A DNA stretch of 42,395 nt, taken from assembly GCA_946623875.1 (NCBI GenBank), contig CAMORO010000014.1:1-42395 (forward strand), read 5' to 3'. The position numbers were made by a program, and so were the translations under genes. The DNA is from an uncultured Lachnospiraceae bacterium. GTDB lineage: Bacteria; Bacillota; Clostridia; Lachnospirales; Lachnospiraceae. Of the stretch, positions 1 through 42,395 are shown piece after piece; positions within the stretch are counted from its first letter, which is position 1; each line of letters begins with the position of its first letter. The notes under the pieces are model-generated. The model worked only from the letters and a program-made list of their open reading frames with translations. It made no database searches and was not told where the DNA came from.

Positions 1-94
1 TTTTCTTATGATAGTGATAATCAGGCTGCCAACTATATTAAGTTAATGACATTGCTTATTTACTGGGTTTTTCGACTTTCAGCGACATCAGCGC

Positions 95-1714
95 TTATTC
101 CTCTCCCTCACCCTCGGATTTCATCGTCGGAAAGAACAGCACTTCTCTTATGCTCGGGCTGTCTGTAAGAAGCATTGTGAGACGATCGATACCGTAGCCT
201 ATACCGCCTGTAGGAGGCATTCCGACCTCAAGTGCGTTAAGGAAATCCTCATCCGTGTGGTTAGCTTCCTCATCGCCTGCTGCTGCAGCGGCATCCTGAG
301 CCTTGAACCTCTCCCTCTGATCAATGGGATCGTTAAGCTCTGAATAAGCGTTGCACATCTCCCATGTATTAATGAAGAGCTCAAACCTCTCAACAAGATC
401 CGGCCTGTCGGGCTTCCTCTTGGTAAGAGGCGATATTTCAACCGGATGATCCATTACGAAAGTAGGCTGAACAAGATGCTCCTCAACGAACTCCTCGAAG
501 AAGAGATTGATTATATCACCCTTCTTATGATAAGGCTCGTAGTGGATATCCTTCTCATCGGCAAGCTTTCTGGCCGCCTCGGTATCGGGAACCTGATCAA
601 AGTCAATCCCCGCGTATTTCTTTATCGCATCTATCATGGTGATACGCTCAAAGGGCTTGCCGAAATCAAGCTCAATATCACCGTACTTAAATGTGGTCGT
701 ACCAAGAACCTCTTTGGCCACATGCCTGAACATATTCTCGGTCAGATCCATCATTCCATTGTAATCTGTATATGCCTGATACAGCTCCATCAATGTGAAC
801 TCGGGATTATGCCTCGTATCAAGACCCTCGTTCCTGAATACACGGCCTATCTCATATACCCTTTCAAGACCACCAACTATAAGCCTCTTAAGATATAACT
901 CAAGTGAGATTCGCAGCTTAAAATCCTCATTAAGCGCGTTGAAATGCGTCTCAAAAGGTCTTGCAGCGGCACCGCCTGCATTGGCAACCAGCATCGGAGT
1001 CTCTACCTCCATGAAACCCTGTCCGTCAAGATACCTTCTTATGGAAGAAATGATCTTCGATCTCTTTATGAACGTATCCTTGACATCCGAATTCATTATA
1101 AGATCAACATACCGCTGTCTGAAACGAAGATCGGTATTGGTCAGTCCGTGGAACTTCTCCGGAAGTATCTGCAGTGACTTTGACAAAAGCACTATAGAAG
1201 ATGCATGTACGGATACTTCTCCTGTCATTGTCCTGAAGGCGTATCCCTTCACACCTACGATATCTCCTATATCATATTTCTTGAAATCGGCATAGGATTC
1301 TTCACCTACCGCATCCCTTGCCACATATACCTGAATGTTTCCGGGCTTATCCTGAACATTGCAGAATGCTGCCTTGCCCATGATACGCTTGCTCATGATA
1401 CGACCGGCAATACTAACAGTTATGGGAGACGCATCCATTATAGCTCTTCGTTCCTCATAATCGGCCTTCTTAGCCGCTCTTGCTTCAGCCTCGTCAAGAC
1501 CGCTTACATCTACCGGTGCGCGGTCGCCTATAAGCTTAGCCTCAAGCTCCTCATATTCAGCCTTAACATCAACCGAATGATGGGTCTGGTCGTATTTGGT
1601 TATGACAAAAGGATCCTTGCCTGCTGCCTGAAGGTCGGCAAGCTTGTCCCTTCTTACCTTAAGGAGCTGTCCTATATCCTGCTGTTGTTCTGTATTCTGC
1701 TCGTTCTTAGCCAT
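95..1714 (-). CDS. lysS: Lysyl-tRNA synthetase, class II
   Basis: Charges tRNA-Lys with lysine in the cytoplasm. An N-terminal OB-fold anticodon-binding domain (VSIAGRIMSKRIMGKAAF) precedes the class II catalytic core. Visible core motifs are LTNTDLRFRQRYVDLI, motif 2 (FRNEGLDTRHNPEFTLME) and motif 3 (GIGYGIDRLTMLLTDSPSIR near the C-terminus). The reading frame opens at 1738, but I chose the ATG at 1714 because it follows AGGGGA at 7-8 nt spacing and begins in the usual way (MAKNEQ). This gives 539 residues, slightly longer than the usual 490-510 because of a charged N-terminal tail. It lies 118 bp downstream of greA on the same strand, a common pairing in clostridia, so cotranscription is likely. 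No T-box leader is visible. The first 94 bases of the window, beyond its stop, show no clear terminator. Confidence 0.97.
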   Translation of the reverse strand: MAKNEQNTEQQQDIGQLLKVRRDKLADLQAAGKDPFVITKYDQTHHSVDVKAEYEELEAKLIGDRAPVDVSGLDEAEARAAKKADYEERRAIMDASPITVSIAGRIMSKRIMGKAAFCNVQDKPGNIQVYVARDAVGEESYADFKKYDIGDIVGVKGYAFRTMTGEVSVHASSIVLLSKSLQILPEKFHGLTNTDLRFRQRYVDLIMNSDVKDTFIKRSKIISSIRRYLDGQGFMEVETPMLVANAGGAAARPFETHFNALNEDFKLRISLELYLKRLIVGGLERVYEIGRVFRNEGLDTRHNPEFTLMELYQAYTDYNGMMDLTENMFRHVAKEVLGTTTFKYGDIELDFGKPFERITMIDAIKKYAGIDFDQVPDTEAARKLADEKDIHYEPYHKKGDIINLFFEEFVEEHLVQPTFVMDHPVEISPLTKRKPDRPDLVERFELFINTWEMCNAYSELNDPIDQRERFKAQDAAAAAGDEEANHTDEDFLNALEVGMPPTGGIGYGIDRLTMLLTDSPSIREVLFFPTMKSEGEGEE

Positions 1715-1832
1715 ATTGATTCCCCTAAGTATTGTCATAATATCTCTTTATATGACAACGAGTAATATAAACGTTGCACTGTCTTTTTAATTAAGGAAGA
1801 TGTAATCCATACTAAAAGAAGAATTCCTTCCT

Positions 1833-2330
1833 TTAATAATCCTTATCACCGGGACGGATTATCTGAAGTACCTTGTACTTTATCTCACCTGCCGGTGTCT
1901 CTACTGCGACCGTCTGTCCCTTCTTCGCTCCGATAAGGGCTTTTCCTATGGGTGACTCATTGCTTATCTTTCCGTTAAGCGAATCAGCTTCGGTAGAACC
2001 TACGATCTTATATTCCATATCTTCCTTGAATTCCATATCACGGATCTTGACTTTGCATCCAATACTTATCTTACCTGTATCTACCTCTTCATCAAGTACG
2101 ACTTCCGCATTCTTAAGGATCTTCTCTATCTCTTCTATCCTTGCTTCTATATCACGCTGCTCGTCCTTTGCTGCATCATATTCCGCATTTTCAGAAAGGT
2201 CTCCCTGCTCTCTTGCTTCCTTGATCTTCTGAGCAACCTCTGCTCTCTTTATAACCTTGAGGTCATGCAGTTCATCCTCTAATTTCTTAAGACCTTCATA
2301 AGTTAAGATATTTTTTTTCTCCATTTCCAT
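1833..2330 (-). CDS. greA: Transcription elongation factor GreA
   Basis: Rescues backtracked RNA polymerase by stimulating transcript cleavage through the secondary channel. The 165-residue length is typical. The N-terminal antiparallel coiled coil ([20 protein letters not shown], then [20 protein letters not shown] with the acidic tip residues) is followed by the FKBP-like C-terminal domain (GCKVKI, then [18 protein letters not shown]). The ATG at 2330 follows AAAGAGG at about 8 nt. A strong promoter lies at 2431-2460, and its leader of about 90 nt carries a perfect 9-bp hairpin (2363-2386). lysS follows downstream. Confidence 0.97.
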
Positions 2331-2362
2331 CTTATCATCCTCTTTTTAGATAAAACGATAAA

Positions 2363-2386
2363 ATAGTCATATATTATTATGACTAT
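2363..2386 (-). promoter_or_regulatory. Hairpin in the greA leader, attenuator-like
   Basis: Perfect inverted repeat with arms ATAGTCATA and TATGACTAT around a 6-nt loop. Read on the minus strand it is followed by TTTTATCGTTTTATC, a broken U tract. It sits between the greA promoter and the greA ribosome site, so it could act as a weak leader terminator or as an mRNA-stability element. The structure is AT-rich and the function is inferred. Confidence 0.4.
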
Positions 2387-2430
2387 CATGCAACACGGGA
2401 ACACATTTGTATAAATTCCCATACTTGCGT

Positions 2431-2460
2431 AGTATACTCCATTCACTCATACAATGTCAA
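2431..2460 (-). promoter_or_regulatory. Sigma-A-type promoter for greA-lysS
   Basis: On the minus strand: TTGACA (2455-2460), 18-bp spacer, TATACT (2431-2436). The predicted start near 2424 gives a greA leader of roughly 94 nt. Confidence 0.7.
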
Positions 2461-2480
2461 GAAATGGAATTATTTATTCG

Positions 2481-2509
2481 TTGACTTTTAGAAAGAATAT
2501 TTTTATACT
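2481..2509 (+). promoter_or_regulatory. Sigma-A-type promoter for the HD-GYP gene
   Basis: TTGACT (2481-2486), 17-bp spacer, TATACT (2504-2509). Transcription would start near 2516, about 50 nt before the ATG at 2567. This argues against a start at the TTG at 2531. Confidence 0.75.
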
Positions 2510-2566
2510 GAAATTGTATTACAACAGGCATTGACAGTACATGATTATTTGGGGGAACAGCACCAT

Positions 2567-3649
2567 ATGAAGCGTATAAGAACTTCCGATCTTGTACCCG
2601 GAATGACAACAGCCGAGGACGTTTATTCGTACAACAATCAGATGATCGTCCCCAACAATACAGTTCTCACCGATAAGATGATCACACGTCTTGAATTCTA
2701 TTCAGTTCTTGCAGTAAGGATCAAGGACGAGGTCATTGCACCTACCGAAGAGGTTTCTCAGTTCGATATGCCATCGTATTCGGAAAGGATCAAGGCCAGC
2801 AAGGAATTTAAAGAATTTGAGAAAACCTTCATTACTACCACAGAAAATTTCAAACGTAACCTAAGATCAATAGTAGATGACAGGGCTCCTATAGATACAG
2901 AGGAATTGTTCGACCATATCTCCAATCTTATGGCAGCGCAATCTTCTTCTATTTCCATCTTTGATATGCTTCATAACATGCGTCAGTATGATGACATGAC
3001 CTATGCGCATTCGATAAATGTCGGTCTTATCTGCAACGTCTTCGGCAAATGGTTAAAGCTTCCGCCTTCCGAGGTTGAAAAGCTTACATTATGCGGTCTG
3101 ATGCATGATATCGGCAAGCTTGTTGTTCCGGATAAGATAATACGTAAGCCTGACAAGCTTACACCTAACGAATACAATATAATCAAGACTCATACCCTTC
3201 AGGGTTACAAGATACTCAAGGAATATGAGAATATAAGCGATGATGTTAAGGAAGCCGCCCTTATGCATCATGAGAGATGTGACGGAACGGGTTATCCTCT
3301 CGGACTTACGGGCGATAAGATAAACAAATATGCTAAAATTGTCGCTATAGCCGATGTCTATGATGCCATGACAGCAGCCCGTGTCTACCGCGGTCCTCTG
3401 TGTCCTTTTAAGGTTATAGGGATCTTTGAGTCCGAGGGACTGAACAAATATGACAGTAACTTCATCCTGGTATTCCTTGAACACATCGCAAGTACGTATA
3501 TCAAAAACCGCGTACGCTTAAACAACGGTATGGAAGGTGAAGTAGTATTCATGAATAAGACAGCACTGTCAAGACCGATGATCCAGTGCAGGAACCGCTT
3601 TATAGATCTGTCAAAAGAAACTGATATCTATATCGAAACCTTCGTATAA
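2567..3649 (+). CDS. HD-GYP domain protein, probable c-di-GMP phosphodiesterase
   Basis: Predicted to hydrolyse cyclic di-GMP. The N-terminal 130 residues resemble the domain that often precedes HD-GYP (opening MKRIRTSDLVPGMTTAEDVY). The HD-GYP domain covers about 140-315, with HD at 180-181 (LMHDIGK), the diagnostic HHERCDGTGYP at 234-244, and IADVYDAMTA near 262. A short C-terminal beta-rich tail (NGMEGEVVFMN) follows. The metal and GYP residues look intact, so activity is plausible. I chose the ATG at 2567, preceded by GGGGGAA; the frame also opens at a TTG at 2531 with no good ribosome site. It has its own promoter and ends at a strong bidirectional terminator. No signal peptide or membrane segment is visible. 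The neighbours greA and murA are unrelated, so the controlled process is unknown. Confidence 0.93.
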   Translation: MKRIRTSDLVPGMTTAEDVYSYNNQMIVPNNTVLTDKMITRLEFYSVLAVRIKDEVIAPTEEVSQFDMPSYSERIKASKEFKEFEKTFITTTENFKRNLRSIVDDRAPIDTEELFDHISNLMAAQSSSISIFDMLHNMRQYDDMTYAHSINVGLICNVFGKWLKLPPSEVEKLTLCGLMHDIGKLVVPDKIIRKPDKLTPNEYNIIKTHTLQGYKILKEYENISDDVKEAALMHHERCDGTGYPLGLTGDKINKYAKIVAIADVYDAMTAARVYRGPLCPFKVIGIFESEGLNKYDSNFILVFLEHIASTYIKNRVRLNNGMEGEVVFMNKTALSRPMIQCRNRFIDLSKETDIYIETFV

Positions 3650-3674
3650 TATTAACATTATATCTGTACATTAT

Positions 3675-3702
3675 AAAACCGGCTGATCATCAGCCGGTTT
3701 TT
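3675..3702. terminator. Bidirectional terminator between the HD-GYP gene and murA
   Basis: Perfect palindrome with 13-nt arms: AAAACCGGCTGAT at 3675-3687 and ATCAGCCGGTTTT at 3689-3701. It carries a T run on both strands and serves the two convergent genes. The murA stop codon (3690-3692) lies inside it, so the last murA codons form part of the stem. Confidence 0.9.
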
Positions 3703-4982
3703 AATCTGAATTTCTGTATATCCCTCTCGGCGCTTACTTTTTCGATCTGCGCTCCAAGACTTCTTAATTTCTCGGGGAAATCCTCATATCCTCTTTCTAT
3801 ATAATATATATCATCTACAGTTGATACTCCCTCTGCTGCCAGTGCCGCCATAACCAGCGCTGCGCCGGCACGAAGATCCGGAGCCGTGATCGGGGCTCCC
3901 GTTAACCTGTTTACCCCTTCCACAATAGCTGTATTTCCTTCAACCTTGATAACCGCACCCATCTTCAGCAGTTCATCAACATATTTGAATCTGTTCTCAA
4001 AAATACTTTCGGTAACTACACAGGTTCCGTCAGATGTTGCAAGTGCTGTTGCTATCTGCGGCTGCATATCCGTAGGAAATCCGGGATATGGCAAAGTCTT
4101 TACATGTGTATGCCTTAATGTCTTGGATGATACTATCCGTAACTGATCGTCGAATTCCTCGACCTCACAGCCCATCTCTATAAGCTTGGCAGTGATCGAT
4201 TCAAGATGCTTGGGTATCACATTCTTGATAGTGATATCCCCCTTGGTTATAGCTGCGGCAAACATGAAAGTACCGGCCTCTATCTGGTCCGGAATTATGG
4301 AATAAGTGGTTCCGTGAAGCTTCTCGACACCCTTTATCCTTATAACATCCGTACCTGCGCCCTTGATATTTGCTCCCATACTGTTAAGGAAGTTCGCCAC
4401 ATCAACGACATGCGGTTCCTTGGCCGCATTCTCGATTATGGTCTTCCCTTCCGCCAAAGATGCTGCCATCATGATGTTTATGGTAGCACCTACCGTTACC
4501 ACATCAAGATAAATATGGTTTCCCGTAAGCCTCTCTGCCTGTGCCGTTACAAGACCTCTTGAAATCCTGACATCCGCACCCAGAGCTCTGAAGCCCTTGA
4601 TATGCTGGTCAATGGGACGGCTTCCTATGTTACAGCCTCCGGGCAACGCTACTTCGGCATCCCTGTACTTTCCAAGCAGTGCTCCCAGCATATAATAAGA
4701 AGCTCTTATCTTTTTAATATACAGATCGTCAATTGTATGATCGGTGATCATTGAAGCATTTATCTTAACCGTATGCCGATCAAGATGTTCAACAACTACT
4801 CCAATGCTCTCCATTGCCTTTATCAGGACATTGGTATCTCTTACGTCGGGAAGATTCTCAATGATTACTGTTTCATCAGTCATTACCGCGGTAGCCAGTA
4901 TAGCAAGTGCCGCATTCTTAGCTCCGCCTATTTCAACCTCACCTACTAAAGGGTTACCTCCCCTTATTACATATTGTTCCAC
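3690..4982 (-). CDS. murA: UDP-N-acetylglucosamine 1-carboxyvinyltransferase (MurA)
   Basis: Transfers enolpyruvate from PEP to UDP-GlcNAc, the first committed step of peptidoglycan synthesis, in the cytoplasm. Length (430) is normal. Key features are K22-N23 in GGAKNAAL, the catalytic loop LPGGCNIGSRP with Cys117 (the residue attacked by fosfomycin), and the repeated inside-out alpha/beta barrel pattern (for example LPYPGFPTDMQPQ and APDLRAGAALVMAALAAEG). The ATG follows AGGGG at about 9 nt. A TTTACA-17-TATAAT promoter is at 5030-5058. Many Firmicutes carry two MurA paralogues; which one this is cannot be told here. The 3' end overlaps the terminator. Confidence 0.97.
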   Translation of the reverse strand: MEQYVIRGGNPLVGEVEIGGAKNAALAILATAVMTDETVIIENLPDVRDTNVLIKAMESIGVVVEHLDRHTVKINASMITDHTIDDLYIKKIRASYYMLGALLGKYRDAEVALPGGCNIGSRPIDQHIKGFRALGADVRISRGLVTAQAERLTGNHIYLDVVTVGATINIMMAASLAEGKTIIENAAKEPHVVDVANFLNSMGANIKGAGTDVIRIKGVEKLHGTTYSIIPDQIEAGTFMFAAAITKGDITIKNVIPKHLESITAKLIEMGCEVEEFDDQLRIVSSKTLRHTHVKTLPYPGFPTDMQPQIATALATSDGTCVVTESIFENRFKYVDELLKMGAVIKVEGNTAIVEGVNRLTGAPITAPDLRAGAALVMAALAAEGVSTVDDIYYIERGYEDFPEKLRSLGAQIEKVSAERDIQKFRLKTG

Positions 4983-5029
4983 TCTTTTTCCCCTAACCGC
5001 TCATCCGTTAGCTAAAAAAATCATTAAAG

Positions 5030-5058
5030 ATTATACTCCAACTTGACCCTCTTGTAAA
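5030..5058 (-). promoter_or_regulatory. Sigma-A-type promoter for murA
   Basis: On the minus strand: TTTACA (5053-5058), 17-bp spacer, TATAAT (5030-5035). Just upstream lie AACAG/CTGTT arms (5063-5077) and two TTACAGA direct repeats exactly 11 bp apart (5083-5089 and 5094-5100). That arrangement could be an operator, but it is short. Confidence 0.7.
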
Positions 5059-5188
5059 TGCGAACAGATTTTCTGTTGATTGTTACAGAAATATTACAGA
5101 TAATCTTTCATATCTTCTACATCTGCTACAAACTTAGGAACTGCTCATAAATAAATCTGCAATTCTGCCGAATGATTTTAACAGTTCA

Positions 5189-6751
5189 TTAATTCAAATA
5201 ATTTAACGGGTTGACCTGTACTCCGTTTACCAGTATCTCGAAGTGGATATGAGGTCCCGTACTTACTCCCGTGTTACCTGACAGTGCTATCTTCTGACCC
5301 TGTTTTACCGTCTGTCCGGTCTTGACAAGTATCTTGCTAAGATGACCGTATCTGGTCTGCTTCCCATCCGGATGCTCTATCATTACAACATATCCGTAAC
5401 CGCTTCCCCATCCGGCTCTTACAACCGTTCCGCCCGATGATGCAGCGACTGCAGTACCTACAGGTGTTGCCCAATCTATGCCCTTATGATAGGTTGAAGC
5501 ACCTCTCTTGGGAGCCTTCCTTCTTCCAAATCCCGAAGTAAGCCTTCCTCCGGATATCGGCTTCAGGTAGGTAGGCGGAACCTTTGTACCTCTCTCCACC
5601 ACCTTTGCGACAGCTTCGACGACAACATCCTCGTATATGATATCCCTTGACTCTTCACTGTCATTTTTGTATGTTATGTCGGCGACAACCTTTCTGAAGC
5701 CGTCCACCGGTTCTGTAATGACCTTGCTTTCGTTTGTGAACCAATTATCATTGTCGATATATTCAACAGGTTTATTGTAGGTTTCCTCGTAATAAACCTC
5801 TTCCATCCTGCGTACTGACAATTCCGGTTCAGGCGAACTGACCCTGATCTCATCACCCGGCCTTATTGTGGCATTTATATTAGGTATGGTCTCGGAATTG
5901 AGTGCAATTATGTCGTCTATCGTCATCTGATTCTTCTGAGCGATAACCGACAGCGAATCCCCGGCAGCCACCTCGTATATCTTGCTCTTCTCCTGTTCCT
6001 TGGTGACCAGTTCCTTTGCTTCTTCCAGAGTGCTTATCCTCTCAGGATCCGCATATGTCTTAACAACTTCGACATTCTCGGCGAAATCAAGATCCTTCAC
6101 TCCGAAATGAAACTGTGATACATCCTGCTTAAGCGCTTCATAAAACAGCCTGTCTGCCTTGGAGAAAAAGCCCGCTTTCGGAAATGCGAATTCCTCATCT
6201 TTCTCAAGCTCCGATGTCCTTTTTACGGAAGCTGTCAGAACATTCAGCTCTCTTGTCGGATCGAGGATCAGATCAACATTAAAATCATCTTCCTCATCAT
6301 ACCGTTTCTTTGCATCAATAAGCAGTTGATGCACTTCATCGACCGTTCTCAAATTAACGGTAAACTCATTTATCTTAACCTCATACACCGGTTCCTTAGT
6401 CTTAAGAACATTGTCACTGAAAACGCTGTATATATTGTTGATCACCGTCTCCTCGTCATCAAGCTTGGTGAAGACATCCGTTCTTGCATTAGTTCTGATA
6501 TCACAGTTAATGAGAACCAGCTGTTCGCTGGTTGAGGCAATCCTTTTCCTTGCCTCCCTTATCATTCCCTCTACATCTGCCGTGTCCGAAACCACACCGA
6601 CGGCATTACCGTTAATAAATATCGTTACCTGACTTCCGGCATCCGTTGCCTTTCCGACAGATCCGAAATCCACAATAAATGACAGGATCCCGATCAGTAC
6701 CATTGTGACCGTGTGCCTGTATTTTACGATCCTTTTTAATCTACTCCCCAT
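5189..6751 (-). CDS. Membrane-anchored LysM-G5-M23 peptidoglycan peptidase
   Basis: Probable zinc endopeptidase cutting peptidoglycan cross-links outside the membrane. A basic N-terminus and one hydrophobic segment (about 14-30) act as anchor or signal. A long alpha/beta region (about 40-250) follows. Then come a LysM domain (about 258-305, YEVAAGDSLSVIAQKNQMT), a G5-like domain (about 310-390) and the C-terminal M23 domain (about 400-520). The zinc and catalytic residues are present: H422 and D426 (HKGID), H470 (RYGHLS) and H501/H503 (GPHIHFE), so the enzyme looks active. Its start codon lies 8 bp after the stop of the upstream gene, and its AGGGAAG ribosome site falls at that gene's end, suggesting coupled translation. 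The order matches spore or cell-division M23 proteins of clostridia; the exact role is unknown. Confidence 0.93.
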   Translation of the reverse strand: MGSRLKRIVKYRHTVTMVLIGILSFIVDFGSVGKATDAGSQVTIFINGNAVGVVSDTADVEGMIREARKRIASTSEQLVLINCDIRTNARTDVFTKLDDEETVINNIYSVFSDNVLKTKEPVYEVKINEFTVNLRTVDEVHQLLIDAKKRYDEEDDFNVDLILDPTRELNVLTASVKRTSELEKDEEFAFPKAGFFSKADRLFYEALKQDVSQFHFGVKDLDFAENVEVVKTYADPERISTLEEAKELVTKEQEKSKIYEVAAGDSLSVIAQKNQMTIDDIIALNSETIPNINATIRPGDEIRVSSPEPELSVRRMEEVYYEETYNKPVEYIDNDNWFTNESKVITEPVDGFRKVVADITYKNDSEESRDIIYEDVVVEAVAKVVERGTKVPPTYLKPISGGRLTSGFGRRKAPKRGASTYHKGIDWATPVGTAVAASSGGTVVRAGWGSGYGYVVMIEHPDGKQTRYGHLSKILVKTGQTVKQGQKIALSGNTGVSTGPHIHFEILVNGVQVNPLNYLN

Positions 6752-6759
6752 TTACTTCC

Positions 6760-7521
6760 CTATATCAGCCGCAGATACCAGCAAACCATAAAAGCCAGAT
6801 CCGCTATTCCGAATAAAAGTGCGGTAATGACAATCCCCTTAAGCTTTGCCACTTCCCTGCTTATCTTACCGTATGTCACTGCATCCTGCTCCGCGATCGC
6901 GGTCTGAACACTACGGTAACACTTAACGTTTTCTTTATGTACATGATCCTCAAGATCAATAAAAGCCTTCTCTGCAGTAGCCTTATCGAATATTTGGTTT
7001 TCTTCATCCGTATCTTCTTCGGACTTATTGTCAATAAGTTCCTGCTTCAGTGCAGTCAGTATCTCTGACTGATCAAGGATCAGATCAAGTACCTCCCTGT
7101 TGGAAAGCACTGCCTTTAATATCTCTTCCTTATTTGCTTCGGACAGACTTTTAATATCCAACGGCTCTTCGCTGTCCATATCGGATTTCATATCGATCAG
7201 CAGACGGTAGTTCTTGCCAAGAAGCTTGTTATTGTTGTCTACCGCCCTGAGAATTTCCTTATTGGAAGCTTCCCTGTCCATCCTGGCATCATAGAACATA
7301 TCCTCGATCGCTTCCAGTTGATCTTCATTCCCGCTGTTTACCGCTTCCTTCACCTGTTCGGCTGTCAACGAATTGACCATCTGCCTTCTGCGTTCGTAAT
7401 CCCTTTCCCTGTCGGCCCTTGTCCTGTCTGAATTGTCTCTTGATGACTGATTCTGATATCTGCCGAGATTGTTAAGATTCTTTTCAAACCTGCTTGCTAT
7501 CTTGCTGATACTGCTTTCCAT
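6760..7521 (-). CDS. Hypothetical tail-anchored, coiled-coil-rich protein
   Basis: I do not recognise a family. The 253-residue product is highly charged and predicted mostly helical (for example ERDYERRRQMVNSLTAEQV). It has one C-terminal membrane segment (GIVITALLFGIADLAFMVCW) and a short tail, so the bulk should face the cytoplasm. The region around 65-85 (LTAEQVKEAVNSGNEDQLEA) resembles a short helical repeat. I chose the ATG at 7521 because AAGGAGGGAGAGG precedes it and the predicted transcription start (about 7560) falls at or after the upstream ATG at 7560. It is followed after 8 bp by the M23 peptidase, so a membrane-associated role in envelope remodelling is a reasonable guess from context only. 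Confidence 0.8.
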   Translation of the reverse strand: MESSISKIASRFEKNLNNLGRYQNQSSRDNSDRTRADRERDYERRRQMVNSLTAEQVKEAVNSGNEDQLEAIEDMFYDARMDREASNKEILRAVDNNNKLLGKNYRLLIDMKSDMDSEEPLDIKSLSEANKEEILKAVLSNREVLDLILDQSEILTALKQELIDNKSEEDTDEENQIFDKATAEKAFIDLEDHVHKENVKCYRSVQTAIAEQDAVTYGKISREVAKLKGIVITALLFGIADLAFMVCWYLRLI

Positions 7522-7565
7522 GATTACCTCTCCCTCCTTAAAAGATAAAGATTTCCCCATAATCC

Positions 7566-7593
7566 GTTATATTTTAACATTTTTTCAGTTCAA
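7566..7593 (-). promoter_or_regulatory. Probable promoter for the tail-anchored protein and M23 peptidase
   Basis: On the minus strand: TTGAAC (7588-7593), 16-bp spacer, TATAAC (7566-7571). The predicted start near 7560 gives a leader of about 40 nt to the ATG at 7521. Confidence 0.5.
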
Positions 7594-7772
7594 ACACAAG
7601 AACCACGTCATTTTGTGCAAAATGTCAGACATATGCTGCATAATAAGGGAATTTTTGTGCGGATTAACCATCTATTAATATTTTGTTCATGGTTTATTCA
7701 TATAATATTGCTAAAATTTGATTGTACAGAAGAGAGAAGAGAAGAAAAGTTGATAAATTTTTTCATAATATT

Positions 7773-7799
7773 GCCCAGGTGATTCTCATCCACCTGGGC
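7773..7799 (-). terminator. Hairpin after the (p)ppGpp synthetase gene
   Basis: Perfect 9-bp GC-rich arms GCCCAGGTG and CACCTGGGC with a 9-nt loop, 18 bp beyond the synthetase stop. The following minus-strand sequence (AATATTATGAAAAAATTT) is AT-rich but lacks a clean T run, so termination may be imperfect. Confidence 0.55.
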
Positions 7800-7816
7800 A
7801 CTCCTCATATAACGCC

Positions 7817-8464
7817 TTATTTCGTGTCTCCGTTCTTCTTCGCTTCCCTGATCTCCTCATTAAGCTGCAGCATCCTGTCATCAAGCGCCGAAACCATCTG
7901 CGCACATTCATACAGCTCCTTCTTGATCTCCTCAGGTGCATTCATGTCGAACTTATAGTTCATCTTATGCTCGAGGCTCGCCCAGAAATCCATGGCAACT
8001 GTCCTTATCTGAACCTCAACTTTGGTATCGATCACGCTGTCCGACAGATAAATAGGCACACTGACTATCATATGATAGCTCTTGTAGCCGCTTTCCTTGG
8101 GATTCTTGATATAATCCTTGATAAACAGTACCTTGACATCACTCTGATTGGCAAGCATATCGGCAATCCTGTAAATATCAGAAGTAAACGAACATATAAC
8201 CCTGATGCCCGCTATGTCGTTCACATATTTCTGCATATTCTCAAGTGTTGACTCATATCCCCTTTTCTTAAGCTTCCTTACGATGCTCTCCGATGTTTTC
8301 ACTCGGGACTTGATATGCTCTATCGGATTGTACTGATGTATATGCTGAAACTCATCATTTAATATCTCCAGCTTGGTTCCGACTTCCTTAAGCGCCGAAT
8401 TGTATAATAGTATCATGGTCTGCCAGTCATCTACCTGGTCGACTCCGTTAGGTCTGTACTCCAC
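7817..8464 (-). CDS. Small alarmone synthetase, RelQ/YjbM-type (p)ppGpp synthetase
   Basis: Transfers pyrophosphate from ATP to GDP or GTP to make the stringent-response alarmone. Only the RelA/SpoT synthetase domain is present, with no HD hydrolase, TGS or ACT domain. Diagnostic stretches are NDIAGIRVICSFTSDIYRIA, KESGYKSYHMIVSVPIY and VEVQIRTVAMDFWASLEHKM, which resemble B. subtilis YjbM (211 aa). The frame runs up to an ATG at 8533, but that codon lacks a ribosome site. A GTG at 8464 follows AAGAGAGG at 8 nt and gives 215 residues, close to the family length, so I used it; the start remains uncertain. An extended -10 promoter lies at 8606-8614 and a hairpin follows the stop. Confidence 0.88.
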   Translation of the reverse strand: MEYRPNGVDQVDDWQTMILLYNSALKEVGTKLEILNDEFQHIHQYNPIEHIKSRVKTSESIVRKLKKRGYESTLENMQKYVNDIAGIRVICSFTSDIYRIADMLANQSDVKVLFIKDYIKNPKESGYKSYHMIVSVPIYLSDSVIDTKVEVQIRTVAMDFWASLEHKMNYKFDMNAPEEIKKELYECAQMVSALDDRMLQLNEEIREAKKNGDTK

Positions 8465-8605
8465 CTCTGGTACCTCTCTTAGAATAGTGCTTCCTCTCCC
8501 GTGGAAGAGAATATGTGTGCATAAAAATAACATGCTCTGAATAGTTCGTTTTCAGTTTTAATTGTTAGAAACATTAAAAAAACGATGGACAGCACACACA
8601 CAATT

Positions 8606-8614
8606 ATTATATCA
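8606..8614 (-). promoter_or_regulatory. Extended -10 promoter for the alarmone synthetase
   Basis: On the minus strand, TGA-TATAAT: a perfect -10 hexamer (8606-8611) with an upstream TG. No good -35 is seen, which is usual for extended -10 promoters. The leader to the GTG at 8464 would be about 135 nt. Confidence 0.5.
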
Positions 8615-8663
8615 TAGTCAGGTAACAATTGCACGATTTTCACACATTTTTCAAGGATAAAAT

Positions 8664-8927
8664 ATGCGTATTTGGGGAAAAGTAATAAAAAATAATCGAA
8701 TACTGAAAGATATTGTTGTTGAGAACACGGAAAATGACACCAGAACACATAAGGTTTTTGATGCCATAGAAAAGATGAGTTATGAATTCGATTTAAGCAA
8801 ACCCATATGGCTCGACGCAACCGTTTCTGAATTCAAACGTCACGGGAAGTGCCGGTTTCATGCCGACAATTTCATAGATTCTATTGATTTTGACTATCTT
8901 GAGATTGAGGTTCTTGAAGAGGACTGA
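8664..8927 (+). CDS. Small conserved hypothetical protein, 87 aa
   Basis: Cytoplasmic, acidic protein opening MRIWGKVIKNNRI and ending FDYLEIEVLEED. From memory, close relatives occur widely in Lachnospiraceae and other clostridia, but I know of no assigned function. Charged and aromatic residues are regularly spaced (KPIWLDATVSEFKRHGKCRF), and there is no membrane segment or signal peptide. AAGGA lies 6 nt before the ATG. It is divergent from the alarmone synthetase. A weak CCCC/GGGG hairpin (8938-8950) follows the stop. Confidence 0.75.
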   Translation: MRIWGKVIKNNRILKDIVVENTENDTRTHKVFDAIEKMSYEFDLSKPIWLDATVSEFKRHGKCRFHADNFIDSIDFDYLEIEVLEED

Positions 8928-8966
8928 TACATTTCTTCCCCTGTTCGGGGTTAAAAATCCACATTA

Positions 8967-8995
8967 TTTACCGATATATTTAACAGATGTGTAAT
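8967..8995 (+). promoter_or_regulatory. Probable promoter for the EF-hand-like protein
   Basis: TTTACC (8967-8972), 17-bp spacer, TGTAAT (8990-8995). It is followed by a leader of about 40 nt and the AAAGGAGGA ribosome site. Confidence 0.45.
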
Positions 8996-9040
8996 TACAC
9001 TGAATGCGCAAAATAAAAATCTCATAAAGGAGGATTGCTA

Positions 9041-10144
9041 TTGATCATTTCCGCAAGTACGGTAGGAATGGAATCCGTCAGGAATTATTCCTCTTTGCGC
9101 ATGGATGCATATGGCATAACAAATGGTCTTAAGCCTGTTATGCCTGATAGTAACATTACTGTAAGTGAAAGCAACAGTAAGAAGGTTCCGACTGATGGCA
9201 AGGGCAGCTTTCAGAGCTCAATGGACAATCTTATGAAGCGGTTTGAGGCCATGGGAACCTCAAGGATTACACACAACCACTCCGAAGAGAGTGTGATGAA
9301 CCGGATCCGGACCGAATGCATAATATACCTCCTGCGGCTGCTTTTTGGTCCCGAAACCGATGATGGCTGCGACAATCCGTATTTAGATCCGGATAAGAGG
9401 GAAACGGCAGCCGGGAGCAGTGACAGCAGAGTCAGAAACGTCTTAAACAGTGGATCCGGCAATACATCCGGACTCTTTGGATACAGACAGTATGAAGCTC
9501 ATTATTACGCTGAAACCGAGGAAGTAAGCTACAATACTGCCGGCAGGGTTATTACCGCCGACGGTCGCAAGATCGAGTTTGGCTTAAGCTTTCAGATGAG
9601 CAGGGCTTTTGAGGATTTCTACGAGAAAGAACATACTTTCAACCCCGCAAGGCTGTGCGATCCTCTTGTCATCAACCTTGACAGCGACATTGCAGGAGTC
9701 TCGGACCAGAAATTCATGTTTGATATTGATGCCGACGGAGTAAAGGACAGTATCTCAACTCTTAACAGTGGCAGTGGTTTTCTGGCACTTGATAAAAACG
9801 GAGACGGGGATATCAATGACGGAAGCGAACTGTTCGGAACTCTCTCAGGTGATGGGTTTAAAGATCTCGCAGCGTATGACAGTGACGGCAACGGATGGAT
9901 AGACGAAGCCGATCCTGTATGGAAAAAGCTGGTAATATACTCAATGAATGAGGACGGAACGACCTCAATGTACGGTTTATCCGAAAAGGGTGTAGGAGCT
10001 GTTTATCTCGGAAACGTATCCACCGACTATTCGCTCAAAAACAGCATGGACAATTCATTAAATGCCATGATCCGCAAAACAGGCATGTTTCTCTATGAGG
10101 ACGGTCATGCAGGCACAGTCCAGCATCTGGACATAGCAAGATAA
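9041..10144 (+). CDS. EF-hand-like calcium-binding protein of unknown function
   Basis: The product has 367 residues. The C-terminal third holds calcium-loop motifs: MFDIDADGVKD (about 226-236), LDKNGDGDINDGSELFG (about 250-266) and DSDGNGWIDEADPVW (about 280-294). This FDIDADG...FLALDKNGDG...ELFG arrangement is also found near the ends of RTX-type and other secreted calcium-binding proteins. The N-terminal 200 residues are not recognised. No signal peptide is visible, so its location is uncertain. Start choice: AAAGGAGGA lies 7 nt before a TTG at 9041; the TTG at 9035 is too close. It appears to be a single-gene unit with its own promoter and terminator. Confidence 0.8.
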   Translation: MIISASTVGMESVRNYSSLRMDAYGITNGLKPVMPDSNITVSESNSKKVPTDGKGSFQSSMDNLMKRFEAMGTSRITHNHSEESVMNRIRTECIIYLLRLLFGPETDDGCDNPYLDPDKRETAAGSSDSRVRNVLNSGSGNTSGLFGYRQYEAHYYAETEEVSYNTAGRVITADGRKIEFGLSFQMSRAFEDFYEKEHTFNPARLCDPLVINLDSDIAGVSDQKFMFDIDADGVKDSISTLNSGSGFLALDKNGDGDINDGSELFGTLSGDGFKDLAAYDSDGNGWIDEADPVWKKLVIYSMNEDGTTSMYGLSEKGVGAVYLGNVSTDYSLKNSMDNSLNAMIRKTGMFLYEDGHAGTVQHLDIAR

Positions 10145-10184
10145 TACCGATAGTTGTTAAAACGCTGTCATATATTAAATAAAT

Positions 10185-10210
10185 CAGCCACCGGAAATCT
10201 CCGGTGGCTG
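10185..10210. terminator. Bidirectional terminator
   Basis: Perfect 10-bp arms CAGCCACCGG (10185-10194) and CCGGTGGCTG (10201-10210) with a 6-nt loop. The flanks are AT-rich on both sides. It lies between two convergent genes. Confidence 0.85.
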
Positions 10211-10214
10211 TAAT

Positions 10215-11450
10215 TCAATTCATATACTGACTCAACCCAACGGCTGCCAATGCAGCACCTAAAATTATTATAACCAGTAACATTGTCAGTATGAACATTA
10301 CCAGGCTGATGATCGCACAGGTCTTTTTCTGTCCGAGGAGGTTGGCTTTCCTGAACAGATACGGGAACTGAAAAAGCACTCCAAGTATTCCGTATCCTGC
10401 GGAAATATAAACATCACACTTCCTAAGAAGATTAATATCTACCACAACTATTGCTATGTAAGCAACCATAGTTATCCCATTGGGTATATTGATACCTGCC
10501 CTTGCCAAAACACCTCCTATCATTGTCAGGATAAAAGGCATAAAACACAATACCCATGACAAAATATTCGAGGTCTTTAATGTAGCTGCATAATCATCCG
10601 TATAAGAGGATGAAGAGGTATCACTCACGGTATTGGATGGGGTATAAACATCATTTATGTATATCGGCTCATATGCGGTCTTCCCGGTATCCTCCATTCC
10701 GTCGAAGAAGCTTGATCCGGAACCCGAACCTGCACCTGTACCTACTCCGTCAAAAAAGCTTGAACCAGATGAGCCGGAACTGCTTCCTGATCCTGTATCA
10801 ACCCCGTCAAAGAAGCTTGAACGTGTGGCAGAACCACCCTCTGACGAAGTGCCTGTTCCGGCAAAGAAGCTTGAAGTGCTGTTCTGGGACGGCTTGGCTG
10901 AAGCATTCCCTGAAACCGCCGGTTTACTGTCCAAGTCATCATCCATAAGATCTTCAAAAAACGACATGCTCCTCTGATCATCCACTGACATTTTATTCGG
11001 ACTTTCCTGTTCCCCGGGGCTGCTGATATCATCCTCAAATCCAAACAGGTCAAGTTCAGTATCCGAACCCATATCAAGGCCGGTGTCTTCCATTCCGAAT
11101 TCCGACTCTTCCTTTTTCTTATCTTCCTGTTTCTTTATCTCTTCACGGATAGTCTTCTCATCTTCATTCAGTACCTCGGACAGCCGGCGAAGCTCCTCTT
11201 CAATACTGGCTTCTTTGCCGGTATCTGCTTCACGGGTTTCAACCGGCTCTTCCTTATCTGTTTCAGGCTGTACGTTCTCCCAATGCTTGAGGATATCCTT
11301 CTGATCATTATCGAGCGTTTCATATTCGGAAGCCGTAATGTTCAGATCGGTAAGCAGCGAAGAACACTTGGTACACTTAACCTTCTTCCCCGCGCTTTTG
11401 AGCTTAAAAAGCTTGTCACATGAATTACAATAGTATAAATATGCGTCCAT
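10215..11450 (-). CDS. Zinc-ribbon membrane protein with internal SSFFDG repeats
   Basis: The 411-residue product starts with a zinc ribbon (YYCNSCDKLFKLKSAGKKVK then CTKCSS; four cysteines at 8, 11, 26 and 29). A long acidic, Ser/Gly-rich disordered region follows. Within it, at about residues 190-270, four imperfect tandem units each begin SSFF(D/A)G, with a related SFFED earlier. At DNA level each unit carries AAGCTTGA-type sequence. The C-terminus has about four hydrophobic helices (starting near ILSWVLCFMPFILTMIGGVL), ending LAAVGLSQYMN. It should sit in the membrane with ribbon and repeats in the cytoplasm. GGAGGAG precedes the ATG, which lies 20 bp after the hydratase stop, so the two are probably cotranscribed. 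Function unknown. Confidence 0.8.
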   Translation of the reverse strand: MDAYLYYCNSCDKLFKLKSAGKKVKCTKCSSLLTDLNITASEYETLDNDQKDILKHWENVQPETDKEEPVETREADTGKEASIEEELRRLSEVLNEDEKTIREEIKKQEDKKKEESEFGMEDTGLDMGSDTELDLFGFEDDISSPGEQESPNKMSVDDQRSMSFFEDLMDDDLDSKPAVSGNASAKPSQNSTSSFFAGTGTSSEGGSATRSSFFDGVDTGSGSSSGSSGSSFFDGVGTGAGSGSGSSFFDGMEDTGKTAYEPIYINDVYTPSNTVSDTSSSSYTDDYAATLKTSNILSWVLCFMPFILTMIGGVLARAGINIPNGITMVAYIAIVVVDINLLRKCDVYISAGYGILGVLFQFPYLFRKANLLGQKKTCAIISLVMFILTMLLVIIILGAALAAVGLSQYMN

Positions 11451-11470
11451 CTGTCTCCTCCGGCAGGGTA

Positions 11471-13762
11471 CTATCCTGCATAATAGTTAATAAGACAACC
11501 CTTAAGTATTATCTCCCTCTCGTCATCTGTAAGATCTCCCAGTCTTACAGTAAATTCCTTAAGCTCTTCACCGACAACATATGCTTTTATTTCCGACTGT
11601 TTGTCTTCTACGGCTTTGCGTATTCCGGGGAAGAACAGGTAGTCTTTATTCTTGAACGGAAGGTCACCTTCATCAATAAGGAACGGAAGCATTCCCCAGT
11701 TAATGAGATTCGAACGATATCTCTTGGTGGCATATTCATTGGCTACATTAGCCCATCCGCCAAGCACCTTCTGACATGAAGCCGCCTGTTCTCTTGCAGA
11801 ACCGTCACCCGGCTTGACTGCAAATATCGTACTGCCGAAACCTGTATTGGTCTTATCCGTACCGGGAAATACCTTTCTGATACTGCCCATGACATCCTTA
11901 AGGTCCGTATTCACCTCACAGGGATGTCCTCCGTTTATCCTTGCATCCTCTGCCCTCTTCATTTCCTTTGCAAGTCCTACGTAATTGGGATCCTTCCTTG
12001 ACAAAGTAAATTCAGCAAGTCCCAGAGGATTGGAACGATAAGATGATGTCTCGCCCGACGGGATAAGTTCATCGGTCGTAGTCACCGGGTCATGTATCTC
12101 TGAGACGCATCTGAGTACAAGATTGTCAGGCAGTGCACTCATCCTGGGCCAGTCCTTAATATTGGGACCAAATCTTACTTCAACCGAAGGATCAGCCACC
12201 CCGTGAGAGTCAAACACGCGGTTCTCGTAAATTGTCTTATCAAAGAAGTATTTATACTTATTAAGAGTCGAAGCTTCGATCACCTTATCGGCACCTGTAA
12301 GATATCCCTTGTTTGCTGCCGTGGCTGCGATCGAACGGGCATCCATAAGAGCTACTGATGAAATCTGTCCGCTCTGGAGCTTGGATCCTTCACGGTTAGG
12401 GAAGTTACGCGTGGAATGCCTTATCGAGAATGCATTGTTTGCAGGTGTATCGCCCGCTCCGAAGCACGGTCCGCAGAAAGCTGTCTTAAGAACTGCACCC
12501 GTCCTGAGTATCTTAGCTGCGCATCCGTTCTTAATAAGCTCCATGTATATTGGCATTGAAGCCGGATATACACTTAACGTAAATTCATCATCACCTATGC
12601 TCGCATTGTCAAGGATATCTGCTGCGGCACAGATATTCTCAAATCCTCCGCCCGCACATCCTGCGATTATTCCCTGGTCTACATACAGCCTTCCGTTTCT
12701 TACCTTATTCTTAAGCGTATATTCAACCTGTCCGTCAAGGCTTACCAATGCCTTCTTCTCTACATCATCAAGAATATCCATCAGATTCTCGTTGAGTTCA
12801 TCGATCGTATATGTATTGGACGGGTGGAAGGGCATTGCGATCATGGGCTTAACGGTACTGAGATCTATCTCTATCATACCGTCGTAATATGCCACATCAC
12901 CGGGATTAAGCTCCTTATATTCCTCACTTCTACCATGTATATCATAAAACTCCCTGATCTCTTCATCCGTTCTCCAGACAGATGATAAACAGGTAGTCTC
13001 AGTTGTCATTACATCGATACCTATCCTGAAATCCGCACTGAGCGAAGAAACTCCCGGGCCTACGAATTCCATTACCTTGTTCTTCACATATCCGTTCTTA
13101 AACACGGCTCCTATTATCGCAAGGGCAACGTCCTGAGGTCCTACTCCCGGCTCAGGTGTTCCTGTCAGGAATACACCCACAACACCCGGCCTGTCTATAT
13201 CATATGTCCTGTTAAGGAGCTGTTTAACCAGCTCAGGCCCGCCCTCACCGACTGCCATTGTTCCAAGGGCTCCGTATCTTGTGTGTGAATCGGAACCGAG
13301 GATCATCTTACCGCAGCCTGCAAGCATTTCCCGGGCGAACTGATGAATAACCGCCTGATGAGGAGGAACGAAAACCCCGCCGTATCTCTTGGCGCAGGAC
13401 AGACCAAACAGATGATCATCCTCATTTATGGTTCCTCCGACAGCACACAGACTGTTGTGACAGTTCGTAAGTACGTAGGGTATGGGGAATTTCTCAAGTC
13501 CCGATGCGCGTGCCGTCTGTATTATGCCGACAAAGGTTATATCATGCGATGTAAGCTTATCAAAACGTATCTTAAGCTTATCCATGGAACCTGAAGTATT
13601 GTGCTCTTCAAGAATACCGTAAGCTATGGTATTCTTAGCTGCCTCCTCCTTGCCGATCTCCCTGCCTGCTGCCGCTGCCACCTGTGCCGGTGCATCTGCT
13701 GTATCCTTTATCAGTGTCTTACCGTTAACAAGATATGCACCTGAATCCATCAAACTAACCAT
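11471..13762 (-). CDS. Aconitase-superfamily hydratase
   Basis: The 763-residue protein belongs to the aconitase/isopropylmalate isomerase superfamily and resembles the YbhJ-type 'hydratase' branch rather than classical AcnA. The three cysteines expected to hold a [4Fe-4S] cluster are present: [10 protein letters not shown] (C369) and [11 protein letters not shown] (C430, C433). Other aconitase-like stretches are [19 protein letters not shown] and [13 protein letters not shown], followed by a swivelling C-terminal domain. It probably adds or removes water on a tricarboxylic or related acid; the true substrate is not evident. AGGAGG lies 7 nt before the ATG at 13762; the frame opens slightly earlier at a TTG that overlaps this site. 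It follows the dus gene by 87 bp and precedes the zinc-ribbon gene by 20 bp. Confidence 0.88.
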
Positions 13763-13849
13763 GAAAACTCCTCCTAACAAAAACAAGATTAACTCAACTT
13801 ATTATTTTATAGTATACAACATAACAAAGCAAGCAATTTATTCATTGAC

Positions 13850-14782
13850 TCATTCACTCAACAGCATCTGCTCAAGCATTTTGTACTCGCTCAGGCTTCT
13901 GCATTTCATAAGGTTCTTTACAACACTGTCTTTTCCGGCATAATCAGCTCCCATGTATCCCCACAGCTCCTTCATTTTCTTAAGCACCTGGGTTTCTCCG
14001 CTAAAAACCTGTGTGTAATCCATGCGGATCCTCTTAAGAAAATCCTTTAATTCACCCTTTGAATACGGTTCTCCTCCCGACAGTCTTCTTATAAGTGAAG
14101 GATCTCTTAACATCCCCCTGCCGATCATGACGGCCTTAAGTTCTCCTTTTGTACCTTGCATCAGTTCCTCAACATCATTCTCCGACAAAACATCTCCGTT
14201 ATAACAGACAGGATTGACACTTCCTTTAAACCCTTCGTAAAAGATATCTCTGTGCGGTGTGCCGATGTAATATTCGTATCTTATTCTCGGATGGATCGTC
14301 AGTTCATGTATTGGATATTTGTTAAATATACCCAACAAAATTTCAAACTCTTCCGTACTTTTGCTTCCAATCCTTGTTTTTATCGAAATATTCATTACCC
14401 TACTTTTGAAGATTTCATAGAGGAAATCATCAAGCTCGTTTATCCTCTCAAGGAATCCCGAACCTCTTCCCTTACCTGCAACCGTCTTTGAAGGACATCC
14501 AAGGTTTAAATTCACTTCTTTATACCCATACTCCTTAAGACTTTTTTCTATCCTGAGAAACCCTTTGGCATCATCTGCCAGTATCTGCGGTACAAGATTT
14601 ATCCCTCTGTTATTCTCCGGAAGTATCTCATTTATCTCCTTACTGCTCATTGCTCTCTTTTCATGGACAACCAAAAAAGGGGTGTAATACTTCTTAACCC
14701 CTTCTGAGAAATAATCGCGTATCGCATTTCTGTATATGTATCCCGTTATCCCCTCCATCGGGGCAAGATAATAATCTGTCAT
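13850..14782 (-). CDS. dus: tRNA-dihydrouridine synthase family protein
   Basis: FMN-dependent TIM-barrel enzyme that reduces uridine to dihydrouridine in tRNA. It opens with the family-typical YYLAPMEGITG. The catalytic loop LNLGCPSKTVAGKGRGSGFL contains Cys96. Phosphate-binding elements follow (NPVCYNGDVLSENDVEEL and AVMIGRGMLRDPSLIRR). I chose the ATG at 14782 (310 aa), which fits the conserved N-terminus; the frame extends to 14833 without support. The ribosome site (AGAGAAAG) is modest. A dispersed repeat (14814-14846) lies about 32 bp upstream of the start, in the 80-bp gap after the amidase gene. The position modified in tRNA cannot be assigned. Confidence 0.92.
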   Translation of the reverse strand: MTDYYLAPMEGITGYIYRNAIRDYFSEGVKKYYTPFLVVHEKRAMSSKEINEILPENNRGINLVPQILADDAKGFLRIEKSLKEYGYKEVNLNLGCPSKTVAGKGRGSGFLERINELDDFLYEIFKSRVMNISIKTRIGSKSTEEFEILLGIFNKYPIHELTIHPRIRYEYYIGTPHRDIFYEGFKGSVNPVCYNGDVLSENDVEELMQGTKGELKAVMIGRGMLRDPSLIRRLSGGEPYSKGELKDFLKRIRMDYTQVFSGETQVLKKMKELWGYMGADYAGKDSVVKNLMKCRSLSEYKMLEQMLLSE

Positions 14783-14813
14783 ATTTCTTTCTCTGTCTTT
14801 TGTAAATATCAGC

Positions 14814-14846
14814 GTAACTGTTCGGAACAGCACATAATTTATAAAA
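14814..14846 (-). repeat. Dispersed intergenic repeat, copy 1
   Basis: The minus strand reads TTTTATAAATTATGTGCTG then TTCCGAACAGTTAC. It closely matches 27046-27079 upstream of ileS (about 28 of 33 positions by eye, one gap). The core here is a perfect 6-bp palindrome, CTGTTC-G-GAACAG. Both copies sit about 32-35 bp before the start codon of a downstream gene, in the same orientation. Confidence 0.6.
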
Positions 14847-14862
14847 GTTTCAGTGTCAGTTC

Positions 14863-16338
14863 CTATATATCCCTGCCCCAGGGAATCTCATATGACCATG
14901 GCATTATCTGTTCAAACGAATATGAAGCCGCCAGTACATCTTCATCCCGGAAACGCTTACCTATTATCTGCATTCCTACCGGAAGACCCTCTGATGTAAG
15001 TCCCGCAGGAACAGATGCCGCGGGATTACCCGTGAAATTCTCGATAAAGGTCTCACAAAACCCGATAAGCTGTTCCGTCCTGTGGCCATTCACCTCAAGA
15101 GGCCCCTTCGTATTTCCGTCTTTTTCATTTAATACCGGCCCACATACAGTCACGGGAGATACTATCAGGTCATATCTTTCAAATACATCCTGCTGGGCAT
15201 CCAGCATTTCGGTACGTAATTCATTAAACCTTCTGTAATCCATGACTGTCGATCCGAGTGCGATCTCATTCCAGTAAATAAATTCCTCGGGAAGCTCATC
15301 CCTGTGATCTCTCACAAGATCAAAACCCTCTTTTTTCCACAGCTCCATATCTATCGCTGTATCAATACTGATACTTCTGCACCAAAGCTCGGCCATTTCA
15401 TTCTGCGAACTCCTGAAGTTGAACCTTACATCTTCATCAACCACAGCTCCCGCTTCCCTCAGCCGTACCGCTGCCATACGTACCGTATGCTCTACCTCTT
15501 TATCCACTGCAAAGACGCCAAAATCAGGCGTAAATGCTATCTTTACTCCGTTTAAAGGGCGTTTCATAAGCTCGGTAAAGTTCCTTTGTCCATGGTCAAG
15601 GCTTAGCGGATCACGCGGATTGTATCGCGCCATGTATTCAAGTAAGACAGCACTGTCCTCAACCGTCCGTGTAATTGCCCCGTCAAAGCAGTACGGATGT
15701 GTTGCCATCCATCCATCAGGCCTGTTTACGGCAGGGATTGTTCCTACAGACGCCTTAAAGCCAAAGCAGCCGCACCATGATGCGGGTATCCTTATGGAAC
15801 CTCCTCCGTCGGAGCCCTGACCGATGGTTATCATCCCGTCCGCTACCGCGGCTGCACTTCCACCCGATGATCCGCCCGAATTATACCTTGTATCAAAGGG
15901 TGTCGATGTGGGTCCGTACAGCTTATTGTCACAAGTTCCCCTAAAAGCAAAGGCAGGAGAGTTGGTTTTACCTACAGCTATTGCTCCCGCCTCCCTGGCT
16001 GCCGTATAAAAGACCGAATCCTCATTGTCAATACGTATCAGCGAATGCACTCCTCCGTGAGAATTGGTCCAGCCCTTTTTGGTAGGCAGAAAATCCTTAA
16101 GCCCTACCGGAACAGAGGCAAGAGGACCGGTCTTATCTCCCTTTGCAAGTCTCTCTTCAAGGATTCTTGCCTCATCCATGGCTTCCTCTATCTTAGTATA
16201 TGTAAAGGCATTTAAGCTGGGATTTCTTTCCTGTATACGGTCTGCAAAATACCGTATCACCTCTGTCGGGGCTATATTTCTTTTATTTACTTCCCTTCCA
16301 AGCTCAACACCTGACAGTCTGTGTAATTCCATATCCAT
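14863..16338 (-). CDS. Amidase-signature family hydrolase
   Basis: Hydrolyses an amide bond with a Ser-cisSer-Lys triad: K81 (VPVGLKDF), S158 in NSGGSSGGSAAAVADG, and nucleophile S181 in GSDGGGSIRIPASWCG. All three are intact, and the 491-residue length is normal. It resembles stand-alone amidases rather than GatA of the tRNA amidotransferase, since no gatB or gatC is nearby; the substrate is unknown. No signal peptide is seen. The ATG lies 24 bp after the stop of the VUT transporter gene, with AGGG about 10 nt upstream; the internal ATG at 16332 is an alternative. It probably belongs to a run VUT-amidase-dus-hydratase-zinc ribbon. Confidence 0.93.
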   Translation of the reverse strand: MDMELHRLSGVELGREVNKRNIAPTEVIRYFADRIQERNPSLNAFTYTKIEEAMDEARILEERLAKGDKTGPLASVPVGLKDFLPTKKGWTNSHGGVHSLIRIDNEDSVFYTAAREAGAIAVGKTNSPAFAFRGTCDNKLYGPTSTPFDTRYNSGGSSGGSAAAVADGMITIGQGSDGGGSIRIPASWCGCFGFKASVGTIPAVNRPDGWMATHPYCFDGAITRTVEDSAVLLEYMARYNPRDPLSLDHGQRNFTELMKRPLNGVKIAFTPDFGVFAVDKEVEHTVRMAAVRLREAGAVVDEDVRFNFRSSQNEMAELWCRSISIDTAIDMELWKKEGFDLVRDHRDELPEEFIYWNEIALGSTVMDYRRFNELRTEMLDAQQDVFERYDLIVSPVTVCGPVLNEKDGNTKGPLEVNGHRTEQLIGFCETFIENFTGNPAASVPAGLTSEGLPVGMQIIGKRFRDEDVLAASYSFEQIMPWSYEIPWGRDI

Positions 16339-16362
16339 TCCCGGTCATCCCTGTTTGATCCG

Positions 16363-17106
16363 CTATGCATTTGCTCTTAAACGCTCTACGTATTTCTGAC
16401 CTATCGAATTTCTTTCCCATGAAGCCGAAACCCTGTATCCAACCGGCGAGAATACCGCCTCCAGAATTAGTTCGATGATCATAGAAGTCGTGGAACAGAT
16501 AATGACCTGCATCCAGTTCCAGCCAAAGAATACATGAGATACCATTGCCGAAAATACGAAGTTGTCAACCCACTGTGCAATACAGGTAGAGATCAGGCTG
16601 CGGGAGGCAAATCCCTTATATCCGCCACGGTCAGTCATCTTTCCTATGATCTGGTTAAGCATGGAATTGACCACAGAGGACATGAGCATTGCAACTGCGG
16701 AACCTAATACCACATACCATGCCCCGCCAAAGGTTGCGTCTATACCGGCATTAATGTATTCTCCGACACCTGCATCCGGTGCGGAATAATAGGCTGCCCA
16801 GTGCCCGGGTGTCATCACAAGAAGCTTAAATACGACAACACTTACGATATTCACTGCTATTGCTATCAGGGAAATCTTGACCGATGCCTTTGCACCAAAT
16901 CTTTTGCATATGCAATCCATACACAGAAATGATATCCAGGATAATGCGAGACCACTGTTTATACAGAAGTAATCAGACCTGTACAGCTCTCTGCCTGCCA
17001 GCAGATTCATACATACAACAGACAGGATAAACACAGAAATGACCATTGAAGGCACACTTCTTAAGAGGATGCTGTAATCCTCCATTTCTTTCTTTAACTT
17101 ATTCAT
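16363..17106 (-). CDS. VUT-family (YhhQ-like) transporter, possible queuosine-precursor importer
   Basis: Integral membrane protein of 247 residues with about six hydrophobic helices (for example VPSMVISVFILSVVCMNLLA and WYVVLGSAVAMLMSSVVNSM). The conserved-looking SRSLISTCIAQWVDNFVFS segment matches the VUT/DUF165 pattern, whose characterised member YhhQ imports preQ0/preQ1. Specificity for a queuosine precursor is family inference. AAGGAGAG precedes the ATG by about 5 nt. A good promoter (17187-17215) and a leader of about 75 nt with a strong hairpin (17135-17163) lie upstream, so control by an RNA element is possible. No queuosine biosynthesis gene is in the window. Confidence 0.82.
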   Translation of the reverse strand: MNKLKKEMEDYSILLRSVPSMVISVFILSVVCMNLLAGRELYRSDYFCINSGLALSWISFLCMDCICKRFGAKASVKISLIAIAVNIVSVVVFKLLVMTPGHWAAYYSAPDAGVGEYINAGIDATFGGAWYVVLGSAVAMLMSSVVNSMLNQIIGKMTDRGGYKGFASRSLISTCIAQWVDNFVFSAMVSHVFFGWNWMQVIICSTTSMIIELILEAVFSPVGYRVSASWERNSIGQKYVERLRANA

Positions 17107-17134
17107 TTTTTCTCTCCTTTGGTTTTAGGTTTTA

Positions 17135-17163
17135 CAAGCAGGATATCGGACCCGAACTGCTTG
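17135..17163 (-). promoter_or_regulatory. Structured leader of the VUT transporter gene, candidate riboswitch
   Basis: On the minus strand, CAAGCAG and CTGCTTG form a perfect 7-bp stem around TTCGGGTCCGATATC. After the stem comes TAAAACCTAAAACC and then the AAGGAG ribosome site. The loop segment GGGT could pair with the tail ACCT as a pseudoknot that crowds the ribosome site. The layout recalls the small preQ1 class I riboswitch, but the tail and loop do not match the known consensus well. Confidence 0.35.
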
Positions 17164-17186
17164 GCGCCTTAAAAGCACGCATGTTA

Positions 17187-17215
17187 ATTATATATATTTT
17201 CCGGAAAAATGCAAA
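17187..17215 (-). promoter_or_regulatory. Promoter for the VUT transporter gene
   Basis: On the minus strand: TTTGCA (17210-17215), 17-bp spacer, TATAAT (17187-17192). The predicted start is near 17180. Confidence 0.6.
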
Positions 17216-17249
17216 CATTTTTGTAACTGCTTTATCCGTATAACAGCAA

Positions 17250-17271
17250 GTCAGAGGAAACATCCCCTGAC
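17250..17271 (-). terminator. Terminator-like hairpin, copy of a recurring element
   Basis: Arms GTCAGAGGA and TCCCCTGAC (one G-U pair on the minus strand) with a 4-nt loop, 4 bp after the stop of the cysteine-peptidase-like gene. The sequence matches 19 of 22 positions of the hairpin at 29179-29200. There is no clean T run. Confidence 0.55.
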
Positions 17272-17275
17272 TCAC

Positions 17276-18178
17276 CTAATCCTTCAACAGCCATCCGAAC
17301 AGACCCCGGAACAATGCTTTTGCATATACTATATACGCACCTGCCATATCCTTTATCACCACAGATTTTGAATCAACAGGGGTAAAATAAAAAAGACAGC
17401 TTGTAAATGCTCTCATTTTCTGCCAGGAACGGTTCAGCCTGTCATAGGGAACCGTTGCAACTCTGCCCCAGGTGGTAAGTTTTATAAGAGGAGATTCACC
17501 GTCTTTACCTTCAACTATTCCGGTTATGGTCATGAAATGTGATCTTACGCCTTTCCTGCTGTCATATCCGTCCTTCAGCTCACCGCTTTTTCCGTTATAC
17601 ATTTTCAGAGGATGTCTGTTAAGTGATGTAAGGATCACCACACTTCCGCTGTTTTTCAGACCGTCCCTGATAAAATCAAGACCTCTGTCATATGAACAAA
17701 AAGCTGTTGGCATCGCATTTACATGAAGAAAAAGACCCTGACTTCTGCAGTATCTGAGCATTCCGGTTATGAATCCGCTCAGACTGAGTCCGAAACTTGA
17801 GGGAATCACCTTAAATACCTTGTTTGTGCGTGCGGTCCCGTCATATATCTTTCGGATAAAAGGTACCTCTGCCACGAGCATTTTCCTGTAAATACCGCTC
17901 ATCAGGTATACAAATTCATCCTTATACAGAGTCTCGTCTTTAAGCCTTCTTAAATCCCGGGAAACCTTTTTATCATCAAAAAATTCAGGATATTTGTACG
18001 CCAGACTCCTGAGCATATTCAGGCCCGCGACGGAACCGCAGCCGGCAAATGCCCTGGTGTTTGAACTGTACCATCCCTGGTCTCCTCCGTAATATACTCC
18101 TCCTGAAGCTCTGTCTGTTATAAACAAAGGATCTTTTTTCCCATTATGTACTTTCTCACTGTCTTTTGCTGTCTGCAT
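17276..18178 (-). CDS. Probable papain-fold / C39-like cysteine peptidase-like protein
   Basis: No family is recognised with certainty. The 300-residue product shows a pattern typical of C39-like and related papain-fold enzymes: an early cysteine in FAGCGSVAGLNMLRSL (C47), a late histidine in RSHFMTITGIVEG (H214) and a following LTTWGR (235-239), matching the usual Cys...His...(S/N)WG order. The C-terminus has a mildly hydrophobic amphipathic stretch (AYIVYAKALFRGLFGWLL). No signal peptide is seen. The ATG lacks a good ribosome site (ACGGAA, distant), so the start is uncertain. It follows the hybrid kinase by 39 bp and is the last gene of the probable pncB-ileS-glgP-kinase operon; a hairpin follows its stop. 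Confidence 0.6.
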   Translation of the reverse strand: MQTAKDSEKVHNGKKDPLFITDRASGGVYYGGDQGWYSSNTRAFAGCGSVAGLNMLRSLAYKYPEFFDDKKVSRDLRRLKDETLYKDEFVYLMSGIYRKMLVAEVPFIRKIYDGTARTNKVFKVIPSSFGLSLSGFITGMLRYCRSQGLFLHVNAMPTAFCSYDRGLDFIRDGLKNSGSVVILTSLNRHPLKMYNGKSGELKDGYDSRKGVRSHFMTITGIVEGKDGESPLIKLTTWGRVATVPYDRLNRSWQKMRAFTSCLFYFTPVDSKSVVIKDMAGAYIVYAKALFRGLFGWLLKD

Positions 18179-18217
18179 CTAATTTAATATATTCCGTGCA
18201 TGAACTCGAAAGAATAT

Positions 18218-21200
18218 CTAGGTTTTTATTAGCTTCTGAAGGGTCTCCAGCAGTAAATCCGGTTCCACAGGCTTGCTTAAGTGAGCATTTAACCCTGCCT
18301 GAAGGCTCTGTTGTACATCCTCATCAAACGCATTGGCCGTAAGAGCGATTATCGGTATAGTCAAAGCATCCTTATGAGATGAAGCCCGTATTGTCCTGCC
18401 GGCAGTCAGTCCATTCATTTTGGGCATTCTTATATCCATAAGTATAGCGTCATAGTATCCCGGCTCAGATTCTTCAAACATCTTAACCGCTTCCTCGCCA
18501 TTCGTGGCATGATCTGTATGAATACCCCACATGGACATTATGTTTGTCATTATCTCCGCATTTATCTCCATATCCTCTGCCATCAGTATACGCTTACCTT
18601 CAAGACTATCTTCCTTCACCTCGTTCTCGGCATTTGTTCTTCTTTTTTTCAATACATCCTTAAGTTCACGGATCAGATCTTCAAGCTGAATGGGTTTGGC
18701 TACGAAACTGTCCACTCCTGCTGACATTGCTTCATCATAAATGTTATCATGATCATATGCCGTAATAATTATGATAGCAGTCTCTTTCCCGATAAATGAA
18801 CGGATCTGTCTGGTCGCTTCGATTCCATCCATCTGAGGCATTTTCCAGTCCATGATGATCAGATTGAACGGCTCCTGTCTGGCCTGATTTATCTTGATAA
18901 GATCTATCGCCTCCTGTCCCGAGCTGACGGTATATGCATTAATCCCGCCTTTTGACAGCACTAGCTTCGCCTGATCGCAGGCTATCGGATCATCATCCAC
19001 CACAAGAACCTTCATATTTTGAGGAACGATCTCTATACTGTCCGGGTTATCCGATTTCTTCCTGTCGGAATCAAGCAGTGTTACACTTACGACAAAGGTT
19101 GTTCCCTTGTTCTTTTCACTTTTAACACTGATCTCACCGTTCATCATCTCGACAATTCTTTTTGTTATAGCCATGCCAAGACCGGTGCTTCCGTATTTAT
19201 TTGATGTTTCCGATCCCTCCTGACTGAATGTATCGAACAGCTTCGGAAGATATTCCTCACTCATACCCACACCGGTATCGTTTACCCTGAACTGAAGAGT
19301 CGACCTGCCATGAAAACCGCCGCTTTTACTTACGTTAAGCTCAACTCTTCCACCTTCCGGCGTGAACTTCACGGCATTACCGAGAATGTTAATAAGTATC
19401 TGGGAAATCTTGGTCCTGTCACCTATGTAATAATCTTCAACATTATCATCTATACTGCTGCTGTACGTCAGCCCTTTCTCCTGACACTGGCTTTTGAAGA
19501 TCATATTTATCTGATCTGTCATTTCAAAAAAAGCGAATTCCTCTTCCTTAAGAGTTACTGTTCCCGACTCTATCCTTGACATATCAAGGATATCGTTTAT
19601 CAGTCCCTGCAGGTGCTTGGCGCTGCTTCCGATCTTCTCCAGATAATCCTTTGTTGTCTCCGGCAATCCGGGATCGTTCAGGGCAAGAGCATCCAGTCCT
19701 ATTATTGCGTTCATGGGCGTACGTATCTCATGACTCATATTCGAAAGGAAATTTGTCTTTGCCTTGCTCGCGGCTTCCGCTGTCTTTAAAGCGTCACCGA
19801 GTGCCTGACTCTTCGAGAGGGAATCCCTCATTTCCTCATCAATGTCGGTAAATCCGACACCGACCACTCTTATGGTCTTATCTTCATTGTCTCTGCCGTT
19901 GTTTACATCTGCCATACGAAGCATCTCATAGGTTTCGGTATTATCTTTCTTTACCAGATAACGGCAGGATATGATCGTGCTGTTATTTAGATGGGCACGT
20001 ATGTTTTCGGGTTTGATGAATTCGAGGAACTGCTCCCGGTAATCTTCTGTTATATATTTATTGGCGTATTGAGTAAATAATTCACCAAATGAAAAAGCTT
20101 CATCCTTGGGGAAATGTGTATCGGAAACATCGTTTCTGAAACAGATCGCCTGATCCTCATCCAGATTTACGTAGTACACGCTTCTGTAATCGGCTGCAAG
20201 TGCTGTGAACATGCTGTCAAGCTGAGATCTTTTTTTCTCATTTTTCAACAGCTCATCCTGCAGAGCGACACGCTCCTCCAGCTCCTGCTGCATCATTTCC
20301 GATGTTTCTTTTTCAAATGCGAGCTTTGATGATTTCCTGAACTGTATGATCATCGTGGTGAAGACCATGATCATGACAAACGCTATGATCACCGACATTA
20401 TCAGACTTCTCATTACGATACCGTCTGAAATAGCATCGATCTGTTCGCCGATCACACTCTCTCTTATCAGATATGTAAGCATCCAATCCGTATTCCGGAT
20501 CGGAACATAATACAGGGTCTCACTGATAGTTCCGTATGTAAAAGAGATGACTCCTCTTTTGCCCTGTAAAAAATCGGAACGCAGTTCTTCAACGCTGTAA
20601 CCGTCTTCATACAGTGCCTGCTCCATTGCCAGCAGAAGGTTGTCCTCGCTGGCAAGTCCGCCAAGCACCATATTGGTCAGGGAATAGCCGTCCCGGGTAT
20701 ATATATTGCAAAAAGTCGTGTTATTGGTTCCGGACTGGAAGGATATGTTCTCAAGCATCTGATCCATATTCATTTCCATGAAACAGACAACCAGATGATG
20801 TCCGTTAAACGGAAGCCTGTCCGTCGGCACGGCTATAACTATTTTTATATTTTCACCGGAGGCTGATCTGACCGAAATCTCCGGCGCGGAAAGAGTCCTG
20901 TAATCGAAATCATACTGATCAATGTCTGTCCTTGTGCCTCTGGATGTATAGATCAATCCATCTTCGTCAACAAAAGCAAACTTATCGATCCCGTAGAGCT
21001 GTTTCATGCGCAACTGGTATTCCTGCAGACTCTCTACGGTACTCAGATCATCCTGTGTCAGCAACCCTATCGCCACATCCATATCACCGATATAGTCATT
21101 TAAGGTTGAATTAAGTACCTGTTCCCTTCTTCCTGCAAGCTCATCCAGATAGATAAGGCTTACATTACGGACAGCCTGTTTTGTATCACGGCTTGCATAC

Positions 21201-21298
21201 CTTCCCGTGAAAAGTGTGCCTACTATCAGCAGGACCACCACAAAAATACTGCCCGCAACAGCCTCAGCCATTATATTTCGATTACCTGAATTCTTCAT
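18218..21298 (-). CDS. Hybrid sensor histidine kinase with two receiver domains
   Basis: Membrane sensor kinase of 1026 residues. A transmembrane helix (about 12-32) and another (about 297-319) flank an extracytoplasmic Cache-like sensor. A coiled coil and a PAS-like region (about 360-490) follow. Then come HisKA with phospho-acceptor H523 (NMSHEIRTPMNAIIG), HATPase (NILGNAVKFTPEGG, NDTGVGMS, YGSTGLGMAI), receiver 1 (VVDDDP, D817 in MDWKMPQMDG) and receiver 2 (AEDMEIN, D955 in MDIRMPKMNG). All phospho-relay residues are present except an HPt domain, so a separate phosphotransfer protein would be needed. The ATG is 2 bp after the glgP stop, with AGGAAA at the end of glgP, implying coupled translation. 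The ligand is unknown; coupling to glycogen phosphorylase hints at a carbon or energy signal. Confidence 0.95.
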   Translation of the reverse strand: MKNSGNRNIMAEAVAGSIFVVVLLIVGTLFTGRYASRDTKQAVRNVSLIYLDELAGRREQVLNSTLNDYIGDMDVAIGLLTQDDLSTVESLQEYQLRMKQLYGIDKFAFVDEDGLIYTSRGTRTDIDQYDFDYRTLSAPEISVRSASGENIKIVIAVPTDRLPFNGHHLVVCFMEMNMDQMLENISFQSGTNNTTFCNIYTRDGYSLTNMVLGGLASEDNLLLAMEQALYEDGYSVEELRSDFLQGKRGVISFTYGTISETLYYVPIRNTDWMLTYLIRESVIGEQIDAISDGIVMRSLIMSVIIAFVMIMVFTTMIIQFRKSSKLAFEKETSEMMQQELEERVALQDELLKNEKKRSQLDSMFTALAADYRSVYYVNLDEDQAICFRNDVSDTHFPKDEAFSFGELFTQYANKYITEDYREQFLEFIKPENIRAHLNNSTIISCRYLVKKDNTETYEMLRMADVNNGRDNEDKTIRVVGVGFTDIDEEMRDSLSKSQALGDALKTAEAASKAKTNFLSNMSHEIRTPMNAIIGLDALALNDPGLPETTKDYLEKIGSSAKHLQGLINDILDMSRIESGTVTLKEEEFAFFEMTDQINMIFKSQCQEKGLTYSSSIDDNVEDYYIGDRTKISQILINILGNAVKFTPEGGRVELNVSKSGGFHGRSTLQFRVNDTGVGMSEEYLPKLFDTFSQEGSETSNKYGSTGLGMAITKRIVEMMNGEISVKSEKNKGTTFVVSVTLLDSDRKKSDNPDSIEIVPQNMKVLVVDDDPIACDQAKLVLSKGGINAYTVSSGQEAIDLIKINQARQEPFNLIIMDWKMPQMDGIEATRQIRSFIGKETAIIIITAYDHDNIYDEAMSAGVDSFVAKPIQLEDLIRELKDVLKKRRTNAENEVKEDSLEGKRILMAEDMEINAEIMTNIMSMWGIHTDHATNGEEAVKMFEESEPGYYDAILMDIRMPKMNGLTAGRTIRASSHKDALTIPIIALTANAFDEDVQQSLQAGLNAHLSKPVEPDLLLETLQKLIKT

Positions 21299-21300
21299 TA

Positions 21301-23775
21301 CTATTTCCTGAGAGTTACCTTATCAAGATGCCATATCTCATCCACGTACTGCTGTATTGTACGGTCTGATGTAAACTTACCGGAGCAGGCTGTGTTAAGT
21401 ATTGCCATCTTTGCCCATCTCTTTTCATCCCTGTAGGCTTCCTCAACTCTTTTCTGCGCTTCCGCGTATGGTTTGAAATCCTTAAGAATGAAATAGGTAT
21501 CCGCCCTTGAAGATACCTGCGTATTAAGCAGTGAATTGTACAGATCCCTGAACAACTCGGGATCGTTCGGGCAGTAATATCCGTTAATAAGCTGCATAAG
21601 TACCTTACGGATATCCGGATCATTGTTGAATATCTCCTGAGGATTATATCCGCCGCGGTTTTCGTAATTGATCACTTCTTCCGAAGAAAGACCAAAGATA
21701 AAGGCATTGTCCTTTCCTACCTCTTCAACTATCTCAACATTGGCTCCGTCCATTGTTCCAAGAGTAACCGCTCCGTTAAGCATGAACTTCATGTTACCTG
21801 TTCCGGAAGCCTCCTTACTTGCCGTTGATATCTGCTCGGAAACATCGGCTGCCGCAAATATAAGCTCGGCATTTGATACTCTGTAATCCTCTATAAATAC
21901 GACCTTGATCTTACCGTCTATGGAAGCATCATTGTTAATAACATCCGCAACCGTGTTTATAAGCTTGATTGTGAGCTTTGCCGTCCTGTAGCCTGCTGCC
22001 GCCTTCGCTCCGAAGATAAATGTCCTCGGATAGAATTCCATCTCGGGATGCTCCTTAAGCTCATTGTACAGATACATGATATGAAGGATGTTGAGCAGCT
22101 GTCTCTTGTATTCGTGAAGTCTCTTTACCTGAACATCAAAGATCGATCTGGGATCAACCTCAATACCGTTATTCTCAAGTATGTACTTGGCAAGACGAAC
22201 CTTGTTCTGATACTTGATGTTCATGAACTCCTGCTGAGCCTTTTCATCATCGGCAAATACCTTGATCTTATTGATCTTGGGCAGATTGGTTATCCAGTCA
22301 TCTCCCACTTTTGCGGTAACCCACTCTGCAAGAAGCGGATTGCCATGAAGGAGGAAACGTCTCTGAGTGATACCGTTTGTCTTGTTGTTGAACTTCTCGG
22401 GCATCATCTCATAGAAATCCTTAAGCTCCTGATTCTTAAGGATCTCTGTATGAAGCCTTGCAACGCCGTTAACAGAGAAGCCTGCGCAGATGGCAAGGTG
22501 AGCCATCTTAACCTGCCCGTCATAGATGATCGCCATCTTGCGGACCTTCTCCTCGTTTCCGGGATATTTAGCCCTTATCTGATCGATAAACCTTCTGTTT
22601 ATCTCTTCTATTATCTGATAGATCCTGGGAAGCAGCCTTGAGAAAAGCTCGATTGGCCATTTCTCCAATGCTTCCGACATGATCGTATGGTTCGTATATG
22701 CACAACACTTCGTGGTCACTGCCCATGCAGCATCCCATCCGAGATTATGCTCATCCATAAGTATACGCATAAGTTCTGCTACCGTTACTGTGGGATGCGT
22801 ATCATTAAGCTGGAAGACAACCTTCTCATGAAGCTTTTTAACATCATCATGTGTACGCATGTATTTGGCAACAGCTTCCTGAATGCTGGCAGAGATGAAG
22901 AAATACTGCTGTTTAAGCCTTAATTCCTTGCCTGCATAATGGTTATCGTTGGGATAGAGTACTTCACAGATGTTCTTGGCAAGATTCTCCTGCTCTACCG
23001 CCATCTTATAATCACCCTTGTCAAAGGAATCGAGCTGGAAACACTCAATAGGCTGTGCATCCCAGATCCTTAAGGTGTTTACTATTCTGTTACCGTATCC
23101 TACAACAGGAAGATCATAGGGTATAGCCTGTACCGACTGGTATCCTTCCTGTGAGAAGTGGCTCTCGCCGTTTTCATCAACATCCACCTTCACATAGCCG
23201 CCGAACTTAACGATCTTGGCATATTCGGGACGGCGAAGTTCGAAGGGATTGCCGTCCTTAAGCCAGTTATCCGGAACCTCAAGCTGATATCCGTCCCTTA
23301 TCTCCTGCTTAAAGAAACCGTAACGGTATCTTATTCCACAGCCGTAAGCACTGTACCCGAGAGTAGCAAGTGAATCCAAAAAGCAGGCAGCCAGACGTCC
23401 GAGACCACCGTTTCCGAGAGCCGCATCCCTCTCCTGATCCTCAACCGCGTTAAGGTCTATTCCCAGTTCATCAAGAGCCTGTGCCACCTCTCCGTACTCC
23501 CTTAAGTTTATAAGGCTGTTTCCGAGGGCACGTCCCATAAGGAACTCCATCGACAGATAATAGACAGTCTTGGGATCCTTCTTCTCATATGCCTTTTGGG
23601 TATCCATCCAGTTATCAATGATCGTATCCTTTACCGCATAGCAGACTGCCTGAAATATCTGCTGATCCGTTGCCTCTTCCAGTGTCTTTCTGTAAAGAGT
23701 CTTTACGTTGTCCTTGACAACCTTCTTGAATGCTTCCTTGTCGAATTGCTGCTGTTGCTTCTTAACCAAACTCAT
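21301..23775 (-). CDS. glgP: Glycogen/maltodextrin phosphorylase
   Basis: Phosphorolyses alpha-1,4-glucans to glucose 1-phosphate with pyridoxal phosphate. The 824-residue length is normal. Family stretches are YYLSMEFLMGRALGNSLINL, ALGNGGLGRLAACFLDSLA, VFQLNDTHPTVTVAELMRI and the PLP-lysine region EASGTGNMKFMLNGAVTLGT. Odd point: AGGAGG ends only 2 nt before the ATG at 23775, too close for efficient initiation, while the in-frame TTG at 23769 (codon 3) is 8 nt away; either could be used. Only 44 bp separate it from ileS, and 2 bp from the downstream kinase, so it lies within an operon. No other glycogen genes are nearby. Confidence 0.96.
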   Translation of the reverse strand: MSLVKKQQQQFDKEAFKKVVKDNVKTLYRKTLEEATDQQIFQAVCYAVKDTIIDNWMDTQKAYEKKDPKTVYYLSMEFLMGRALGNSLINLREYGEVAQALDELGIDLNAVEDQERDAALGNGGLGRLAACFLDSLATLGYSAYGCGIRYRYGFFKQEIRDGYQLEVPDNWLKDGNPFELRRPEYAKIVKFGGYVKVDVDENGESHFSQEGYQSVQAIPYDLPVVGYGNRIVNTLRIWDAQPIECFQLDSFDKGDYKMAVEQENLAKNICEVLYPNDNHYAGKELRLKQQYFFISASIQEAVAKYMRTHDDVKKLHEKVVFQLNDTHPTVTVAELMRILMDEHNLGWDAAWAVTTKCCAYTNHTIMSEALEKWPIELFSRLLPRIYQIIEEINRRFIDQIRAKYPGNEEKVRKMAIIYDGQVKMAHLAICAGFSVNGVARLHTEILKNQELKDFYEMMPEKFNNKTNGITQRRFLLHGNPLLAEWVTAKVGDDWITNLPKINKIKVFADDEKAQQEFMNIKYQNKVRLAKYILENNGIEVDPRSIFDVQVKRLHEYKRQLLNILHIMYLYNELKEHPEMEFYPRTFIFGAKAAAGYRTAKLTIKLINTVADVINNDASIDGKIKVVFIEDYRVSNAELIFAAADVSEQISTASKEASGTGNMKFMLNGAVTLGTMDGANVEIVEEVGKDNAFIFGLSSEEVINYENRGGYNPQEIFNNDPDIRKVLMQLINGYYCPNDPELFRDLYNSLLNTQVSSRADTYFILKDFKPYAEAQKRVEEAYRDEKRWAKMAILNTACSGKFTSDRTIQQYVDEIWHLDKVTLRK

Positions 23776-23819
23776 ACCCTCCTATAATATATTAATCAAT
23801 TAGTACCTCAAATATACTC

Positions 23820-26800
23820 CTAAAGCCTTTTCACACCGAGAGTCACCTTCTCGCCGTTTATATCCCAGTCCTTTACATAACCGTCTGCCGAATCATATTC
23901 AATATCATCAGCCAGGACATCATGTTTGATATCCTCTTTGTTGGACTCCATGATACCCTTAAGCTTGTCATTGTCCTTTGCATAAACAACGATCTTATCC
24001 ATAACCTCGAAGCCGGCTTCCTTACGCATTGTCTGGATCTTGCTGATAAGCTCACGGACAAAGCCCTCTTCAATAAGTTCAGGTGTCAGATTGGTATCAA
24101 GGACAACCGTCATCTTATTGTCGCTCTCCGATACGAAACCGTCCTTCTGCACGGTCTCGATAAGCAGATCTTCCTTTGATAATACAACCTCTTCGCCGTT
24201 TATGTCAAACTTAAGAGCGCCTTCGCTGTTAAGCGTATTCATTGCCAAATTGCCGTCAAGCTCTGCCAGCTTCTGCCTGATACCTCCTATCAGCTTGCCG
24301 TACTTTGGTCCCACGGTCTTAAGCTGCGGCTTAAACGCATATCCTGTATAATCGCTTACATCATCCCTGAATTCAACGGTCTTTACATTAAGTTCGTCCT
24401 CGATTATCTCCTTATAGAATTCAGATAAGTTAAAGTCAGCCTTGACAAGCATCTTTCCTATCGGCTGTCTGTTCTTTATATTACATGCATTCCTGCAGGC
24501 ACGTCCCATGACTACGGTCTTAAGCACCGCGTCCATGTTGGCCTCAAGCTCCCTGTCGATAAAGGCTTCGTTAACCTCCGGAAAATCACACAGATGTATA
24601 CTCTCGGGAGCATCCTTATCAATGTTTCTTACAAGGTTCTGATATATCTGCTCAGTCATGAAAGGTATCATCGGAGCCGCTGCCTTACTGATAGTCACAA
24701 GTGATGTATACAATGTCATGTAAGCACTTATCTTATCCTGTTCCATTCCTTTGGCCCAGAAACGCTCACGGCAGCGCCTTACATACCAGTTGGACAGATC
24801 ATCAACGAACTCGGCAAGTGCCCTGGCAGCCTCGGGGATCCTGTAATTAAAGAGGTTATCATCCACCTCGCCGACTACCGTATTGAGCTTACTCAGGATC
24901 CATTTGTCCATTACGGTAAGCTTATCTTCTTCGAGCTTATATTTACTTGCATCAAAATCATCTATATTTGCATAGAGTACAAAGAAAGCATATGTATTCC
25001 ACAGTGTACCCATGAACTTACGCTGTCCTTCCATAACCGCCTTGTCATGGAAACGGTTCGGAAGCCACGGAGCCGAATTGATGTAGAAATACCAGCGTAT
25101 CGCATCAGCACCCATTGTCCTTAGCGCCTCGAAGGGATCAACGGCATTTCCCTTGGATTTGCTCATCTTATTTCCGTTCTCATCCAGTACAAGCCCGAGA
25201 ACTATGACATTCTCATACGGTGACTTGTTAAACAGTAACGTTGATTCAGCCATAAGAGAATAGAACCATCCCCTTGTCTGATCCACGGCTTCTGAAATAA
25301 ACTGTGCCGGGAACTGTGCTTCGAACAGCTCCTTATTCTCGAAAGGATAGTGATGCTGGGCAAAAGGCATGGCTCCCGAATCAAACCAGCAGTCTATGAC
25401 CTCAGGTACTCTTGACATTTCCTTTCCGCAGTCCGGACACTTGCACTTAATCTCATCAATATACGGTCTGTGAAGCTCAACGGTAAGTGCCTCCTCAAGA
25501 CCCGAAGCTTCCTTAAGCTCTTCTCTTGAACCTATGCAAAGCTGCTTGCCGCAGTCCGGGCATTCCCAGACATTAAGGGGTGTTCCCCAGTAACGGTTAC
25601 GAGAGATACCCCAGTCCTGTATATTCTCAAGCCAGTTACCGAAACGTCCCTCACCTATCGAAGGCGGTATCCAGTTAACGGTCTTATTGTTTGCTACAAG
25701 CTCATCCCTCACCTCTGTCATCTTAATGAACCAGGATTCCCTTGCATAATAAAGAAGCGGCGTATCACATCTCCAGCAATGCGGATAATCATGCTCAACC
25801 TTGGGAGCGGCAAAAAGAAGACCCCTCTTGTCAAGCTCCTTTAGTACCTCTCTGTCGCAATCTATGGCACCTGCTTCTATCTCGGACTTGGTAGGCTTAC
25901 ATCTCATTCCGGCAAACGGTGTCTCTGCCTTCATGATACCTCTTTCATCAACCATCTGTACAAACGGTGCGTCATACTTACGGCCGACTCTTGCATCATC
26001 TTCACCGAAGGCAGGTGCGATATGTACTATACCGGTACCGTCTGACATGGTTACATAATCGTCACAGTATATAAAGAATGCCTTCTTGTGCTGTTTATCC
26101 GCACTGTCCTTTGCGCACTGATAAAGTGGCTCATATTCTTTATATTCAAGGTCCTTTCCCTTATATGTTTCAAGTATTTCATAGGCGGGAGTACCTTCTT
26201 CACGCTCTATTAAGTTAAGTACAGTGTCCGCAAGCGCCTGTGCGAGGATATATACCTTGCCGTCTGCTGCCTTAACCTTTATATAGGTTTCCTCCGGATT
26301 TACGCACAGTGCGATATTGGATGCCAGCGTCCAGGGCGTAGTCGTCCATGCAAGGAAGTAGGCATCCTCATCTTTTATCTTAAACCGTACGATAGCGGTT
26401 CTTTCCTTAAGCGTTATATATCCCTGTGCAACCTCATGGGATGAAAGGGGCGTACCGCAGCGGGGGCAGTAAGGAACAATCTTAAAGCCCTTATACAGCA
26501 TTTTTTTGTCCCATATCTGCTTAAGTGCCCACCATTCGGACTCAATATAATCATCATGATATGTAACGTAGGGATCATCCATATCAGCCCAGAAGCCGAC
26601 CGTACCCGAGAAATCCTCCCACATACCCTTATACTGCCATACGGATTTCTTACATTCCTTTATAAAGGGATCCAGTCCGTATTCCTCGATCTGCTCCTTG
26701 CCGTCCAGTCCGAGACGTACTTCAACCTCAAGCTCTACAGGAAGTCCGTGAGTATCCCAGCCGGCCTTACGGGGTACATAGTAACCCTTCATAGTACGGT

Positions 26801-27011
26801 ATCTTGGGATCATATCCTTGATGACACGCGTAAGCACATGACCTATATGAGGCTTACCGTTAGCTGTAGGCGGACCGTCGTAGAAGGTATAGGTTTCCCC
26901 TTCCTTACGGTTCTCCATGCTTTTTCTGAAAATGTCATTGTCCGACCAGAACTTCTCGATCTCCTTCTCCCTCTCAACGAAGCTTAAATCTGTTGATACC
27001 TTGTTGTACAT
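23820..27011 (-). CDS. ileS: Isoleucyl-tRNA synthetase, type 2 (eukaryote-like)
   Basis: Charges tRNA-Ile and edits misactivated valine. The 1063-residue protein has the HIGH motif (H55-H58 in NGKPHIGHVL), GWDTHGLPVE, the editing domain (WTTTPWTL near 222-229, TGIVHIAPAFGEDD near 326-339) and KMSKS (615-619). CxxC pairs suited to zinc lie near 182-185, 484-487 and 523-528. The stretch around 140-200 (FWADMDDPYVTYHDDYIESE, PYCPRCGTPLSSHEVAQGY) is typical of type-2 IleRS. In the literature that type is associated with low sensitivity to mupirocin; this is inference for this gene. GAGG lies 8 nt before the ATG. It follows pncB by 75 bp, a gap that holds a dispersed repeat and is too short for a T-box. 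Confidence 0.97.
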   Translation of the reverse strand: MYNKVSTDLSFVEREKEIEKFWSDNDIFRKSMENRKEGETYTFYDGPPTANGKPHIGHVLTRVIKDMIPRYRTMKGYYVPRKAGWDTHGLPVELEVEVRLGLDGKEQIEEYGLDPFIKECKKSVWQYKGMWEDFSGTVGFWADMDDPYVTYHDDYIESEWWALKQIWDKKMLYKGFKIVPYCPRCGTPLSSHEVAQGYITLKERTAIVRFKIKDEDAYFLAWTTTPWTLASNIALCVNPEETYIKVKAADGKVYILAQALADTVLNLIEREEGTPAYEILETYKGKDLEYKEYEPLYQCAKDSADKQHKKAFFIYCDDYVTMSDGTGIVHIAPAFGEDDARVGRKYDAPFVQMVDERGIMKAETPFAGMRCKPTKSEIEAGAIDCDREVLKELDKRGLLFAAPKVEHDYPHCWRCDTPLLYYARESWFIKMTEVRDELVANNKTVNWIPPSIGEGRFGNWLENIQDWGISRNRYWGTPLNVWECPDCGKQLCIGSREELKEASGLEEALTVELHRPYIDEIKCKCPDCGKEMSRVPEVIDCWFDSGAMPFAQHHYPFENKELFEAQFPAQFISEAVDQTRGWFYSLMAESTLLFNKSPYENVIVLGLVLDENGNKMSKSKGNAVDPFEALRTMGADAIRWYFYINSAPWLPNRFHDKAVMEGQRKFMGTLWNTYAFFVLYANIDDFDASKYKLEEDKLTVMDKWILSKLNTVVGEVDDNLFNYRIPEAARALAEFVDDLSNWYVRRCRERFWAKGMEQDKISAYMTLYTSLVTISKAAAPMIPFMTEQIYQNLVRNIDKDAPESIHLCDFPEVNEAFIDRELEANMDAVLKTVVMGRACRNACNIKNRQPIGKMLVKADFNLSEFYKEIIEDELNVKTVEFRDDVSDYTGYAFKPQLKTVGPKYGKLIGGIRQKLAELDGNLAMNTLNSEGALKFDINGEEVVLSKEDLLIETVQKDGFVSESDNKMTVVLDTNLTPELIEEGFVRELISKIQTMRKEAGFEVMDKIVVYAKDNDKLKGIMESNKEDIKHDVLADDIEYDSADGYVKDWDINGEKVTLGVKRL

Positions 27012-27045
27012 CTTTCATCCTCTTTCTTATTTATAAAAGTAAAAT

Positions 27046-27079
27046 GTAACTATTCAAAACAGCACAAATTTTTAAAATA
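27046..27079 (-). repeat. Dispersed intergenic repeat, copy 2
   Basis: Between pncB and ileS. The minus strand reads TATTTTAAAAATTTGTGCTG then TTTTGAATAGTTAC. It matches copy 1 at 14814-14846 in sequence, orientation and distance to the next start codon (about 35 bp). The palindromic core is imperfect here. A weaker partial match, GCTCTGAATAGTTCG, occurs at 8534-8548. Confidence 0.6.
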
Positions 27080-27086
27080 TACTGTT

Positions 27087-28304
27087 CTAACGTATCTCTC
27101 CCGACTCGTTCTCCATCCTCCAGTCGATACATCTCTTGAGATAATGTATGTAATCGGGATTCTTACACATTCCCTTACCTTCAACATCCGATATCTTGGC
27201 TACATCCATTCCGTTGCAGGCGGTTGTCTTCATTACTATATTAAGAGCTTCAACCTCCGTATCATTGGCAAGATACGTGCCGATACCGAAGGCCGTCTTA
27301 ACCTTATCCTTAAAATATCTGTTTATCTTTGTTGCCCTGTCAAAATCAAGGCTGTCCGAAAACAGCAGTGTCTTAAACTTAGGATCGATGCCCAGTTCCC
27401 TGTAGTGGGCTATCATCTTATCACCCCATTCATACGGATCTCCGCTGTCATGACGCACACCCGAAAAGAGAGTCGAATAAGTAAGACGGAAATCCCGTAA
27501 AAAACAGTCTGTTGTGATCGCATCCGTAAGTGCGGTTCCGTTGAGCACTCCGTATTCCTTTACCCATGCATCAAGAGCATACCAGTTGGAATAAGCCGGG
27601 TTGTGCTTGTGATTACCCTGTCCCACGCACATGATCCACTCATGAGCCATGGTACCGACAGGTGTAATGCCGTACTTCTTTGCCAGATACACATTGGATG
27701 TACCGACAAAGAATGAACCCTCGTACTTTCCTTCCTTTAATGCCCTGACCGCCAGATCCTGTGCCTCTGCCGACAGACGTCTTCTCATGCCGAATTCCGA
27801 AAAAGCGTTAAGCTCATATTCCCCGTTCTCAAGCTTGGCAACCTTGTCCCGAAGCCTCTCCTTAAAGCTCTTAATAAGCTTATCGTAATCGTAAGCCATC
27901 CTGAAATACACTTCGTTTACGATTGCAAGGGTAGGTATCTCATACATCGAAGTGTTAAGCCATGTACCCTTAGTCTCTATTGAGAGTCCGCATTCGGAAT
28001 CCGTAGTTATCTCAAAATCATCAAATCTGGGCTTCCACAACCTGAGAAAATCAACATACGAGCCCTTTATCCATTTAATATTGTTAAGATAGGTAAGTTC
28101 ATCCTCATTAAAACGGAGATTACAGTACATCCTGATCTGATCCCTGATCTCTTCAACCATCTCAGGCGTAAAATGAACATCCATATTCCTGCACTTAAAG
28201 CTCCATGTGGTCTTATAATCGCTGAACTGATGATAAATAGCCTGTCCCATCGAGAACTTGTATGCATCCGTTTCCAAAAGGCTGTTAATGATCTGATCCA
28301 ACAT
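27087..28304 (-). CDS. pncB: Nicotinate phosphoribosyltransferase
   Basis: Converts nicotinate and PRPP to nicotinate mononucleotide in NAD salvage, coupled to ATP hydrolysis through a phospho-histidine. The 405-residue length fits the proteobacterial-type PncB. Key stretches are the N-terminal LLETDAYKFSMGQAIYHQF, GMRRRLSAEAQDLAVRAL, the phospho-His region GTMAHEWIMCVGQGN, FSGVRHDSGDPYEWGDKMI and FSDSLDFDRATKI with GIGTYLAND. AAGGAG lies about 6 nt before the ATG. A strong promoter is at 28360-28388. It appears to be the first gene of a run pncB-ileS-glgP-kinase-peptidase-like. Confidence 0.96.
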   Translation of the reverse strand: MLDQIINSLLETDAYKFSMGQAIYHQFSDYKTTWSFKCRNMDVHFTPEMVEEIRDQIRMYCNLRFNEDELTYLNNIKWIKGSYVDFLRLWKPRFDDFEITTDSECGLSIETKGTWLNTSMYEIPTLAIVNEVYFRMAYDYDKLIKSFKERLRDKVAKLENGEYELNAFSEFGMRRRLSAEAQDLAVRALKEGKYEGSFFVGTSNVYLAKKYGITPVGTMAHEWIMCVGQGNHKHNPAYSNWYALDAWVKEYGVLNGTALTDAITTDCFLRDFRLTYSTLFSGVRHDSGDPYEWGDKMIAHYRELGIDPKFKTLLFSDSLDFDRATKINRYFKDKVKTAFGIGTYLANDTEVEALNIVMKTTACNGMDVAKISDVEGKGMCKNPDYIHYLKRCIDWRMENESGEIR

Positions 28305-28359
28305 TTCCTACTCCTTACATATTTTAAAAGGCACAAGCCTCACGACAATAGCAAATTTC

Positions 28360-28388
28360 ATTATATAGCTAAATCGGGGCTTTGTAAA
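28360..28388 (-). promoter_or_regulatory. Sigma-A-type promoter for pncB and downstream genes
   Basis: On the minus strand: TTTACA (28383-28388), 17-bp spacer, TATAAT (28360-28365). The leader is about 48 nt. A small AGGC-TTGT-GCCT hairpin followed by TTTT lies in the leader but is probably too weak to terminate. Confidence 0.75.
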
Positions 28389-28403
28389 TCTTTTGTCTTT
28401 TTC

Positions 28404-28432
28404 TTTTCAACAGCGGCGGAATGCACTATAAT
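28404..28432 (+). promoter_or_regulatory. Promoter for the cysteine-cluster protein
   Basis: TTTTCA (28404-28409), 17-bp spacer, perfect TATAAT (28427-28432). Divergent from the pncB promoter, about 16 bp away. The predicted start is near 28439, 20 nt before the small ORF at 28459. Confidence 0.6.
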
Positions 28433-28458
28433 CATATGCTGTGGAACAAAGGATAATC

Positions 28459-28524
28459 ATGGATTTTGACATATTTGCAGCAAAACGTGTAAAAACAGGA
28501 AAATACAATGATCAGAGAAGTTGA
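28459..28524 (+). CDS. Possible upstream small ORF, 21 aa
   Basis: ATG preceded by AAAGGA at 5 nt, coding for MDFDIFAAKRVKTGKYNDQ then RS and TGA. It overlaps the start of the next gene (ATG at 28508) in another frame by 17 bp. The ribosome site is as good as that of the main gene, so it may be translated as a leader peptide that couples or tunes translation of the downstream protein. The length is too short for composition tests. Confidence 0.3.
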   Translation: MDFDIFAAKRVKTGKYNDQRS

Positions 28525-29209
28525 TATAAATGAAATATCGGACGGAAGACGCTACCGTTCATCGGATATGGTCAAAATAGGATGTGCCGACTGCGCCGGC
28601 TGTTCCGAATGCTGCTCTCAGGTGGACGATACGATAATCCTCGATCCGTATGACATAAAAGAACTGTGCCGGGGTCTTGATACCACTTTCGATGACCTGC
28701 TGTCGGGAGCTTATTTATTAAAAAACAAATCCTTTGCAGATAGTTCTGAATTTACACGGTCAGGAGAAACGGAAATGACCCTGATCCCCGCGATCGAACT
28801 CGGTCATGCCGACGGGCTTCTTCTTCCGCATCTTAATATAAGCAAAGAAACAGGCGGCTGTGTCTTCCTAAGCAGGGACGGCCGCTGTACCATACATGAC
28901 TTCCGTCCGGGATTCTGCCGTCTTTATCCTCTCGGACGTATTTACGAAAACGGCTCATTCTCTTATTTTATCCAGATCCATGAATGTCCCTACCCCAATA
29001 AGACCAAGGTTAAGATCAGGAAATGGCTCGGCATACGAGATCTTCCCTCTTATGAAGCCTTTGTGCTTAAATGGCATGACATTCTGGAAAATGCGCGAAA
29101 AGAGCTGTCAGATATCCATGATATTTCCGAACAATCCCGGTATATCGTGTCTTTTCTCAGGAAGTATTATCAAAACGAGTCAGGAGAAAAATCCCCTGAC
29201 CCGGTTTAA
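28508..29209 (+). CDS. YkgJ-family cysteine-cluster (zinc/iron-chelating) protein
   Basis: Cytoplasmic 233-residue protein. The N-terminal GCADCAGCSECCSQVDDTII and later GGCVFLSRDGRCTIHDFRPG followed by FCRLYPLG form the cysteine pattern of the YkgJ/CxxCxxCC family, thought to bind zinc or iron. The family has no settled enzymatic role; a part in metalloprotein handling or protein modification has been proposed. AGGAAAA lies about 7 nt before the ATG. The C-terminal 10 codons overlap the 3' end of the patatin-like gene on the other strand, and a hairpin lies in the overlap. Confidence 0.85.
   Translation: MIREVDINEISDGRRYRSSDMVKIGCADCAGCSECCSQVDDTIILDPYDIKELCRGLDTTFDDLLSGAYLLKNKSFADSSEFTRSGETEMTLIPAIELGHADGLLLPHLNISKETGGCVFLSRDGRCTIHDFRPGFCRLYPLGRIYENGSFSYFIQIHECPYPNKTKVKIRKWLGIRDLPSYEAFVLKWHDILENARKELSDIHDISEQSRYIVSFLRKYYQNESGEKSPDPV
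29179..29200. terminator. Hairpin in the overlap of two convergent genes
   Basis: Arms GTCAGGAGA and TCCCCTGAC (one mismatch) with a 4-nt loop. It lies wholly within the coding sequence of the cysteine-cluster gene and contains the stop codon of the patatin-like gene (29180-29182). The minus-strand flank (CTCGTTTTGATAATAC) is T-rich. It is nearly identical to the hairpin at 17250-17271. Confidence 0.55.
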
Positions 29210-30031
29210 GCTGTTCAATCCTTCCCGCCTTCCCATATCATAAACTCTCTGAATCTCGTTCTTATCGTTGGAAACACTTATCCTCAGGGCTTCCGAGGGT
29301 CTTATAACAAGGAGTTCTCCTTTTATTTCCTTATCTAAAATATAGGAATAAGTCTCATTATATCTCTCATGCCGGTTCAGCATTGCCTCGGTAAGCTTGG
29401 GGTATTTCCTGTACAAAAGCTTCGCGGCTGCTCCGTATTTGATCTTCTTCTTGATATAGTTGACCGGCTGTGTAAGTATGACAACATTGCGGTCATATCC
29501 AAGCTCCTCAAAAAACCTTATCGGAACGGAATCTCCCACTCCGCCGTCGAGCAGCTTCACTCCGTTTATTTCAACGATCTGTTCAAGCATCGGCATGGCG
29601 CATGACGCCCGTACCCATTCCAAAAAGGTATTAAAGTCATCATTTTTCTCATCATGTCTGTGATGAACCGCCCTGCCTGTCTCTATGTTCGTACAGGTAA
29701 TGTAGAACTCCATCGGGTTTGCATTAAATGTTTTAAAATCAAACTTATCCAGTCTTTCCGGGATCTCATGATAGCAAAAATCCTCCGAATACAGATTTCC
29801 GTTCCTAAAAAGACCCTTCAGGCTTATATATCTTTTATCATCACAATAATCTTTATTATATCTTAAGGCTCTGCCAATCTGCTTTGATTTGTAATTACAT
29901 CCGAAGGCTGCTCCGGCACTTGTTCCGACACCCCCGTCGAATTCTATCCCGTTCTCCATCAACACATCGGTGACGCCCGCTGTGAACATACCCCTCATCG
30001 CGCCACCTTCCATAATAAGGCCTTTTTTCAT
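29180..30031 (-). CDS. Patatin-like phospholipase
   Basis: Predicted acyl hydrolase with a Ser-Asp dyad: oxyanion loop MEGGAMRGMFTAG, nucleophile elbow GVGTSAG (S38) and LLDGGVGDSVP (D162). All are intact. The 283-residue length fits the YjjU/RssA-like bacterial patatins. I chose the ATG at 30031, where GGGAGGAAG precedes it by a few nt; the frame extends to 30100 without support. There is no signal peptide, so it acts in the cytoplasm or at the inner membrane face. A promoter is at 30099-30127, with a short ACCGG/CCGGT hairpin (30060-30078) in the leader. It is divergent from the hydrogenase-like fusion gene. The substrate is unknown. Confidence 0.92.
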   Translation of the reverse strand: MKKGLIMEGGAMRGMFTAGVTDVLMENGIEFDGGVGTSAGAAFGCNYKSKQIGRALRYNKDYCDDKRYISLKGLFRNGNLYSEDFCYHEIPERLDKFDFKTFNANPMEFYITCTNIETGRAVHHRHDEKNDDFNTFLEWVRASCAMPMLEQIVEINGVKLLDGGVGDSVPIRFFEELGYDRNVVILTQPVNYIKKKIKYGAAAKLLYRKYPKLTEAMLNRHERYNETYSYILDKEIKGELLVIRPSEALRISVSNDKNEIQRVYDMGRREGLNSLNRVRGFFS

Positions 30032-30098
30032 GACTTCCTCCCGATAATCCTTATTGAGCACCGGTCTATCCGGCCGGTAACGGACAGAACATGAAGAC

Positions 30099-30127
30099 AT
30101 TCTATCATGTGATGATCTTCAATACAA
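30099..30127 (-). promoter_or_regulatory. Promoter for the patatin-like gene
   Basis: On the minus strand: TTGTAT (30122-30127), 17-bp spacer, TAGAAT (30099-30104). The leader is about 60 nt. Confidence 0.55.
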
Positions 30128-30198
30128 GACCGGTTCACACGGGTAACCACCACTTATGACTTTCCTGATCGGCCTGATGTATCATATACAAACATCTA

Positions 30199-30232
30199 AA
30201 AAAGCATAAAAAAAATTTGCTATATGCTTTTT
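30199..30232. repeat. Inverted repeat upstream of the hydrogenase-like fusion gene
   Basis: Perfect 10-bp arms AAAAAGCATA (30199-30208) and TATGCTTTTT (30223-30232) around a 14-nt AT-rich loop. It touches the candidate -35 of the fusion gene, so it could be an operator. Read on the plus strand it also looks like a weak terminator. Confidence 0.5.
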
Positions 30233-30259
30233 ACTTATGATACTATTAAATTGTATTAT
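30231..30259 (+). promoter_or_regulatory. Candidate promoter for the hydrogenase-like fusion gene
   Basis: TTACTT (30231-30236), 17-bp spacer, TATTAT (30254-30259), giving a leader of about 48 nt. The boxes are only moderate matches. Confidence 0.35.
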
Positions 30260-30313
30260 TGTATACAGATACCGATGATCGTACAAACAGATTAATATAC
30301 AGATATATCAGAA

Positions 30314-32911
30314 ATGACGAATAATAAACTTGTATATACAAATGAAAACTGTGTAGGCTGTAACAAGTGCATAAATGCATGCAGTTGTCTTGGTGCCTGT
30401 GTCCCCGTGGAAGGATCGGAGCACGGCAAATTCCATATAGATGTCGACAGCGAACGTTGTGTGGCATGCGGAGCATGTTTTCAGGCATGTGAGCATAATG
30501 CACGGGAATTCAGGGATGATACCGAACGTTTCCTTAACGATCTTAAGAACGGGGAACAGATCTCGCTTCTTGTCGCACCTTCATTTCCCGCCAATTATCC
30601 CGATGAATATGAAGCAGTACTCGGCGAACTGCATTCGATGGGCGTAAACCGCTTTATAAATATTGCTTTCGGAGCCGATATCGGAACCTGGGCATATATC
30701 AGATACATGCAGGAGAATGATTTCGAAGGCGGAATATCCCAACCCTGTCCGGCAGTTGTAAGCTATATCGAGAAATATGAACCGCAGCTTATAAACAGGC
30801 TGTTTCCCATACAGAGTCCCCTCATGTGTGCAGTCATATATGCACGTAAACAGCTTAAGATCACTGATAAATTTGCATTCTTAAGTCCATGTATTGCCAA
30901 AAAAATAGAGATAGAGGATCCAAACACTCACGGTCTTGTATCATACAATGTTACCTATGCTCATCTTATGAAGCTCATGCGCGAAACAAGACTCAACAAA
31001 AAACAGTCCTTTGATAAGCTCGAATACGGTCTTGGCGGAATATGGCCAATGCCGGGCGGACTTAAGGAAAACATACAATGGCTTCTGGGAGAGGATGTTT
31101 TCATCAGACAGATCGAAGGCGACAAGCGGCTGTACCGTTATCTTCGAAGAAATGCAGACAAGATTTCGCAGGGAAGCATGGGGTTTTCGATGATCGATGC
31201 TCTTAACTGTGAAAACGGTTGTCTGTGCGGCACTGCCACGGAAACAGACATGATCCATAGTGAAGATCCTCTTATATGGCTGCTTAATGCAAGATCGTCG
31301 ATCAAGAATGAGCCAATAGACAAGGCATGGAACCGGGATCTTACTCCGTCAAAGAGGCTTGAGGCACTTAATGAGCGCTACAGGGACTTCTTTCTTTCAG
31401 ACTACATCAGGAAATATGAAGACAAATCCGCTTCCGTACCGGTTAAATATCCTACCGATGAGGAACTTGAAAAGATATTTACGGAAATGCACAAGGACAG
31501 CTTCGAAAAGCGCAACATCAACTGTACCGCCTGCGGAAATGATACCTGCCGTGATATGGCGGTTGCGATATTTAACGGTTTCAACAACAAGAACAACTGT
31601 ATTCATTACAATAAGGATATGGTCGATAAGGAACAGGAAAAGCTGCGATATCTCGCCGACCATGACCAGACACTGGGAATACTTAACAGAAGGGCAATAA
31701 GAGAATGTCTTGAAAGTAAATTCACATACCAGGATACTTTTGCCGTACTGATATCGGATCTTAACAACTTTAAAGGAATTAATGCTACATATGGTAATAA
31801 CGGCGGAGATATCATCCTTAAAAATATTGCAACAGCCGTTAATACATTGTGCTCCCAAAATGGCTGGGTATGCGGAAGGACCGGTGGCGATGAATTTATG
31901 ATCATCATCCCGGGAAAGAACATTTCCCCAGACGGAGGAGAAGTTACCGACCTCTTAACCGCTCTTACAACACCGACACCGATCGGCAGTGAGTGGGTTG
32001 GTACAACAGTAAGTATCGGTATTTCCAACTCTGACGGAGCCACCCCTGTTAAAGAGCATATCTCCGCAGCTGAAAACGCAATGTATATTGCCAAGAGAAA
32101 AGGTAAAAACAGTATTATCGAATTCTCTGCCGAACAGAAAGCCAAATCCAGGGAAGAGAAATCCATAAAAGACAAGGTATGGTATGCCCTTGAAAACGAC
32201 GGTTTCTTCATGGTATACCAGCCACAGGTAGATGCAAAGACCCGTATAGTTAACGGATATGAAGCTCTTGTGCGTATGAAGATCCCCGGGATTTACCCCG
32301 GACAATTCATTCCGATCGCCGAAAAAAACGGATGGATCTGGCGTATCGGAAGGATAACGACCGAACTTGTCGTAAAACAACTGTCCGATTGGATAAAAGA
32401 AGGTCATACGCCCCATCCTGTTTCCATCAATTTCTCAAGCAACCAGTTAAATGATGAAGGATACGTTGATTTTCTTGAAGATCTTCTTACAAAATATAAT
32501 ATTCCTCCCAAATTGGTTGAAATAGAAATAACAGAGGGACTGTTCCTTGAGAAATCAACACAGGCTCAGGAGTTGTTTAACCGTTTCAAGAATCTTGGAA
32601 TCCGTATTCTTATGGATGATTTCGGAACAGGTTATTCTTCTCTGGGTTATCTGACATATATCCCGGTTGATGTGATAAAGCTGGACAAATCTTTGGTTGA
32701 TACCTATCTGGTTGAAGGTAAGGACAGCTTCATTCATAATGTTATCAGGCTTATGCACGACCTTGATAAGGAAATGCTCATAGAGGGTGTTGAAGAGAAA
32801 TGGCAGTATGAGCGACTGTGCGAATTCGGTGCGGACACTATTCAGGGTTATTATTTCAGCAAACCGATATCTCCCGATGAAGCTATTAACTTTACGGTAA
32901 AGGAAGACTGA
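30314..32911 (+). CDS. Ferredoxin-[FeFe]-hydrogenase-like-GGDEF-EAL fusion, putative redox/H2 c-di-GMP sensor
   Basis: Cytoplasmic 865-residue fusion, domains in order. (1) Two-cluster ferredoxin, cysteines 13/16/19/23 and 49/52/55/59. (2) [FeFe]-hydrogenase large-subunit-like domain, about 85-330, with H-cluster cysteines C145 (SQPCPAVV), C193 (LSPCIAKKIE), C299 and C303 (NCENGCLCG). (3) A CxxCx4Cx16C Fe-S motif, C404/C407/C412/C429. (4) GGDEF, about 445-605, with intact GGDEF at 524-528 and no clear RxxD inhibitory site. (5) EAL, about 615-862, with E650-A-L, N706, the DDFGTGYSS loop at 768, K789, E824 and Q844. The usual proton-relay cysteine before C145 is proline, as expected of a sensor rather than a turnover enzyme. 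Both c-di-GMP sites look competent. No strong ribosome site precedes the ATG, but the ferredoxin begins at once. No hydrogenase maturation gene is in the window. Confidence 0.92.
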   Translation: MTNNKLVYTNENCVGCNKCINACSCLGACVPVEGSEHGKFHIDVDSERCVACGACFQACEHNAREFRDDTERFLNDLKNGEQISLLVAPSFPANYPDEYEAVLGELHSMGVNRFINIAFGADIGTWAYIRYMQENDFEGGISQPCPAVVSYIEKYEPQLINRLFPIQSPLMCAVIYARKQLKITDKFAFLSPCIAKKIEIEDPNTHGLVSYNVTYAHLMKLMRETRLNKKQSFDKLEYGLGGIWPMPGGLKENIQWLLGEDVFIRQIEGDKRLYRYLRRNADKISQGSMGFSMIDALNCENGCLCGTATETDMIHSEDPLIWLLNARSSIKNEPIDKAWNRDLTPSKRLEALNERYRDFFLSDYIRKYEDKSASVPVKYPTDEELEKIFTEMHKDSFEKRNINCTACGNDTCRDMAVAIFNGFNNKNNCIHYNKDMVDKEQEKLRYLADHDQTLGILNRRAIRECLESKFTYQDTFAVLISDLNNFKGINATYGNNGGDIILKNIATAVNTLCSQNGWVCGRTGGDEFMIIIPGKNISPDGGEVTDLLTALTTPTPIGSEWVGTTVSIGISNSDGATPVKEHISAAENAMYIAKRKGKNSIIEFSAEQKAKSREEKSIKDKVWYALENDGFFMVYQPQVDAKTRIVNGYEALVRMKIPGIYPGQFIPIAEKNGWIWRIGRITTELVVKQLSDWIKEGHTPHPVSINFSSNQLNDEGYVDFLEDLLTKYNIPPKLVEIEITEGLFLEKSTQAQELFNRFKNLGIRILMDDFGTGYSSLGYLTYIPVDVIKLDKSLVDTYLVEGKDSFIHNVIRLMHDLDKEMLIEGVEEKWQYERLCEFGADTIQGYYFSKPISPDEAINFTVKED

Positions 32912-32922
32912 GCACAGATATC

Positions 32923-34281
32923 CTATACCAAACCCTCAATCAAAACGATAAGGATGAGCACCGGAAGCGCAAACTGTATGCAGCGCTCCAATCCGGTGCT
33001 TATCTTAATGCCTTCTCCCGAATTTACTTCTTTAATATAATTGTCCATGCCCCAACCTGACTCAGATACACAGAACAGGGTAATTATCAGGGATCCGACC
33101 GGAAGAAGAATACTGCTCACAATGAAATCCTCAAAATCCAGCACATTCTTATCTCCCATTATCCGCAGATCACCCAGAACATTGTAACCCAGTACACAGG
33201 GCATGCTCATAACAAGTATTATTATCATATTAATGAACACAGATTTCCTGCGGCTCATTCCAAGATCATCCATCATAAACGCAACCAGATTCTCAAATAC
33301 CGCCGTTACAGTTGAGAAACTGGCAAAGGTCATTAAGATAAAAAACAGAGTTCCCCATACACGTCCACCCGGCATGTTCATGAACACTGTGGGCAGTGTG
33401 ATAAAGATCAGCGACGGTCCCTGATCCGCCTTTATATTATAACTAAAGCATGCCGGAAAAATAATCATCCCTGCCATAACAGCCACAAGAGTATCCAAAA
33501 TACACACCTTAACAGCCTCACCTGTGAGAGTTTTTTCTTCAGACATATAACTTCCGAATACTTCAATACAGCCAATACCTATGCTCAGTGTAAAAAATGC
33601 CTGTTTCATTGATGCAAAGATGACTCTTTCCATACCGATCCCGGAAGCTCTCTCAAAATCCGGAAACAGATAAAACTTCATGGCCTCAGCTGCTCCCTCA
33701 AGTGTCAGACTTTTTATCACCAGCACTATGATAATCAGGAAAAGGCCGACCATCATAAACTTATTGATCCGTTCCAGTCCATTGTTTAATCCGAAGTTTA
33801 GCACGGCAAAACCCGAGATTACAATGACAGCCATAAATATCGTCATTTCTGTGGGATTGGCAAGCATATCCCTAAAAACCTCTCCCACCGCATCCGTTTC
33901 CAGCCTGTCAAAGGTTCCTGTCATAAACTTGCAGAAATAATCAAGGATCCATCCGGATACTGTAGTATAGTACATCATCAGCAGATAACTTCCCATAATG
34001 GCAAACCAGCCGTGGATATGCCACTTGCTTCCCGGCTTTTCCAGTTTCTTATATCCTTTCATGAGACTCTGCCTGCTCGCACGGCCTATTGCATACTCCA
34101 TTGTCATAACCGGAATTCCCATAATAACAAGAAAGAGCAGATAAAACAGTACAAAGACCCCTCCTCCGTTTTCCCCTGCTATATATGGGAACTTCCATAT
34201 ATTCCCTATTCCTATGGCGCATCCTGCACTTACCATTATAAAGCCGATCCTGCTCGCAAATGATCCTCTGGTTTTTTTCAT
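32923..34281 (-). CDS. Sodium-dependent transporter, neurotransmitter:sodium symporter (NSS) family
   Basis: Polytopic membrane protein of 452 residues with about 11-12 hydrophobic helices. The first helix region SAGCAIGIGNIWKFPYIAGE carries the unwound sodium/substrate site typical of LeuT-like NSS proteins, and NGGGVFVLFYLLFLVIMGIP follows. It probably imports an amino acid with sodium; the substrate is unknown. Its ATG overlaps the stop of the YgiQ-like gene (ATGA), so translation is coupled. The 3' end is 11 bp from the convergent fusion gene with no terminator in the gap; a strong hairpin (32957-33000) lies inside its last codons. Confidence 0.95.
   Translation of the reverse strand: MKKTRGSFASRIGFIMVSAGCAIGIGNIWKFPYIAGENGGGVFVLFYLLFLVIMGIPVMTMEYAIGRASRQSLMKGYKKLEKPGSKWHIHGWFAIMGSYLLMMYYTTVSGWILDYFCKFMTGTFDRLETDAVGEVFRDMLANPTEMTIFMAVIVISGFAVLNFGLNNGLERINKFMMVGLFLIIIVLVIKSLTLEGAAEAMKFYLFPDFERASGIGMERVIFASMKQAFFTLSIGIGCIEVFGSYMSEEKTLTGEAVKVCILDTLVAVMAGMIIFPACFSYNIKADQGPSLIFITLPTVFMNMPGGRVWGTLFFILMTFASFSTVTAVFENLVAFMMDDLGMSRRKSVFINMIIILVMSMPCVLGYNVLGDLRIMGDKNVLDFEDFIVSSILLPVGSLIITLFCVSESGWGMDNYIKEVNSGEGIKISTGLERCIQFALPVLILIVLIEGLV
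32957..33000. terminator. Nested hairpin within the 3' end of the NSS gene
   Basis: Outer arms AGCACCGG (32957-32964) and CCGGTGCT (32993-33000), inner arms AGCGC (32966-32970) and GCGCT (32983-32987). It is the first strong hairpin downstream of the convergent hydrogenase-like gene (46 bp after its stop), so it may terminate that transcript. No clean T run follows. Confidence 0.4.
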
Positions 34282-36194
34282 TTATCGTTTCTCTTTCTTT
34301 TGCCGCTGTTAATCCTGTGTTTTTTATTATTCCTGTTATCTTTAAGCAGGTCGGCTTTGCTATCCTTAGTATGCTTCCTATCTTTATCTTCCTGTTCCTT
34401 CCGGGGTCTTGGCGGAATCAGGCATTCTTTCCCGTATCCTATAAGATCCGTTCTTCCGCTTTCGATCAACGCTTCTTTAACAAGTCCGTAGTTCTTCGGA
34501 TCCCTGTATTGGATCAGGGCTCTCTGCATTGCCTTGCGGTGTGGATTTCTCTCGACATATACCTTTTTCATGTCTCTGGGATCAAGTCCTGCGTAGTACA
34601 TAACGGTTGAGAGTGTCGACGGGGTAGGATAGAAATCCTGAACCTGCTCCGGCATATACCCCAGATCCCTTACATATTCGGCAAGCTGTATCGCATCCTT
34701 CATCGTTGAACCGGGATGAGAAGACATGAGATAAGGTATGGCATACTGTTTCCTGCCGGTCCTTTTGTTATACTCACCGTATTTCCTTAGAAAAGCTCTG
34801 TATACTTCATTTCCCGGCTTACCCATATATTTAAGGACATTATCGGATACATGCTCCGGCGCCACACGCAACTGGCCGCTTACATGATATTTCAACATCT
34901 CATTAAAAAATGTATCATCTTTATCCGCCATAAGATAATCAAACCTCACGCCCGATCTTATAAATACCTTCTTAACTCCTTCGATCCTTCTGAGCTTTCG
35001 AAGCAGTGACACATAATCGGAGTGATCTGCTCTTAAGTTCCCGCACGGTTTCGGATACAGACACTGTTTATCCCTGCAAACACCGTATTTTAGCTGTTTG
35101 TCACAGGAGGGATGACGGAAATCAGCAGTCGGACCTCCCACATCATGTATATATCCTTTAAAATGCGGATCCCCTGTCATCGCCGTAGCTTCTTTGATAA
35201 GGGACTCATGTGAACGCGTCTGGACTATCCTTCCCTGATGAAAGGTCAGGGCACAGAAGCTGCAGCCGCCGAAGCATCCCCTGTTGCTTGTAAGCGAGAA
35301 CCTGATCTCATTTATTGCGGGGATTCCTCCCATGTCTTCATATGCAGGATGGAAATCGTTCATAAACGGCAGTTCATAGACATCATCCATCTCCTGCGTC
35401 GTAAGAGGATATGACGGCGGGTTCTGTATCACATAAACACTGTGATCATACTCTTCTATAAGCGGCTTTGCCGTGAACGGATCCGTATTTTCATATTGTA
35501 TGGCAAAGGATTTCGCATATGCCTTTTTATCATTTTGCACTTGCGAATATGGCGGCAGAGTGATCCCGTCAACAACCTGTGCTGTAGTTCTTGATTTATA
35601 AACTGTTCCCCTTATATAAGTAATATCGGAAACGGCAATCCCGGCATTAAGAGCATCAGCAATCTCTATGGTCGATCTCTCTCCCATTCCGTAAGATAAA
35701 ATATCTGCCCCGGAATCAAGCAAAACAGAGCGTTTCATCGAATCCGACCAGTAATCATAATGTCCCATCCGCCGAAGAGATGCTTCTATGCCTCCGATCA
35801 TCACGGGAACATCCTTATATCTTTTTCGGATAAGGTTTCCATATACTATAACCGCACGATCCGGTCGAAGACCTGTCCGTCCTCCGGGTGAATAAGCATC
35901 CATGGAACGCTTCTTCTTATTTACGGTATAGTGATTTACCATTGAATCCATATTTCCGGCACTTACAAAGAAGCCAAGCCTTGGTTCACCCAGTACCGTT
36001 ATGCTGTCATCATCCTTCCAGTCCGGTTGCGCAATCATTCCTACCGTGTATCCGTGTGCCTCAAGTATCCGGCATATTATGGCATGACCGAAAGAGGGAT
36101 GATCCACATAGGCATCCCCACATACATAAACGAAATCCAGTTGCCTGATACCCCGTTTATCCATATCCTCTTTTGATACCGGTAAAAATGGCAT
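34278..36194 (-). CDS. YgiQ-family radical SAM protein
   Basis: Radical S-adenosylmethionine protein of about 638 residues. The N-terminal domain (MPFLPVSKEDMDKRG, GGIEASLRRMGHYDYWSD) is characteristic of the YgiQ/UPF0313 family. The cluster motif RGCFGGCSFC places C307, C311 and C314 for the 4Fe-4S cluster. The C-terminal tail is very basic (RKHTKDSKADLL to GKRKRNDK), suggesting RNA or nucleic-acid contact. The reaction is unknown for the family. I chose the ATG at 36194, preceded by GAGG at 8 nt and matching the family start; the frame opens at 36233. It sits 48 bp after the OGG-like gene and overlaps the NSS gene by 4 bp. Confidence 0.93.
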   Translation of the reverse strand: MPFLPVSKEDMDKRGIRQLDFVYVCGDAYVDHPSFGHAIICRILEAHGYTVGMIAQPDWKDDDSITVLGEPRLGFFVSAGNMDSMVNHYTVNKKKRSMDAYSPGGRTGLRPDRAVIVYGNLIRKRYKDVPVMIGGIEASLRRMGHYDYWSDSMKRSVLLDSGADILSYGMGERSTIEIADALNAGIAVSDITYIRGTVYKSRTTAQVVDGITLPPYSQVQNDKKAYAKSFAIQYENTDPFTAKPLIEEYDHSVYVIQNPPSYPLTTQEMDDVYELPFMNDFHPAYEDMGGIPAINEIRFSLTSNRGCFGGCSFCALTFHQGRIVQTRSHESLIKEATAMTGDPHFKGYIHDVGGPTADFRHPSCDKQLKYGVCRDKQCLYPKPCGNLRADHSDYVSLLRKLRRIEGVKKVFIRSGVRFDYLMADKDDTFFNEMLKYHVSGQLRVAPEHVSDNVLKYMGKPGNEVYRAFLRKYGEYNKRTGRKQYAIPYLMSSHPGSTMKDAIQLAEYVRDLGYMPEQVQDFYPTPSTLSTVMYYAGLDPRDMKKVYVERNPHRKAMQRALIQYRDPKNYGLVKEALIESGRTDLIGYGKECLIPPRPRKEQEDKDRKHTKDSKADLLKDNRNNKKHRINSGKRKRNDK

Positions 36195-36242
36195 ATGTCC
36201 AGCCTCTTTTGCAGTTGCACAGATCGTACCCAATATTCAGAG

Positions 36243-37052
36243 TCATTCCGAAGAATTCGTCTTGTAATAGAACATGAACTGTTGGATTATCCCGTTGTAT
36301 CCTCTGTAACGTTCGAAGTCATACCCTTTTGGATAATATGTATTCAATATCTGCCTGATATGGGTATCTATGGGGAAAGCGTCAATATGATGAAGTCCAA
36401 ACAGGCAAATACAGGCAGCTACCTTATTTCCTATTCCTTTAAACGTCTTAAGTTCTGACATAGCTTCACTGTTGTCCATCCTGTTAAGCCTGTCCGGGAA
36501 ATCCGGATGTGTGTCAGCGTATTCATACATATCCGCCAGATATATGTCCCTGTATCCAAGACCAAGTTCCCGGTCTTCAAAAAACTCTCTGTCTATCTCG
36601 CCCGGCTTGGGAAACCGGTATTTTCCTGCAGGAGCCCGGCCTGTTACAGGAAGTGCTGCCTTATTGCATATCGCTTCTATACTGTTCCTAATACGCTTAA
36701 TATTGTTATTCTGTGATATAATGAAAGAAATGACAGTTTCCCACAATTCCTGCTTTAATACCCTGATTCCATGACCGTAATGATATGCTTCCTTAAGATA
36801 TTCATCCCCGGAACCTGTAATGGCTCTTCCTATTGAAGTATAATCCGTTTCGATATCAAGATACGGTGCCCATATCCTTTCCCACTCATCCTCATCACAG
36901 CTTAGCAAAAACCCTCTTCCATCCTGTCTTATCTCAATATATCTGTCATAAGCTATGATACCGTAAACACCTTCCCTAAGTCTGTTCCATCTGAAGCACT
37001 GTCCGCTGTCCGCTATTTTCCCCGGATCAAAGTTGTTTATCTCTATATACAT
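36243..37052 (-). CDS. 8-oxoguanine DNA glycosylase (OGG1-type, HhH-GPD)
   Basis: Removes 8-oxoguanine from DNA and likely nicks by beta-lyase. The 269-residue protein has an N-terminal TBP-like domain (DSGQCFRWNRLREGVY matches the OGG family) and a helix-hairpin-helix GPD domain. It carries catalytic K210 in FKGIGNKVAACICLFGL and D229 in HIDAFPIDTHIRQIL. ISQNNNIKRI is the conserved damage-site loop. AGGA lies 8 nt before the ATG, which is 3 bp after the stop of the small upstream gene, so the two are probably coupled. Confidence 0.94.
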   Translation of the reverse strand: MYIEINNFDPGKIADSGQCFRWNRLREGVYGIIAYDRYIEIRQDGRGFLLSCDEDEWERIWAPYLDIETDYTSIGRAITGSGDEYLKEAYHYGHGIRVLKQELWETVISFIISQNNNIKRIRNSIEAICNKAALPVTGRAPAGKYRFPKPGEIDREFFEDRELGLGYRDIYLADMYEYADTHPDFPDRLNRMDNSEAMSELKTFKGIGNKVAACICLFGLHHIDAFPIDTHIRQILNTYYPKGYDFERYRGYNGIIQQFMFYYKTNSSE

Positions 37053-37055
37053 CGT

Positions 37056-37304
37056 TTAATTCCTACCTGTATACGACTTAAGAGGATTAACCTTCTTGGC
37101 TTCTTCAATAATGTCATCCCTGTTATCAGACAGATATTCTTCTATTTCTTTAATTTCTTCTTTTGTAAAACCGTTACTGGATGTGATCTTACAGTCAGGG
37201 ATCGATCCTTCCGCATATTTGTCCTTATCACTGAAATATACGCATATCCTTTTTTTATCGCCCTTTCCGACAAGTCCCGAGACCAGCATGTTCATCTGCC
37301 TCAT
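37056..37304 (-). CDS. Small conserved hypothetical protein, 82 aa
   Basis: Unrecognised family. The product starts MRQMNMLVSGLVGKGDKKRI and contains CVYFSDKDKYAEGSIPDCKI and a charged helical C-terminus (TKEEIKEIEEYLSDNRDDII). No membrane segment. I chose the ATG at 37304 because GGGTGAT, a good match to the 16S tail, precedes it; the ATG at 37316 has its purine run touching the codon. It probably heads the operon with the OGG-type glycosylase, YgiQ-like protein and NSS transporter. A long palindrome (37326-37365) lies just upstream. Confidence 0.75.
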   Translation of the reverse strand: MRQMNMLVSGLVGKGDKKRICVYFSDKDKYAEGSIPDCKITSSNGFTKEEIKEIEEYLSDNRDDIIEEAKKVNPLKSYTGRN

Positions 37305-37325
37305 ATAATCACCCATCCTTTTTAT

Positions 37326-37365
37326 TATAGAATAGCGAATTTCTGATGAAATCCACTATTCTATA
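37326..37365. repeat. Long interrupted palindrome upstream of the OGG operon
   Basis: Outer arms TATAGAATAG (37326-37335) and CTATTCTATA (37356-37365), a symmetric 3-nt interruption, then inner arms ATTTC (37339-37343) and GAAAT (37348-37352) around TGAT. A TATAAT (37324-37329) on the minus strand overlaps the outer arm. It could be an operator over a promoter or a leader hairpin. Confidence 0.55.
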
Positions 37366-37443
37366 GTTAACATACCATAAATGACAAGGTTTTACAAACT
37401 TCCCTTCATTTGGTTATGGCTGCCCTTGAATTAAACGGTAAAA

Positions 37444-38508
37444 ATGGTTAGAATGATATTCATGCAGAGCTTTAAACACTATTCAAAACAGATCATACAA
37501 TGGGGAACCGCCCTGACGGTCTCTTTTATCATAATGAATATCCTGTGCTTTGCCTTCTACAATCCCTGTCAGGAACTTATAAGGGAACATGGGGCCACTA
37601 CGGGCTTTCTTCTGCCGGGATCACACGGAGTATACGGTATGGAGGGATACTGTATAGCCAATATAGATGAAAAAGGCTATGTTAACCGTGATCTTCCAAG
37701 GGCTGATTCTTATTATGTTGTTGCGGGAGCTTCTCATACCGAAGGATTATTCCTTCCGCTCAAGCAGCGTTACAGCGACATCCTAAACGGTATGCTGGGT
37801 CCTGACAACGAATTGCGTATTTATAACATAGGAAGAAGCGGTAACTTCTTCTCTGTAGTTCTGCAGCATCTTGACGGTATACTGGGCGAATTTCCCGATG
37901 CAGACGGAATAATAATCGAAACCGATACTCTTACCTATGATACCAAGGCTCTTTATGATTCTCAGACACAGACGGGTTACGATCCCTCTGAAACGGCTTC
38001 ATCCGTCCTCCTTAATCTGACGGACAGACAGCGCTTCTCCATGAAGGTTAAACAGTACCTGCCGCTAATGAGGGAACTCCACAAGCAATTCCTTACTTAC
38101 AGGACCATGTCACGGGAGGATACTCCGTCCGACATACTCGATCCCGATTTCTGGGCAGGGGAATATGCAGGGGGCTACAGTGATGCCCTCGATTCACTGA
38201 TGGCTTTTATAAGAAGTAAGACCGACAAACAGATCATAATCCTTTATCATCCTGCCGTTTCCATAGAAAAAGACGGAAGCATGAAGCTTCTGTCCAACGG
38301 AGCGGAGCCTTATTACAGGGAAATATGCGCTAAATACGCTATTGATTTTGTTGATATGTCCGGGCCTTATGAGGAAGCCTATTATAAAGATCACACGGTT
38401 CCTTACGGCTTTTTCAACACTACCATGGGTACAGGTCATACCAACCGCACCGCACACAGGATGATGGCAGAGGAACTGTATAAAGTAATATCCGTCAGAC
38501 AGGATTAG
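37444..38508 (+). CDS. Membrane-anchored SGNH/GDSL-like protein, acyltransferase partner
   Basis: The 354-residue protein has one N-terminal membrane segment (about 18-40) and an extracytoplasmic SGNH-like domain. It shows block I GASHTEG (95-101, S97), an IGRSGN stretch as possible block II, and a C-terminal GHTNRTAHRMMAEEL with the catalytic-type histidine. It is followed by an MBOAT gene after 50 bp, the arrangement of AlgI/AlgJ- or PatA/PatB-like systems that O-acylate exopolysaccharide or cell-wall polymers. The acceptor is unknown. The start is uncertain: ATGs at 37444, 37453 and 37462 are possible and none has a strong ribosome site. Confidence 0.8.
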   Translation: MVRMIFMQSFKHYSKQIIQWGTALTVSFIIMNILCFAFYNPCQELIREHGATTGFLLPGSHGVYGMEGYCIANIDEKGYVNRDLPRADSYYVVAGASHTEGLFLPLKQRYSDILNGMLGPDNELRIYNIGRSGNFFSVVLQHLDGILGEFPDADGIIIETDTLTYDTKALYDSQTQTGYDPSETASSVLLNLTDRQRFSMKVKQYLPLMRELHKQFLTYRTMSREDTPSDILDPDFWAGEYAGGYSDALDSLMAFIRSKTDKQIIILYHPAVSIEKDGSMKLLSNGAEPYYREICAKYAIDFVDMSGPYEEAYYKDHTVPYGFFNTTMGTGHTNRTAHRMMAEELYKVISVRQD

Positions 38509-38558
38509 TCAGGATATTTACCTGTTATTTACACTTTTAGATTTTATCGGGAGACATT

Positions 38559-39941
38559 ATGTCATTTTTATCAGTTAAATTCATAATTCTGATAACTTTC
38601 CTTTTGATCTCATTGCATTTTATACGCAACAAAACAACAGAACGTATGATCCTGCTTGCCTCAAGTTACTTGTTCTATGGCAGCTTTGACCTTACCATGC
38701 TTGCCGTACTTATCTGTCTGTCCGTATTTACATGGATCGGCGGATATATGCTGAATAAGGCACAAAAAGACGGCAGACCGAAGACAGCGCGGATCATCTG
38801 CCTGTCCTGCATCGCAGTCCAGACCTTCATTCTTATGTTCTTCAAATTCGCAGGCCTCTTTCCCATGCCGGTCGGCCTGTCCTTCTACATGCTCCAGGCA
38901 ATAAGCTTTCTTGCAGACAATTACCGGGGAGAGCTGAGTGAATTCCCTTCTCTTCTTGATACTCTTGTATATATAGGATTCTTCCCTCAGATAGTATCCG
39001 GACCGATAGTTAAGGCTAAGGATTTCATACCCCAGCTTAATTCACGTAAAAAGCTTGATACAGCGCGTTTATCCTACGGTATTCAGTTGTTCGCTCTCGG
39101 AGCTTTCATGAAGCTTGTCATGGCTGACAGGCTTGCGGTTTCGGTTGACAGTGTATATTCCGCTCCGCTTGCTTACAGCGGACTCAGCCTGTTCTTTGCT
39201 TCCGTAGGATATTCATTACAGCTTCTGTTTGATTTTGCGGGATATTCCAATATGGCCATTGGTGTCGCATGGCTATTGGGATATGACCTTGGCAGGAATT
39301 TCAACCTGCCATATCTGTCATCCGATCCGTCGGATTTCTGGAAGCGCTGGCATATAAGCCTGTCCACATGGTTAAGGGATTATGTTTATATTCCTCTTGG
39401 CGGAAGCAGAAAGGGCAGGATCCGAACTTATATTAATATCTTTATTACCATGCTGGTAAGCGGGCTGTGGCACGGATCAACCCTGAATTTCCTTATATGG
39501 GGTGCTATCCACGGACTATGGCAGGTTGTACACCGCATCATTAAAGATATGGGATTATCAGAAGTATCCGGATCCGCCAATGACCAGACCTATCCTAAGG
39601 TACGGACAAAACATTATATATCCGTCGCCCTGTGCTTCCTTGCGGTTAACTTCCTGTGGATACCCTTCCATGCCGAAACCCTGTCGGATACCATGACTGT
39701 TATATCAGGGATAATGACCCTGCAGCCGGGAATTTCATATTTCTATGTATATACCTTCATATTTGGCGCGATCCTTCTCGTTGTCCAGCTTATTGCCGTG
39801 CGCCTATGTAACGGTAACGACCCCTTTAAACCCCTTCCTCTTAACAAAATGTACGGCAAGATCCTCTTCTGCTGTTTCCTTATTGCGATCGCAATGTTTG
39901 CATATTTCGGCAACGGAGCTTTTATCTATGCAAAGTTTTAA
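38559..39941 (+). CDS. MBOAT-family O-acyltransferase (AlgI-like)
   Basis: Polytopic membrane protein of 460 residues that should pass an acyl group across the membrane to an extracellular carbohydrate. The MBOAT signature is clear: PVGLSFYMLQAISFLADNYR, GFFPQIVSGPIVKAKDFIPQ, SDFWKRWHISLSTWLRDYVY and IPLGGSRKGR. The active-site histidine H305 is in SGLWHGSTLNFLIWG, with H265 in the preceding motif. GGGAGA lies 5-6 nt before the ATG. It works with the SGNH-like protein just upstream. A 31-codon ORF overlaps its last codons. Confidence 0.95.
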   Translation: MSFLSVKFIILITFLLISLHFIRNKTTERMILLASSYLFYGSFDLTMLAVLICLSVFTWIGGYMLNKAQKDGRPKTARIICLSCIAVQTFILMFFKFAGLFPMPVGLSFYMLQAISFLADNYRGELSEFPSLLDTLVYIGFFPQIVSGPIVKAKDFIPQLNSRKKLDTARLSYGIQLFALGAFMKLVMADRLAVSVDSVYSAPLAYSGLSLFFASVGYSLQLLFDFAGYSNMAIGVAWLLGYDLGRNFNLPYLSSDPSDFWKRWHISLSTWLRDYVYIPLGGSRKGRIRTYINIFITMLVSGLWHGSTLNFLIWGAIHGLWQVVHRIIKDMGLSEVSGSANDQTYPKVRTKHYISVALCFLAVNFLWIPFHAETLSDTMTVISGIMTLQPGISYFYVYTFIFGAILLVVQLIAVRLCNGNDPFKPLPLNKMYGKILFCCFLIAIAMFAYFGNGAFIYAKF

Positions 39942-40023
39942 GCATGTTCCTATCGTCCCACCGGACTTATATATTACTGACTACTCCGATTTAGACAAGG
40001 CAAGAGTGAAGATTTATTTATGA
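39928..40023 (+). CDS. Possible 31-aa ORF overlapping the MBOAT 3' end
   Basis: ATG within the last MBOAT codons, with GGAG about 9 nt upstream, ending in TGA at 40021-40023. It begins MQSFKHVPIVPPDLYITDYS. Its first six residues, MQSFKH, equal the sequence starting at codon 7 of the SGNH-like gene, with different synonymous codons at most positions. It could be a real micro-protein, the truncated start of a lost gene, or chance. Confidence 0.25.
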   Translation: MQSFKHVPIVPPDLYITDYSDLDKARVKIYL

Positions 40024-40761
40024 ACAGGTCCTAAACTGCATCAGTTCCTCAGGTGTACCGAGAACATGAACCTTGTCGGGATCGATATCCGAAATATATA
40101 TATCCCCACCCTTGCTTAACAGATAATCATACAGAGGAGCCACGTATTTCTCTCCGTTTACCAACTCTCTGTTCTTATCTTTGTAATATTCGTTATACAG
40201 TTCCTCATACAGACCACAGGTTTTGAAATAGTAGGCACCCAGAGTGCAGTGATCCGAAATCCTCTTTTTTTCCTTTATCTCTGCCACTTTGCCTTCTTCA
40301 TCAAGTCTTACAAAGCTCCAATGATCGCCTGCTGCCTTAAAGCAGGGAATGAATCCGTCACCCCTGAGCTCCTTACTGTTCATCTCACCTGCTTCCACGT
40401 AGGTATCGATATTGTATATAAGAAGGGAATGCTCCTTATCCCAGTACTTACCGGCAAGCATTGCCGTTGTAGCCTGTCCGTCTGTAAGATAATCCAGCAG
40501 GATTATCCTCGGCTCATCTATCAAAAGTTCCCTGCATTTTTTCTTTATAAAGGCTTCAACATCATTGTTTTCATCCTTCATGGCTATGAAAACGTATTTA
40601 TCCGCCATATCCCTGTAACCTTCAAGGCTTATCATGGACCACTCAAAAAGTGTCTTTCCTTTGACCTCTATCATATATTTCGGAACCGTATATCCGACCT
40701 TTCTGAATCTTGAACCAAGACCGCCCATTGTGATCACTATATCTATACATCTGCTCATCAT
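40018..40761 (-). CDS. Sugar-nucleotide-type nucleotidyltransferase
   Basis: Cytoplasmic GT-A-fold protein of 247 residues. The N-terminal IVITMGGLGSRFRKVGYTVP followed by KYMIEVKGKTL is the NTP-binding signature of glucose-1-phosphate thymidylyl/uridylyl-type enzymes. LIYNIDTYVEAGEM holds the metal-binding acidic residue, and KEKKRISDHCTLGAYYF matches the typical core. It probably activates a sugar phosphate for capsule or cell-wall glycan; the substrate is not evident. I chose the ATG at 40761 (or the adjacent 40758); the frame runs to a TTG at 40830. The ribosome site (AGGG, 11 nt) is modest. It converges on the MBOAT gene. Confidence 0.88.
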   Translation of the reverse strand: MMSRCIDIVITMGGLGSRFRKVGYTVPKYMIEVKGKTLFEWSMISLEGYRDMADKYVFIAMKDENNDVEAFIKKKCRELLIDEPRIILLDYLTDGQATTAMLAGKYWDKEHSLLIYNIDTYVEAGEMNSKELRGDGFIPCFKAAGDHWSFVRLDEEGKVAEIKEKKRISDHCTLGAYYFKTCGLYEELYNEYYKDKNRELVNGEKYVAPLYDYLLSKGGDIYISDIDPDKVHVLGTPEELMQFRTCS

Positions 40762-40777
40762 ATTATTTTCTACCCTG

Positions 40778-40960
40778 TCAAAATCCTTCCCTGAATCTAT
40801 CCTGTCCTTTATTCTCTTCTCTGCTCTCAAGAAACATCCCTGCCGTATACCATGAATGTGTATTCTTCACCTGAAACATTTTCTTATAAAGTCCAAAATA
40901 GCTCAGGCTTTCACGCAGATAATCATTCAAATTAAACCAACTTACTTTTCCATGCAGCAA
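40778..40960 (-). other. Possible gene remnant or small ORF before the nucleotidyltransferase
   Basis: Open frame between the hypoxanthine-glycosylase gene and the nucleotidyltransferase, overlapping the former by 29 bp. It encodes NLNDYLRESLSYFGLYKKMF followed by QVKNTHSWYTAGMFLESREE, a plausible protein-like composition. There is no convincing start codon or ribosome site (only a TTG), so it may be the 3' remnant of a gene once upstream of the nucleotidyltransferase, or chance. Confidence 0.2.
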
Positions 40961-41408
40961 TCAGTTTTTCCAACGTCCATGCCGCATTTGCCGGACTTGT
41001 TGACGGAAGGCATACAGCCTCACGTCCGATCACATCTTTCGTAAATTTATTGTAATACTTCTCTGCCGTCTTTCCGTTTACAAATATCTTTTTTATATCT
41101 GCCGAATCCAGAATATGCGAAAGGTCATTGGGAATCACCTCTTTGATCGTCGAATCCGCTGATCCTTCGATCTTACAGGCTCCTATGACATCCCAGACGG
41201 CTATATTATTTTGCTTCAGAAACTCTTTCTTCTGAGCTATACTCTGCGGCACTTCCTGATCAAAAACCGCTGCCATCACTTTCCAGAACCGGTTCATTGG
41301 ATGCCCATAGAAAAACATCTGCTCTCTGGACTTTACCGACGGAAAGCTTCCCAGAATAAGTATCTTTGAATTCTTATCAAAAAACGGTGGTATCGGATGA
41401 TAGATCAT
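40932..41408 (-). CDS. Hypoxanthine-DNA glycosylase (uracil-DNA glycosylase superfamily)
   Basis: Removes deaminated adenine (hypoxanthine) from DNA. The 158-residue protein shows motif I LILGSFPSVKSREQMFFYGH plus PMNRFWKVM and motif II LPSTSPANAAW, the pattern of the DNA-deoxyinosine glycosylase family. GGAGAAG lies a few nt before the ATG. It is the second DNA-repair glycosylase in the window, with an unrelated fold to the OGG-type enzyme at 36243-37052. Confidence 0.92.
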   Translation of the reverse strand: MIYHPIPPFFDKNSKILILGSFPSVKSREQMFFYGHPMNRFWKVMAAVFDQEVPQSIAQKKEFLKQNNIAVWDVIGACKIEGSADSTIKEVIPNDLSHILDSADIKKIFVNGKTAEKYYNKFTKDVIGREAVCLPSTSPANAAWTLEKLIAAWKSKLV

Positions 41409-41562
41409 ATTCTTCTCCGGTCTGTTGTCTGAAACATCTCTGAATCTGACTTGCTGAATTCAGTAAAATCTTTTTATTGTTAAATTCGGGTCTTTCCATT
41501 TTAATTTTCCACTTATGCTTTTTCTTTGTGTGCCGTAACAATATTATCAATCAGAATACTAT

Positions 41563-42057
41563 TCATAGCTCACACACCATAATATATTCTTCTGCATTTT
41601 CATCGACCGTCTTAAACCCTACATTCTGATACATCTTTACGGCATAGTTGGCCTTCTGCACCGCCAGTGAAGCCCGTTTATATCCTTTTTCTTTAAGAAG
41701 TCCCAGCATTTCCTTCATGAGTTTCGTTCCGATACCCTGCCCACGATATTCTTTATTAAGAGATATGGCAAATGACGGGGTTTCATAATCCACATGGCCA
41801 TAATCATTCATGATCCTGGTCCAGACAGCGCCGACTACCTTTCCATCATTTTCCGCTACTAATGAAAAGTCCGCTTTTCCGGCTCCAAAGTCTTCATAGT
41901 AAAGCTTAAGCTCCGGCTGGTCTATGATTTCCCTGGCTGGTGGCTCCACACCCTCCGGAATGAAGATCGCCTCATACAGGAAATCTCTAAGCAGCTCCGT
42001 CTCATTCTTTTGGAGCGGACGAATGACATAATTCCCATCTGTTTTCTCCGGTTTCAT
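41563..42057 (-). CDS. GNAT-family N-acetyltransferase
   Basis: Transfers acetyl from acetyl-CoA to an amine; the acceptor is unknown. The 164-residue protein has the acetyl-CoA loop NKEYRGQGIGTKLMKEMLGL and the C-terminal motif ASLAVQKANYAVKMYQNVGF. The frame runs back to 42225, but that extension is Cys/Lys-rich and unlike the family. I chose the ATG at 42057 (MKPEKTDGNYVIRPL), with GTGGAAATGA about 6 nt upstream as a modest ribosome site. A stretch of about 150 bp with short tandem repeats precedes it. Confidence 0.9.
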   Translation of the reverse strand: MKPEKTDGNYVIRPLQKNETELLRDFLYEAIFIPEGVEPPAREIIDQPELKLYYEDFGAGKADFSLVAENDGKVVGAVWTRIMNDYGHVDYETPSFAISLNKEYRGQGIGTKLMKEMLGLLKEKGYKRASLAVQKANYAVKMYQNVGFKTVDENAEEYIMVCEL

Positions 42058-42140
42058 AATATCATTTCCACTTATCCTTCCCTCTTTTATCGAATTATCG
42101 GGTGGGCTTGCGAATTTCCCGGTTGCTCTCCCATTTTTTT

Positions 42141-42175
42141 TACGACATCCATTGTGACATTTATTGCGACATTTA
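42141..42175. repeat. Short tandem repeat
   Basis: Two 12-bp units, TTGTGACATTTA (42152-42163) and TTGCGACATTTA (42164-42175), differ by one base and are preceded by a partial third unit (ACGACATCCA). It lies upstream of the acetyltransferase gene. Confidence 0.6.
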
Positions 42176-42205
42176 TCAATTTCTATTTTATACCGTAATT
42201 GTTCT

Positions 42206-42388
42206 TTATTTCCTATAAAGCGCAATTTGCGCTTTAAATTGCGCTAAAAAGCTTTCAACAGAATTCCATTGAAAGCCTTTTGATGCTGTTTTATGTTGAT
42301 TATAAGCCGCTGAGTACAATTTAAGCTCCATTGTATTAAGCCCGAATAGGTTAATATTCGGTGTATAAATCATGGTTTTCGTATTCAT
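42206..42388 (-). CDS. Possible small ORF, 60 aa, at the window edge
   Basis: Frame from an ATG at 42388, with GGAGAAT directly before it at the end of the window, so the start may lie further upstream. It encodes MNTKTMIYTPNINLFGLN and ends SFLAQFKAQIALYRK. No family is recognised. Its 3' end contains the palindrome at 42217-42235. It may be a partial gene, a remnant or chance. Confidence 0.3.
   Translation of the reverse strand: MNTKTMIYTPNINLFGLNTMELKLYSAAYNQHKTASKGFQWNSVESFLAQFKAQIALYRK
42217..42235. repeat. Palindrome with 9-bp arms
   Basis: AAAGCGCAA (42217-42225), one central T, TTGCGCTTT (42227-42235). A further partial copy, AATTGCGCT, follows at 42237-42245. On the minus strand it lies just before the stop of the 60-aa ORF and could act as a terminator or protein-binding site. 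Confidence 0.5.
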
Positions 42389-42395
42389 ATTCTCC

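Follow-up and report, generated by a model that had tools for sequence, protein, structure and literature searches.

A putative sensory [FeFe]-hydrogenase module fused to GGDEF and EAL domains in an uncultured Lachnospiraceae bacterium

Sensory [FeFe]-hydrogenases of the rumen are reported in the accessible text of PMC6776011 to be abundant in genomes, metagenomes and metatranscriptomes, and the accessible sections of PMC8163306 and PMC13104023 describe H2 sensing by groups C and D as a putative role. Among the closest described systems is TamHydS of Thermoanaerobacter mathranii (group D, M2e), which has two N-terminal [4Fe-4S] motifs, an H-domain and a C-terminal Cx2Cx4Cx16C motif and lacks a PAS domain (PMC8163306, PMC10407848, PMC11803613, PMC13104023, accessible text), with Ser and Leu at the positions of M353 and M497 of the hydrogenase CpI and no Cys at CpI position 299 (PMC8163306, PMC10407848, PMC11803613, likewise). 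As far as these accessible sections go, TamHydS carries no fused output, a proton path E252-E289-S249-D265 is proposed for it, H2 fails to reduce its C-terminal cluster (PMC13104023), and how the signal leaves the protein is posed as a question in both PMC8163306 and PMC13104023. The group C (M2f) proteins TmHydS and RaHydS share the ferredoxin, the H-domain, the Cx2Cx4Cx16C motif and the lack of C299, but possess a PAS domain; a phosphatase link is given for RaHydS, and the excerpts available describe a c-di-GMP output for neither (PMC6776011 and the TamHydS papers). In the accessible part of the HydDB table, [FeFe] group C is associated with kinases, chemotaxis and phosphatases, whereas a link to a diguanylate cyclase is given only for group 2c, an [NiFe] enzyme (PMC5037454). 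A solved precedent for a GGDEF-EAL pair with a gas input is the E. coli O2-sensing phosphodiesterase DosP, of PAS(heme)-GGDEF-EAL build (PDB 9bgv, 9cmf, 9clo and others).

The gene described here lies in a 42,395-nucleotide stretch (the window) of contig CAMORO010000014.1 from an uncultured Lachnospiraceae bacterium (assembly GCA_946623875.1). It is a single uninterrupted frame of 865 amino acids on the forward strand (30314-32911, with an ATG at 30314 and the stop at 32911), and it joins, in order, a ferredoxin, an H-cluster domain, an FeS domain, a helix, a GGDEF domain and an EAL domain, the order that the first-pass annotation had stated except for the helix. Every domain was called by Pfam above its gathering cut-off, and the same order was found in 51 further full-length proteins. 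The gene stands alone, with a divergent patatin-family gene on one side (29180-30100, reverse strand) and a convergent SNF-family transporter gene on the other (32923-34281, reverse strand). By eye, no obvious Shine-Dalgarno sequence precedes the ATG, and promoter- and terminator-like sites were no more frequent than in shuffled sequence.

The source genome is a draft of 155 contigs that is 83% complete, which would be the setting for an assembly chimera or a frameshift fusing two genes, an error that the annotation had itself raised and for which no support was found. A 94% identical ortholog aligned along all 865 residues in one frame, and this protein and two 76% identical orthologs are equal to the window protein in length and reading frame. 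Neighbouring genes are also conserved, the 94% ortholog having SNF, rSAM and OGG genes in common with the window and the two 76% orthologs ileS, pncB, YkgJ, rSAM and OGG. Compared with the 94% ortholog, dN/dS was 0.083 for the ferredoxin and H-cluster segment, 0.109 for the middle and FeS segment, 0.107 for GGDEF and 0.030 for EAL, so that all segments of the fusion gene are under purifying selection (0.03-0.11). Together with the 51 other full-length proteins encoded in a single frame, the conserved neighbours of three orthologs and the uniformity of selection along the gene make a chimera or frameshift exceedingly improbable, and we have ruled it out.

The N-terminal half begins with two [4Fe-4S] ferredoxin motifs (aa 12-64, 30347..30505; C13, C16, C19, C23, C49, C52, C55 and C59), detected as Fer4_7 at aa 12-63 (27.2 bits, cut-off 27) and Fer4 at aa 43-64. 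The H-cluster domain (Fe_hyd_lg_C, aa 85-306, 30566..31231; 76.6 bits, cut-off 22.1) matches the fold of CpI and CbA5H and has its four ligand cysteines at C145, C193, C299 and C303, which places it in the [FeFe]-hydrogenase H-domain superfamily, and its pocket residues are P144, S191, K196 and L297. The extra Cx2Cx4Cx16C motif noticed in the first reading corresponds to the FeS domain PF04060 (aa 402-430, 31517..31603; 26.0 bits, cut-off 23; C404, C407, C412 and C429). From here a predicted signalling helix (aa 430-449, 31601..31660; mean pLDDT 89.2 in an AlphaFold2 model) leads to the GGDEF domain, and the Pfam scan at E 0.01 found no PAS domain, the GGDEF domain following directly after this 20-residue helix. 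The annotation had made its reading depend on the cysteines being conserved in homologues, and they are: the four H-cluster and four FeS cysteines are kept in 52/52 proteins of this build, as are the eight ferredoxin cysteines with the exception of C19, which is kept in 51/52 (lost in L078). Since one alignment had trimmed some N-termini, leaving gaps at the ferredoxin cysteines, the residue count was repeated untrimmed. S191 and C172, the latter near the H-cluster in sequence, are likewise invariant (52/52 each), and K196 and L297 are present in 41/41 near relatives and in 0/11 members of a far subgroup that is about 30% identical.

These features agree with the group D (M2e) list given in the accessible text of PMC8163306 (two clusters, an H-domain, Cx2Cx4Cx16C, no PAS domain, and Ser or Thr for M353), a feature-based placement; group C (M2f) membership was not adopted, as no PAS domain stands behind the FeS domain. 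The comparison with CpI and TamHydS rests on an alignment with the HydA proteins of the window genome itself, and the CpI position numbers follow the cited papers or customary usage. In this alignment, M353 of CpI corresponds to Ser and M497 to Leu in the sensor, as in TamHydS, and the residues C299, E279, E282 and S319 of CpI are replaced by P144, Y128, Y131 and F164. The group A proton path is thus gone from this sensor. The TamHydS-type path also seems to be absent, because the position of its E252 (Val in group A), mapped through the genome's own HydA and not through the TamHydS sequence, falls on M246 or L250, the position of E289 falling on D295. Of the 11 far-subgroup proteins, 10 have Glu at position 246 and one has Asp. 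Slow or absent turnover, as these replacements would predict, fits a sensor role.

In the C-terminal half, the GGDEF domain (aa 448-599, 31655..32110; 88.3 bits in Pfam) has an intact signature together with D482, N490 and D499, and no RxxD inhibitory site was seen by eye ahead of it in the window protein. The EAL domain (aa about 624-851, 32183..32866; Pfam match at aa 625-851, 201.6 bits) has an intact set of catalytic residues, comprising E650, N706, E738, D768, D769, K789, E824 and Q844; the functional roles of all these residues are those that we presume from other GGDEF and EAL proteins. This copy therefore has the GG(D/E)EF signature and metal/GTP residues of a diguanylate cyclase as well as the catalytic residues of a c-di-GMP phosphodiesterase. 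The resemblance to DosP is confined to this output half, at about 26% identity over GGDEF-EAL, since there is no PAS domain here and the input is a hydrogenase module instead of a heme PAS.

The two output domains are not equally conserved in the family, and the notion that they might be was rejected. The eight EAL catalytic residues are kept in 52/52 proteins, whereas the exact GGDEF motif is found in only 7/52, the window protein included, and the GGDEF catalytic Glu in 11/52 (11/24 in the window's subgroup and 0/17 and 0/11 in the others). This indicates that the constant output of the family is a predicted c-di-GMP phosphodiesterase, with cyclase activity optional. The first-pass annotation had proposed synthesis and breakdown of c-di-GMP in one protein, and the intact motifs are compatible with this for the window copy; it does not extend to the family, and since only 7/52 keep the GGDEF motif, bifunctional switching could belong at most to this copy and the proteins closest to it. 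Even here, the protein might be a pure phosphodiesterase under H-cluster control, in which the intact-looking GGDEF domain only binds GTP and tunes the EAL domain. The uneven conservation of the two domains and the EAL segment having the lowest dN/dS (0.030) point in this direction; on the other side, the 94% and 76% orthologs also retain the signature, D482, N490 and D499, and the GGDEF segment is under selection (0.107). We lean slightly towards the pure phosphodiesterase, which is a sub-case of the explanation we favour below and overlaps with it.

The 52 distinct full-length proteins, the window's included, come from the genus of the window genome and from the best 80 of 535 relatives retained in a scan of named genomes. 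A search of 145 related genomes with the window protein at E 1e-60, in which the best 6 candidates per genome were scored, gave at least 24 whole-length matching genes in 21/37 genomes of its own genus and none in the 108 genomes outside it. Among the best 80 of 535 relatives, 36 were full-length single-frame proteins with the sensor and EAL, and their hosts were Lachnospiraceae, Ruminococcus (L088, L089, L093), Oscillospiraceae (L101, L103, L108), unplaced Clostridia, Christensenellaceae (L104), Acidaminococcaceae (L091) and Treponema (L076, L078), with a third Treponema copy (L090) ending at a contig edge; all of these names are as in the MAG records, with binning taken as given. Two Treponema MAGs of different origin pair in the sensor tree (starred branch, 97), which argues against stray binning. 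Record titles name a ruminant stomach compartment or deer or horse faeces for 16/36; no animal appears in the remaining 20 titles, among them that of L082 with the word 'SlDig'. Members of the window's genus such as G009 have proteins identical to those of named rumen Lachnospiraceae MAGs, which assigns the window to a bacterium of this kind. Viral contigs were scanned as well and yielded nothing. The fusion is thus common in herbivore-gut bacteria, and with 52 distinct copies collected, the earlier suggestion that it is rare is wrong for this group. The companion suggestion, that it is undescribed, stands within the literature covered: a targeted search of the open literature found no [FeFe]-hydrogenase/c-di-GMP protein. 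In the accessible text of papers naming both FeFe and GGDEF the terms stand apart in each, that of PMC10787695, PMC11509735 and PMC8921683, which name FeFe and c-di-GMP, yielded no such protein, and the text of Morra 2022 contains neither 'diguanylate' nor 'EAL'. A widely distributed variant of the sensory [FeFe]-hydrogenase whose output is new is well supported, its function being predicted.

The same sensor is found on other outputs. In the window genome it is also fused to an MCP (contig C55; L067) and to a HisKA-HATPase-REC-Hpt protein (contig C23). In other genomes GGDEF is its sole output domain in L131 and L123 (by Pfam) and in L147 (by eye only), with an RxxD ahead of an intact GGDEF in L123 and L147, and L188 joins it to a PAS-sigma-54 AAA+-HTH protein (10 of 30 loci scanned). 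Fusion to an MCP, a kinase with REC and Hpt, a lone GGDEF and a sigma-54 AAA+ protein shows that the sensor is an input module. TamHydS differs in this respect, having no output attached in the text accessible to us; the sister fusions resemble instead the kinase- and chemotaxis-linked HydDB [FeFe] groups C1 and C2 (PMC5037454, accessible part). The MCP link of group C2 is found in L067 and is missing from the window protein, which is similar to [NiFe] 2c in being tied to c-di-GMP but differs in the type of hydrogenase. Outputs were swapped repeatedly among these sensors, since identity between subgroup A (24 proteins, the window's included) and subgroup B (17) is 63% in the sensor and only 35% in EAL and 18% in GGDEF. 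Conversely, L068 and L069, from the same genus, have a GGDEF-EAL half about 60% identical to that of subgroup A over 427-429 aa and an unrelated N-terminus without Fe-S motifs or a Pfam match, which appears by eye to be membrane-anchored. In a tree of 92 chosen sensors (8 of the 11 far-group rows and a sample of the MCP rows), built by a rapid search with no bootstrap, three changes of the GGDEF-EAL label are required, and the starred branches force three; the program flagged long branches, some of the longest being those of the far group (inner branch 5.12).

In the window genome, contig C77 holds HydE (565 bits), HydF (549 bits) and HydG (934 bits) together; A6-type and B1-type hydrogenases are encoded as well, and both HydF and HydG are also present in the genomes of the 94% and 76% orthologs. 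H2 is the likely ligand of the window protein, as a first guess. CO might be sensed in its place, because group A H-clusters bind CO. TamHydS, with the same Ser/Leu pocket, is nevertheless described as CO tolerant in the accessible text of PMC8163306 and PMC11803613, and we regard CO as a very improbable ligand.

The main rival to H-cluster sensing is that the H-domain holds a [4Fe-4S] cubane without the di-iron site and reports redox state, or O2, to c-di-GMP. Neither HydF nor HydG was detected in 16/37 genomes of the genus, and sensors were present in 14/16 of these compared with 18/21 of those with maturases (Fisher p = 1.0; best 6 candidates per genome, the per-genome sensor list being transcribed by hand from the 145-genome search), so that the distribution of the sensor does not follow that of the maturases. 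The 14 genomes include G004, G011 and G029, which are 99% complete in 20-40 contigs, and four congeners without HydF and HydG carry subgroup A GGDEF-EAL fusions; within the genus, the A, B and C fusions co-occurred with maturases in 4/8, 2/5 and 4/11 cases. The absence of the known proton relays and the lack of a lysine at 196 in the 11-member far group are also consistent with a cubane-only sensor. Against it are the presence of both maturases beside the window protein and its 94% and 76% orthologs, the conservation of K196 in 41/41 near relatives, and the persistence, in the maturase-less genomes, of HydA-type proteins of group A that have cluster cysteines. Such proteins, with both the L1 and L2 cysteine motifs, were found in 13/13 of the maturase-less genomes examined, and the G029 protein keeps all four ligand positions, with a group A score of 468.9 bits. 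The missing maturases may therefore be partly an assembly gap: either the assembly misses them or these proteins work without them, which weakens the equation of maturase loss with cubane-only sensing. We consider the cubane-only sensor unlikely, while giving it more weight than any other alternative to a H-cluster.

The best explanation in our view, in which belief and doubt are evenly balanced, is that the protein is a cytoplasmic sensor-effector in which a sensory [FeFe]-hydrogenase module controls c-di-GMP through GGDEF-EAL. This sensor-effector account starts from what is directly observed, namely the architecture, the invariance of the cluster and EAL residues, purifying selection, modular reuse, the maturases and the candidate effectors, and from these it infers the cofactor content, the ligand, the direction of the response and the catalytic activities. 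The N-terminal half would be a sensory module with two ferredoxin clusters, an H-cluster matured by HydEFG and an FeS cluster at its C-terminal end; as it lacks the known proton-relay residues, its task would be sensing and not turnover. The module would change conformation when H2 binds or is oxidized at the H-cluster, together with the redox state of the clusters, and this change would travel from the FeS domain through helix 430-449 to the GGDEF-EAL pair. Hydrolysis of c-di-GMP by EAL would then be set by the sensor, with GGDEF binding GTP in a regulatory role and, in this copy, perhaps acting as a cyclase too. Against this account, sensor presence does not follow the maturases within the genus, neither the group A relay nor, by alignment, E252 of TamHydS is present, and the far subgroup of 11 has the same build without K196 and L297. 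It is also doubtful that electrons are simply relayed to the output, given that H2 does not reduce the C-terminal cluster of TamHydS.

For the family as a whole, we can tentatively entertain, at slightly less than an even balance, that these proteins are one-piece transducers from H2 (or H-cluster redox state) to c-di-GMP, common in the herbivore gut, whose module became joined to GGDEF-EAL on at least three independent occasions and also to an MCP, a histidine kinase, a stand-alone cyclase and a sigma-54 protein, and of which this copy could both make and break c-di-GMP. If true, control of a second messenger by an [FeFe]-hydrogenase would become known for the first time, and group-D-like modules would be shown to be sensors. 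Fusion to a c-di-GMP enzyme gives the sensory module a readable output (pGpG release), and its occurrence on five kinds of output makes it a suitable building block for engineered reporters of H2 or redox state. H2 partial pressure governs rumen fermentation and methane formation, and a link from H2 or redox state to c-di-GMP would tie rumen H2 to motility and attachment, allowing H2 or redox state to set motility and surface growth through the fusion protein.

The window genome has a c-di-GMP network in which such a signal could act, with 51 GGDEF, 18 EAL and 6 PilZ matches over the cut-off. The c-di-GMP level would be passed to effectors, such as two of these PilZ proteins, and because one is YcgR-type and the other cellulose-synthase-like, motility and surface polysaccharide are plausible targets. 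The first has a YcgR N-domain (PilZNR, 67.1 bits), and the second matches TIGR03030 with 365.8 bits (below the cut-off of 699.1) and PilZ with 23.9 bits.

The sensor module of the sensor-GGDEF-EAL protein, comprising the ferredoxin motifs, the H-cluster domain and the FeS domain, recurred twice in the window's genome, once in a hybrid kinase bearing REC and Hpt domains (contig C23; locus L066, 842-3973) and once in a protein that carries an MCP signalling domain (contig C55; locus L067, 4355-6280). Other genomes carried it on additional outputs. At three loci (L131, 3792-5927; L123, 3306-5396; L147, 1981-4071), the sensor was joined to GGDEF alone, followed by a receiver-like tail, and these proteins are candidates for a purely cyclase version of the fusion. 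In genome G406, an H-cluster sensor preceded PAS, sigma-54 AAA+ and HTH domains (L188, 112-2796), a possible one-component transcription activator responding to H2. A 1927-aa protein of G018 (L053, 3448-9228) placed dCache, kinase and receiver domains before the H-cluster sensor, and a second kinase and Hpt after it. Two fragments of additional sensor proteins at contig ends in G024 (L061 and L062) were set aside.

Eleven distant relatives (L042-L052; ~30% identity) shared the domain build of the window's protein. In this subgroup the lysine at position 196 was lost, an acidic residue was acquired at 246, position 297 was also acidic in most members, and the GGDEF domain was degenerate; the cofactor is perhaps altered in these proteins. 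C172 (window 30827-30829), within an SPLMC motif, was conserved in 52/52 full-length relatives and in 80/80 rows of alignment A2, and lies outside the known H-cluster ligand set.

Among the 37 congeners, the maturases HydF and HydG were undetected in G002, G004, G006, G011, G012, G014, G015, G017-G022, G027, G029 and G033; HydA-type proteins with cluster motifs were present in all 13 HydF/HydG-negative congeners checked.

Elsewhere in the window, an HD_5/HD domain protein (2531-3646, +) is possibly a signalling phosphodiesterase of the HD-GYP type. Upstream of the sensor-GGDEF-EAL gene lies a gene for a CxxCxxCC (YkgJ-like) metal-binding protein (28508-29209, +), which is retained next to the orthologous gene in both 76% cases.
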